A stretch of DNA of 64,000 nucleotides from Saururus chinensis (taxonomy: Eukaryota > Streptophyta > Magnoliopsida > Piperales > Saururaceae): positions 59,539,152 through 59,603,151 of the forward strand of contig CP141140.1 in assembly GCA_035235625.1 (NCBI GenBank), in the 5' to 3' direction. Of this stretch, positions 1-64,000 are shown in pieces. The position numbers and the translations under genes are program-made. Within the stretch, counting starts at the first letter, position 1; each line of letters opens with the position of its first letter. Under the pieces are notes generated by a model that searched no databases, had not been told where the DNA came from, and saw only the letters and a list, made by a program, of their open reading frames with translations.

Positions 1-814
1 GCAGAAGAAACCACAAACAACTTTTTAGCATTTTCAGAATACAACAGTGACTGTTGCGGGACAACGGACTTTTGGACTAGACAATTCCTTTGTTTGATAT
101 TCGGTGATTGGCGGGGGAGGACAAGTAGTGCCTAATTTAGGGTAAGATGCGATGAGATCCTTTTTATCTTCTAGTCTATAAAAGGAGGATCATTAAGGCC
201 TTTGGATTGGCTAGAGACTGGGCCTATTCAAGAGAACATTACCCATTTGTGACCGAAAGTCCGCAGGGGGAGAAAAAGGCCCACAACACCCACACGTGCC
301 CTGGAACCCAACTCAAGCCCACCTTTGTATAGGATACCAAAAAGCACGTTGGGCCTTCTCACTTTGGACCATGTCCCTCTCGCCCAATAGCACATGCGCT
401 TCTCCCCAAATGGCAGGTCAAGGTTAGTTCTTCAAGATTTCAAATTCTAGAAGGGGCTCTCACCTTGCTGCCCAACTCTTATCTCTTCAACTGAGTTCGG
501 ACTCATCCAACCTCCACCCTCTCTAGCTAAACTAAGGGCCAACTCCTAAGGGTGGAAAAGAAGGGCAAGAGAATATAGAGGAAGGGTGAATGGGAAAGGG
601 GGTAGGCAAGCAAGCGGGGAGGCGCAAGGGGTGTATCCAATATCGAACCCATGGGCCAAATGGAAGAACTACTATCCATTTCTACTACCGGTAGTCAGGG
701 CATAGAAGGCCACATGGCAAGGAATAAAAATAAACTGGGGAAGAAGACATTAACCTCCTCCTCATCCCTTCACAAGTCAACGGTGAAGGCTAAGTCTCAT
801 CCTTACTGTCAACC
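1..814 (+). other. Non-coding stretch before the LINE endonuclease start; possible LINE ORF1/5' remnant
   Basis: No sustained reading frame is visible. The stretch runs directly into the LINE endonuclease start on the same strand. Plant L1-type LINEs carry a gag-like ORF1 at this position, so this is probably a decayed ORF1 or 5' leader. I see no intact zinc knuckle to prove it. Confidence 0.35.
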
Positions 815-3800
815 ATGAAACTCTTGAGTTGGAACTGTCGGGGGAACCCCCGAACAGTGGGCTCTTCGCGAATTCACAAAGAGAGAAGAGTCATGGGTAA
901 TTTCATATCTGAAACAAAACTTCGTGAAGAAGAGATAGAACGAATCTACATAGCTATCGGGTTTGACTGTGCCTTCTCCATGGATAGGATCGGTCTTGCT
1001 TTATTCTAGAACAAAGAGGTGAATCTCACTATTTACAGCATGTCCAATTACCACATCGATGCGATGATCAAGGACCCAAGGAAGGAGTGGTATTGGAGGT
1101 TCATTGTGCATGTATGGTCACCCAGAGTCGGTCAAAGTGTAATGTGGAGGTTATACCATACCCTTGTGGGGGGAATGGAACTGCCCTAGATCTATGGAGG
1201 GGACCTCAATGAGATTCTTCTTCCCTCGAAGAAGCTTGGGGGATCTCCCAAACCTCCTTGTCAGATGGAGGCTTTAAGGAGTGTCCTTGAGAATTTCAAG
1301 CTTAAGGATGTGCCATATAGATGTTTGGTCTTTGCTTGATACAACCATTAATTCAGGGCAGATTGTATTCGGGAATGGTTGGACAGGTTGGTGGCAAACT
1401 AGGAGTGGTTCCATATGTTCAGGTTTTCCTCAGTTCATCATCTCCCCCCTCCAGTTTGACCACTGACCCCTCCTCTCAATCAATGATTAGCCGGAGGGTG
1501 AGAGACGTAGGTAGAAAATTTTCGGATCAAGGAGATGTGGATGAGGAGCTTGAAATGTGAAATCCTTATTTTTGCAGTCATAGACAGTGGAAGGCAGCAG
1601 TAGGGGATGGTCAAACCTCAGGGACACCCTTGTCAGCCAAAAGTTGTCCCATTAGAACAAGGGCTCCTTGGAAATATTCAAAAGTAGAAACAGATGACGA
1701 CCGCTCAATATACAAGCTAGTTGTCAGAGGAGATGAGAGTGATTGACGGGAACTCTTTAATTTGTAGGCTGAGATGAACAAAATTTTGCTTAGGGAAGAA
1801 TGTTGTAGAAATAGCAAGCTCATGTTCAATGGCTAAAAGAGAGGGACAGAAATACCATGTCTTTTCAATGTAAAGCCTCTTGGCGCAAATCTAAAAGTTT
1901 CATTCTTGGTTTGGACGAGGTATGGGTGACCAACGAAGGTCAACTGGGTCATATGATAATGGAGTACTTCAACCTCCTCTTCTCCTTAGGTGACTCATTG
2001 GATTTTAAGGATGTGGTGGGGATTGTTGATCTGGTGGTTTTCAAGGTTATGAATGGAGAACTCATATCCCTTATCAAAGCCGAGGAAGTCATGGGGGTGC
2101 TCTTCTGAATAACCCTTGAAGTCCCTGGGTTTGATGGCCTAAAAACCTCTTTTTACCAATGATATAAGAGCACAGTGGGAAAGGGGGTCTGCAAATCTAT
2201 CCAATACTGTTTCAATTGAGGTAGGGTGCTTTCAGAGATGAACTGCACCCTCATTGCTCTCATGATTAAGTTGAATGACTCTAGAACCCAGACAAATTAT
2301 AGAACTATCAACCTTTACAATGTCATTTATAAGATCCTGGTCAAAGTTCTTGTGAACCGCCTCAAGGTTGTTCTTCCAAAGATCATTTCTGAGGCTCAAA
2401 GGGCGATCATGGCAGACAAACTGATTACTAATAATGCCCTTGTGGCCTTCAAGACAATCCATTTTATGAGGACGAAGATGAAAGGTAAGACTGGGCACAT
2501 GGCCCTTAAACTGTACACATCTAAGGCATACGACTATGCTGCAAAAATTGGGTTTCTACCCCCACTGGGTGAATTTGCTAACCACTTGTTTCATAATTGT
2601 TTCCTCATTAGTTCTGCTTAAGGGGCAACTCCTAGACCATTTTTCTCCTTTGAGGGGGGTGCGGCAAGGGGACCCTTTATTCTCTTACCTTTTTCTCTTC
2701 TGTGTTGAAGGCTCATCAGCTCTCATTTCCAGGGCGGTCAATAAGAAAGATACAATTGGAGTGGCGGCTATCAAGGGGCCCCTCGAGTCTCCTACCTCTT
2801 CTTTTATGACAGCAATGTGTTCTTTTGCAGAGCTGCTCTTTCTAATAATGGCTCATTATCAGTCATCCTCTCATCATATGAGCAAGTGTCCAGGCAATGC
2901 ATCAACCTTTCAAAGTCCTCTATCTTCTTCAGCAAGAACGCGTCACCCAGCATGAAAGAGACCATCAAAGGGGTGCCCGAGATTATAGGGGAGATTTTCA
3001 TGAATGGTATCACGGGTTCCCCTTTTGGATAGGAAAGAACAAATATTACTCTTTCGATGACCTAAAGGGGAAGATTGACAGGTGAAAAACGAAGTAGCTT
3101 CCTGGCTTAGCCAAGAGGTCCTCATCAAGTCTATCGCTCATGCAGTCTCCACCTACTCCATGTCGTGTTTCTTAATCCTAACTTCCTTAACCAAGGAAAT
3201 TACCTCTTTGTTGTCCAACTATTGGTGGGGACAAAAGAGAGCGGGCATACATATTCATTGGGCCATTTGGAGACATCTCTACCTTCCGAAAGATGTGGGA
3301 GGAATGAGGTTCAAGGAGCTCAGAACATTCACCCTCTCCCTTCTCGCAAAGCAAGGTTGGATGATTATGAAAGAGGAGAAATCTTTATTGGTTAGGGTTT
3401 TCAGAAATAAGCATTTTCCCTATTGCCCCTTCCTTGAGGCCAAGGCCACGTCATCTTTTGCTTAGAGAAATATTTTGGCAGACGTGCTAATTCTTCAGAA
3501 TGGGCTCTTTTGGAGGGTGGGGATGGGAGTAGGATCAGGGTGTGGCAAGACAAGTTGATTCCTTTACCCTCTACTTATAGGGTTATCACCCTTAGGAGGA
3601 CCTCAAGTGTAGTGACCCATGTTAGCGATCTCATCAAGCCAAACTTTGGAACTTGGCAGGCATACCTCATTTGGGATTCCTTTTGGCTGGTTAAGAATAA
3701 ATTGATCCTCAACATCCCCTTACCTGCCTCCTCCTCCTCCCTTGATTCCCTTATTTGGAGTAGGCCATAAGTGATACCTTCATTTTCATAAATTTATATG

Positions 3801-4470
3801 TTATCACTTTGGGGTCACTCTCTGCAGTTTTGGGGGGGGGGGGGGGGGGGATCCCCGAGTGAGGGTGAAGGTTTGGAAGATGATTTAGAAGCTGAATGTT
3901 ACTTTGAAGATCAAGATGCTTGCTTAGAGGGTGTGTTCTAACATCCTCCAGGTTGGAGAAACTTGGCCAAAAGGGGGATGGTCATTGCTTATGGTTGCCC
4001 CTTATGTGGTCATTCTCTTGAGAATAACTATTCTACCTGCTTGTCTCCAAGTGTTTCGTTCCCTGTCATTTGGACACCACTCTTCCCAGGTGAACTCAAG
4101 GTAAATTTGATGATGTGGTCTATGTATAGGTTTGCAAGTCATGGGTGGGCCTTTGCACTCATGACAACAACAGGACTGTGCTTTCTTGTGCTAGCTTCCC
4201 GGGTCCCATAGTTATTAGCATGAAGGAAGCCAAAGTCCTAGCTTTGTGTTGTGCTAAGTAGATCCATGTCATGTTCGAGGGAGACTATCTCGCAGACATA
4301 TCTATGTTCAGGAACCAAGCTTTTGAGGATGATAGGCTCTATCTTCAACTGGCTAAAGCGGTTCGAAGCTGACCCATTTTCACTCGATGGATTTCTCCTT
4401 TGTCAAAAACGAGGAGAATAGGGTTGCTGATTGCTAGGCGAGCAAAACCATTCCACTTCCCTCCCCCAGT
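815..4470 (+). mobile_element. Degenerate L1-type LINE (non-LTR retrotransposon)
   Basis: The parts of a plant L1-type LINE lie in order on the plus strand but in shifting frames. An endonuclease start (MKLLSWNCRG) is at 815. Reverse-transcriptase blocks follow at 2290-2535 (NYRTINLYNVIYKILVKVL, then MALKL and KAYD) and 2650-2710 (RGVRQGDPLFSYLF). A thumb/connection region covers 2850-3770, a zf-RVT block (CPLCGHS) lies near 3990, and an RNase H-like remnant covers 4210-4430. The FADD catalytic box near 2800 reads FYDS, so the aspartate pair is lost. Many stops and frameshifts make it inactive. The 3' boundary is uncertain; an A-rich run near 4561 may be the old tail. Confidence 0.88.
3832..3850 (+). 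repeat. Poly-G run of 19 bases
   Basis: An uninterrupted run of 19 G lies inside the decayed LINE, followed by ATCCCC. It could form a G-quadruplex or slip in replication or sequencing. The true length is uncertain, as for any long homopolymer. Confidence 0.9.
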
Positions 4471-5152
4471 TATGGTCCGCCAAAGTGCTGAAGCTTTTCT
4501 TTCAGTTCTTTATTTTGACATCTATGTTCGTTGTAGTTTGCCTTATGACACTCTTGGGTATTAAAAAAAAGAATGTGGCTATTCAAACCCCGTTTTTTTT
4601 TTCCTGTATCCCCCAAAAAGCTATATTTTCGTTTTTACTTCTTTCCCCCTCTCCCCCATCCCTCTTCTCCTTCTCCTTCGGCACCAACTCATGTGTCGGT
4701 GACTAAATCCGGCCGCGGCCATGACCACAACCAGGGGCCTAGCCGGCGCACCCAACAACCAATGGCCGCAACCCTTCTGGCCATGGCCGCGACCAGAACC
4801 CCCACAGCCCGAAAGGGGCACACTGGCTGGGCTCTTGGTCATGGACGGATTTAGCCCCAATGCCAGTGTTAGTGCCTAAGAAGAAATAATAATACTTTTT
4901 AGAAAATATTAAAAAAAAAAAATTTTAATAGCCACGTTCAAAAAATACCCACCAAAGCCCGGCAGCGAATTGAGACGTGGACTGTGATGGGCGTGGGGTT
5001 GGTGCGTTGGCCCGTACCCGACTCGAGTCCGCCCGGGTCTGATTCTGTATTGAATGCTGCAGCTTGGAATCCCCACCAACCAACCAACCCAGCCACAGAA
5101 AATACATCATCACTGTGGAGCACTCTTCCTCTCCCGTCATGCCTCCCGACGC
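4471..5152. other. LINE tail and region upstream of the ATL gene
   Basis: This holds the A-rich end of the LINE, a GC-rich patch at 4700-4860 built on repeated GGCCATGGCCGC-like words with no convincing frame, an A/T run near 4905-4925, and the presumed 5' UTR and proximal promoter of the ATL gene. No TATA box could be assigned with confidence. Confidence 0.4.
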
Positions 5153-5716
5153 ATGTCTCCCCGCGGCAGCAGCGGAGACGGCCCCTCCGGCTACGTGGTC
5201 CGAAGCCTGGCCGCGCTTGGCCTGGGCTACGCCATCGGCCTCGCCCTTGCCCTCCTTGTTTTCTTCTCCTCCATCCTGCTTGCCTCCTACCTCTGCTTCC
5301 GCTCATCCTCCTCCCCCTCCCGCCGCCGCCCTCCTCCCCCTGGCCCGCCCTCCGCCGCCACCTTTGTCTTCGTTTCGGAAGATGAAGGACCCACTTCGGC
5401 CTCCTCCGTGGCACCTAGTGGGCTCGAGGCTGCCGCGATCAGCGCCTATCCTACCTTCGCCTACTCCGCCGCTAAGTCCCGTGAAGGGGGCGGAGACGGG
5501 GGCTGCTGCATCTGCCTGTGCGAGTACGGAGAGGGTGAGGTGCTGCGACTGCTGCCGGACTGCGGCCACGCCTACCACGCGGGATGCGTGGACGCCTGGC
5601 TCCAGCTGAGCGCCTCTTGCCCCGTATGCCGGACCTCTCCCCTCCCCACGCCCGTGTCCACCCCCCTGTCCGAGTCCGCACCGCTTGCCCAGTACCTGTC
5701 TTACCCGCGGAGGTGA
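5153..5716 (+). CDS. RING-H2 finger protein, ATL family (probable E3 ubiquitin ligase)
   Basis: This encodes a 187-aa single-exon protein, predicted to be a membrane-anchored E3 ubiquitin ligase that recruits E2 through its RING. Residues 14-48 hold one long hydrophobic segment. The ATL GLD-type motif is present as SGLEAAAISAYPTF (89-102). The RING-H2 is complete: C118-x2-C121, C137-x-H139-x2-H142-x2-C145, C156-x2-C159, with the ATL hallmark Trp149 three residues after the sixth ligand and Pro before the last Cys. I start at Met 5153 because the protein then opens just before the membrane segment, as ATLs do; an in-frame ATG at 5054 would add 33 unlike residues. The ALGLGYAIGLALALLV segment recalls ATL67-like members from memory, so subgroup is tentative. 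The gene is very GC-rich compared with its flanks. Confidence 0.93.
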   Translation: MSPRGSSGDGPSGYVVRSLAALGLGYAIGLALALLVFFSSILLASYLCFRSSSSPSRRRPPPPGPPSAATFVFVSEDEGPTSASSVAPSGLEAAAISAYPTFAYSAAKSREGGGDGGCCICLCEYGEGEVLRLLPDCGHAYHAGCVDAWLQLSASCPVCRTSPLPTPVSTPLSESAPLAQYLSYPRR

Positions 5717-6296
5717 CGCCGGACCGGACCTGAATGCCGTCTGCTTTTATGTTGTGTGGTGGCGGGTGAGTTAAAATATTGCTAATTCTTTATTTTTCTC
5801 GTTAATGTTAAATTAATAGTTTTATTTAATTTAAAAAATAAAATAAATTTATTTTTAAAACTAAATAGAGTTATTAATAGAGGATAGATGGAGTATTTAA
5901 GCTACGACGAAGTCTCCCCCAACATAACAGATCAGCGATTGACGATGAACATTACTTAAGAGGCCACGCGGGCTTGAATCACTCTTCTGCTTCCTATGTG
6001 AATGTGCATTATCTACCTTGATATTAGGTGACCGGCTTACGTGGGCGTGGGAATATATTAACTTTTGTTTAAAATAATTAAACATTTAAAAAAAATATTA
6101 GGTATTTAAAATCATATTAATTTTTTTTCCAATATAAAGGACCTAATTTGTGGCACAAGATTTCTTGTTTCCCCACACAAAAAGAATAGCTTCGCCATTG
6201 TTTACCTATGGCATTTCGATGCTTATTTGCGATTGCCATTTTGCACATAGTACATTGAAGTACTTAACAAGTACAAGACTTTTTGTATATTAATTT
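5717..6296. other. Intergenic, with a Stowaway-like MITE fragment at about 5797-5896
   Basis: This is the 3' flank of the ATL gene. The stretch 5797-5896 has inverted AT-rich ends with TTAATAG and a terminal GGATAGATGGAGTA, matching the end word shared by other small elements in this window (23235, 46038, 48717). The rest is AT-rich with no coding signal. Confidence 0.45.
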
Positions 6297-6645
6297 TGTA
6301 GAATTTTGACAATAGCACAACCTAAAGGAATATTGAATTATAAATTATAAAATATAGAAAAATAAATAAAGCAATATACACCAAAATTTACATGGTTCAT
6401 AAGGTAAGAATTTCCTTGTAAAACCCCTTTCCCACTTTGTGCACCCCTCTCTCTCAAAGAAAAAAAAGAATTGTGCAAGCCAAAAACAAAGCCAGAGATA
6501 AGAAGTCCGTGAAGAACAAGTATAGAAAGATAAGTGTGTCAGTCACTTTTTCAATTACAAGCTTTTATCAACAACCCAATTTGACAAGAGAACTCTAGTC
6601 TAAGCTCGACTCCATGTCTATGAAAAGTCAAGTCACGTACAATAA
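6297..6645 (-). repeat. 3' LTR of the minus-strand copia element
   Basis: Direct repeat partner of 8086-8505, in the same orientation and clearly diverged by substitutions and indels. It begins TGTAGAATTTTGA at 6297. The right end near 6645 is uncertain. Confidence 0.65.
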
Positions 6646-7179
6646 TTTTTACTTTAACTTGAGTTTGACAAGTCACCTAGAAGAACCATCTATAACTGCC
6701 TCTATTAGAATATAGACATGTCCCTATGTCCTCTACTTCGAATGCAGCTTCTTTCGACCATCCAGGTGCAATGTGATCAACAACACCTAGTGAGATTATG
6801 TAAGCTCAAGCAATGCTTGAACTATTCTAGGAAAAACATCCACAACTGCATCTATTGGAATACAAGCATGTCATTACATACTCCACCTCGAATGCAACTC
6901 CTTTCATGCACACTGCATCCAGGTGCAATATAATGATTAACACCTAGTGAGATTAAACAAGCTTAAGCAATATTTGAACTTTTCTGTGGTCATTGACTTT
7001 ATTAACATATCTATAACATTATTTTTCATGTCCACCTATTGAAGATGAATTTCCCCATCTAACACATATTCCTATATCTTATAGTATTTTACTGCAATGC
7101 ACTTTGCCCGTATAAGATAACATTAATTTTTTGTTGAATGGATAACATTTTGACTATAACAAAATACTTTAATATTCTC

Positions 7180-7730
7180 TTATTTCAATTCAAGTTCATT
7201 GATTAAGCCCTTCAACCATATAGCTTTTTTAGTTATTTTTACAACTGTCATGTATTTAACTTTTATTGTTAATAAAATAATCATTGTCCACTTGAACACA
7301 TATCCTATGGTAAATTTATGCTTATCTAGATCACCTACAAAATATGCATCTATATATCCAGCTATATGTGCCGATGTTCCATTATTTTCAAACAAAATGG
7401 CAACATTCTTTATCCCATTTAGATATCTCAAAATCTACTTTGCAACATCCTAATGCTTCCTCTTTTGATTAGCCATGTACATGTTAACAACACTTACTAC
7501 TTGGGCAATATATGGTATGATGCACTCCATAACATACATCAGACAACCAACCGTACTAGTATAAAGTATTAGTTTTATACCTGAAATATTATCCTCTATA
7601 GTAAGACATAACTTTGCACTAAACTTAAAATGTATAGCAAGAAGTGTACTAATTGGTTTGACATTATTCATATTAAACCTGTCTAACACCTTCGCAATAT
7701 ACTTCTCCTGAGATAGCCATGACTTCCCAA
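7180..7730 (-). pseudogene. Copia pol remnant: reverse-transcriptase tail and RNase H
   Basis: Two adjoining minus-strand fragments carry the end of a copia polyprotein. The first (7450-7689) resembles the conserved stretch before RNase H, with YTSTVGCLMYVMECIIP, where copia elements usually read a Y..AIGSLMYAM..TRPDI-type sequence. The second (7180-7431) has the RNase H region (IAGYIDAYFVGDLDKHKFT, then the MTVVKITKKAIWLKGL block). No full-length frame survives and catalytic parts are missing. It lies between the two LTRs as expected. Confidence 0.75.
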
Positions 7731-8070
7731 GTTTTCTGTTTCTTGGATCTCCATATCAAAGATCTTTTCTAAAACCCAAGATCCTTTATCTCGAAGCATC
7801 AGGTTCAAAGCAGTTTTTTTCATGATGACATCAAAGAGCTTTAATAAATTTAAAGTTGAAAATTTGATAAAAAGAACAATTCGGCAAAGATAGGTTAAGT
7901 ATCTACTAGTACAACATGGCTTATTAAAAACATTGTATGAAAAGTTGGAAAAGGTAAAAAGTATGAGTGATGATGACTGAGAAGAGTTAGGGATAAAGAC
8001 GGTAAGTATTATTCGTCTTTGTCGCAGATAAGGTGTTATACAATGTTATTGATGAAGAGTCGGCTTCGGA

Positions 8071-8082
8071 GCTTTGATACCA
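8071..8082 (-). other. Primer-binding site (tRNA-iMet type)
   Basis: The minus strand reads TGGTATCAAAGC, one mismatch from the usual plant copia primer site TGGTATCAGAGC, three bases inside the end of the 5' LTR. Confidence 0.75.
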
Positions 8083-8085
8083 CTT

Positions 8086-8505
8086 TGTAGAATTTTGATA
8101 ATTATACAACCTAAAAGAAACTTAAATATAAAATAAAATATATGAAAAAATAAAAAGAGTAGGAGATACTAAAATTTACGTGGTTCATTAAGGTACCTAC
8201 ATCACGAAAGAAGAGAATTTATCCGCTATATTCATGAAACATGAATTGAGTTCCAAGCCTCTTAAGTAGAGACTATTTTCTCTCTTTATCACTATGTGCG
8301 CCTCTCTTTCTCTCTCAAAGAAGAAAAGAATTGTACAAGCCAAAAGCAAAACACGAGATAAAGAATCCATAAAGAAATAGTATAAAAAGATAAGTACACT
8401 GCTAACTTTTTTTGTAACAAAGTTTTATCAATAACCAAATTTTCGTAACAACCCACTGCGGGAGTTAAGAGGACTCTCTAGTCGAGGCTAGACTTAAGTC
8501 ACTTA
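8086..8505 (-). repeat. 5' LTR of the minus-strand copia element
   Basis: Partner of 6297-6645 and adjacent to the primer-binding site. It holds a segment around 8200-8270 that is absent from the other copy, so the two LTRs differ by indels as well as point changes. Confidence 0.65.
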
Positions 8506-9635
8506 ACAACAAATCTGAAAGAGGCATCGGAACGTTCTTTTCTTGTGTTTCTCTTTTCTTTCCAAAGGATTCATGCGTTTGATGTAAATGGATAGAACGA
8601 ACTTCCAGTTCTATTCAAATTCCAATATGAAATTAATTGTTCACATGTGCTCCAACATTTCTTAATGAGTAGTGCTACTCTGACGTTAACTTCCACACGT
8701 TAAAATTCTAATTTATCAATAAATTCAAAACTATTGATGAGTAGGGCTCATAAAAATAAACCCTACCATCAACAGCTTTAAAATAATGGAATAGAGTTTA
8801 GAGGTGTAAAAATTAACGTCGGTCAAACAATTTTTTTTCTTTATACAGCAATGCCGTACCGATCCAGGGCTGTTCATGCATGTGACATTGGCACGCGGAG
8901 AGAGGGACAGAGGTGATTCAAGCTCAAGTGACCAGTTGGATTGGACTCGAGAAATGTAGCGAGTGGGATGGAGATATTGCTGCTAACAGAAGAAAAAATA
9001 TGCTTACTTGACCCTCCATTGTGAAGTTGGCCATTTTATTCTGGTTCTGGCTTATTTATATCAATCATAGTTCCGGAAAGCCTAGACTAGGCCAATGCTG
9101 CATGCCTTTGAATATTGGCCAACATGCTTGCTAACTTTGCTTCAATGAAAAAGAACGGGAAACAAAGACTTTTTCTGATATAGAAGTAGTTGCTTCAGAG
9201 TTGTCTCGGATGTGGGTTCGATCATACTCAAATTTTCATGGCATGAACAACAGTATATAGGAAGCATCGAACATATTCAAATGATATGGTTGACTCAAAT
9301 CTCAAAGACTTCCGCTTCTTTTTCTTCAACTCTTTAATCTGATACGTGACTTGACTAAACAGAATGCTTGCTCCAGCTTCTTCCTCTCTCAGTATTTAAA
9401 CTTCCACCAGCTTCTTCATGTGCCTTGCGTTCCCTTTCTTTATCCTCATTGCTTCCAAGATCAATCCAGTTGGTGGAAAGATTGTTCAGTTGTTGTATAG
9501 TCAGATTCAGATTCTATCAATTAAAAGGAGTAACTCACATCTTGAAGCTTCCAGGCTATGTCAGTTCTTCTTTACATCCTTTTGTGAGAATGTTCTCCGC
9601 AACTACTCAATTGGAAATATCAACAAAATTCGGAA
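8506..9635 (+). promoter_or_regulatory. Upstream region and uORF-bearing leader of the methyltransferase gene
   Basis: No gene was found in 8506-9360. Two out-of-frame upstream ORFs (9368-9760 and 9418-9666) overlap the main start at 9636. If the leader is transcribed unspliced, they would repress translation of the main frame; a leader intron could remove them. No TATA box was assigned. Confidence 0.4.
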
Positions 9636-11081
9636 ATGCGAAAGTCCAGTTCTTTTTTCAAGTTGAGTGTTTGGAGAAAGGCATCTTGGGTGTTCTTGTC
9701 CTTGGGAATGGCTGCAGTTATGTTCAGCATTGCAACACTATCCAGATTCTACTCCCTTAGCACTCTTATCAGCACTGAATCCCTCTGCAGCCGTATAAAC
9801 ATCTGGCAACCGAATGTCCAGGCTGAGACGCACAAAACCATTGATGCTGTAATCAGAAAGATAGAGGAAGAAATAGAGCAAATAAGGGCATTATCAGAAG
9901 CAGCAGAAAAGGAGGATCCCTGGCTGAAGCCCGAGAGAATAAGGTATGTTTCTTTCCTTGTCGATATTGTGGATCTGATAGAACCACTGAAACCACCTCC
10001 AGAACAGGTGAATGCAACCCATCACCATTTGATTCCAATTGGGTCTGCTCCTCAACTCAGTGGGAGTAACCAATCCCAGAGCTCTGATGACATGACCGAG
10101 TTTTTCCTGGTTGAAGAGATCCGAAAGTATGTCAAAATCAAGCCCAACAGGTTGGGGAAACAGAACTTCATGGGAGCTAACGGAACCTTCACTAGCATAG
10201 GCCATGCTTGTTTCTCCATGAAGAAGGAGCTTGAAGAGTACATGAACTATGATGTTGGGGACTTCTGCAATGATGACTGGAAGCTAGCCCAGAAGTTGAT
10301 GGTTCATGGCTGTGATCCATTGCCTAGAAGGAGGTGCTTCTCTAGAGCTCCCAAGCTCTACAGCAGCCCCTTCCCCATCAATGAATCCTTGTGGAGATTA
10401 CCTGATGACAGGAATGTCAGATGGAGTCAGTACAAATGCAGGAACTTTGCCTGCCTTGCTAACAACAACACTAAGAAGGGATTCTTCAAGTGTGCTGATT
10501 GCTTCAACCTCACCCACCATGAGATGCCCAGATGGATGGAACCCTCTCCTCCAGACCCAGTTACAAATTTGACCTCAGATATCATTATCGAAGAGGTTTT
10601 GAATATTAAGCCTGGTTTGATTAGGATTGGATTGGATTTCAGCACTGGAACTGGTACCTTCGCAGCCAGAATGTGGGAGTTCAATATCACAATAGTCTCA
10701 GCGACAATCAATCTCGGTGCCCCTTTCAATGAGATGATTGCTCTAAGAGGACTTGTTCCTCTGTACATGACCATAAACCAAAGGCTTCCATTCTTTGACA
10801 ATACACTGGACCTCATCCACACCACCAGATTTCTTGATGGGTGGATTGACCTTGTGCTACTGGACTTTGTATTGTATGACTGGGACAGGGCCCTCAGGCC
10901 CGGCGGGCTGTTGTGGATTGACAGCTTCTTCTGCCTGCAAAAAGACCTGAATGATTACCTGGATGCTTTTAAGATGCTAAGGTACAAGAAACACAAATGG
11001 GTGTTGGTGCCCAAGCTGGATAAGAATGGGGAAGAGGTTTTCTTTTCTGCTGTCCTAGAGAAGCCACCCCGACCCTTCTAA
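9636..11081 (+). CDS. Probable SAM-dependent methyltransferase, plant DUF248-like (At1g29790-type)
   Basis: A complete intronless 481-aa protein. A short basic N-terminus is followed by one hydrophobic segment (about 17-38), the layout of a type II membrane protein of the Golgi/secretory pathway. Residues 62-95 look coiled-coil. A plant-specific cysteine-rich region follows (CDPLPRRRC 226-234, YKCRNFACL 267-274, CADC 286-289). The Rossmann fold begins at IGLDFSTGTGTFAARM (331-346, motif I, SAM binding), continues through a motif around LDLIHTTRFLDGW (391-403), and ends with the post-methyltransferase block RPGGLLWIDSFF (421-432). The substrate is unknown; relatives have been discussed in cell-wall polysaccharide methylation. 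The frame has no defects. Start: first Met of the frame, directly before the signal anchor, with a purine at -3. Confidence 0.92.
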   Translation: MRKSSSFFKLSVWRKASWVFLSLGMAAVMFSIATLSRFYSLSTLISTESLCSRINIWQPNVQAETHKTIDAVIRKIEEEIEQIRALSEAAEKEDPWLKPERIRYVSFLVDIVDLIEPLKPPPEQVNATHHHLIPIGSAPQLSGSNQSQSSDDMTEFFLVEEIRKYVKIKPNRLGKQNFMGANGTFTSIGHACFSMKKELEEYMNYDVGDFCNDDWKLAQKLMVHGCDPLPRRRCFSRAPKLYSSPFPINESLWRLPDDRNVRWSQYKCRNFACLANNNTKKGFFKCADCFNLTHHEMPRWMEPSPPDPVTNLTSDIIIEEVLNIKPGLIRIGLDFSTGTGTFAARMWEFNITIVSATINLGAPFNEMIALRGLVPLYMTINQRLPFFDNTLDLIHTTRFLDGWIDLVLLDFVLYDWDRALRPGGLLWIDSFFCLQKDLNDYLDAFKMLRYKKHKWVLVPKLDKNGEEVFFSAVLEKPPRPF

Positions 11082-11334
11082 GATTTGGTCCAATTTCCTC
11101 TGATTCTGCTTGCATGATTCAGGGTTCATACTTACCAACATAATTCCATATTTTTTTTCCCTTTTAAGGCGTACACTTACCTGAACCAGTTTTCATCTTC
11201 TAATGTATGTGCTTTTTTTTTTTCTAATGTTGGTTGTTTTAATAGAAGGTTTCTGAGATCTGACTCATTTGTAGTAGTGCATAATAACCTGATAATGTAC
11301 TGGGATGAAATTCAACTTTGTGGGAAATTTTCAT

Positions 11335-12210
11335 GAGTTGTAATCCCCTGGTGAAGCTTCACCAGGGACGCCTCTGGTGAAGCTTCACCAGCCAACCACG
11401 TCGAAGCTTAAGAAAATGCCGTTTCGGTAACTTTTCATTGTGAGCCCGCATTAAAAGAAAACCAAATTTCTTAAACCGATTCCATCCCGGCTTTTACAGC
11501 CTCCTTTCTGGATAAATATTTTTTTTGCAGACTATCTCATCTGCCCATTTGGTTTGACTTTTATTAAAATATAGTATTTTTTTTTTACATTTTTTAACTT
11601 AATTTATTTTATTTTTTTATTAAAATATTTATTTTAAAAGGTCTTTCTTTTTCCCTGGAGCATTGAAGCATCCGTAAGGAAGACGTGTCCAAATTTATTG
11701 AAAGGTTAAAACTTGTATAATATTATAGTTTGTACTGATTTTAATTTTTTATTATTTTATTTATTTATTTTATAGAGCATTAAACGTAATTGTCAAAATA
11801 TTGAATGCAAGTACCAAATGGTAAAATTATTGGAACAATGAAATAAGATGGGTGACTAAGGTTAGTTTATCCATCACTACTTTATAATTCTCTCTAAGTA
11901 TTATATTTTTATATTATTTATAATAAGTATAATTTTTAATAAATATTAAACCAAATGGCCAGATAGGATAGTTGAAAAGATAGCTCATTAATGGAGGTTG
12001 AAAAAAAAAATTGTACAGAAGGGAGGCTACAAAAACGGAAAAGTACGAAACCGGTTTAAGAAATTAAGTTTTCTTTTAATACGGGCCCCACAATTAAGAA
12101 GTTATGAAATGCCATCTCATCTAATATCACGTGATGAACTTCTAGGTGGTTGGCTGGTGAAGCTTCACCAGAGGCGTCCCTAGTGAAGCTTCACCAGGGG
12201 ATTACAACTC
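11335..12210. mobile_element. Non-autonomous Mutator-like element (MULE-MITE) with 9-bp target duplication
   Basis: The element is 876 bp and opens GAGTTGTAATCCCCTGG, with the inverse at its right end. The terminal inverted repeats match for about 240 bp (to roughly 11575 and 11935) with scattered mismatches. Flanks are the perfect 9-bp direct repeat AATTTTCAT (11326-11334 and 12211-12219), the length typical of Mutator-superfamily insertion. Each arm carries two copies of the palindrome TGGTGAAGCTTCACCA (one copy in the right arm has a single change). The 350-bp centre is AT-rich with no frame, so transposition would need a transposase supplied elsewhere. It sits about 250 bp past the methyltransferase stop codon. 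Confidence 0.93.
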
Positions 12211-12865
12211 AATTTTCATATACTTTTTGTTTTTTCACCATCTTAAAAGTCTTAACAAATTCTTGTGATATTTTTGCACTTCCTGATATACATAAGGCTA
12301 GGGGCGGAGCCAGAAATTTCTAAGAGGGGGCGGTACGAAAAAATGATTAGTGGATGAAGTGAAAAGGTAATTGACTTCCTTCAATATTACCTTTTTCAAA
12401 TGTAGAAGGAGCATGCAACACTTCAAAAGTGGTACATGATTTCAATTTTTTGGGTCCCAAAGATATTTTGGGAGTTTTAAAATTTAATTTGAATCCTTAT
12501 TTGTTGCCGGTGGTGAGTTTTGATACAAATAGGTATGTCTTTGGTACATTATAAGTACAGTTTTCTAATCAGTTTCAACACCTTTGACCATATTACATGG
12601 AGCTCCTAACATAGTACATAAAGGCAACCTCTATATACTATATTATATATCTAACATATTATATAAAAGTTGTATTCACCTCTAAATATTATATTAGGAG
12701 CCCCATATAGCATTTTATGGGCGTTAGTCATGGAGCCAGGTGAGGCCAGAGGCATCCGTAGCAATATCTTTGTTGCAAGAGCTCTAGATTCTTGGTTTTT
12801 TTAACTTCCGTTTTGCCCTTTTAGGGCAACCTTGTAGGTCCAATTTACATCTGTTGGCCTAATAT
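12211..12865. other. Intergenic repeat debris
   Basis: No coding signal. A GGGGCGGAGCCAGAAATTT word at 12301 resembles the end of repeats common in plant genomes. The rest is AT-rich. Confidence 0.35.
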
Positions 12866-13290
12866 TTGTTTGATCTGATCAACTTTCAAGCCCGAATCCC
12901 GATCAAAGTTGCTCACCTCAAAACTTTTGGAAGTTTTTTGGTAGGTGATACCCTCTACCAAATAAAATTGATTTGGATGGAGGCCTTAATTCCCCGTCGA
13001 ATTTTGCATATTGTGACGGTGACTACCTCAAAAGTTTTTGAGAAGTTTTTAAGTTTCGTGGCGGGGGGTACCCCTCGACAAATAAAACTGTGCATTATAC
13101 GGAGAACAATGGTCCCCGTCAAAGTCTGAATATTGTAGCGGTGATCTCTCCTCACCAGAAACCATCCAAAAGTTTAAAAAATTTATGGAGGTTTCTCCAT
13201 CAAATAAAACTTATTTGCACGAAGACCATAGTCCCCTGTCAAATTCTGCATATTTTGGTGGTGACCACCCCCCGCCAGAAATTATTCAAA
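12866..13290. repeat. Diverged tandem repeat, about 94-122-bp period, four units
   Basis: The unit (C)CCCGTCAAA(G/T)T(C/T)TG(C/A)ATATTG(T)GGTGA recurs near 12897, 12991, 13113 and 13232, with CAAATAAAA(C/T)T between units. The first unit is partial. The copies are strongly diverged and short open frames through them shift, so coding is unlikely. Confidence 0.6.
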
Positions 13291-13880
13291 AGTTTTACAA
13301 ATAAGCAGCAAGGCAAGGGGGAGAGGAAAAAAGACCATGGAAAAGGAGCCACAAGAGAGAGGGAAGAAGACAAATAGTTGAGGAAGAAGAGCCACAAGCG
13401 ACGGGGGGAGATAGAAGAGCTCACGCTGGAGGGGGAAGATTAGGAATGGGGCATTGAAAGAGCAGAAATAAAATTAAAATGAATAGTGCGGGATGGGGGG
13501 GTATTTAGTAATTTGTTTAATTTTTTTTGGGTGTGTAAAGTATGGGGGGTTTGAGTAAAAACTCGGGGGAAATAGACGCTTTCTTATATGTATGGGCTGC
13601 GCTTTTGCCTCCCTAACCTGCCCGTAACAAGTTGGTTGGCTAGTGCCACCCAATCCCACCATGTGCGAGCCACTACTGTCTCTTTTTTGGCCATGTTTTC
13701 ACTCAAATGGTGCTCTTCTTCTCCGATGCCGGTGACACCAACTTTCGGCACAATCGGGACCAGTTTCGACAAAATCCTTAATAATCATGGCCACCTCAAA
13801 TAGCACTGATAGCTTTCCCAGCCATGGCTGGCCATAACCAGAGCTTTCCTAGCAGCTAAGGCAAGGGCTTTTCTATTAGT
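13291..13880. other. Repeat debris with a shared terminal word at 13564-13585
   Basis: A GA-rich patch (13300-13440) is followed by GGGGGAAATAGACGCTTTCT at 13564-13584. Nearly the same word occurs at 32857-32876, and a weaker one at 22329-22348, pointing to a dispersed repeat family. From 13600 there is a GC-rich patch with no supported gene. Confidence 0.45.
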
Positions 13881-13884
13881 TCAT

Positions 13885-14156
13885 GGTCTTCAGACGAACA
13901 CGTCTGATAGATACAGAGAGATAGTTTGAGACAGAAAGGGAAGAGGTAAGTGGATATTTAATTCCTGCCTTCCAAGAGTCTGTTCAACCCCCTTTTATAC
14001 ACTGCAAACTACAATTTAGGAAATAAAACAAATTACTCAACAGTTACTTATGAAGACTAATTCTTATTAGACTAGGTCAACCACTACTTCATAGGACTAA
14101 GTCTTTATTAACACCGTATCTAACAATTTCGATCAGTTCTCCCCCCCCTAAAATTC
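13885..14156 (-). mobile_element. LTR remnant (minus strand) with TATA box and polypurine tract
   Basis: On the minus strand the repeat opens TGTTAGATACGGTG at 14125, preceded by a polypurine stretch GGGGGGGGAGAAC (14149 down to about 14137) as expected just upstream of a 3' LTR. About 120 bp inside is TATAAAAGGGGGTTG (near 13991-14005), a good promoter TATA box, followed by a purine/pyrimidine-rich leader. The far end near 13885 is not defined. No partner LTR was found in the window. Confidence 0.6.
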
Positions 14157-15035
14157 CACTGAAACCGATGTAGGATATCTTGGACGAGAGGGAAGATGCA
14201 ACACTAGATCTATCCCAACCCTTTCGATGATGATGACGTGAATCCATTCGCAGTAACTGCTTGACATTTCCCTCGAATCTCTTCTTTCCTCCTCTTTTTC
14301 TACACTTCGGATTCCACTCCTCTTACTGCTCTAGTCTGCGTTTCATGCAGAGTTCACAAAATGTGGATGTGTTTGTTCAGTTTTGTACTTTTTTTCAATT
14401 TATGACTCCTTTGTGAGATCTAGATTACTGGCTTTAGTTTTTTTCGTTTATGTGAGTTTGTGAGAGCTTGTAGAATTTTGGAGGTCGGGCTTCGAAATGC
14501 TAGTGACTAAGGCTCTGGGTTTTAGTTGCAAGCACATGCAACACACATGCAACTGTTGACATCCCATTGGATAAGGTGAAGCGAGCAAGCTTTTGTCTAG
14601 GTACAGATAGGGTACCAAGGTGGCATACTTACGTGGTGCCTATTACCAATCATAATGTAACTAGTTTATGCTCTTTTCTATTGACTTTTTAAAAATAGCC
14701 AATATAATAGGAAATATGGTGATATATCACATTGTGATTCGTGTTAAGCATGACACGTTAGTACCTTATTCGTATTTAATATTTTTTCATCTAATTTACA
14801 TATGTGAAGATCATAACTATTTCCTATTAGAAAAAAAAAAAGTGGTTGGCGGAAGCTAAGTACCCAGAGAGGAAAGGAAGGGAAGACACGAGGGTTGATT
14901 GCCTGGTCATAATTCTCTAGTCATTTGGTAAACATAAGCCACATTTTTCATAGCCGAGCCAAGCCATTTTATTAAAAGTGGCTTTTAAAGACTGTATAAC
15001 TAAAATAATTAGACCATCAAATCAAAACAAAGGAA
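14157..15035. other. Intergenic, probably 3' interior of the preceding LTR element plus unique sequence
   Basis: No coding frame of interest. It holds a TC-rich patch at 14270-14330 and AT-rich sequence to the copia insertion point. The last five bases (AGGAA, 15031-15035) are the target duplication of the copia element. Confidence 0.4.
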
Positions 15036-16097
15036 TGTTGGACCACAGTATGGGCTCGGGCCCGGTTTGGTCCAACGGTGTCACGGTCCAGGTGAGCCGG
15101 TATGGGCCACGGGATCTAAAGGTGGTGGGGGCGGTCGCGCCGACCCCACATGTACCTTTGGTACACATAATTCGAGTGGGACCCACATATGGCACACACG
15201 TACACTAGACATACATCTAGGTGTGCATTTACACATTGTGGGGCCCAGATGCGCGAATTAGGTGTTGAGGGTGGAACCCGCGTGATTAGCGAGGGGTTGA
15301 CCCTTTCACGGGCTTGGCATTGTGCAGGGGGTTTAAGCCTCCGTGGGCTCTGTGGGATAGAGCCCGCTCCCGTTGTGTTAGACCCTCTTGTTAACCGGAA
15401 TGATGTTGTCAGCTTGGCCCATTAATTTCAGCCGACTCAAAAGCCCATTAAGAGAGCCAAATTCAAACACCGCCTAAATAAGGAATGGGGGGTTATGAAG
15501 GAAGTGAATTAAAGGAGAATTAAGAGGATTTTATTTCATGCCTTTTATGCTTGGGTTGCCCCACCCCTTTAGATATCATCTTCCCAATTGGTTTGGCACT
15601 CCCTTACATTCTCTTCTCCTCTCCCTTGATCCTCCATTGGTGTAGCCTGCATTTTCTTTGAGAAAAGCTGCTGGCCGCCCTTGCTCTCCCTCCTAAAAGG
15701 TTTGTTTGGCGGGCTGTAAGAGGAAAAGGGATCTCTTCCTAGGCTGAGCTGTGAAGGCTGAAGTAAAGGGCTGATCTTGCTGAATTTCTTCATCAATCCA
15801 AGCACGGTATTGAGAGATCTGCACATAAGAAAGGTAATCCTTAATCTCCTCTTCTTGATCTAGTGTTTGGTGTACGAGATCTGATCAAGGAGGGTGTGCT
15901 AGGGCTGGTTTGGCCCAGTTCAGTTCATCATTGCTCCCATTTTGTTTTATCTCCCTTTGATTATATGTATGTGTTGCATGTTTATTGCTAATTTAATTTA
16001 GTTGTGCATGCTTATGGTGTAGATCTTGTAAAGTTTCAATTTTTATGTGCGCCAACCTCTCCCACCACTGCTTCCGCTGCTGGCCGGCCACTCTACA
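15036..16097 (+). repeat. 5' LTR of the copia element
   Basis: 1062 bp, TG...CA ends, exactly as long as the 3' copy at 21155-22216. The first 230 bp hold most of the differences between the two copies, nearly all C/T or G/A changes. Confidence 0.95.
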
Positions 16098-16098
16098 G

Positions 16099-16110
16099 TG
16101 GTATCGGAGC
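16099..16110 (+). other. Primer-binding site (tRNA-iMet type)
   Basis: TGGTATCGGAGC begins two bases after the LTR end and matches the usual plant copia primer site TGGTATCAGAGC except for one base. Confidence 0.85.
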
Positions 16111-16498
16111 CATTTGGGGAAGGTTTGGTCTCTGATTTGGTTGAAATCCAATCCCTCTTACCTGATCTAGGTTTAGATTGGTAAAATTTGGGATTTTGCC
16201 TAAATCGGTTGATCTACCCGTTCTAATCAAAGGGTGTTTGATATTGAATTAGATTTGAATGTATTATGTATGTTACTGAAGTTTTTTGTTTTCTGGATGC
16301 ACGTGATTAAGTTAAAAATTGAGTTTTTGTGCACGTTTGTTTGCATAAGGGCATAGTGGTAATTTTGCCACATATTATTTTGTGCACATTTTTCTCTGAT
16401 CACGTTTTGGGCTCACAGTCCCTACTGGATAGTATGGATATTTTTAAATTATTTATTATAAAAATAAATTTAATTTAATTAGTTAAGGGTGTAAATTG

Positions 16499-16880
16499 AC
16501 CAAAATAGCCCTAGGGGCATTTTGGATAATTCACACGTGCATTCTGTGTGCTTAATATAGTTCTGTCCAGATCTTTTATTCTATGTGTTGATAACATGCT
16601 TTAGTTGCTGTGATAATTTTTTGGTGTGCCTTTTGAGGGCGAAAAAGACCAAAATAGCCCTAGGGGCATTTTGATAAATATACATCAAAAATTTTTTATG
16701 GACAGAATCTTAATTTCCAGCAGTGTTCAGAATTGTTTTTTTTTTTAATATAACTTTGAAAAGTTTTTGTGATTAATTTTGGTGTGCCCTTAACGGTGGA
16801 AAATACCAAAATAGCCCTAGGGGTATTTTGGTAAATATACACAAAAATTTTTCTGGACAGAATTTTAAAATTCCAGTAGC
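16499..16880 (+). repeat. Three copies of a quasi-palindromic leader repeat, about 150-bp period
   Basis: CCAAAATAGCCCTAGGGGCA (with one T variant) recurs near 16500, 16650 and 16805, followed in two copies by TTTTGGTAAATATACA-like sequence and then GGACAGAAT. The core AAATAGCCCTAGGGGCATTT is a near-palindrome around CCCTAGGG. It lies between the primer site and gag. Confidence 0.8.
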
Positions 16881-17197
16881 CTCTAATTATATTTATTTGT
16901 TGATTTGTTTGCTGGGTTGGGTGTTTTGGGAATTTTAAATTTATAAAACACATAGATACCTAATTAGGGTAACTTCCTTTAAGGGGTTAAGGGGTAGTAG
17001 GGGTTATTTTTGAAAAGTAACATAAACCCTAATTAGGTAATTCTATATAAAAAAACTCAGCATAATATACTCTTTTTTGTCCTAGGCTTATAATTAGATT
17101 AAGAGTTTGTCTAAGCAATTACCTATCTGTTAAGCAGTCATCCTTCCATAAATAGTACTAATTTCCTTTGAACTGCCTGTTTCCTTGTAGATAAACA

Positions 17198-17990
17198 ATG
17201 ACCTCCAAAATGGTAACTGCTGAGTTAGGAAAAACTGAGAAACTTAACGCTGATAATTATTTGGTGTGGAAGAGAAGGATTCATCACATCCTTACTCTTT
17301 CTGATCTTGCTCATGTACTTAAGCAGGTCATTGAGCCACCACCAAAGGGTACATCAGCTGATCAGTATAAATCCCTTAATAAGCTGAGGGATGATGATAA
17401 TAAGGCTAGGTCTACAATTTTTACTTTTATGGAGCCTAAGATATAAAGGCTCTTTGAGAAATATAAGACTGCCAGAGAAATGCTGGATGCAGTGTCTGTG
17501 AAGTATAGGGAGCAGACTGAAGCTAATAAGAAGATACTATACTCTAAATACCAAAATTCCAGGATGAGGGAGGGAGATGATGTGAATGAGCACTTGAGTG
17601 TCATGGCCATCATTGATGATGACCTGGAGACATTGGAGGACCCCATTTTTTAGGGAATCCAAGTGTTAACAGTGTTGAACAGCCTTCCCAAATCTTGGGA
17701 GAGTGTAGTGATCTATCTAAATATGAGTGACTGCCAAGCTTAGGCTTGAGTAAGAAAGGAGAAACTATGTGAAGGCTTCTGGGGGTTCTGTTACTGCCAA
17801 CCTGGTATACAACTCTGGTGGGGGCAAGAAAGGTGGATAGGGGCCTGGTCCCTCTAAGAAAGCTTTAAAGAAGAAGGGGAAGAAGCCTCAGAACAAGGGC
17901 ACTGGAAAAGGGATGACAAACCCAAAGGTGCATTTTTCAAGTGTGGCCAGATGGGTCACTTTAAGGCTAACTGTCCCTAGAAGGATAGCC
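17198..17990 (+). pseudogene. Copia gag (broken)
   Basis: It starts MTSKMVTAELGKTEKLNADN with the LVWKRRIHHIL helix typical of copia Gag, and continues through LYSKYQNSRMREGDDVNEHL. At least five stops interrupt it (17444, 17652 and the 17740-17980 stretch). The zinc knuckle near 17935-17976 reads FFKCGQMGHFKANCP, so the first cysteine of CX2CX4HX4C is lost. Confidence 0.85.
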
Positions 17991-18043
17991 ATTCAAGCAA
18001 AGACAAGGGCAAGAGCGAGGATATCGTTTGTGTTGTCTCTGAA

Positions 18044-21000
18044 GTGATGCTTGCTGACATCAAGGAGAAGACTTGGTGGCTGGATTCAGGAGCTACTGTG
18101 CATGTTTCCCACTCTAGGGGAACTAGGGATAAGATGGTCAATCTGATTCTAGGCCAGAACAAAGTCTTAATGGGGAACAATACGTACTACAAGGTGGAGA
18201 CTATGGGGAGCTACAAGATTTCTCTGAAGAGTGGGTCTAACCTAATCTTGACAGATGTGCTCTTTGCTCTTTCCATCAGAAGCAACCTGATTTTAATCCC
18301 TATTCTGACCAAGAAGGGGTTTGAGGTTAGATTCAAGGGGAGTAAGGCAACTGTGGGTAAGGGTGGGACCGTTTTATTTACTGCTTCTTTAATTAATGGA
18401 TTGTACTGCTTAGATGTAATAAACTATGTTGAATCTAATGAAATAAGCGCTTCTGAGTATATTGTTTTTTCTGTGAATGATACTTTACTTTCGCATATAC
18501 GTGTGTGCCATGTAAATGTAGATAAACTACATCAAATGTCGAGCGCTGGGTTGTTATCTAAAATAATTAAAGACCTACGTGTGTGTGAGGATTGCTTATC
18601 GGGTAAGATGAGCAGATAATCCTTCTAAAAGGGACAAAGGGCAAATGAACTCTTAGGGGTAGTACATTCTGACATCTGTGGGCCCCTGAATGTTCAGACC
18701 CACAGAGGTATGATGTATTTCATTACATTCATTGATGACTATTCAAGATACGGGTACATGTATTTAATAAGCAGGAAGTCTAAAACCTTAGATAAATTAA
18801 AGGAATTTAAAGCTGAAGTAGAGACTCAGTTAGGCAGGAAAGTAAAAATCCTGAGGATTGACAGAGGTAGTGAGTACACCTCTGACCTGTTTAAAGATTT
18901 CTGTACCGATCAGGGAATAGTTTAATAGTACACCTTACCGTACACTCTACAGCAAAATGGAGTGACAGAAAGACGTAATAGGGCGCTTATGGACATGGTA
19001 AGGTCCATGTTAAATCACTCTGAGTTAGGAACTAACTTCTGGGGTGAGGCTTTAGACACCTCCGTGTACATCCTTAATCGTGTACCAACAAACACCTTAT
19101 GAGTTATGGACAGGTCGATGTCCAAACTTAGGGCATCTTAGAGTGTGAGGGTCTAGGGCACACGTAAAGGTACCTAACTAGCATAGGTCAAAGCTAGACC
19201 CCAAGATCATAAAGTGCAACTTTATTTGTTACTGTGATCACTCTAAGGGGTATAGATTTGTGGTTCACCACATGGATAAGATAGTGGGGGTTGTTGAGTC
19301 TAGAGATGCTTATTTATTGGAAGAAGAATTAAACCCTAGAATTCCTAACAAGAAACTTGATTTATTTGAGGTGGTTAAAGAGGTTGGTCCTAGCATTTCC
19401 CTAGAAGAAGTAATTGGATCAGATCAAAACCAAACCGATCCAGAACCTAGGGCATTGAGGGAAAGAAGACCTTCAATTTTATTGAGGGACTTCTATACAA
19501 TGCTAGGGGAGGACAACGTCACGTTAGATGAACCTATTCTAGATGACCTTATTACGCTTGAGTAAGCTTTAAGTCTTCTAGACGCTCAAGAATGGCAGGT
19601 TGCTATTTGGGAAGAGATGGACTCTATCATAAAGAACAAGGTCTGGGAGATAGTGGATCCACATGAAGAGCGAAAGCTCATTGGGTGTAAATGGATCTTC
19701 CAAAAGAAGCTTAAGGCTGATGGGTCTATATATAAATACAAGGCGAAATTAGTGGCCAAGGGGTTCACCCAAGTGTATGGGATAGACTTTAAGGAGACAT
19801 ACTCACCGGTGTCAAGATTTGACTCGATTAGATGTCTCTTAGCATGCGTTGCTTACTTTGATTTAGAGTTGCACAAAATGGATGTAAAGGCTGCCTTCCT
19901 AAATGGAGATTTAGAGGAGGAGATTTACATAGAACCTGAAGGTTTTGTGATTCATGGAGAGTAACACAAGGTGTGCAAGCTTATAAAATCATTGTATGGC
20001 CTAAAACAATCTCCCAGGCAATGGTACTTCATTTTTTACAAGGTGATTAGTGAATATGGGTTCATAATGAACGAGCACGGTCATTGTGTCTATACCTTCT
20101 TGGATGGTGTAAGGCATATGATGTTGTCACTGTATGTAGATGACATACTCTTGATGGGGAATGACCTTAGTATGATAGTCACTTTAAAGGAATGGCTAAA
20201 AACCCAGTTTGAGATGAAAGACATGGGTGAGGCATCATACATCCTCGGGATAAAAATTGACAGAGATCGAAAGGCTAGGAAGCTTAGTATATCTTAAGAG
20301 TCATACATAGAGAGCGTTATTAAATGCTTTAATGTCATTGGTTGGAAAACTATTGAATCCCCTATATACAAGGGTACTGTGTTGTCTAAAAGTATGGCTC
20401 CTCGGACAGAGAAAGACCGATTCCGGATGGAGTCAGTGCCATATGCACAGGCTATTGGCAGCTTGATGTATGCCATGACCTGTACTCGACCTGATCTGAG
20501 TTTTGTGGTAAGCTTGTTAAGCCGTTACCAAGCAGACCCTGGTCTTCAGCACTGGCAAGCGGTGAAGAGGGTAGTTTGGTACCTTTTAGGGCCTAAGAGT
20601 TTAAAACTTACGTATTAGGCGAAAAGTCTCTCATTGGCTGGATATAGTGATTTGGACTATGCGGGGGATCTAGATGACAGGAAATCCACTGCTAGATATG
20701 TCTTCATGTTTGGAGGCGGTGCTATATCGTGGGCAAGCAAGAAATAAAAGAGTGTTTTTAAGTCTACGATGGAAGTTGAGTTTTATGCATGTAGTATTGC
20801 AGCTTCCCAGGCAGTTTGGATTAAGGAATTTTTAGCAAAATTAGGGCTAGAAAACTACACTGATGCTCCTGTCCAGATATATTGCGATAATCTTGCTACA
20901 GTGTCGACACTTAAGAATGGGGAGATCAGTGCCAGGGGTAAGCACATTGAGGTGCATTACTATTACCTCTTCGACATGCTACAGAGATGAAAAGTGATTG

Positions 21001-21060
21001 TGAGTCATCTTCCTACTTCTGAGATATTAGCAGATCCGTTTACTAAAGCCTTAACAACGG
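18044..21060 (+). pseudogene. Copia pol: protease, integrase, reverse transcriptase, RNase H (broken)
   Basis: Domains in order: aspartic protease WWLDSGATVHVSHS (about 18075-18115); integrase zinc region (CHVNVDKLH... CEDCLSGK, 18500-18610); integrase core with HSDICGPL, FITFIDDYSR and NGVTERRNR (18666-18990), the DDE residues in place; reverse transcriptase HKMDVKAAFLNGDLEEEIYI (19870-19935) and YVDDILL (20138-20158); RNase H MEVEFYA and YCDNLATV (20769-20910). Stops fall at 18617, 18923, about 19138, 19183, 19562, 19961, 20295, 20616, about 20745 and 20988. One frameshift near 19090 also breaks the frame. Confidence 0.92.
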
Positions 21061-21144
21061 ATCTATTTTCAAAGCACGCTCATAGTATTGGTCTTTGACA
21101 GGACTAACGCTGGTCGCTGTTGGACTATATGAGCCCTTCACCCA

Positions 21145-21154
21145 TAGTGGGGGA
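21145..21154 (+). other. Polypurine tract
   Basis: AGTGGGGGA-type purine run directly before the 3' LTR, the expected plus-strand priming site. Confidence 0.75.
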
Positions 21155-22216
21155 TGTTGGACCATGGTATGGGCTCGGGCCCGGTTTGGTCCAACGGTGT
21201 CGCGGTCCGGGTGAGCCGGTACGGGCCATGGGGTCTAAGGGTGGTGGGGGCAGTCGCGCCAACCCCACATGTACCTTCGGTATACATAATTCGAGTGGGA
21301 CCTACATATGGCTTACACGTACACTAGACATACATCTAGGTGTGCATTTACACATTGTGGGGCCTAGACGCGCGAATTAGGTGTTGAGGGTGGAACCCGC
21401 GTGATTAGCGAGGGGTTGACCCTTTCACGGGCTTGGCCGTGTGCAGGGGGTTTAAGCCTCCGTGGGCTCTGTGGGATAGAGCCCGCTCCCGTTGTGTTAG
21501 ACCCTCTTGTTAACCGGAATGATGTTGTCAGTTTGGCCCATTAATTTCAGCCGACTCAAAAGCCCATTAAGAGAGCCAAATTCAAACACCGCCTAAATAA
21601 GGAATGGGGGGTTATGAAGGAAGTGAATTAAAGGAGAATTAAGAGGATTTTATTTCATGCCTTTTATGTTTGGGTTGCCCCACCCCTTTAGATATCATCT
21701 TCCCAATTGGTTTGGCACTCCCTTACATTCTCTTCTCCTCTCCCTTGATCCTCCATTTGTGCAACCTGCATTTTCTTTGAGAAAAGCTGTTGGCCGCCCT
21801 TGCTCTCCCTCCTAAAAGGTTTGTTTGGCGGGCTGTAAGAGGAAAAAGGATCTCTTCCTAGGCTGAGCTGTGAAGGCTGAAGTAAAGGGCTGATCTTGAT
21901 GAATTTCTTCATCAATCCTAGCACGGTATTGAGAGATCTGCACATAAGAAAGGTAATCCTTAATCTCCTCTTCTTGATCCAGTGTTTGGTGTATGAGATC
22001 TGATCAAGGAGGGCGTGCTAGGGCTGGTTTGGCCCAGGTCAGTTCATCATTGCTCCCATTTTGTTTTATCTCCCTTTGATTATATGTATGTGTTACATGT
22101 TTATTACTAATTTAATTTAGTTGTGCATGCTTATGGTGTAGATCTTGTAAAGTTTCAATTTTTATGTGTGTCAACCTCTCCCACCACTGTTTCCGCTGCT
22201 GGCGGGCCACTCTACA
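21155..22216 (+). repeat. 3' LTR of the copia element
   Basis: 1062 bp, same ends as the 5' copy, followed by the AGGAA target duplication. Confidence 0.95.
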
Positions 22217-22610
22217 AGGAAGACATGGTATTGGGACGGCCACTAAGTAAAATAATGGGGATTATGGGGGTTTGAGTAACAATTTTTTTTAATTTTTTTC
22301 TGTTTTGGTGATCTTTAGCTTTTATTAGGGAGGAAATAGTTGCATTCTTTGCGCCACAATGCTATCACCCGAGGAGGAAAAAGAGAAAAGAGTTGATAAT
22401 TGGCGTAATAGGCGAGAGAATTTACAGGGAATTAACAAGGTAAAAAAATAACAAAACTAATACTCTATAATGGGTTTTGTGTTTTGAAGTGAGACATTTA
22501 TTGGCGTCCCCATGACAAGTTAAAAGTTTAAAACGATTTGGAATTTTTTGTGGCTGGATTTTCCTTGTGTAATATTTTACCCTTACAAAGGAATTCTAAT
22601 CTCAGCTGGA
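22217..22610. other. Intergenic between copia 3' LTR and the GH5 gene end
   Basis: AT-rich with no frame. AGGGAGGAAATAGTTGCATTCT at 22327-22348 is a weak match to the dispersed terminal word seen at 13564 and 32857. The GH5 3' UTR and polyadenylation region probably fall within it. Confidence 0.4.
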
Positions 22611-25600
22611 CTACAATGCTGGGTTCACCAAAATGTTGGAAGGAATGAGGCGGAACCACTGGGCTAGAGGGTCCTTTTTACCGCCATAACAGGTTTGACC
22701 CTCAAGACACATACATTCCTTGGTGTAGATGGCGGTGGAGGTGTTGGTGTTGGTCTCCAGACACTGCAGCTTCCCTTGGGGGTCCATGGCAGCTATTTGG
22801 TACTTGCCGCTGCCCACCACCATCCACTTGCTGTGTGCATCAGAGCACTGGTCGGACACTGTGACCGGCTGCATCTCCCCGCTCATCCTCAGGCAGAGAT
22901 CTGTGCCCATCAGCTTGATAGGAGCCCCATCTGCCTCGTACGTCCAGGGGCTCCTGCTGAGGCACCCGGCCATCTTAAGGGTCTTCTTCTCCTTGTCGGC
23001 CTGTGCACAGAGGCCGCTCAGTGGGTTGTAGAGCACGTTGTGGGGTGTGCCAGCTAATATTGGGTCTGCAAAAAAAATGCCAGTTCCATTAGTTAATTAC
23101 TATGATTTATATCTATACTTATCTATATTATTATAAATTATGAAAAGCTAGGTTAGCTAGCTAGGTTTATGAAATTTAAGTTACTTAGATTTAGTTAGAA
23201 TAATTAAGGTGATTCACACCTTTCTTTAAATTTATACTCCCTCCCTCCTACCTCCTATATTAATAGCCACACCTATTAATATAGGATGGAGGAAGTATTT
23301 TTTATAAAAAAAATTATTTAATATAAAATATAAGGAATAATATTTATGCCAAAAATATATAATTATGTCATGGCGGGTGCATTTTGTATGTGCTTTTTTT
23401 ACACTTATCCCTCTTTCATATTAATTATATGAATTTAAAAAGACTTTATTGCATCTTGATTGGCCTATTTTACGTTATCATTTTTATAGTAATTAGTGAA
23501 TAAAATAAAAAAAATTAGTAAATGGAGTATAAAGTTTAATAAATTTGTTTAATTAAATATTATTTTTTTGATTTTTTTAAACTTAAATAATTAATATAAA
23601 ACAGAAGGAGTACGATAAAAATGAGCAAAAGAGGGACTTTAACGAGTTCATATAATTACAGAACATTAACAACAACATTTGGTAGATAGATGATCAAACC
23701 TAATTGAAACATTATCATGTAAACGAAAGGGTGGTACTTTGGATGCATAATTACGTACCTTGCACCATGTCAAGGATGAGGCTGTACATCTCCTTGAACC
23801 TGGGGTGCCTGGGGCCATTCCAGGTGGCGTTCATGACTCCATAGAACTCCTCCGTGCCTGTTTGGTTCTCTCTCAAGTAGTAGCCCCCCTGCCATGCCCA
23901 CATGGCGAAGTCGAAGTCCCCCTCCAAGGCATAGAGGAGGAAGCAGGCCAGGAACCTGGCTTCCGCCACCTTGGGTTTCTGGATGTTCACCCCGAACTCG
24001 CCGAGGAAGAAAGGCATATTGAGGTCGGTCGCCACGAAGCCGGTCTTGTCGCGGAAGGTCTTGGTGAGGGTGGGGCAGACGTAATTGGGGTTGTCAGTAC
24101 CCCACATATTCGAGTTGCCGTTGGAGAAGGCGTACCAGTGGGACTCAAACACCAGCTTGTTGCCGATGTCGACCTTGAGGGGGCGGCGGCGGAGGAAGGT
24201 GAGGTCGGTGGCCTAGCCGAGGCCGGAGACGATGACGAGGAGGTTGGGGTTTGCATGGTGGATGGTCTTCACCCCACGGGTCACGTACCTATACCAGTCC
24301 GGCACGTTCTCATGGTCCCCCCGCAGCTCGTTCCTCAGGCTCATCCCCACCACCTGTATCAAATACATAGACAAGCCAATGCATCAGATAAAGAGATAAA
24401 CAGAAGGCACACCGTGGAAGGAACACTAGCTCTACGAGAAGACGATGTGCCAGAAAGTGTTCAGTAAGCTCGTTGTGTGTAGACTAGTACCCTGGACTCA
24501 TGTAGCATGATCAATTTTCATGACCATGGCTTGTGATTAATAATGAGAAGTTATCACATCACCAAGAGATGAGAGAGAGACCTAAGAGCCAGATGTAACA
24601 GTTCTTAAGGTTTCTTCTTCCATATATCTAATGGTCATGCATTGTAGTAATGTAAGAAATTTGTGACAAATTATAATCTTAGTGTAGATTTTGTATGCAT
24701 GCAACATTGTGCATCGTGGATAATCGGCCATCAACCGCTGGTGAAACTTTACCAACGACTCTGGTGATGAAGTTTCACCAGCCAATTTGAATTCTTAAAA
24801 CTACTTCACCAAAGGATTTAAATTTCCAAAATGCGGTACACCACATACTCCAGATTTCCTATTAGAAATGGGCCCATAAAATTTCATCCAGTATGGAGGG
24901 CATTTATATAGTCTGCACTACTAAATTCAAGCACTTAATAAAGTCAAGTCTCTACTTCTGGGGCTTGTAGCAGCATAAATATAGCACATAATTAGGTCAG
25001 GGCCCTTTGATGGTCGGCAAGTATATACAAACTGAATTGATTTTTTTGGTTGAAAATGTATGTAAAACTAAAGAACGAAGTTCATAGGCACCAGTACTGT
25101 AATTAACCTTTATCACCTAATTGCACTGAAAAGCTGCAATATGTGTTTATTCGACCTGGCTTTTCTCGGTACTTCCTTTCTACGTTTATAGTATAGGACA
25201 GGAGCTTATATGAGCTATAAACCACTTTCAAAAATCTAAACCAGTGTTGCATGTGTTCACAGTCATAATACCCTTCAAATGAGACGCTTCAAAATCAGAA
25301 GTACTAATAATAAAATCAGACCCAGTTCAATGGGACTTTACGATGATTATATTTGATTATTGTAAGTAAGATATATAAAGTCTATGGAAAACTTAGTTAT
25401 CTTATAATTAATTTAGGTCGATGATCATTAATTAATATCGGTCCAGAAGTGGAGTTTCAATTTAAAAAACAAATTAATTTAAATTATTAATGTAGGACAA
25501 AAAAGTATAAGTTATCCAAATCCATGAATAGATTGTCTCAAGTTTTACATTAAACTAAACTCAAGAATTTTTAAAATTAATTTTTTATAAAAGTTAGTTT

Positions 25601-26324
25601 GATAATGCTCCCTTATGTACCGTGTTCGGAGCTGATCAGGAAAACATTTTTCGTTTTTTATGGGTTTTCAGTAATTGCTTAAACAAAGCGCTAAGCGCAC
25701 CTGGGGCTTATTGCGGAAGAGGTTGGCCACAATGCGGAGGCCGCGCTGCCACTCCTTGGGGTCGAAATACTTGTCGCCGAAAAAGCCATTCCCGTCCTTC
25801 GGAGAGCAGCACCACTGCGGCAGGCTTACGTGGTTATCCAGCACCACCATCACTCCGGCCTCCCCCAGTACGTCCACCACCGCCACGTACGCCTCCACCG
25901 CCGTCTTGTTCAAGAACTCCGGATTGTTCTTCTCAATCCCGGCCAGCGCCTCCGTCAGGTTCTTATCGTTGTGCATCATCCTGATCTGCGCCGTGAACGA
26001 CTGGGTGACCGTCTGGTTTCCGTAGCTGGGCCTGGTGAAGAGGTAGGTGGGCCACGTGAGCCGCACCGCGTTGAAGCCGAGGGCGGGCAGCTGGGCAGCG
26101 ATCTTCGCCAGGGGCTGGCTGCTCAGCCCCTCCGCCAGCAGCACCTCCATGTGGGACACCCAGTTGGCCCCCCGCAGTTTCACCCGCTGCCCCGTCTCGT
26201 CGTCAACAAGCCACCTCCCCTTGGTCGACAGCGGCAGCGCCATGGCCGGCTGAGCCAGCATTGCCATGGCCGCAGCTACCGCCACTACCAGTTCCCTCCG
26301 GCTCATCGTGATCATTTCCTCCAC
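22611..26324 (-). CDS. GH5 (cellulase-fold) glycosyl hydrolase with C-terminal ricin-B-like domain; one in-frame TAG
   Basis: Three exons on the minus strand: 26324-25701, 24353-23759 and 23065-22611. All have GT-AG borders and matching phases, giving 557 codons plus stop. The protein opens with a signal peptide (MSRRELVVAVAAAMAMLAQP; in-frame Mets at 26324, 26315 and 26306), then WLVDDETGQRVKLRGANWVSHME, the usual start of the GH5 barrel. RNEL (Glu217) is the predicted acid/base, HWYAF a conserved active-site stretch, and GEFG (Glu327) the nucleophile. Exon 3 is a beta-trefoil, ricin-B-like tail. It is probably secreted; substrate unknown. Oddity: codon 255 is TAG (24213-24215) in SGLG*ATDLTF, where the paralogue next door has Tyr. 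If real, the product loses the nucleophile and the lectin tail. Confidence 0.85.
23235..23612. mobile_element. Stowaway-like MITE in GH5 intron 2
   Basis: It begins TACTCCCTCCCTCC with CCTATATTAATAG just inside, and ends AACAGAAGGAGTA. A second inward copy of the end (ATATAGGATGGAGGAAGTA) lies at about 23280-23297, so the element may be nested or rearranged. AT-rich and non-coding. Confidence 0.6.
24354..25700 (-). other. GH5 intron 1, carrying a Mutator-like end fragment at 24733-24815
   Basis: This 1.35-kb intron contains CTGGTGAAACTTTACCA and CTGGTGATGAAGTTTCACCAG at 24733-24780, followed by CTTCACCAAAGGATT. These are diverged copies of the palindromes in the element at 11335-12210. No other gene was seen in it. 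Confidence 0.6.
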
Positions 26325-26429
26325 ACTCAGCTCCCTCAGTCAGTACGTACCACAAGCCCGATGGATCGACCCAGTAAGCACTCACCCCGTGCCCTGCCTA
26401 TAAGGAGTTGCTCTTGGCAGTGCAAAGAA
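26325..26429 (-). promoter_or_regulatory. Immediate 5' flank of the GH5 gene
   Basis: About 105 bp between the first GH5 Met and the assembly gap. The promoter proper is cut by the gap and may continue at 27430. Confidence 0.4.
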
Positions 26430-27429
26430 NNNNNNNNNNNNNNNNNNNNNNNNNNNNNNNNNNNNNNNNNNNNNNNNNNNNNNNNNNNNNNNNNNNNNNN
26501 NNNNNNNNNNNNNNNNNNNNNNNNNNNNNNNNNNNNNNNNNNNNNNNNNNNNNNNNNNNNNNNNNNNNNNNNNNNNNNNNNNNNNNNNNNNNNNNNNNNN
26601 NNNNNNNNNNNNNNNNNNNNNNNNNNNNNNNNNNNNNNNNNNNNNNNNNNNNNNNNNNNNNNNNNNNNNNNNNNNNNNNNNNNNNNNNNNNNNNNNNNNN
26701 NNNNNNNNNNNNNNNNNNNNNNNNNNNNNNNNNNNNNNNNNNNNNNNNNNNNNNNNNNNNNNNNNNNNNNNNNNNNNNNNNNNNNNNNNNNNNNNNNNNN
26801 NNNNNNNNNNNNNNNNNNNNNNNNNNNNNNNNNNNNNNNNNNNNNNNNNNNNNNNNNNNNNNNNNNNNNNNNNNNNNNNNNNNNNNNNNNNNNNNNNNNN
26901 NNNNNNNNNNNNNNNNNNNNNNNNNNNNNNNNNNNNNNNNNNNNNNNNNNNNNNNNNNNNNNNNNNNNNNNNNNNNNNNNNNNNNNNNNNNNNNNNNNNN
27001 NNNNNNNNNNNNNNNNNNNNNNNNNNNNNNNNNNNNNNNNNNNNNNNNNNNNNNNNNNNNNNNNNNNNNNNNNNNNNNNNNNNNNNNNNNNNNNNNNNNN
27101 NNNNNNNNNNNNNNNNNNNNNNNNNNNNNNNNNNNNNNNNNNNNNNNNNNNNNNNNNNNNNNNNNNNNNNNNNNNNNNNNNNNNNNNNNNNNNNNNNNNN
27201 NNNNNNNNNNNNNNNNNNNNNNNNNNNNNNNNNNNNNNNNNNNNNNNNNNNNNNNNNNNNNNNNNNNNNNNNNNNNNNNNNNNNNNNNNNNNNNNNNNNN
27301 NNNNNNNNNNNNNNNNNNNNNNNNNNNNNNNNNNNNNNNNNNNNNNNNNNNNNNNNNNNNNNNNNNNNNNNNNNNNNNNNNNNNNNNNNNNNNNNNNNNN
27401 NNNNNNNNNNNNNNNNNNNNNNNNNNNNN
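26430..27429. other. Assembly gap of exactly 1000 N
   Basis: The round length marks a placeholder of unknown true size. Both borders carry nearly the same sequence: TTGGCAGTGCAAAGAA on the left and TTGGCAGTGCGAGGAA on the right. Confidence 0.98.
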
Positions 27430-28976
27430 TTGGCAGTGCGAGGAAGGAGGAGCTGGTCAAGTATATGTAGTGGGAGAGGGCAACGGCCTATTTTTAGTGA
27501 GAGGTTGAGGCTGGTTTCGGAGCCTTGAAGAGACAGGCCTGCGTTTGAAAACATGGTGGACATGCTTAGGCTGTTTTATGTTTTGCAGGTACAAAAATGT
27601 GCTGGAACCCGGAGATGGTTGGGAACTAAAGCACTGAATCTCCTCCTCTTCTCTACAAATTCATCCATTGCAACAGTTTTTCCTTTTGGATAAACACCCA
27701 TTAAGCTTGAAATGAAGCGGTCATCAATTCCAACAGGCTCTCTTTTTGGTAAAGATTTGTTTGCAATTGAATTGTAAGAATACTGATGGGTCAAAGGGGT
27801 GGATGCCGAGGTGTAAATGCGGCATCAGGGTTGTCTGTTGTCGTTCTTCTGGAGATGAATTAGAACTTGGAATTCATGAACAAAGGCTCATGTTGGCAAA
27901 TGGTAGCCACGGCCATATGGCTAGCTCTTACAGGTAGCTATGGACGGCCTATCTGCCTCTTTTCCTGAAAAAGCAGTCCCCAGGGAAGCAAAGTACTGAA
28001 ATTTATCTAGGAAATGGAATCAAGAATTTGTGAAGATGCTGCATGCATGCATGGGTCCAAACTTGCTTCACTACAAATATTGGATGTGACCACAAGTATC
28101 CCTTCCCTTACCATGACTTGCAAACATAGGACAAGAAGAGAGCTTAAACCACAGCAAGGAATCAAAACCAGCACAAACACCCAAGTTCCGACTAAATGAC
28201 ATTTTTGTTGCTGTTGCAAAGACTACAAGAAATTCTTAGCCATACGGATCATCATCAATGACAGCGTTATGTTCGTAGAAAAAAAGGATTTTCACTAGCC
28301 TACTCCACTATGCTATTCTTACACTTGTAACCATCAGATCATGAGGTCTTTTTTGCATTCATCTGAAAGGGGGCAAATTCAGCCAATGGCTGGCATTACC
28401 TGAATCAGATGAGTGGCATAATGGGTGTAAAAGCATTTTCCCTGCAAATTAATGTGGTCCAACGAGAAGCACGCCTATTTTTAGCACATTACATGATTTT
28501 GTACATAAACATCCAAAACCCCCGAATTCCAAAAAGATGATGTCTAGGAGGTTCTTATTAAAAGTTAGTAATGCTGCCTGCAGCACTTGATTTACTCTGC
28601 TTCGCTTCACCACCTACCACTTGCTGATCATCTGCTCTCCATTTGAGAGAGATAGAAGATGCGGAACGAATGATAGTTAATGAGCAACGTGAAGGCAGAT
28701 AGTGCAATAAAAACTTTGATTAAAAATAGATATAAACCATATAAAAGTGCAACTAGGTAACAGTGTAATTACTAAAAAATTGTAATTAGAGCTTGCTTGC
28801 TTGATTCACCTTCTCTCCTTGTCTGAATATCTTCTGGAGAGTGGAATTGGAAATGAATTTGATGCAATTGAACGTAACCAAAACAATCTCTCCAACTCAA
28901 GTATGGCTATAAATCGGTGTCAACAAAGCCCTTCATCCCATCTTTGATAGGGGTAGTAATCACAGTGGCCCCTTAC
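27430..28976. other. Intergenic between the two GH5 loci, with possible exon fragments
   Basis: No complete gene. A minus-strand open stretch at 27594-27780 (from NSIANKSLPKREP to KRRRFSALVPNHLR) has exon-like composition but I do not recognise it. A second short minus-strand frame near 28588-28665 reads WRADDQQVVGGEAKQS and ends in a stop, which could be a terminal exon. Neither has a connected partner. Confidence 0.3.
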
Positions 28977-31524
28977 CTAAAACCTCTTGCTCTGGGAGTA
29001 CAACGTTTGAAGGAACCAGCTTGAACCACTGGTTCTGCGGATTCTAGTCACAGAGACACTCCTTCCCGGCACAGACACTCCCGAGCAAAGAGCCTTGTCG
29101 AGTTGGAAGCCCCGTATCTCAAGGCAGTGCATCGTCCCCTGCGCATCAGTTGCAGCTGAGTTAGACTTAGACCCTGAAAACGACCTCCATTGGCTTCCCC
29201 CATCCGAGCACTTTCTGGTCAGAGCCACCCGCCGTCCGTCTCTCCCTGCCAGCCTCCAGACAGAGAGTTCGTCTCCATCAGCACTTGATGGGCGTTCCAT
29301 CACCTTGGTAGGTCCATCTGCTTCGGCTTCCGGGCAATCCTCAAGGACAACCCTCCCACTGCCTTTGTTTGCTTGGACGCATTGCCCACTAAGAGGGTGT
29401 GGTAGAGTATTAGGTGCAAAGGAAGACGCATTAGTGAGCTGGGTCTGCAACGCAGTGGAACATGCTGAATCTGTTAGGACTGAATCAAAAATTTCAATCG
29501 ATTTTTGTAGTAACTGAAAGATACTTTTATATACTTAATTTTCTATATAAGATTATAGACTTTCAAAACCTTCTTATTTGCATTATTAAACCTATGTTAA
29601 GAGAAACTAAACTATTGCTGTGCACAGGTATAGAAGAAGCCATATGTGTCCATGCCTTGTAGCATCTCATGAAGAAGCCAGAAACCTTTGCCTGAACTCT
29701 GAACTCCGTGGCCCGTCCCACCCTGCATCCAGAACCCCATAAGTCTCCTCAAACCCGGCCATGCCATTCTCATGTAGTAGCTCCCCTGCAGAGTCCCACA
29801 TTGCCCAATCCAAATCCCTCTCCACAGCATAAGACAAAAAAACATGGCAAGAATCTGTTATCTGCCCTGTTCATGCCCCTCTGGTCCACCCCAAACTCAC
29901 TCCCACAAACAATGGTTTTGGTGCATCAGCAGCACTTGCCACAAACCCCACCTTGGTCTCAAACCTCCTGATTGAACCGGCGCCAGAGCCGGCTAAGGGA
30001 GGCTTCTGCTCCCATTCCTGTTTCTTGCCTTCGCTGAAGGCGTACCAGTGTGCCTCATAGACCAGCTTGTTCTCTGGCTTGAGGCCGAGGGGCGTGGTCT
30101 GCAGGAAGCTTAGGTCAGTACCATAGTTGAGGCCGGAGATGATGATCAGTACGTTGGAATTAGCCTGGTGAACCCTCCTGGCCCCTCTCTTCACGTTCCT
30201 GTACGCAGCCTGCTTCGCTCTGTTGTGGGCCTCGCTTGGCTCCGTTCCTCAGAAGCTCCATGCCCACCACCTGACAATCCAGCAGTGTTTGTTTCTCATT
30301 TCTACATGCATATCCAGTGATTAACATCTATCATTTACAAGGGGCTAATATCTTGATACATGGTTCTTTCAAGAGAAAAGAAATAAAATCTGGAGATAAA
30401 GATGAGAAGAGGAACACCAATATGGTTTTGCAAACACTTTACACAAAGAATAAAAGTAAAAAACGCTACTATTTAGTTTTTTGCTTAAATGATGTTTTAC
30501 ATTATCAAATTATACAGATGATCTTTGCCCTCTTTGCAATTTTACAAGTTGTTATGACAAGACGCTTAGCAAGAAAACAAATGTCAAATTGGTTGGAAGC
30601 TTCATATTCACGGAGCTTTTTATGTAACAAATTGGGACCCAACTGGTACTAAATCAAATATGTGCCTTGCTAACATATCAGTATATGTAATACTATGTTC
30701 TAAATCAAGTATTTAATCAGCTACTAGCCAATTAGCCAAAATCGAATGATTTTTTTTCACAAATTAATCATTAAATATCAGTCTTAGCCTTGTTACTCGT
30801 GGCAACTTCAGATTGTAAACTTTGTAACTTTATACAATACTGCCTATATACTGAGGCCAACGCACCTGAGATTTTGCTCTGAAGAACCTCTGTGCAACCA
30901 TGGCCCAGTCCCTGCAGCCACTCCTCTGTGTCCAAAATACGCATCTCCAAAGAACCCATTTCCATCACTATCGCCGCAGCACCATTGAGGAGCCGGCTCA
31001 CATGTAGTTGTCAAGCACCACCATGAGCCCAACTGCACCAAGGGCGTCCACCACCGCATCATAAGCCTCATGCAGAGTCAGATTGGCCACAGAGGGTTGT
31101 GCTCTGCCACTCCGGCCGCCACGCCTCACGCCAGCCCGGAGTGAACCGGAGAGACTGAACAACTGTGATGTTCGCATAGTGGGGCTTGGTGAACATGTGG
31201 GTAGCCCCAGAGTGAGGCGAACACAGTTGAAGCCCAGTGAAGCTATGGTAGAAGCGATGTAGTCCAGTGGCTTGAGGTGGAGGCCACTCCACCAGCATGG
31301 AGCTCCATATGGCCCACCCAGTTGACGCAGTGCAGCTTCACTCTCTGGCCGGTGACCTCGTCCACCACCCATCTCAGACTGGCTGAGAGAGGCAAGGGAG
31401 TTGGCAAGGAAGGGGGCATTGAACAGGAGAGGAGCTGTGATAATTGCAAGGATGATGAGGAGATGCAAGGCCTTTTCTTGGCATTTGGTTGGGCTGGAGT
31501 GGGACTTTTTGTCTGGTCATGCAT
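28977..31524 (-). pseudogene. Tandem GH5/ricin-B paralogue, disrupted by frameshifts
   Basis: The same three-exon plan as the neighbouring GH5 gene, decayed. The exon 1 region (31524 to about 30850) opens with a hydrophobic leader, then WVVDEVTGQRVKLHCVNWVGHME, and passes through VDALGAVGLMVVLDN and PQWCCGDSDGNGFFGD in different frames. Exon 2 starts at 30270 behind a good AG acceptor; an extra base after RN breaks the acid/base region, and IISGLNYGTDLSFL plus YEAHWYAFSEGKKQEW survive in another frame. One missing base garbles the nucleophile GSEFG region near 29895-29910. Exon 3 (about 29450-28977) keeps a ricin-B-like frame to its stop, but the splice phase no longer fits. It is about 2.6 kb from the first copy, same strand, so a tandem duplication. 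Confidence 0.9.
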
Positions 31525-31965
31525 ATATGGACCAGAGTTCTGGCTTTGAGAGCTGGCTTTGGTGAGGTCGGCCTTTGGAGCTACCTAATGCCATTCCATG
31601 GATGTGGTACTAGCTAGTGTTTTTGATGCACCTAATCCTGTAGCTGTGCTATTTTAGTGAGAAAGAGGATGTCAACTGTCATGCCACTGCATTTAGCTCG
31701 CTCTTATGGTTCTGATGGGTTTGTTGGGACATAAGTTTGCTCTATCACCATTAAAATATGAACTTTCTCTTGTGCTTTTAGATTTGAAATAGTGAGGAGG
31801 ATTGAAGGGGAGACCTACGTGCAGATAGGTAAAATATCAGAGCGAGAGAGAGAGAGAGAGAGAGGTGCTTCCAACAATGGGGGCTCAGAAAGAAAGAAAG
31901 GCAGTTCTCTCGCGGAGCCTGTGCAAATTTCTATATTATTATTTTTTTATATGAATTTTTACATT
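31525..31965. other. Upstream of the GH5 pseudogene, with a GA microsatellite
   Basis: The presumed old promoter side of the pseudogene. A (GA)n run of about 20 bp lies at 31844-31864. No coding signal. Confidence 0.45.
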
Positions 31966-31969
31966 ATTA

Positions 31970-32880
31970 GAAAGAACCCGTTTATCTCCCCCAATATATG
32001 ATCAGGACCCCCACTTTCTTTACACCCCAATAAAAAACAAAGTATTACTCATGCGTACCCCCACCCCACCCCCACCCACACCCACACCCACACCCACACC
32101 CAATTTACCAAATTATCTTTCCTTTCTCTCTATACGTAGATGTTGCCATCTTCTATGTTAACAATTATCCTCAATGCAAGTAATCAACACCTACCCGTGG
32201 AAGAGTCTTCTTCTTTTTGTTTAGGGAAAGGAAAGAAAAAATGAGAAACCTTTAGTGCAAGTGTCGTCCTATCACCTATGACCTCTCTATACATTCATGT
32301 CGTCAAATTGAGGCTCAGTAACTATGAGCATTGTAATTAATGTCAATCTCAAAAGCGTAATCTTAGAGGTGTTGTTGTGCTAGTAAACTTATTATAATCA
32401 TTATGATTGTTGAAATGGATGAATTCTATGTCCCGTTTTCATACGCACGGTCCATTAATCTTGCAAATGATCATTCTGTTCTTGTCATCTTCTTTCATTT
32501 GGAATTTAATCGGTCCTATGAGAGCATGGGTTAGCAGGTTTGATTGACATTGGACCTGCTCTTTGGATGCAGATCGACTAGGGAAAATTTAGTGTATGTC
32601 TGTAGTTTATGGCGAGGATAGCGGAGAAGAGATCCAATCGGCCAAAGAAAATTTGGGTTTGTATCTGAAGTTGAAATATGGAAGAGATGAAAAATAGCCG
32701 GTGTTGGCAACCAGACGCTCCACTAGCATTAGAGAAGAAGAAAGAATGAGGTGCTGGGATAGGCAGTAAGTAAAATATTGGGGGCTCTAGGGTGTGCTTA
32801 GCAGTTAAAAAAATACTAATGTTTTTTACTTTTGGGGGGTATTGACATTAATTGGGGGGGAAATAGACGCATTCTATAGG
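31970..32880. mobile_element. Non-coding element with terminal inverted repeats
   Basis: The left end (GAAAGAACCCGTTTATCTCCCCCAAT..., 31971) and the inverse of the right end (TAGAATGCGTCTATTTCCCCCCCAAT..., 32877) match imperfectly for about 25-100 bp, including CCCCC tracts spaced alike. No transposase frame lies between them. A target duplication could not be fixed. Related ends occur at 13564 and 22329. Confidence 0.5.
32058..32103. repeat. CCCACA/CCCCA microsatellite
   Basis: A C-rich run of CCCCAC changing into four or five CCCACA units, near the left end of the TIR element. Confidence 0.85.
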
Positions 32881-32906
32881 AAAAACATATTGTGTGAAGT
32901 AAATAT

Positions 32907-35900
32907 TGTAAGGTCCCTATTTTTTTTATAATTTTTTACTTTTATTATTATTATTATTATTTTTAACAGGATAATGTGATGCTTCGGTGTATTTATTTTC
33001 ATATATTTTACCCCGCTATTTATACATATAGAGTCAGATATAAGGACTAGTCATGACAATGAGATTTGACGTATTGTAAAAGTATACAACATGAGTGAAA
33101 TCCCACGTGTCACAAAAGTGAGCGACGCATGAGAGAAAAATGAAAAAAAGAGCTTAAGGATCAACAAGCCCAATCTAGAAGCATCTGGATAGGCTCCCCC
33201 TTCCTCATTTGGCTGAGCCGAAGGTGGTACCGCCTACTGGCCATCGGCCAGCCTTGGCCTAGTGATAGAGAGGTCGCCTCCCCCGGCGCTATCTCAGCAT
33301 GGCTCGACGACCACCATCCCGATTAGCCTCCTTGCTCTTCTGTTTTGGGTTTTGCCATTGCCGGCGCTAGCCAGAAATGGCTGAATGGCCACTGCGGGTT
33401 CCGCGCCTACCTAGCAATGGCCAGGGACAGCCCCACTCGACTTCACTACACTTGCTCCAGCTCCCCCCACTAAATTCCCTTCATTTGCTTTGTTTTTTGT
33501 TTGATTCTATGTGTTTGGCCGCCGCTGGAGCTCCCGGTTGTTGTTGGAGCTCGCCTTGGCCGACGACGATTAGGGCAGTGCCACCGGGCCTGATTTGGCC
33601 TCCCCTCCGGCCACTCCTCTCCTCTACCTAGCTACTCTAGTCATTAGAAAAATTGAGCTGTCAGTTGTCACCCTACTATATTTTGATTCTCTACCTCGTA
33701 ATCCATGATGTTTGATGATCGTGGCACAACCAATACCGCATAACCGTGCCCCCGACCATCAAACATCATAGATTACGAGGTAGAGGAGCTTTTGAACTCG
33801 TATTTTTTATAATAATATGGTTTAAATGTGTAGCAACATGCTAGGATTGTATGATTTAATGCTTTTGGCTACTATGTGATTATCCAATTACATGATGTAA
33901 GAGTGAAATATGATAAATGAGGACATGTTTGAAAATGCTTATGGCATGCGTGTGAGCTAAAAAGTATGTTTGATTTATGTGGACCGTGTGTATGTTAGTG
34001 ATGACTAGCGAGTATGTTGGTAAGTTATATATGGAATTATGTGTATGTTATTCGTATGTGTGATGGACATACATATGTATAATAGTTATCCATATGTATG
34101 GTGTGGAGGTTGTATGTGTGATGTATGGTAAGAGGCGATAGAGGGCTTGGTATGGATTTTGTATGGATTTATAACCGTATGATGAAGATGAAGGATATAA
34201 GTTTGACAAGCGATGATTGAGATGAGTTTGGTTTGGATTGAAGTGTATGTTAGGGGTTCAGCAAGTAAACAGATTTAAGGTTTCGAGTCTTATGAGGGAA
34301 TGTAATACAGTAAGAGTGCTACATAATTGTACAAGCATAATGTACATACTATGAAGTGGAAAATAAGTATAATAAGTGAGGTATAAGTAGGAGGGTGATA
34401 ATTAAGGTAGGCTCCGAAGAGCTTAGTTTGATAATTTTTGAGTAAGATGATTTGGCCATAAGGTACATGACTAAAGTTGTATGAATATGTAAGGATTTGT
34501 TGTATGGTGGGTTATGATTACAAGTTTGACGGATCAAGTGAAGTCTACTGCCTTGACAAAGTAGGGTTTTGGAATGGGCTCAACTTCGATTGATTAGTGG
34601 AAGACTGTAAGATTGAAAGTTAATGTGACATAATTATACCACATAAGTGACTTGAGTTAAACTTAAGAATTATAAGCAAAGCTAATAGGATAACATTATG
34701 AGTTTGAGATCTGAGGGTTTCGACAGATTAAGTTCTGTGTTTGAGCTAGCTAATAATTAGTCAGCTAAGCATTTTTATGTTTTTCCATGGTGTTTATCTT
34801 GCAAGATTTTGTATGTGTGTTGTATTTAGCCCATACATTTAATGCTCTATTAGGAGTGTTGTATATTTCTACCCTTAGTCAGCACAGTATGATTCTACTC
34901 AAAAATGACACTGTAATATTATGGCCCAAGAGTGGTACTATAAGATTTTGGCCCAAAAGTGGCACTATATGACTTCCGTCTTTAGTTGTCACTATATGGC
35001 CCTTAGTTGGCACTGTATGACCCTTAGTTTGTGGGTGTTTGTGCGTAGGTAGGTAGTATTATGAGACTACTCTTACTTGTTCGATCATGTGCCCCATGAG
35101 CATAAGTGTGCCTTGCCTTCAGAAAAGTCAATGACATCTAGTTACTCCCCGGAGGTTAAGTTGATGCCTTAGTGGCATTCATTTCCATTTTGATCCCGGA
35201 GATTATTAATTGTAATGAACTTCAATAGTCGATAGTATGTGTACGAATGTATGGGTATGTATGTTTAGAGTAAGTTTGTAGGATTTTGAGAAAGATTGTA
35301 AGTGTATGATTTCGAGTAAGATTGTAAGAGTATGTTCTGAGCAAGATTATAAGAATATGTTCGAGCAAGATTGTAAGCGTATGTTTCTTAGCAAAACTCT
35401 AAAAGTAAGAATTTGAGTAATATGGTACGAGTAAGACTGTAAGAATGTTTTGAATAAGATTGTAAGTGTAAGGATTGTATGAGTATAATTGTAAGTGTAA
35501 GAGTAAGTGTAAGGATATTTGGCATGATCGTAAGTATTTGTGCATGATCGTTATATTATGCAACTCTATTGTGTTGTATATTTTTATATGTTTTGAGTTG
35601 CATTAATGCATCTATGTAAGAATTTATAGAGTTTACTATTTAGAATTCCCCTAGTGAGTATTTTCCTACTGAGTATAAAAATATTCATTTTCTATTTTTT
35701 TAGCCCCGATGTTTAGGGGGCTTTTACAAGTTTGTGACTGAGAGCTCCTAGAAATAAACACTTATTTCCGTGGGTGGATTGAATTCTATTGGCTCAAATA
35801 TACTCTTTAATCACTGAGTCTTTATTTTTGCCATGATTTGATGTATTAGGTGAGATGATAATTAAAATATTTATATTTTATGAACATATTTTGGATTAGA

Positions 35901-36203
35901 CTATGGACTGTTTATGAGACTTGTACTCAAGAATGCTTAAGAAATATTTGTATTTAAAATCCATAATTATAGTAATTTTTTTTCATACATTTATTTTTTA
36001 GTAGCACCTAAGAATGTTTGGTTTGGTCATAAGATGTTTAATTAAAAAAAATTATATGAGAAAAATTGATGTGTGATGTTTTAAATTGTAAAATTACTTT
36101 CACAAGATTCATATTTTATCATTTTTTTCAATTTACAATCGTTATGTTATAAAAAGAAATTGTGAATTTTTAAGAAAAATGTTGAAAAATCTAAGGTGTT
36201 AGA
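32907..36203 (+). repeat. Long LTR-like repeat, copy 1 (probable Ty3/gypsy LTR)
   Basis: It opens TGTAAGGTCCC and ends AAGGTGTTAGA, resembling the TGTAACACCCC...GGGGTGTTACA ends of long plant gypsy LTRs. A second copy in the same orientation lies at 37867-40204 and matches from about 33840 onward in order, for example GGATTTGTTGTATGGTGGGTT, AGGGTTTTGGAA and GAGTAT(A/G)AAAATA(C/T)TCATTTTCT. A GC-rich patch sits at 33160-33620. Two families of degenerate short tandem repeats lie at about 34890-35030 and 35275-35520. No frame of note. The start is inferred from the end motif only. Confidence 0.6.
33689..33785. repeat. Inverted repeat with arms of about 39-40 nt and an 18-nt loop
   Basis: The left arm 33689-33727 pairs with 33746-33785; both start or end on the word CTCTACCTCGTAATC (or its inverse). 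By eye there are only two or three mismatches plus one bulge. Confidence 0.85.
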
Positions 36204-36899
36204 AGTATAACTAATACTACATAATTAGCTAATCATATTAATCAATTAAGATTGACTCCCATTGCAATCTGATCACTTCACTTGAGGTAAATATCATTAA
36301 ATTCTCTTTAGTTTGATTGGTTTATTATCTGCATGTGGTAATTATCAAATCAAACCTCCTTCATATCCTATTTGGTTTAACAAAATGAACTAGGATACTT
36401 AATAAGAGACAAAGGAAGTATATGGTTGATCTCATTTAGAAAAGGCGTATTGCAACCAAACCTTACAATGGATTGAAACCCTAAATTCATTATTGTAAGC
36501 AAACTGTCCATATATGGTTCATCTTATTTGGACAAGGCTGGAATTTCATGATGTTCAATTTGACACCTATTTTAACTAGGAAAATATTCTCTTGGTTGCA
36601 TTTCTTGACCAAAAACTATGACTATGCTACTAAGAACCCTAGTATTAAATCTATGCTAGGATTCTTATGTAACATGATCACATTTTTTTGTTGTGGACAC
36701 ATCCTTTCAGCAGATGAACCTTTATTAAACTTTCTTAAGCAAACAAAAACACAAAGACATGACTTCTACATGTCCAAAGACAAAATTGTGGACATACTAA
36801 TACATAAAATATTTTCTTGATTGGGCTCTATGGCCAGAGTCCATGACCATGGTACTTATGGGTTCTATAGCAATCACTATACGTATAATTTTGACTAGC

Positions 36900-37205
36900 A
36901 TGCTCTTTGGAATTCTCTATTCAATTATATTATTTGGAATAGTATCTCTATGACTTCTAATTTGATCCACTATTGTAGCTACTCTAGAATTGAATTCTTA
37001 AATGCTTTCACAATCTTTCATTGTTAGATTATCAAACTCTCTCCACAAAGTTTGAAGCTTTGTACTTACTTTGTACATTCCTTGAAATCCATTATTTAAG
37101 ATCTCCTATGCCTCCTTAGACCTTATGACAGCTATAATTCTTGGGAAGATCAGCTTGCTCACAACTTATTGTATATGTAGAAGAAGGCTTTGGCATTAGT
37201 TTTCT

Positions 37206-37302
<97 letters not shown>

Positions 37303-37425
37303 TTCTGTGTGTTTAAGACTTCTTAATTTTTTATTCTTCATAGCCTTTTCAACACACTCCCACATAGATCTTTTGGAGATGATGAGGGTTTTCATTTGTA
37401 TGCTTTAAAAGTTATAACTTTCCTT
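36900..37425 (-). pseudogene. Copia gag remnant
   Basis: Minus-strand translation gives two copia Gag blocks: an N-terminal one near 37340-37400 (NF*SIQMKTLIISKRSMWECVEKA, split by a stop) and a central one near 36915-37135 (SKEA*EILNNGFQG, then VSTKLQTLWREFDNLTMKD and VATIVDQIRSH). Three stops are visible and the AT microsatellite at 37210-37299 splits the frame. Confidence 0.75.
37210..37299. repeat. (TA)n microsatellite, about 90 bp
   Basis: A perfect alternating TA run inside the copia gag remnant. Length is likely to vary between individuals. Confidence 0.95.
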
Positions 37426-37534
37426 CATGAACAATAATAACGAAAGCTTATCTGATGGTTCACTTGTGCTTGCAATCATGGAAGTTTAGGGAACCCAATG
37501 TGATTGATTCAATGGCTCTGGTACTAAATTAATT

Positions 37535-37866
37535 TGTTGGTGCAAAGTGGGTGAAGGTGAAGAAAAATGCAAGAAAATGATAGAAGAAGATAGGCATTTT
37601 ATTAGAAAATAAAGGGGAAGATGTTAATTTTTTTTCTAGGAACATGCACAAAAGGGGTTCAAGAGGATGGTTTTACTTAGCTTCAAAAGCTCTCCTTCAT
37701 ACCAGTCTTCCCTTGAAGAAAGAAAGGAATGTGAATAGCCACATTTGGAAGAATCTATACTACCTACATAATGCCCATAATGTTGCAGGATATAACAATA
37801 TATGCTACTTCTTTTTAACAGAGATTGCATAAACTCAAACCCCATCAACCATAAGGCCACATAACA
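37535..37866 (-). repeat. 5' LTR of the minus-strand copia fragment
   Basis: 332 bp with TG...CA ends on either strand, immediately followed on the minus strand by a short spacer and the tRNA-Met-like primer site at 37525-37514. Confidence 0.65.
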
Positions 37867-40204
37867 ACGTCTTCTACGATAATGATTTAATGCATGTTGT
37901 AAGAGGGAAATTTAATAAAAATATGCTATCATTAATCGTGCATATGATGCATTTATAAAGCATAAGTATGTGTTATGTATGTAGAATATGTGTGTGATAG
38001 TGATGGCTAGTGAGTATGTGGGTAAGCCATGTATGAAATTATGTGTATGTTTATACATATATGTGATAAATATATGTATGTATGATGATTATACGCTAAT
38101 GTGATGGATATGTATATGTGAGCAGGGAAGATAGATGGGCAATGGATGGTAAGAGGTGACAGAGGGTTTGAGTATGGATTTGTTTGTGGATGTGCAACCA
38201 TGTGATAAAAGATGGGGGATGTAAGTTTGATAGCGAGGATTAGAATGGATTGGTTTGATTTGGTTTGGAACATATATTGAGGGTTCATTAAATAAGTGGA
38301 CTTGGTGTTGAGTGCCTTATGGGAGATTGTCAGATAGTAAGAGTGCACAACATAATTGTACAAACATAACATACATATTATGAAGTGGAAAGTAAGAAAA
38401 ATAAGTAAGGTATATGTAAAAGGGTGATAACTAGGGTTGGCTATGAGGATCTTAGTTTGATGACTTCAAAGTAAGATATTTTGGCCATCAAGTGGATGAC
38501 GAAAAATATAAGAATACATAAGGATTTGTTGTATGGTGGGTTTTGGCTATGAGATAGATTGGTTAAGTGAAGTATGTTGCCCTAATGAACTAGGGTTTTG
38601 GAACAGGCTTAACTTCAGAGTGGTCAAAGACTGTAAAACTGAAGAATTTTATGGTATAATTGTACCACATGAATTACTTAATTCAAACTTGAATTGTAAG
38701 CAAATCTAATATGATACATTGTGAATTTGAGACCTGAATGTTTCAACATATTAAATTCCGTGTTTGAGCTAGCCGATAATGAATCGGTTGAGCATTTCTC
38801 ATGTCTTATTATGATGTTTATCCTATTCGATGTTGTTTTTGTGTTGTATCTAAGCCCAAACGTCTGATGCTCTGTTGAGAGTAATGTATATTTTATATTT
38901 TATTTTAGTATTGTATTAAGCCTAGACATTTGATGCTTTATTGAGAGTGCTGTATGTTTCTGCCCTTAGTCAGTATTGTATGATTTTGCCCAAGAATGGC
39001 ATTGTATGAGTTTTTTCCTTAGTTGGCACTCTATATCCCCTAGAGTGTAGGCATTTGTGTGCTTAGGTAAATAATATAATGAGACTGTTCTTACCTGTTT
39101 GATCATGTGCCTCATGAGTATAGGTGTTTATTACCTTTGGAAAAGTTCATAGCATCTAGTTACTCCTTAGAGGTTAAGATGATGCCCCAATGATATTACT
39201 TTCTATTTTGACACTAAAGTTTCTTAATTGTAATAGGCTTCAATGGTCGATAGTATGTGTATGTCTATATGAGTAAGTAAGTTTTGAGTATTTGTAAGAT
39301 TCTAAGGAAGATTGTAAGTGTAAGATTTTGAGTAAGACTATAAGAGTAAGTTTCTGAGCAAGATTGTTAGAGCAAGTCTTTGAGTAAGATTGTAAGTGTA
39401 AGTAAGATTGTAAGAGCAAGAATCTGAGTAAAATGGTAGAAGTATGATTGTAAGGATGTTTTGAGTAAGATTGTTAAGTGTAAAAATGGTAAAAGTAAGT
39501 GTAAGATTGGTAAGATGATATATGTATGTGCATGATTATTATAATATGCGACTTTGTGATGTTTGTGTATTTTTATGCTTAATATTTTGAGTTACATGAA
39601 TGTATCTATGTATGGACTTACAGAGTTCAATGTTTAGAATTCTCCTAGTGAGTATTTTCTATTAAGTATGAAAATACTCATTTTCTCTATTTTCTTAACT
39701 CCAATGTTCGGGAGGCTTTTTAGGTTTGTGATAAAGAGCTCATGGAGATGGACGTTTATTTTTGTGGGTGGATTGAATTTTCTTAGCTCATGTATACTAT
39801 TTAACTCATTGCGAGTCTTTATTTTTGCCATAATGTAATGTATTGGTGAGATAAAAATTAAGGTATTTATACTTTCTGGATTTGTAATTTGGATTAGATT
39901 ATGGACTATTTATGAGACTTGTGCTTAGGGATGTTTATAATAGATTTGTATTTAAAGCCCATGATCATAATAATTTATTTTGTACGTTTGTTTTTAAGTA
40001 GCGTTGGAGAATATTTGGTTCAACTATATAATGTTTAATTGGAAAAAAAATTTGTATCGAAAAAATTGATGTATGATATTTTAAATTATAAAATTGCTTT
40101 CACATGTTTTATATTTCGTAATTTTTCTTGATTTACAGTTGTTATATTGCAAAAAAATTCCTTATATTTTTTTAAAAATATGTTAAAAATTCTCCAACAT
40201 TACA
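37867..40204 (+). repeat. Long LTR-like repeat, copy 2 (5'-truncated)
   Basis: Same orientation as 32907-36203 and alignable over about 2.3 kb with many substitutions and indels. It lacks the first 900 bp or so of copy 1 (GC-rich patch and hairpin). It ends near CCAACATTACA. The short-repeat tracts of copy 1 recur at 38880-39060 and 39295-39520. Divergence is clearly greater than between the copia LTRs at 15 and 22 kb. Confidence 0.65.
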
Positions 40205-41012
40205 ACATGATTTGTTGCCTGTTTTATGCAATGTTGCACATTTCTATTGTACAAGGTTACGTGCATCTCTCGCATGCATTATATACTACTCTTTTATACA
40301 TTATGGCCAACTCTTATAACTATTACATGCCTATGCTACCTATAGGAAGTCGATATTCTTACTTCACTTCCTTTATACCATTAGCTTTATATTACTCATG
40401 ATTAGATATAAATAAATAAATCTCATATTCTATATTGTAAAGTGTAAATACCTTCCCCATCTAACCAAAAGTAGTATAAAACCTATAATATAAACAAATA
40501 GAATATAAATATTATTTTGTCTACCTACGTTACGTACCTCTACACTTGCTACAATGCTACCCCATAAAGTACTTAAATCTAAAAAGCGCTTTACTCCTAT
40601 GCGGCTATGCCTTTTGTATGCATTTGTTTTTTTTTGGTTGCTTAAGCTAAGTAAGCCCTCGAATTGTCAAAAACATGGCTTTGAAAGGAGAGGGTCGGAT
40701 GACAGGTAGCGCGGACAGCAGACGACCCGAAGGTTCGGCCATAAACCCCAAAGCCCCGACCCGGATCACCGGGTCCGAAATCCGACCGAATTTGCTCCGC
40801 CTGCCAGTCTGCCACGACAATGGTAGTGGGATGCCACCACTCGGCCCGCGCCTGCCAGAGCCTCGATTCCTCCAACCCCACCCCCTTCCCTCCCCTCCCC
40901 TCCCCTCCGCTCCCGCTCTGCTTTTTCACCCTCTCTCTCTCTCCGACTTTAGCGGACGCTGTTTAGGGTTTTCCCATATCACACCGCCCCCCCGTGCACG
41001 GCAGTGTTAGCA
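40205..41012 (+). promoter_or_regulatory. Promoter region and CT-rich 5' UTR of the reticulon-like gene
   Basis: AT-rich to 40660, then a sharp change to GC-rich sequence. A CCCTCCCCTCC/CTCTCTCT pyrimidine tract (40868-40950) ends about 60 bp before the ATG, typical of plant 5' UTRs. No TATA box is convincing. Confidence 0.5.
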
Positions 41013-42545
41013 ATGGCGGAGCACAAAGAAGAATCGCTGATGGAGAAGATCGCCGACAAGCTCCATCACGACTCCTCCTCTTCCTCCTCCTCCGACGCCG
41101 ACTCCGACCACGAGAAGCCCTCCCCCCCCTCCCACTTCACCTCTGCCTCCGACTCCGTCAAATCCGCTGTCAATCGCCTCTTCGGCCGCCAGAAGCCCGT
41201 CCACTCTGTCCTCGGCGGCGGCAAGCGTACGATCACTTCCTTCTTTCTGCTCCCCCCTTTCCCATTTCTCCATGTGATCCTTTGGGTTAGTGTTTTTCGA
41301 GGGTTTTTTTTCTAAAGGACCTTCCTTTTTTATATTATTCTTATAATGGTTGATAAAATCGTTGAAGATGGTACCTTGTCGGCGAGATCAGATCGTGGTT
41401 GTCGCGGTTCTGGATATCTGGATCCGTTGCCCTCTCTCTAGGTTTTGGATCATGAGATGTTGGGACTGTGAAGTTCATCGACGTGATTGCCTGGTCTGCC
41501 GCCCAAGTTTGGAGTGTTTGTTGTGTACATATCATTTCATTGCTCCTGCGACCATCTTGCGTTGGCTTGAGGCCCTGATTTTTTAGGTTTTCTCGTGGAT
41601 TCAATCTCTTCCATGTAATGTGTGGTGTGTTTATCCATATTGCGCAATCGTATGTTTCTGGGGATTCATCTCTTTGAACATATATTTGCAGGCGTTGTTG
41701 TTGACTAATTTTTCTTTACAGCGGCTGATGTCTTCCTCTGGAGGAATAAGAAAATCTCCGCCGGTGTGCTTGGTGTGGCGACTGCTATCTGGGTCCTCTT
41801 CGAATTGATTGAATATCATCTGCTTACTCTGGCTTGCCACTCCCTCATCCTAACCTTAGCTATTTTGTTCCTGTGGTCCAATGCCACCACCTTCATCAAC
41901 AAGTAAGCATTGGTGTTTGATTTGTCGTCTTCGTTATACTTGATTACCTTGCTATTAAATTTGGTCCTTGATGCGAGTCCGCCCCTTTCAGATCCCCGCC
42001 ACGCATCCCTGAGGTTGTCATTCCGGAGGATGTCGTTGTGAATACTGCTCTGGGCATGAGGTTTGAGATCAACCGGGCATTTCATCTTCTGAGGGAGGTT
42101 GCATCAGGCCGTGATCTGAAGAAGTTTCTAGCGGTAAGTTATTGGTCATGATTTTTGCCCTGATTGTTTCCATTATGCCTGACCATGATCTTCTTTATAT
42201 ATTTAACAAAAGGTGATTGCTGGATTGTGGGTCCTATCCATTGTGGGAAGTTGGTGCAACTTTTTGACTTTGTTCTACATTGGTAAGCAACAATACGATC
42301 TTATTTACATTGTGTGGGTGTGCCCTGTATTTATCACACTTGTATCTGATCCTACCGCATGTCTTTGGTAATTAGCGTTTGTCCTGCTGCACACTGTACC
42401 GGTCTTGTATGAAAAGTATGAGGACCAGGTAGATTCATTCGGGGAGAAGGCGATTGCTGAACTTAAGAAGCAGTATGCTGCATTTGATGCTAAGGTTCTC
42501 AGTAAGATTCCAAGAGGGCCCTTGAAAGATAAGAAAAAAGCCTAG
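41013..42545 (+). CDS. RTNLB: Reticulon-like protein B (RTNLB), ER membrane shaping
   Basis: Five exons, all GT-AG and in phase: 41013-41226, 41722-41902, 41992-42133, 42213-42282 and 42376-42545, giving 258 aa. The N-terminus is acidic and serine-rich (about residues 1-65). The reticulon homology domain follows with [17 protein letters not shown], then [20 protein letters not shown] as the first hairpin membrane segment, a loop with [20 protein letters not shown], and a second hydrophobic hairpin ([18 protein letters not shown], then [20 protein letters not shown]). It ends in a lysine-rich tail KDKKKA. Reticulons wedge into and curve ER tubules. Length and exon plan match plant RTNLBs; I see no defect. 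The start codon follows a pyrimidine-rich leader and gives the usual [13 protein letters not shown] opening. Confidence 0.95.
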
Positions 42546-44373
42546 TATGAATACTAGTATTTTGGAAATGTTTGCTGTGTCTAGGGCCAATGTTGTGACT
42601 ATCACTCTATGTCCATTAAAGTTACGGAACCTTTTCCGTTTGTCACAAATTGTCTAATCTCACTGCTTCGGCGGATCTGGTGTTTTGTAGGAACGAGTCC
42701 GATACATTGTAAGTGAATTGCCCTTATGTTTGTTTGTTGTACGTGTATTGAGCTTTTCTGCATTTGCTGTTGCATTTGGTTGCATCATTTTTACACATGT
42801 AGTGCGAATTTGGCGTTCATTTGGTTCTATTTTCTATTGTTTGATTATTGGTGATACGTAAGGATAGGATACAAGGATAATTTTTTTCCAACTAAAACGG
42901 GCCTTATATGTTAGCTTTTCAAATATCTAATATCTTATGTTTAGCGTTCATCATGTAGCGACCTTCATAGGCATTTATTGCCGTGCGAGTGCCTCTTAAC
43001 ATTGAAACAGCAGGTAGATTGCACACGATGAACTTACTGGGTAACTCTTAAACTTCAATTGAAGTCAGCAGTCTGCATGCTATTTTATAAGATTGGCATA
43101 GTTAGAAAGCCCGTATTTACATTAGCAGACCCGTTTGTGCCTAAACACCAGCGGACGACTTGGGTTTCTAACTTGAATTTCATAATCAAGAACATCAACA
43201 TCATGAAATCTTTTTTGTTTAATTGACATAATGAATTCCCAATCACTACTTGAGGCGACGTATGACGACCACAATTAGTTGGCCCAGTGCTCAGTGCCTG
43301 ATGTGTTGTTGATACAGGTGCATGCATGGTAAAAAGATGCCTGGTATCTGTTTTGTGCTTTTCCCATTAAAATTGAGATGCATTGTGGGCCTACTGATGG
43401 AGGCGAGTCGTAGCCTCGTGGGTGGTGGCTTTGTTTAACTAGGGCTGGCTGCCCCCATCAGGATTGGGACGTAATTTCCAAATATTTATTTAACGAGCTT
43501 TTCTAATTGCAGTAACCTAGACAGAAGGCTGAACAGCGGATGCCCGTAGTTGGTCTACGAACATGAGACCAAAATTTGTATGCCGATTCTTATTTGTTTC
43601 AGTTCTTTCTGCAAGTAGTGGTTTGAAAAAGTATAGAGCCCATTTTCGTACGGAAATATATATGTTGGTATGTGATTTGATCTTCCGATGAAAAGGGTAG
43701 TCTCATCTTTAGGAATAGTATAGAATTTATTGGTTGAAGACGGTGGGTTTCTTTCACTACATAGCATATAGCATGTGATTTATATAATGTCACTGGTGCG
43801 CATATGATTTAGTCTCCCCATGTGGGTAGCCTCATTTACTGGGAGTCGAATTTATTGGTTGCAGGGAGTGGGTGTCTTACACTACATAACATATCACATG
43901 TGACTAATATAATGTCACAAGCACACGCATGCCGAGATTTTTTCCGATTATGTCCATCTTTTGTGTAGACACTCGACAGTTGTCTGGGATTTAGTTTTGT
44001 GAGGACAGAAATATGCTTTTTATGGCGCGTTTAATTTCCAAACGTATTCATCGAATGTGCTGCTTGTTGCGATTCCTAATATTCAACGCGTAAGTGCTAG
44101 ATCCTATGACTTGTATGCAAAAGGAAATGGCCTCAGGCCCCAAACAAGGAAAACGCAAGAAGTTTGCTCATGTGAGCGATTCTTTCTAAAAGGAATTGCG
44201 AGCTGGGGGGGGACCACTAGTCTAAACGAGCCTTATCAGAAAGAAAGGGGCCATTAAATTTGTGTTCAACTTGAAGTGTGGAATTTGTTCGATTTACGAG
44301 AGGCATGCTAATGCTAATCCAGATATGTCTGTTATCTTGGACTTTTGCAGCTAATTAGTTTTGTTAGTACAAG
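42546..44373. other. Downstream flank of the reticulon gene and intergenic DNA
   Basis: The first 250 bp are probably the 3' UTR. The rest has no coding frame beyond short chance ORFs. It includes the duplicated block described separately. Confidence 0.45.
43669..43928. repeat. Diverged tandem duplication, two units of about 130 bp
   Basis: Both units contain GAATTTATTGGTTG followed by a GGTGGGT/AGTGGGT stretch, then CACTACATA(G/A)CATAT, CATGTGA and TATAATGTCAC, at matching spacing (43669-43799 and 43800-43928). Confidence 0.75.
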
Positions 44374-44632
44374 TTAGGTGTCACTGGGTAGTAAAGTGGA
44401 CTACTTGTAACATGTGTGGGGTATATTATACATATGTAAAAATATTCTATGTTAAGTGTATATGCATTATTGGAATTAGTATTATTGGGTTATGAAGTGG
44501 ACTACTCGTGATATTTTACAACACTATATGCAACTGCAATGCATACACACATAGTATATAATATTTTTACACGTGTCTGTACCCTAACACGTGTCATAGG
44601 TAGTCTACTTCGCTACCCTATAACATAAGGCT
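44374..44632. mobile_element. Small MITE with inverted ends
   Basis: 44384-44445 (GGGTAGTAAAGTGGACTAC...AAAAATATT) is inverted at 44555-44618 (AATATTTTTAC...GTAGTCTACTTCGCTACCC). A third, direct copy of the end word (GGGTTATGAAGTGGACTACT) lies inside at about 44489-44508. Non-coding. Superfamily not determined. Confidence 0.65.
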
Positions 44633-45375
44633 CACAAGCAATTGCATGAGCTAAACATTGCGGGCCTATGAAATTTGATCCGAGTGGGCCTTCATATTTT
44701 GATATGATAATATTGTATTTAGTGAAGTTCGGCTTGAGCTTGGCTCGAAGTTTGAACAAGCTTAAGTTTAGCTCAAATTAGAAATCCAAAGTTTAGCTCA
44801 AGTTTGAGCTCGAGCTTGAACTACATTAAGTGAATAATAAGCCTATGCTCGAAAAAATAAAAATAATATATATAAAAATCTAATGTAAATGAAGTATCAC
44901 ATATATTAATATCTTTTTAGTATTAAATATTACTAAATATATTTTAACAAGTATTATAATTGTACCTTGAACATTTGCTTATAGTCACTAGGAAAGAAGA
45001 AAAATGTGATAAATAAGTTTTAATTATAGATGCTCAAAAAATGCAACATTACTTAGGCAACATTATTATCTACTTATTCGTATCTTTTTTTCTTTATATG
45101 CTTATAAATCACTCATAAAAGAACTATTCTTTAATCTTATTATACCTTTAAAAAATGTTAAAGTACATGTAAAAATGAAAATATTATATAAGCTGAGGAC
45201 GGTCCCTGTGTCATGCTTCAACTTTTAAAAGAATATCTAATTATCCTTTTGTAAACTATGGTTGATAACCTTAATGTCATGTTTCTTTAAATGAATTTTT
45301 GGGTGTAAATTTGATGGCCCATAGAGCCCGGGCTCACGTAGATTTATATGAGCTCGGGCTCATATAAACTTTTTT

Positions 45376-45735
<360 letters not shown>

Positions 45736-46037
45736 TATCATATATAAAAATTATATATATATAAGGAGATTTTTTTATATGAGTTTGGGTTCAGCACATT
45801 AGCATGAGCCAAAGCATCATGAGTTATTAGATTGAGATCCGAGGGCACAAGAAGACATAAATCAATTTTCCTTTTGAGTTATGTGTGGTGTTGAATCAAA
45901 ATTTAACTCATATAAACGGGTCTCATATATCAGGGCTCATGCAATTATGAGTGAGCCTTAACTCATATAAACGGGTCTCATATATCATATATGATACATA
46001 ATATTGATACATATGTGTGATTATTGATCGTTTTATA

Positions 46038-46124
46038 TACTCTATTTGTCCTATATTAATAAATCCATTTGAGTTTTTAAAATAAACTAATCAAATGGAG
46101 CTATTAATATAGGATGGAGGGAGA
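46038..46124. mobile_element. Short Stowaway-like MITE
   Basis: Opens TACTCTATTTGTCCTATATT and closes AATATAGGATGGAGGGAGAA, with inverted AAATCCATTTGA and TCAAATGGAG inside. It is almost all terminal repeat. Confidence 0.6.
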
Positions 46125-46455
46125 ATGATATAAATATATATTTAAATTAATAATTATATTTATGTAATATATATGTATTGTTTATATATAATTTAAATTT
46201 TATGTTCGAATTCAAGCTCGAGCCACGTAGAGTTGAGTTTGAGTTTTACTCGAGTTAAGCCTAGTCCAATAGGGGTATGTTTAAATTTGGCTCAAGCCTA
46301 TTTGATTATAATTCGAGTCGAGCCTAGTTCGAGCCAAGCCAATCCTGTTCGACAAACCAGATCAGCTCATTAATATTCCTACTCAAGGGCTTGATAGACT
46401 TTGAGAATTTGAGGATTCAACTAATGTAGTTGTATTTGAGCTTTATATATAAATT

Positions 46456-46643
46456 TTACTCTATTTGTTTCATATTAATGTCTAGATTAAGAAAAAAATG
46501 TCATATATAAATTGTTTAATTTTATATCACCCTTTTTTAATTAGTGGATGCGGTAAAAAAAATAGTAGATGGAGCGAAAAGGTAAAAAAATTTACTTTCA
46601 TAAACATTATATATTTTTCTCAAATAGTATAAGACAGAGGGAT
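46456..46643. mobile_element. Stowaway-like MITE, decayed
   Basis: TACTCTATTTGTTTCATATT at the left and TAGTATAAGACAGAGGGATTA at the right are imperfect inverted ends of the same kind as at 46038. Non-coding. Confidence 0.45.
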
Positions 46644-46773
46644 TATTAATTAAAAAATGCTACACAAGCTTGTGCCTCGGTTCGCCCGTTGTGTAGCCTT
46701 GTTCACGTGTGTTGACTGTGAATGTGTCCACTCATGTGTCTGGACATAGGTATGTAGCATTTCTAGTTAATTA

Positions 46774-47314
46774 GGGGCTGTTTGGGTACTGAATCGTGAG
46801 AAGATTTAGTCGATTCAGCACTGAATTTTTAGAATCATGTTTGTGTATAGAAGCTGCCCTGAATTAAAAATTCAGTACTGTAGTTAGATTCAGGCCATTT
46901 CAAGCTTGAATTGGCCTGAATCATTGAATCACCTCATGAGGTAATTTAGTTGATTCAGTCTCCTAATCATCATTTTAAAAATTATAGATTCTATATTTTT
47001 CAATAGTTATTGTTCATATCGATTTGTGCCTCAATAAACGTGTAATATAGGTAGGGCCCACTTTAAAAATTCAAAATTACCTGCCCTTGTGGGATCTTGT
47101 TTGATAGAGCTTGAATTTAGAAGCATAATGACATGAAGAACATGCATATCCGAGTTCGAGAGAGAAAGTTATATTAGTTTAAAGTTTTAAAATTGGGTTT
47201 GACGCGACATCTAAATTTATTCTAACAAATTCTCTTCCTAAACGTAATTCAGTTTCAGTGGTGAATTTTTTGAATTAATTTACTACTAAATTAATTCAGT
47301 ACCTAAACGACCCC
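46774..47314. mobile_element. Tourist/PIF-Harbinger-like MITE with TTA target duplication
   Basis: A 541-bp element opening GGGGCTGTTTGGGTACTGAA and ending in the inverse of GGGGTCGTTTAGGTACTGAA. TTA flanks both sides (46771-46773, 47315-47317). GGG...TTTGG ends and a 3-bp TTA/TAA duplication are hallmarks of PIF/Harbinger MITEs. The centre is non-coding with further inner palindromes (GATTCAGGCCATTT...AATTGGCCTGAATC). Confidence 0.85.
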
Positions 47315-47317
47315 TTA

Positions 47318-49735
47318 ATCATGTCTCATTGTACTAGTTTTTTTTAAAATGTATTTTGGTAAATCATTGTTGTAGTTGAAGGCATGAAGCAACAGGTTAC
47401 CAACTTTTTCTGGAAAAAAAAAGACGATTTACCTATTTCACTCATCCACCTGACCCATAAAAAAAGATATGATAATTTTGAATTCGTGAGTGAGATATAC
47501 TAGGTTGCAAATTTGCGGTTTCTAGCTTTAGGAGAGGTTAAAGGGATTTCTTTTGCCAATGAAAATGAAAGAGATCATTTTGAATATGTAAACTGCTAGA
47601 TTGCAAATTTGCCCTAACTTTAGGAGTGGTTGGTGATTTTGGAAGGGTTTGTAATTGGTAAGGTTGTATTTATAATTTTTAAATATGACAAAAGTGTAAT
47701 GGGTAAATAGGTATGAAATTTTTTTTCTATTACCTTCCATTTAGATAATAGTAAAAAAATTATCCTCTAATTTACATTGTCAAATAAATTTAACCATACT
47801 ATTTAATTTCTTAGCAATATGGTATAGACGGTAGAACGATAGAATGAGTATTGTTGGCAGCCTATCCCCAACCTTTCTTCAGTCCACTCCTCTTGTACCT
47901 TATTATCCATCATCCTTTTTTTCTCCTATTCCCTCTTTGCAACTCATCCATGAATTTATGATTTTAACATTCCATATCAATTATGTGGGGATATGAATGT
48001 CTTTAAAAGAATATATCAACCATCATTTGAACTTTCTTCCCTCTATTCTCTACCTCTCTCTACCTTCCATTGTTGCAACTTGCCTCTTTGATGCCACGCC
48101 AACTACTCTCCTCCCAAAAAACACCACTGCCCAACCCATTTCCACTCTTAAAATCCGTTACTTATGTTTGACTCAACATCTGATTCAGGTCCACATTGTT
48201 GAACTTTGATGCTAAGAAGATATCAATCTTTTGAAAAATCACACATATGCATGTAAAAGACCTCACCCATGTGGCATAAAATAATCTATCTTTATCATAT
48301 TCATCTTCTAGTCTTAACTTCAGTAATTCACTTAAATACCACGACACAATATGATTGGTGAAATATGGCAAAAAATTACAATAATTTTTTTTTTATGTAT
48401 ATTAATATTAATATATTTAATAAATTATTTGTTTATTGTCAATTAACAAATTATTCATATAATACATAATTTAAAAAATTTGAACATTTTTATTTTTGAA
48501 TTGGTAGATAAGTTTTTTTCATAACATTTTGTGGATGAGTAGAGAATATATTATGAATTGTAGACACTTGAAAATTTAGTGGGGCATCAATATCAAATTT
48601 TTCTCAATTATTTCTTAGACATGCTCACAAGAAATGACGATGAAACATGAACATATGAGTGATACATGTATATGCTAAATTGAATTGTGATTAATATTTT
48701 TTTTGTAGACATTTATTACTTCCTCTATCCTATATTAATAGCTTCATTTGGAAAAAAAATTGGCTCCTATTAATAGCTCTATTTGGAATAATTTAAGTGG
48801 TTGAGTAACTTAAAAGAACTTCGAAGCTTATTTTCCATTATCTTCATTGTGGGTCTCAGCATCCAATTAAAATATCTTTTTCTCCAAATGGAGCTATTAA
48901 TATGAGATGAAGAGAGTATTATATAAAAATATTTAAAACAATAAAAAAAGGCATTGATGAAGAAAATTTATATTAAGCAAAACAAATCATAAAATTTTAA
49001 AAATAAAAAATAAAACAATATAACTAAGTGGGTTGACAAATTGTCTTTGTAGATAGAGAGTGAGCAATGAAAGAATCCTCGGCTTTGAGAATTGAAAGAA
49101 ATGAGAGTATCACATGTTGTATGGGATGTGAGGAGATGAGTGAGTAAGACGTAAGCTTTGAAAAGTTGGGGCTTGGCTATAATAGATTCTAATGGTAAAT
49201 TGAAAACCCATATGGTAAGTGTTGTTTGTAATTTTAGTCATGCTATATTATATAAGCGAAATAAGTATTGAGTGAGTGGTAATTAAGATAAACATATGAT
49301 GGTGTTGGTTTTCTAAGAAAATTCAAAATTAAGATAAGCATTTTTCTTCTAATTTGAATAAAAAGAAGCGTGTATGGGTAGGGGTAATTTATATTAGAAG
49401 AAATGTTCACAAAACAATGGTTCGTTGAAAAACTATAATTAATGGATCACTCTTTAGGCCTATGGCTAGACATGAATGATGACATATGGGAAAATACATT
49501 TGGATTTTTGTCTCAATGTCATCAAATAAAATTTGTGTATTATTTACTCTCATGTAGACTAGATGTGATGGCTTTTATTGTGTTTGTATCTCTTTATACA
49601 AAAAAATCCATATACGGGGCCTTCTTTATTTGGGGCCCTAAGTTGTCTAAGGCTCCAATTGGATATGTTAACCATCTATGCCTAACTTTCTCCTCAGCCT
49701 CTCAGCCCCATTCCTCCTACTTCACCTCTACCTCA
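47318..49735. other. AT-rich intergenic DNA
   Basis: No gene recognised; the frames present are short and of low complexity. It contains one MITE, listed separately. Confidence 0.5.
48717..48918. mobile_element. Stowaway-like MITE
   Basis: Inverted ends TACTTCCTCTATCCTATATT at the left and, inverted, TACTCTCTTCATCTCATATT at the right, continuing into AATAGCT(T/C)CATTTGGA on both sides. About 200 bp, non-coding. Confidence 0.75.
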
Positions 49736-52439
49736 TGTGACACCCTAAGTTTTTGAGGTATTTTATGTGTTTAAAAAAATAGGTTTAATTATTTTTAAAT
49801 AATTAATCTTCTATGTCATTGATGTTGATACTGACACATCGGTGGTCATCTCAATAAAGTAAAAATGCATTTGTGGGCAATTATTCAACAAAACTTACAA
49901 CCTATTGTGCATGAAATGATGTGTGAGTAGGGATATCAGTAGTTATGCTGAAAACATCGGTATAGCCACTGACACGTTAGTGAACAGTGACATTTGTAAC
50001 AAGGGATTGAAACTATCTCAAAAAATTAGTTACACGTAGTTACGCGCGGTTATGCAATAGAATTCAGTCACTTATCTCCCATATAAGTACCCTTTAACGC
50101 CCTATGACCATAATCTTTTTGGATTTTAACTTTGAGTGAAAGAGAGACTTAGAGAACATCAAATATTTGTGAAAGTGGTGAAGAATTGAAACTCTAGAAA
50201 CCTTGTACATATTGTTGGGAGTAAAAGGTCGAATTGCTAACTTATAACTATTTAATGGTTTAGAAGGGTGTTTTTTATTATACCATATTTCATTTGATGT
50301 GTTCTAATACATGTTGTAGCGGTTTGATGAAAAATTATGCTATGTTTAGAACAAATGATAATATTTTTTATTAATGAAGGTTAAATGACTAAAATCGTGG
50401 TTTTTCATGATAGATTTATAGTGCAAGTGTTGTAGGAATCATATTTAGGATGAGAAAGTGTTTGGTGTTCCATTTAGGTTTCTATTTGTCTTCTTTCCGA
50501 TCATTGAAGTGATCATTGACATGTCGGTGGTTAGAAGAAGATGAACAATACTAATACCGACACACAATATTGCGTTAGTATTATATTGGTTTGTGAGTGT
50601 GACCGACCTATCGGTGGTGGTGTTGATAAGATGGATTGTTATAGCCTATTCACTGTTAGTAAGGGCTTGATGCATTGATGAGGACATTGGTGCTTAGCCA
50701 ACACATCAATAAGGTCACCACCGATGGTGACTCAATTTTTATTTTCCATCATGCATTCTATCATATTATATGATATTTATGAGAAATATAATAACATGGT
50801 TTTTATGTACGATGAATTTGTAAACATGATATTATATATATGTATGATATTTAGGTAAGAAAACCTTGTGTACATATAAATCCTTGTAATGGATAGATAC
50901 CCCTGACCAACGAATTTGACACTTAAAAGATAATAGATCTTCGTATCTAATTTACTCCAAAAGTGAGTCATTTTATCCATGTAGAGAAGGGTCATAGTAT
51001 AAAAAAAGATCATAGGTTTATAGAGTTGATCTCTTAGCCTAGGAGTTTAATTCAAATGGATCATAGCATTAAAAATTAAATAGTCTAGGTGATGCAAGGC
51101 TAGGATTGATGGGACTATCGCTCAATGAATCTGGCTATATGCACATAAAATAGAGGGCAAGTAATGGAGAAAGAAGTTCTCTCTTCTTCTTCTTCTTCTT
51201 CAATATCACATAAAAATCTTAGAACAATGGTGTCAATGAAAGAGCCAAGTTTTATTATAAATAAAAGAAGTCTAACTATAACTAACTAGCACTAGCCAAT
51301 CAAAAATAGAGAAAATAAGCTAAAAATCTTAAATAAATAAAAGAACATAGAATTGAGACTCCTAGGAGCGAAAAAGACTCAAAAGAAAGTAATTCCGACC
51401 AAAAATCAAAATCCAAAATAGAATTGATCCTTATCCTAAAAACAAGCCAATTGGTTGCCTGATACGTGGATTGATTGCACTTGGTCTCAGCCTGCATGAT
51501 TCAACAAATCAATTCACAAGATCTATCAATTAAAAGCAACAGTTTGATCACTCACTCAATATGAGTTATTCATTTTCCTCTTTTTGTCTTATTTCTCCAT
51601 ATAGCTCAAAGCTAGCTGATTTACATCAATTTGCAATGTAATAAAGGAGGTTTGAATGATTATGAAAGTAAAAAATCTGAACCACTTAGATTCATGAGCC
51701 CTTGTGGGCCATCGTTTTATGATATGGATGACGTTGGGCAATAGCTTCAGCAAAAGTCTAAAGGTGAACAATGTAGTAGATTATATACTAGTGAGACGTG
51801 GTTGTATTCCTATATGTGGCTATTGAATCTTAGAGACTTGTATGGTATACATCTTAATGAGGCATGATTGGACTCTTGAGTATTTCCATGATGTGATAGT
51901 ATATTTTTTATTTTAACTTATTTATGTTAATGAATTGTGTGTATGATACTTGTACCTTTATTACTCTTATCATTGTATGTGATTTTTGTTTAGCCATCCC
52001 CGTGGATATACTCATATACTCAACATCCTTGTAATGCATATACTCCAGAAGAGTAAGCGGATAGAAGGCTTTGGAGTGAAGACAATAACGATAACCAAAC
52101 TTATTAGCTAGTAATATATTATGATTTCATACATGTAAGATTTTTAATTTTCTCTTGTTGATTATTTAGATTGCTTGAATGACTTTGGGCATGTGAGTAC
52201 CAAATTATTATTGTTGGTACATATATTCTATTTCCTGGACATGTACTTGGGAAATGGCTAGTTCTTTTATGTATGGTTGATGATAAATATTATGCACCTT
52301 GTTTAATATCCGTAATTTTAAAAAATAAGGAACTCACCCCTAAGTTATTCTTTGTATGATATTTAAATTATGATGTAATTATTCATCTTTCTGTTATAAG
52401 TTTTATGAAAAGTGAATTTAAACATATTGGGGTGTGACT
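49736..52439 (+). repeat. 5' LTR of the gypsy element
   Basis: It opens TGTGACACCCTAAG and ends TTGGGGTGTGACT, the imperfect inverted ends expected of long gypsy LTRs. The next bases AGTTAGCATTAGAG look like a mutated AGTTGGTATCAGAG primer site. The interior has repeated words of the GACATGTCGGTGG / CCTATCGGTGG kind. A segment at about 51180-51530 looks foreign and may be a nested insertion. Confidence 0.7.
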
Positions 52440-52789
52440 AGTTAGCATTAGAGAGAAGGCTAATCTATCTACATGTCTAGAATCATAATATATTACTAAT
52501 ATGATTGATTAGATGCAGTAAAATTAGTGACATAGTGTATAACTATGAATTGCAAATCGTGATGATACCTAATACTTCAAACCAAGTGAGACAAGCTGCA
52601 ACTAAGCAAAATGGGGCAAGGGATGCTTCTACTACTGTTATTGTCACTGCTAGTGTTATTGCCACCACCGTTTCAACCTCTATGTAAGCAAGAGGTGTAC
52701 AATATCTTTAGGAAACAATTTGGATGCATCATTATCTGAAGTTGCTGAGAATTCCTTGACTCTAGTATAGGTGATGAACATGTTTCATA

Positions 52790-53560
52790 ACATAGCTAAG
52801 GCTATGCAAGCTCAAATGTAGGCAATTCAAAGGGGGGAGAATAAGAACGTGAGCTTAACAACCTTGGAGAGGTTTAAGAAGATGAGTTTGGTATTTAACA
52901 GGGAAGGGAAACCAAAAAAGGCTAAAACATGGATTGAAGACGTAGAAAAGACCTTCAAGGCTATGTCCATTAAACCTCATCACAAAGTAAGTATGTCCAT
53001 TTTCATCATGTTGAAGAAGCTTACATTTTTGTGGAAGATAGTATGAAATTTCATTTTTAAGGACAAGGAAAATATTTTTTGGACAAAGTTCCTGGATGCT
53101 TTCAATAAGCAATACTTTCCCCCATATATCCAGAGGTGAAAAAAAGATGAAATTCCTAAACCTCTAGCAAAAGGAGATGATTGTGATTCAATATAAAAAT
53201 AAGTTTGTCCAACTTTAAATGTTTGCTCAATATGTAGTACCAACTGAAAAGAAGGTGGAACAATTCATTTGGGGATTAGAAAATAGACTTTAGTCTAAGG
53301 TGCTAGCTTTAAGACTTACATTTTTTGCCAATGTAGCTTTAAGACTTTAGTCTATGGAAGAAGACTTTATTAAGTCAAGGGTGCCCCGAAGAATCTTGAT
53401 CATGCTAAAAACTTTGAAAAGTGCAAATAACAAAAGAGCAAGGAAAAATAATGTAGGAAATGATAAAGCTTTCAAACAAATGAAAAACTCTAACCATCCA
53501 GCCATGAGAAAAATACGGATTTCCAAATTAGTGGAAGCTGCCAAAGGGAGTGCCTTTTGA
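52790..53560 (+). pseudogene. Gypsy gag remnant
   Basis: LTTLERFKKMSLVFNREGKP followed by KKAKTWIEDVEKTFKAMSI matches the conserved Gag start of gypsy elements (a hydrophobic F-x-G/R-E-G..P...W..E.EK.F). Later fragments (53354-53560) are lysine-rich, like the region before the zinc knuckle. Several stops and frame changes. Confidence 0.75.
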
Positions 53561-53749
53561 AAAATAAGAAAGTATATGGGAAATAGTTGTGTGGGTAGTA
53601 TCCCCCAGGTAAGACTTGTGGAGGAAAGGTCTGCATATGTTATTCATAGAAATAGCCATGACATATTGCTCATTATTATCTACAAAAATATCAAGGGAAT
53701 CTAAATGAAGACAATAGGAAAAGGACAAGTGCACAAGCTTTTGGTTTAA

Positions 53750-54065
53750 TTGATGAAGATGTAAGAGACGGCTTTGTGGTGGAAGGTATACTTCCTATTC
53801 TCAACCAAGTAGTAAGAATGGTTCTTGATCCTGGTGCTTTATATTCATTTATTTAAAAAGTTTTTGCTTGGGGTATGGAATATTCCGAGAGTCAATTAGA
53901 AGCAACATATGTTGTTTACTCTGCTATTGGTAAAACAACTCTAGTGAATAAGTATTTAAGAGGAATACCCATAGATTTTGGGGGTTGATCTTTTGATTTT
54001 TAATTTTGTAGACTATGACATAATCCTAGGAATGGATCAGTTAGCATCTTATAATGCATTGTAAG
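53750..54065 (+). pseudogene. Gypsy protease remnant
   Basis: Translation gives VVEGILPILNQVVRMVLDPG followed by ALYSFI, the aspartic protease active-site region where the usual motif is D(S/P)GA(S/T). IILGMDQLASYNAL lies downstream at 54018-54060, matching the (V)ILGMDWL..Y.A stretch of gypsy protease. Broken by stops and frame changes. Confidence 0.75.
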
Positions 54066-54259
54066 CTGAAAAAAATAAATTTACACTTAACCAGAAGAAC
54101 ATAATTAAGATTTAAGGAATCATAGGAAGAAAAAGTTCTCACATTAATTCTGCTACTAAGGCATAATAGCTTATATTAGGAGGTTGCACTGCCTTCTCAG
54201 CAAGTATAGTGGAAGTAAAAAAGAAGAAATTGAAGTTAGATGATATAAATTACAATATA

Positions 54260-55550
54260 TACAAAAATAAATAAATTGGCAGTCATGTCCCTACACTCAT
54301 CCTTACAAGTCTAAGTGACAACATAAAGTTAAAATGAAATCCTTGCCTAAACCATATGCCTTTGTCACATATATCAAATCCTCCTAGAAGATTACTCCTT
54401 CTAAGTACATACATTATTAGGATATTACATATACTGTATACCCAATAAGATGGCTAAATAAGAAAAATAATAAGATATTACATAATTGATCAAACTAATA
54501 AAGATACCAAGTTTAACCTTTAACATAAAGAAAAGAGGTCCCCTAAAGTCGTAACAACATCAAAGAAATCTCCATGACTCCCAAAATGTGTACAACTCTA
54601 TAAAGCAGCTTCAAACTTTTATTGAAGACTATAATCCACTCTATTAAGCCGATAAGGCTCACAAAGGCTCATGGACCTAAGTAGTCGAGATTCTCAACTT
54701 CCCATGCTTACATAAAATTCATTCATTGTGTTATGTTAGAGTCATGTTTCTTTTAAAGTTATAACTTATTTGAACCAACTCCCAAACCTTGGGGAGAGGA
54801 TTTAAAAATAATAAACTTCCATGACTCTAGGTGTAGGAAACATGTAGTTCTTTTTCATATTATGAATCTCCTTTACATGGCTTAAAAAACACATGTTCTT
54901 GGAACCCAAACTGATACTAGGTACCCATGTCCTTAAATGTCATACATAATATTTTAATTATCTCTACCTTTTTTAGTATGCTAAAACCTACGATTCATTT
55001 ACTTGTTAGTCACACACATCTTTCATCTTATGTTCTGATATTTACTTGTATATATTATTCAAATAATCGATGACCATTAACACCAACATCGACGTGTCAC
55101 TACCCTACCGATAGCGAGTAAAAGAAGATAAGTTAGATTCACTAATGTTCTTGCCCATACGTCGGTCCTATTGCTGATGTTTAGTATAACACCAACTAAC
55201 TATTCGTTTTCTCCTAACCATTGACACCCTTATCAACATGTTAGTGAACGTATTGATAACCAGAGCAAAAGAATAAATACTTCTACACTTGTGCTATAAC
55301 AATTCCCTTTAAAATGAACATTTAAATAAAACTTATACATATATAGAACTTTAATTTCATAATACACATTTAATACATGACAATCTAGAATTATAATTCT
55401 TATCTAACTGTTTCATAGCTATGATCATAATACTATTCCAAACACAAATCCTTCACAAAATCGTGGATTTCAAAGAATTTAAGTGAATTGTAATCCGCAA
55501 ATGATGTCCTTTTTTTCATGACCAAATATTATATAAGGTTTAAGGTTAAC
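54260..55550 (-). repeat. Possible LTR-like sequence in opposite orientation
   Basis: On the minus strand this has words like those in the gypsy LTR at 49.7 kb (GACCGACGTATGGG, TATCGGTAGGGTAGTGACACG) and a similar AT-rich texture. No clear ends were found. It may be a fragment of a related element. Confidence 0.35.
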
Positions 55551-56107
55551 AATTTGACATTTCTCCATTTAATTTTTTAAAATAAACAAAATTTCCTTCA
55601 TTTTAAAAATTAAATTAAATAAATTTAATTAGAAAAGATGTTTTTCAAAATAAACTAAAATTACTTCATTTTAAACAACCAAATAGACCTATTAATATGG
55701 GTTGCAATGTTGATATTTTTCAATACGACCAAGAAAGCCGTTTTCCTGTACCCAAACGTATGCTTTTCTTTTGGCTGAGCGGTCAAACCGGTGAGTCATT
55801 GGCATCACCACTATTAGTATCGTACATATAGTGTTTATTTTGTCCACATGTCTGAATTGGATAAAACTGAAACTGCCAAGAGCTGAACACGGCTAGATCA
55901 ACCTCTAAAATAGAGTTATCCCGTATCAAAAGATCGGATTAAGCAGGTAGATGGATATCTGCATGACTGGAAAAGGTAATTGGAATTTGGAATATCCTAC
56001 GAGTCCTCCAAACCCAGTCCCCACTGCCTCCACCTATGTGGAGCTGGCATGGCCGGATTTTATAGGCTGCTCTGCTTTTCAAAGTCAAAAGGGATTACTA
56101 ATAAAAA
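55551..56107. other. Intergenic, with MITE-like inverted pieces
   Basis: AT-rich to 55710 with AAAATAAAC(T)AAAATT(T/A)C repeats that resemble Stowaway-like element interiors. Then about 400 bp of mixed sequence with no recognised gene. The last seven bases (ATAAAAA) are the direct repeat flanking the foldback element. Confidence 0.4.
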
Positions 56108-57202
56108 GGGAAATTTATTTAAATAATATTTTTTAAAAAAATATTTACTAATTTAGACCACTTTGAGAAATATTTCCCAAAGTGGTGTTGCTTTTTGCCA
56201 CGCAGGCGCCAGCCAAGCAGCTGGCACCTGCATGGCTTTTTTTAAAATTTCTTTTTTGATTTCATCTTTTAGGACTTTTAAAGGACGAAATCAGAAATCA
56301 GCATTAATTTCGTCCTTTAGAAGGACGAAATCAGTACTCTCCCCTCCCCTCTCTCCTCTTCACTCACTCTCTCCTCTCTCTCTTCACTCTCTCTCTCTCC
56401 ACTCTCTCTCTTCAGTCTCTCTCTCCACTCTCTCTCCTCTCTCTCTCCACTCTCTCTCTCCTCTCTCTCTCCACTCTCTCTCTCCCTCTCTTCACTCTCT
56501 CTCTTCTCTCTCTCCTCTCTTCTCTCTCTCTTCACTCTCTCTCCTCTTTCTTTCTACAATCTCTCTTTTCTATCTCTCTATTCTCTTTCTCTCTCTTCAC
56601 TCTCTCACTCCACTCTCTCACTCCACTCTCTCTCCTCTTTCTCTCTCTATTCATTCTCTTAAAGAGGAGAGAGAAGGGAAAGAGGAGAGAGAAGAGAGAG
56701 TGAATAGAGAGAAAGTGGAGAGAGAAGAGAAAGAGGAGAGGAGAGGGAAAGAGGAGAGAAGAAAGAGAGAGAAGAGAGAGTGAAGAGAGAGAGAGTGAAG
56801 AGAGTGAGTGAAGAGAGAGAGTGGAGAGAGAGAGAGTGAATAGAGAGAGAAGAGAGAGAAAGTGAAGAAAGAGAGAGTGGAGAGAGAGAGTGAAGAGAGA
56901 GAGGAGAGAGAGAGTGAGTAAAGAGGAGAGAGAAGGGAGGAGAGGGGAGGGGAGAAGAGAGGGGAGAGAGGGGAGGGGAGAGTACTGATTTCGTCCTTTT
57001 AAAAGACGAAATCAGTACACAATACTGATTTCGTCCTTCTAAAGGACAAAATCAAAAAATTCTTTTAAAAAAAACCACGCAAGCACTAGCTGCGTGGCTG
57101 GCGCCTGCGTGGCAAAAAACAACACCACTTTAAAAAATATTTTCTAAAGTGATCTAAAAAGGTAAATATTTTTTTAAAAAATATTATTTAAATAAATTTC
57201 CC
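56108..57202. mobile_element. 1095-bp foldback element: one giant hairpin of hairpins
   Basis: It opens GGGAAATTTATTTAAATAAT and closes with the exact inverse. The outer 235 bp of each arm match at about 85-90% by eye. The inner 300 bp are a CT-rich tract (56335-56655) and its GA-rich complement (56660-56985), so the two halves pair to the midpoint at 56655 with almost no loop. Each arm contains smaller palindromes: ACCACTTT...AAAGTGGT, CCACGCAGGCGCCAGC...GCTGGC, and GATTTCGTCC...GGACGAAATC. The 7-bp direct repeat ATAAAAA flanks both sides (56101-56107, 57203-57209), consistent with insertion. No protein is encoded. Confidence 0.9.
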
Positions 57203-57380
57203 ATAAAAACGGAAGATGAAACGGTGGAGGACCATAGCAGCATTCTTGGAATTTACTAACGTGGAACGTGTAGAGAATTTTTTATGGAATGAGTGTGTCA
57301 TTTACAATGAATTACAAGATGGCGTTGCATTTCCATTCTGTAAACGATATCAATGAGAAAAAAATAAATACCAAATGAAG

Positions 57381-60300
57381 CTATTTGTACAGAACACGTT
57401 TCGGGAATGCCCATAGTTTTGGGAATTGCTGCTCTTTCCATTGAGCCTCATCTGAATCGCTATCACTATCCGAAGATGACATAACAAGGGAGTCACCTAA
57501 CAGATATCCCACCACCTGATGATACAAATAGTGAATGCTTATTTCACGAACATACAAAGAATTTACCTACAGTTTATGTAGGCTTAAATTAAAAGAGATA
57601 CTAAGCATGCCAGTCCCCCAATTTCCAAGGCATTTGACATCAAACTGTTAAAATGTTTTTAGAAAGACTGTTAAAAAAGTTACCATTCATATATTCCTCG
57701 AAAGACATACTCAAGATATTCATGACAGTCAATGAAAATAGAGATTAGTCATTTGTACCAGTAGTAGGTATCACAACAACTTCAAGGTATATTTCCACCA
57801 AATTCAATTTTCGGACCAGACATTTAATGTTCATGTAATACGTAACTATGATCCAAAAATCAAGTAGGATAATTTTATTTCAGTTGAGTGCCACGTGAAA
57901 GAAATCAGCGTTCAGAGACTTCCTAAAGAAACTGCACTAATGCTAAAAATATGCAATTTTAACAATTTTTGGGGACATTAATACCAAGTCAACAAACAAG
58001 CTCAAGAAACAGAACTGCAGAATATGAGACATCATTTACCTGATAAGGTGACACAGGCTTAATTTCTCGTTTCTTGTTCTTCACATTTGTATTATGGTGT
58101 GATTTTGCACATGCTGCGTCATCAAGCCAGATGATCGATTTGCATTGCACACAGTATCCCCTATTAGAAATAGACTTCCACAAAGGATTTCCTGAAATAG
58201 ATCATCAATTTAGTGAATTTCCACAAATATCTACTAGGGGTTATGCAGCTGTAGTCATTATCCTCATCACTACCTCTATGACATTAGTCATCGCCAAGGA
58301 AATATTAAGAGGATGCAAAACCATTTACCTTATAATAACTTGACCCATCACCTAAAGTTCTACACAGCCCATCAGATCTAGGTTTGATTCATACCTATGA
58401 ATCCCCCCAAAATCTGTTTCCGGGGATTAGTAAAAAGTGTCATAAATTAAAAATTGAAGTCGCCAGGTTAATATCTGAATTTTCCTCCCAGATCCAAAAC
58501 AGAAGAGAATTAGTGAATTTGTTTCCCACCTTTTTGGGGTGATGTTACAAATGCTTAGAATCTACGTTTTCACAATAGAAAGTTGGACAAAAGGGGGTTA
58601 TGGATTTGATGAAGGTCGGGATAATATAAGGGAGATTAGTGGAGGATAATTGGGTGAAGGGGGAGAAATTATAGATGAATTTGGGAAAAGAGCAAGGGAT
58701 GGCTAGAGTAAAGAGAATTAGACTTAAATCTGAAACCTCATTCACTAACTGAAAAATAGGAGAGCTAAGTAGGCCTAGTCAACTAACTTAACAGCCTACT
58801 ACTTAACTTCTAATAGAAATTACAAATTACTCCCTAACAAGTAAGAATTTACTACTGACTCCCTACTCATAATAGCATAAGCAAATATCCAAGATAGGGA
58901 AAAAAAGATGGCCAGGCCAGCCCAATAGAAACATTGGACGCTGGTACTTAGCACTGGTCATAACCGGTGTGGACTTTCTGTTAAATTAAATATCTCACAC
59001 TTAACTCCCGACCCAATTTTAATTTAACTTACTAACCACCTTAATTGAATCCTTGCCCAAAACGGAATATTTTTTCCCTCTAAGAATAAAAAATGACACA
59101 TTGCATTACCTCCACCTAAGAAACTAATATAAAAAAGTTAATTGCAAAAAGAAACTCCTAAAATATATCACCCACTGAGACACCCATTTTGCATTTCCAC
59201 TTCGTCCAATTAGCAAATAGACAATAACTATTAGGTTATAATATGAAAATTTACAAAAGTCACTTCTCCATTCTAAAGAACATGAAGGACGCACCAATAT
59301 ATTTCCTTTTGAATGCTTCTTTCCATCCAAGGTTGAATGATGTAGCCTCGCATTCATTTACTTTACATAAGGTTGCATCCACCAGCTCTCCATTCGCTTG
59401 ACCAATAGGTTCATTTTTGTCAAGAATTTCTGAATTGCCAAAATATTGTATATATTGTGACTGCCACAGCATGTTGTCACTAGCTGTTAAGCTCCATGAC
59501 CTTATCACAAATCACAATTGAATTAGTTATATAGGAGAGAGAGGTGTTAAAGGCCACAGTATCTAGTCTGAAGCATTAAATAGCCAACAAATAGAGCACA
59601 GTACACTTAAGTGCATTGAGCAAGTAGTCCAAAAAATAATAACTTATATGATGCAGTGAACATATATGACTAGCAATTCTATCACTTGAAAGTGAAAGTT
59701 GAAGCTTAAATATAGGGCTCCTTCCACAAGTTGTGCTAGGGTATCTCAATTTTCAATAAAATTGTCAAGAGATTAATCAGCTTCATCTCCACCCTAGTAA
59801 ACATAAGATTTCCCATTTGATTAATTAAGGAGAAGATAGATAAAATAAATTTTTTCCCAGGTGTAGATATGGCTTGTGGAGGTGGCCACACCGGACTCAG
59901 GACAGTAACCATTTTTCATGTTCAGAACCAGCACCTACCCCCAAGAGTCTAAGACATGGCGATAGTATATTCGATCTAGTTTGAACCTATAATATAGCAA
60001 GTCCATTGATTTTCCATGATGCACAGATAAAACTTGATGGTGTTTTCAATACATTTAATTTAAGGTAGATAGCAATTAGACCCAATCCCCTACACAATTG
60101 GTTACAAATGCTTTTTGACAAGCATTTGCTGCAATTGGTCGTGTTCTCCTGCATTATGAAAACCTGCACATAACCCCCTGGTACAATATCTTTTTTCTCA
60201 TATTCCTCTTTTACCCCTCTCCTTTCTCCTTCCTTGTTTTTTACCATGGCCCCCATCTTCTCTCACCTTCCTAGGTTTCTTCTTCCTCACATGAACCAAA

Positions 60301-63300
60301 CTTCCCTTCTATTGTGGTCAACATACTAAACTTGATTTTGAGTTGTCTAACGTTATTGGTGCAGTATTACTCAAGTATGCACGTCCTTGCCCCATCACAT
60401 GATTCATCACCTGAGATGAGCATGGTTAATAATGATGCCCGGGCGAGGTTGATAATGAAGCCTATAACTGTGCCACACTTGACAAAACTAAGACAAGGCA
60501 TTTAAGACCACTATCCCACCAACTTACACTAACCATGCTTAAGGTTGTGGCTCATAGTAATTATAGGTAGAGCAGGGTGGTGCCTGTGAAAACCAAAAAG
60601 AATATAAGGGATGTCCAGTTTGTGTACGGATGAAGAGACTTGGGAAGGTGAGTGAAGGTGGAGCCCACAATCAAATAACAAAGAAAGGAGAAAAGAGAGG
60701 GGTAAATGAGGGATTTGAGATAAAAGAGACTGTACCAGGGCGCTTTGTGCAAATTTTAATAATACAGGGGGTGTAAGTGCTATTTACCCTTTAATTAATA
60801 ATGCTTTCTAGTTGCTTTTAAAAATATCAATAGTTTTTAAGGGACCAAGTGTATTAGAGCACAGAGCAGATACGTAATATTCAGTTGCACATGGCAGTGA
60901 GACACTAAGTACACAAATATAGGAAGCTGAAAGGATTGCTTAATTTCACATAAAGAAAGTAAAAGATCTCGACAGCTTAATTCACTATTTGAAGAATGGA
61001 CTTTGCGGATGATAAGCTTAAAAATCTAAAGAGTATAAATTCCATGAAAGGTATTCAGGAATGGAAAAATATCTTTGGAAAAATATCTTAAAGATCAGAG
61101 TCCTAGGATTGTGTTGGACTAGTATCAAGTAACGTAATCTGATAGGATTTGTAAAATAATATATTCATCAAATATTACATAGTGATGCAAATCACAGTAC
61201 TACTTCTGTAAATTCAGAGGTCAACAACTCTTGTGTGTCATGGATCAATTCCAACTTCTTTTAGTTTATTCCCATTCTAATTTGCTAAGATACTTATAAA
61301 TGTAGGTTTCCTTCTTGGGGTTCCTTTTTATAAGTTGTACAAAAATTCTGTAGATAGAAATGTTTACGATGTATTCTCAGTCTACATTCTTTCATTTGTT
61401 TCTTCCCACTTCATCTCTCTTCTTGTTTTTGGTTTTAAACTTTGCAAAGGGAAAGTGCTGAGCTTAGTACCTATGACATCTCTAACACTAAAAAGATGTT
61501 TCCTTCTATAATGCTTCCACATTGTTCTACTCCTGTTGTTCTCTTTAACACTTGAAAATATGATAATTCTTCATCTTATATTGTTCGACTCTATTTCAGG
61601 TGTATTTTACAAATTTTTTTTTCATTTGGTGCATTTTACAATTATTTAGCAGAATGCATATGTCATACGAAAAAAAATGATTCTAATAGACATAGATGCA
61701 GGATCAAGTAATATTCCTTTATCCAAGGTAATCTTGACAAAAATATCGTTAAACAGTCGATAATCTATATTTTGCATAGCCAGGTAATATCAGGCAATTA
61801 ATCAGAATGCACATGAGATATCTGTCACAGCAAATACATTTGTGGTAGCATAAGCTGAAAATTTACCAGCAAACTAAACTAGCAGCCACCAAAGAACGCA
61901 TATCCAAGAAACTAAATATATGGCCAAGGACATCTTGAGGCAATGTTGCTGAACCTGGAGAAAGAACATAATGTACAGAAAATTGTCAAGAGAGCTATAT
62001 ATAATAGAACTTTATTTTAATATCAGTTTTGGAAAAAGGTCAGAGAACTCTATGTCCATATCGGTCTAGGAAAATCATCACATTGATAGAACAACTGGAA
62101 CGCAGATAACAGTCAGCAATTTTAAGCAATTTTTATTTTTCAAATCATAAGCATTCCCAGTTATGAAGGCAACTCAAGACAACAATTTCTGTGATGCAAG
62201 AAAATAGCATTGATTTGGGGCAGATTTTAAGACAAGCAATATTTTGAACATGTTGGCAAAACCAACTGCAATATAAATCATGTAAGTTATTTTGGAACCA
62301 ATTTTTATATCAAGGGATAACTCCTACTAAGACCTAGTGGTCATCTATATTTACCAATAGGTCCACAACAAAAATTATATTGTACATAATAGTATAAATT
62401 TACTATTGTTCGTTTGCAACAATAGTAAAATATGGATAACCACTGGGTCTTAGTGAGAGACTGAGTCATATAGCTTCTCATTTACTATAGCTTAGGCCTT
62501 TTATGGTAGATATGTGTGCACAAACTCCTTTTTTCTATATTTTTAGAGATAGGGAATTACTTTATGATCGGTCCGGGGGTTCTAGGAGGTCCTTGGGATG
62601 ACTTACTGGTCACAATTGGCTTCACAAGGGAATTCATCACAAGCGAACAATAGTAAAATTAATGTGGACCTATTGGTAAATTAATTGGGCTATTTGTCCT
62701 TACTGAGAAGAACCCCTATAATCACAGAAATCCCAGTCTTCAGCTTTAGTAGCCATAAAAACCTAGATAAAATCAAGGCAAGACAAAAACAATTCACCAA
62801 AGAATATAACTGAACCTTGACCAAGAGTTTGAGAAATATATTTACTTTTTCCTGAAAATCCAAGGTGTAAATAAATGTTAATGTTGTTACAAAAAAGCAA
62901 ACTGACATGGCATGTACCAAATAGAATTTCAAACAAATTTTGTTTACCTATCTATCTTAATGACTTTATGTCAGATTTACTGGTCACTTTTTCAAAAAGG
63001 TAAGCCTCATCTAAGTCTATGAAAAGGTAATCTAGGTAATAAGGATCTCTCTGTACCATCATAGAGATGAACTAAATCAATACAGGTACTCAGGCTTCAA
63101 CTTGACTAGAGAAAACTGTACTATTCTAAGAATTTCCATACAAACTTAAACCAAAAAGGTAGGTACAATTTCACCTTCTTCGTCTTTTAAGGGTTTACAG
63201 CGCCTTTTGTGCGCAATGATCGCATTTTTGAACTCTGTCACAGCCAATGTTTTTTTCTGCTTTGGGAGGGTCGCTTCTGCAGCATGGAGGAGGAGATTTG

Positions 63301-64000
63301 CAGCTGCAACCCCACGGCTTGTTGGCATTCTGAAGCATACAAAAACCCATTATCCTCAGAAACCGATTCCTCAAATGATAAAAAAATATACTTATCGAGC
63401 ATAAATGAAGGAAGACATAAATGCAATTCTGCAGACAGCCAAAAACGCACCCTTTCTTAACACATATGTATAAATTGCAGCTATCAATCCAGTTATGATT
63501 CGAAACTCAGCTCTATAGTCAAAGTTTGAGCTAATCAAAGCTTTATAGCCACTCAATCAAGGGTCACTTCTGGGTCCTGACTCAGAAATTTTGATCGACT
63601 TGGGTAGCCATAAGGGCCCCAGTAGCCACAGGAGCAAGCAAAATTACATTGGACACCCATCGTACATGTAATGGGGCCTAATGGGATGAGAGCTGTATCG
63701 TGTACGCAATAGAAAACTCCAATTACTCCATTCCAAAACAAGCAAAAAGGAAAAAACAGATCAAAATTTCAAAAACCCACATACCAGTACTGAGGGAAAA
63801 ACCACAACCACATCAGAAAATTGCGTTTCCTACATGGGAAAGAAAAAATGGAAAGAAAGGAGATAAAACACTTAACGGAAGAACCGTACTGGGTAAGGAG
63901 GCGGAAGGCGGCGAGGGTGTCATGGAAGAGGAGAGACTGGAGGTTCTTGGGGACCTTGTTGTAGGCCGCTCTCAGGATGCAGCTCAACTCGGTGCAAGCA
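57381..64000 (-). CDS. F-box protein (At5g52880-like), 5' end beyond the window
   Basis: Six in-phase exons with GT-AG borders, read down the minus strand: 64000-63890 (partial), 63329-63175, 61954-61867, 59500-59295, 58191-58040 and 57515-57381, about 282 codons. The visible protein starts [20 protein letters not shown], then [15 protein letters not shown], and [20 protein letters not shown]. The F-box is [20 protein letters not shown], followed by [21 protein letters not shown] Cys/His-bearing segment ([21 protein letters not shown]) and an acidic stretch [12 protein letters not shown] precede the terminus. F-box proteins are substrate receptors of SCF ubiquitin ligases, binding SKP1/ASK through the F-box; the target is unknown. 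The resemblance to At5g52880 is from memory. The N-terminus is missing only because the window ends. Confidence 0.9.
58192..59294 (-). other. Intron between F-box gene exons D and E
   Basis: 1.1 kb bounded by GTGCGT donor and TTTCAG acceptor (minus strand). No mobile-element ends or other genes recognised. Confidence 0.6.
60054..60803. mobile_element. TIR element in the largest F-box intron
   Basis: The right end (60722-60803; GACTGTACCAGGGCGCTTTG ... GTGCTATTTACCCTTTAATTAA) is the inverse of the left arm (60200 back to 60054; GATATTGTACCAGGGGGTTA ... TTGCTATCTACCTTAAATTAA), the left arm having an extra 60 bp with its own inverted repeat. No transposase frame lies between. Target duplication not resolved. 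Confidence 0.65.
62323..62456. mobile_element. Short palindromic MITE in the F-box intron, with a related fragment at 62645-62695
   Basis: CTAAGACCTAGTGGTCATCT at 62328 is inverted at 62432-62453 (inverse reads CTAAGACCCAGTGGTTATCC). The interior words ACAATAGTAAA and GTGGACCTATTGGTAAA (in inverse) recur at 62648-62680, so a partial second copy lies 200 bp away. Non-coding. Confidence 0.65.

Follow-up and report, generated by a model that had tools for sequence, protein, structure and literature searches.

Among the systems compared, the nearest in kind to the locus analysed here is Tm1, the Mutator/Foldback family of root-knot nematodes (PMC3169594); as outlined in that account, its members have composite foldback termini, make mostly 9-bp duplications and include both MITE-like and transposase-coding forms, and a GA-rich motif occurs in most of them except the MITE-like ones. 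In plants, the nearest foldback MITE of the Mutator-like (MULE) type found with a coding partner is MuTAnT from Medicago truncatula (PMC4486113), described as having a putative autonomous relative, AT-rich targets and 9-bp duplications. As for larger elements, Abermu (PMC9168764) is a large plant MULE with terminal inverted repeats (TIRs) of 138-145 bp, and MULEs with tandem terminal repeats have been reported as well (PMC3310237).

The element considered here occupies positions 56108-57202 (1,095 bp) of a stretch of 64,000 nucleotides from Saururus chinensis, the whole of which was analysed and is called the window. With a probability of about 0.93, it is a non-autonomous MULE foldback MITE whose ends are the TIRs of a ~6.9-kb coding MULE family of the same genome; this derivation is favoured because coding Mutator-like elements have its termini and its sub-palindromes. 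The observations that carry it are the termini shared with MULEs, AT-rich target-site duplications (TSDs) of 9 bp, an empty site, hundreds of copies and a common polar centre. Since its ends are the same as those of larger transposase-coding Mutator-like elements, the kind is known; the family itself may be undescribed, as literature searches, judged by titles and the opening lines of abstracts, brought up no plant family of such architecture, and three sequence strings of the family were absent from the literature searched.

Regarding its anatomy, the left outer arm (56108-56336, + strand) is a TIR with nested palindromes that starts with GGGAAATTTATTTAAATAATA and resembles the coding-MULE termini. 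It contains sub-palindrome 1 (56158-56185, CCACTTTGAGAAATATTTCCCAAAGTGG), which is perfect in the arm consensus and also present in the coding-MULE termini, a GC-rich sub-hairpin 2 (56197-56236) with a stem of 17 bp in the arm consensus, and two units of sub-palindrome 3 (56258-56332, GATTTCGTCC ... GGACGAAATC). Next comes the pyrimidine tract (~56337-56660, + strand), a degenerate CT array with a weak unit of ~13 bp, CTCTCTCTCTTCA, whose end is the polar centre motif (56649-56660, + strand; ATTCATTCTCTT, directly followed by AAAGAGGAGAG); the purine tract (~56661-56982, + strand) is the inverted counterpart of the pyrimidine array and includes a 13-bp row, GAGAGAGAGTGAA, and the right outer arm (56983-57202, − strand), again a TIR, ends with AAATAAATTTCCC. 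A CT-rich inner arm facing a GA-rich one had been proposed by the first-pass annotation of this DNA, and these two tracts bear it out. In the left tract the 13-bp unit scored highest (259 vs 248 for plain CT), and in the right tract units of 15, 2 and 13 bp scored alike (211, 208 and 205, respectively); the higher-order unit of these degenerate CT/GA arrays is weak, at 11-15 bp.

The same annotation had called the foldback near-perfect. The foldback stands, and the adjective does not: 41 terminal bases are identical, the outer 235 bp have 82% identity with the opposite arm (E = 5e-64), and self-complementarity across the whole element is 78%, with numerous indels. Its palindromic structure is far beyond chance, yet short of near-perfect. 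The presence of further hairpins within an arm was upheld, since the left 235 bp form strong sub-hairpins (z −8.3; 0 of 200 shuffles folded equally well), as was the recurrence of the sub-palindrome 3 strings, each found twice per arm (≤2 mismatches). Folding the whole element as RNA, a check that had been proposed, gave a single long hairpin of −695 kcal/mol, a value obtained on the native sequence alone. A Pfam scan of the six long frames of the element found no transposase domain (one weak low-complexity match fell below the cut-off), and nothing in the window matched Rfam at gathering thresholds.

The genome searched comprises 516 Mb in 11 sequences. The outer arm gave 83 matches from 40 scored of 3,025 candidates, the 21-bp terminus (≤1 mismatch) occurs 1,422 times (reversed-pattern control, 1), and the 28-bp polar centre (≤3 mismatches) 227 times (reversed-pattern control, 0); the foldback element is one of hundreds of non-coding copies. 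From 35 places, namely 34 fetched loci (numbered with an L) and the window, 31 pairs could be bounded as elements of 677-1,520 bp, these being the best matches to the window's arm, paired within 2.5 kb. Seven of the 35 places yielded no pair: in L010, L027 and L034 one terminus begins inside the query, although each of these loci has the two tracts; L019, L038, L041 and L042 were widened to L043, L044, L045 and L046, respectively. The partner termini of L019, L038 and L041 lie 3.5, 1.9 and 2.3 kb away, no partner terminus was found across the ~9 kb fetched for L042/L046, and L043 has both tracts, interrupted by other sequence. The remaining 28 places gave the 31 pairs, as three loci (L020, L032 and L040) hold two elements each; two alternative pairings in L015 were left out. 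It should be noted that the 31 copies are not 31 independent insertions, because L020, L032, L040, L024 and L039 have common insertion sites inside one larger repeat.

As expected of MITEs, the copies are short, numerous and devoid of a transposase gene, and they have TIRs and TSDs; the typical MITE is smaller than 677-1,520 bp. They also qualify as FB-type elements: their inverted repeats are very long and contain tandem repeats, and hardly any unique sequence, if any, lies between the arms.

As for the tracts, 31/31 paired copies have one of pyrimidines in their left half and one of purines in their right half, each of 100-536 bases. This count is biased because the copies were picked as best arm matches paired within 2.5 kb. 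The two tracts adjoin or lie ≤15 bp apart in 30 of these copies, the exception being L022; with the unpaired places counted, both tracts occur in 32 of 35, none long being found in L044, L045 and L046. A systematic sample of termini (every fifth of 100 listed, n = 20; exact matches on three chromosomes) had tracts in 12 cases and lacked them in 8: they were found at 8 of 15 newly fetched termini and at four of five fetched previously (L053, L033, L058 and L032 with tracts, L049 without). Among the newly fetched termini, tracts accompany all eight whose partner lies within ~1.1 kb (one purine tract being only 39 bases long) and none of the seven without a near partner. The centre has a polarity: most copies have one arm that ends in ATTCATTCTCTT, opposite an arm that ends in CCCTTCTCTCTCTCCTCTTT or something very similar; a second type of centre has the same motif plus a spacer of 12-15 bases.

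Some members of the family depart from this plan. L054 is a 402-bp foldback without tracts. L022 has the centre motif twice (C1:47165873 and 47166165), 292 bp apart, which suggests an internal duplication through the centre. An element of 1.67 kb at L049:868-2539 is bounded by family termini and has a TSD matching at 9/9 positions; its GC-richer-looking interior may be captured sequence, making it a putative Pack-MULE. L015 has two tandem family termini at one end (418-722) and a third forward terminus at 1585, and it is a MULE with multiple termini.

The family makes TSDs of 9 bp, the length usual for MULEs: at least 8 of 9 positions match in 28 of the 31 copies (9/9 in 23), the misses being L015, L016 (7/9) and the window copy, and in later sets the same threshold was reached in 14/18 and 7/8. 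The 20 distinct TSDs are AT-rich and mostly not (TA)n; they have 96.7% A+T vs 71.6% in the flanks, and the final base is A in 19/20. The window copy has the nonamer TAATAAAAA on the left (56099-56107), the last 7 bp of which, ATAAAAA, recur on the right (57203-57209). The first-pass annotation had noted this repeat and taken 7 bp as the length of the duplication, proposing a genome search with the outer 235 bp for copies flanked in the same way; the flanking repeat is there, and flanked copies do exist elsewhere, with duplications of 9 bp and not 7. The window's 7-bp repeat is thus best read as a 9-bp duplication that probably lost 2 bp on the right, because the TSDs of the family are 9 bp long and L055 carries TAATAAAAA intact on both sides. 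An element of another superfamily with 7-bp TSDs was considered and rejected, the family TSD being 9 bp.

An empty paralogous site was found in L039. Against the two flanks of element 1 in L040 placed end to end, it is short of just one copy of the 9-bp TATATATTA, and this 970-bp element is absent to the base; the site documents insertion only. The surrounding sequence is itself repeated: L040 (~111-2917) is a discrete repeat of ~2.8 kb with two foldback elements ~169 bp apart, which also occurs in L032, L039, L051, L052, L053 and L057, L039 holding one foldback only, and L020 matches it beyond its ends. These ends read TAAGGGTGCTAAC...GTTAGCAGCCTTA, and in L040 they are flanked by the 8-bp ATTGCACC; because of the ends and of these flanks, the repeat has the appearance of a hAT-type element with two MITEs as passengers.

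Regarding the coding relatives, one element among the terminus pairs listed, L047 (5,383 bp), has both family termini, a TSD matching at 9/9 positions and a MULE domain (E 4.7e-16), and it has no CT/GA tract; a piece of its transposase has at least 150 matches in the genome, itself included, with at least 83% identity (scored from 3,035 candidates). Four of the eight best transposase matches were fetched (L059-L062), and in 4/4 a family terminus lies upstream of the transposase. Three of these loci were extended (L063-L065), revealing inverted termini at both ends, 6,969, 6,927 and 6,857 bp apart, with TSDs of 8/9, 9/9 and none clear (for the copy C4, at the bounds used), respectively. The domain scan covered one of the three extended elements, the first, and found a frame of 548 aa in which MULE and SWIM domains occur and, after it, a frame with a plant mobile domain. 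The latter, seen in L059:2783-8501 with its extension L063, is downstream of the MULE+SWIM transposase and in the same direction; as summarised in a review, the plant mobile domain is restricted to angiosperms, and transposable-element proteins that contain it may counter silencing (PMC8616336). Its presence in the coding relatives indicates a flowering plant as the host. In the three extended coding MULEs the longest pyrimidine or purine runs are 14-35 bases, with no CT/GA tract. Long TIRs are therefore common to the MITE and to MULE-transposase-coding elements (L047; L059-L062 with L063-L065), and the ~6.9-kb coding MULEs have the same termini and sub-palindromes as the foldback element; from this comparison, the nested palindromes are features of the parental terminus, and the CT/GA arrays are derived in the foldback.

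The origin of the palindrome admits more than one explanation. From the equal lengths of the two halves, the first-pass annotation had concluded that the tracts were created or kept in register with the arms, for instance by inverted duplication of one half or by hairpin-templated repair, so that each locus would make or maintain its own palindrome. The window copy taken by itself agrees with this, as its tracts measure 324 and 322 bases and the bases at their outer edges are identical (GGACGAAATCAGTACTCTCCCCTCCCCTCTCTC); it is, however, the most symmetric among 31 copies, in which the two tracts of one copy differ in length by 30% on average. Within a copy, tract lengths correlate weakly (Spearman 0.37, p 0.04, 31 copies; 0.44, p 0.02, in the 27 of known polarity), which leaves room for some coupling or common ancestry of lengths. 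The arms speak against formation copy by copy: divergence is 15.7% within copies (31 pairs) vs 16.0% between copies (1,860 pairs), and only 3 of 62 arms have their own partner as the nearest relative. In the tracts, the own pyrimidine and purine arms pair with 92.2% identity and a score of 0.548 per base, and those of other copies with 92.6% and 0.526; this marginally better score is in favour of local duplication, but a median of 13 of 30 foreign R arms beat the own one, which ranks first in 2/31, so any advantage of own-arm pairing is at most slight. The rank and correlation tests are descriptive, because the copies are related. The polarity test, made on 27 copies (four pairs without a clear centre polarity were omitted), gave consensuses for the A and B arms that agree over ~180 bp, except for one T run and the edge of the alignment; labelling the arms in this way reveals no structure (259 of 500 permutations gave a value as large). 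Because own arms are not closest to each other, palindrome formation in each copy is disfavoured, and the local mechanism appears distinctly unlikely. A false inverted join of one arm during assembly would account for the palindromic shape, and for that alone; given arms that are 18% different, a duplication at both junctions and 227 centres across the genome, such an artefact is very unlikely, its chance being close to negligible.

The sub-hairpins raise the question of whether the arms have been conserved for their structure, as a cruciform or an RNA hairpin, by selection acting after insertion. The sub-palindromes are present in both the MITE and the coding-MULE termini, palindrome 1 has diverged by 5.5% per site vs an arm average of 10.1%, and its compensated pairs number 10 vs a shuffle mean of 4.9. 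Across the 62 arms, however, those 10 pairs remain within the shuffle range (maximum 11), hairpin 2 has 15 compensated pairs vs 14.2 expected and palindrome 3 has 7 vs 10.6, and the stems decay much like unconstrained sequence. Because compensation in the stems is without clear excess, no structural selection after insertion was detected, and this explanation is considered unlikely.

In the reading preferred here, of a MULE-derived foldback MITE, the palindrome therefore most likely has a single origin, in a founder, from which transposition copied it; the pattern of arm divergence fits a single founder, already palindromic, that would have been amplified and whose copies would have decayed independently. 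A one-time inverted joining in this founder is likely: two inverted termini of ~235 bp would have been joined head-on via facing pyrimidine and purine arrays. The MULE transposase would recognise the termini and move the MITE in trans, multiplying the founder, and the array lengths may have changed later, arm by arm, via slippage or unequal exchange. The arms are ~10% from their consensus; plant substitution rates are ~6.5e-9 to 1.3e-8 per site per year, at which this divergence would correspond to roughly 8-16 million years.

A cellular function of the element is not evident. Small-RNA silencing may draw on its long hairpin, and elements of this kind are candidate sources of small RNAs and candidate spreaders of GA-repeat sites. 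More speculative, and improbable, is the idea that the facing CT/GA arrays made the founder successful, the purine arrays being candidate GAGA-factor (BPC) sites or nucleosome-excluding, triplex-forming DNA; if it were true, hundreds of insertions would have scattered long GA-repeat regulatory modules through one plant genome, each of which could also give a long double-stranded RNA. The family is of interest on other grounds too. It indicates how a long and odd palindrome most likely comes about, with one origin in a founder transposon and copying thereafter. It also connects a family of foldback MITEs with a likely coding parent that resides in the same genome, and its hundreds of copies allow the change in array length and the decay of hairpins to be followed arm by arm.

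The window contains other features that can be mentioned. A second foldback (11335-12210, GAGTTGTAATCCCCTGGTGAAGC...), with arms 77% alike over 212 bp, is flanked at 11326-11334 and 12211-12219 by AATTTTCAT, a duplication of 9 bp without mismatch, and by this duplication appears MULE-like. A diverged inverted repeat is located at 60148-60768 (ACCCCCTGGTACA...TGTACCAGGG), its arms being ~77% alike over 168 bp. At 15032-22216 there is a Copia-type LTR retrotransposon, with direct repeats of 1,066 bp that are 96.3% identical and with RVT_2 and other pol matches between them; positions 22611-23096 match weakly a ricin-type lectin domain, and 26430-27429 is a run of N of 1,000 bases.

In comparison with the known systems, and with reference to what their published descriptions state, Abermu resembles the coding parent in ends and target, by description rather than by sequence: both have GGG...CCC termini, 9-bp duplications, TA- or AT-rich targets and a very high copy number (PMC9168764). 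Abermu has a reverse ORF, whereas in the scanned coding relative the ORF with the plant mobile domain runs in the direction of the transposase; this domain is not mentioned in the main text of the Abermu paper (PMC9168764). MULEs with tandem terminal repeats are like L015, with its two tandem termini, and unlike the window copy (PMC3310237). Like the present family, MuTAnT is a foldback MULE MITE of a plant, with 9-bp duplications, targets rich in AT and a relative that is putatively autonomous, but MuTAnT is mostly 200-300 bp long, whereas the present family is 677-1,520 bp and has CT/GA arrays of its own; moreover, MuTAnT inserts mostly into (TA)n microsatellites, and the present family into AT-rich 9-mers that mostly are not TA arrays, with no such microsatellite habit among its 20 distinct TSDs (PMC4486113). 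Tm1 is the closest match in kind: composite foldback termini, mostly 9-bp duplications and the coexistence of MITE-like and transposase-coding members are common to both, and its tandem unit of ~14 bp also varies in number between the ends of one element (PMC3169594). Within one Tm1 element the two ends are on average 93% identical, against 84% for the outer arms here, and Tm1 has no clear target preference, whereas the TSDs here are AT-rich (PMC3169594). Finally, unlike Tm1, the family has a plant as its host and symmetric termini (GGG...CCC), and its array consists of polypyrimidine in one arm and polypurine in the opposite one, with arms that meet at a fixed polar centre (PMC3169594).
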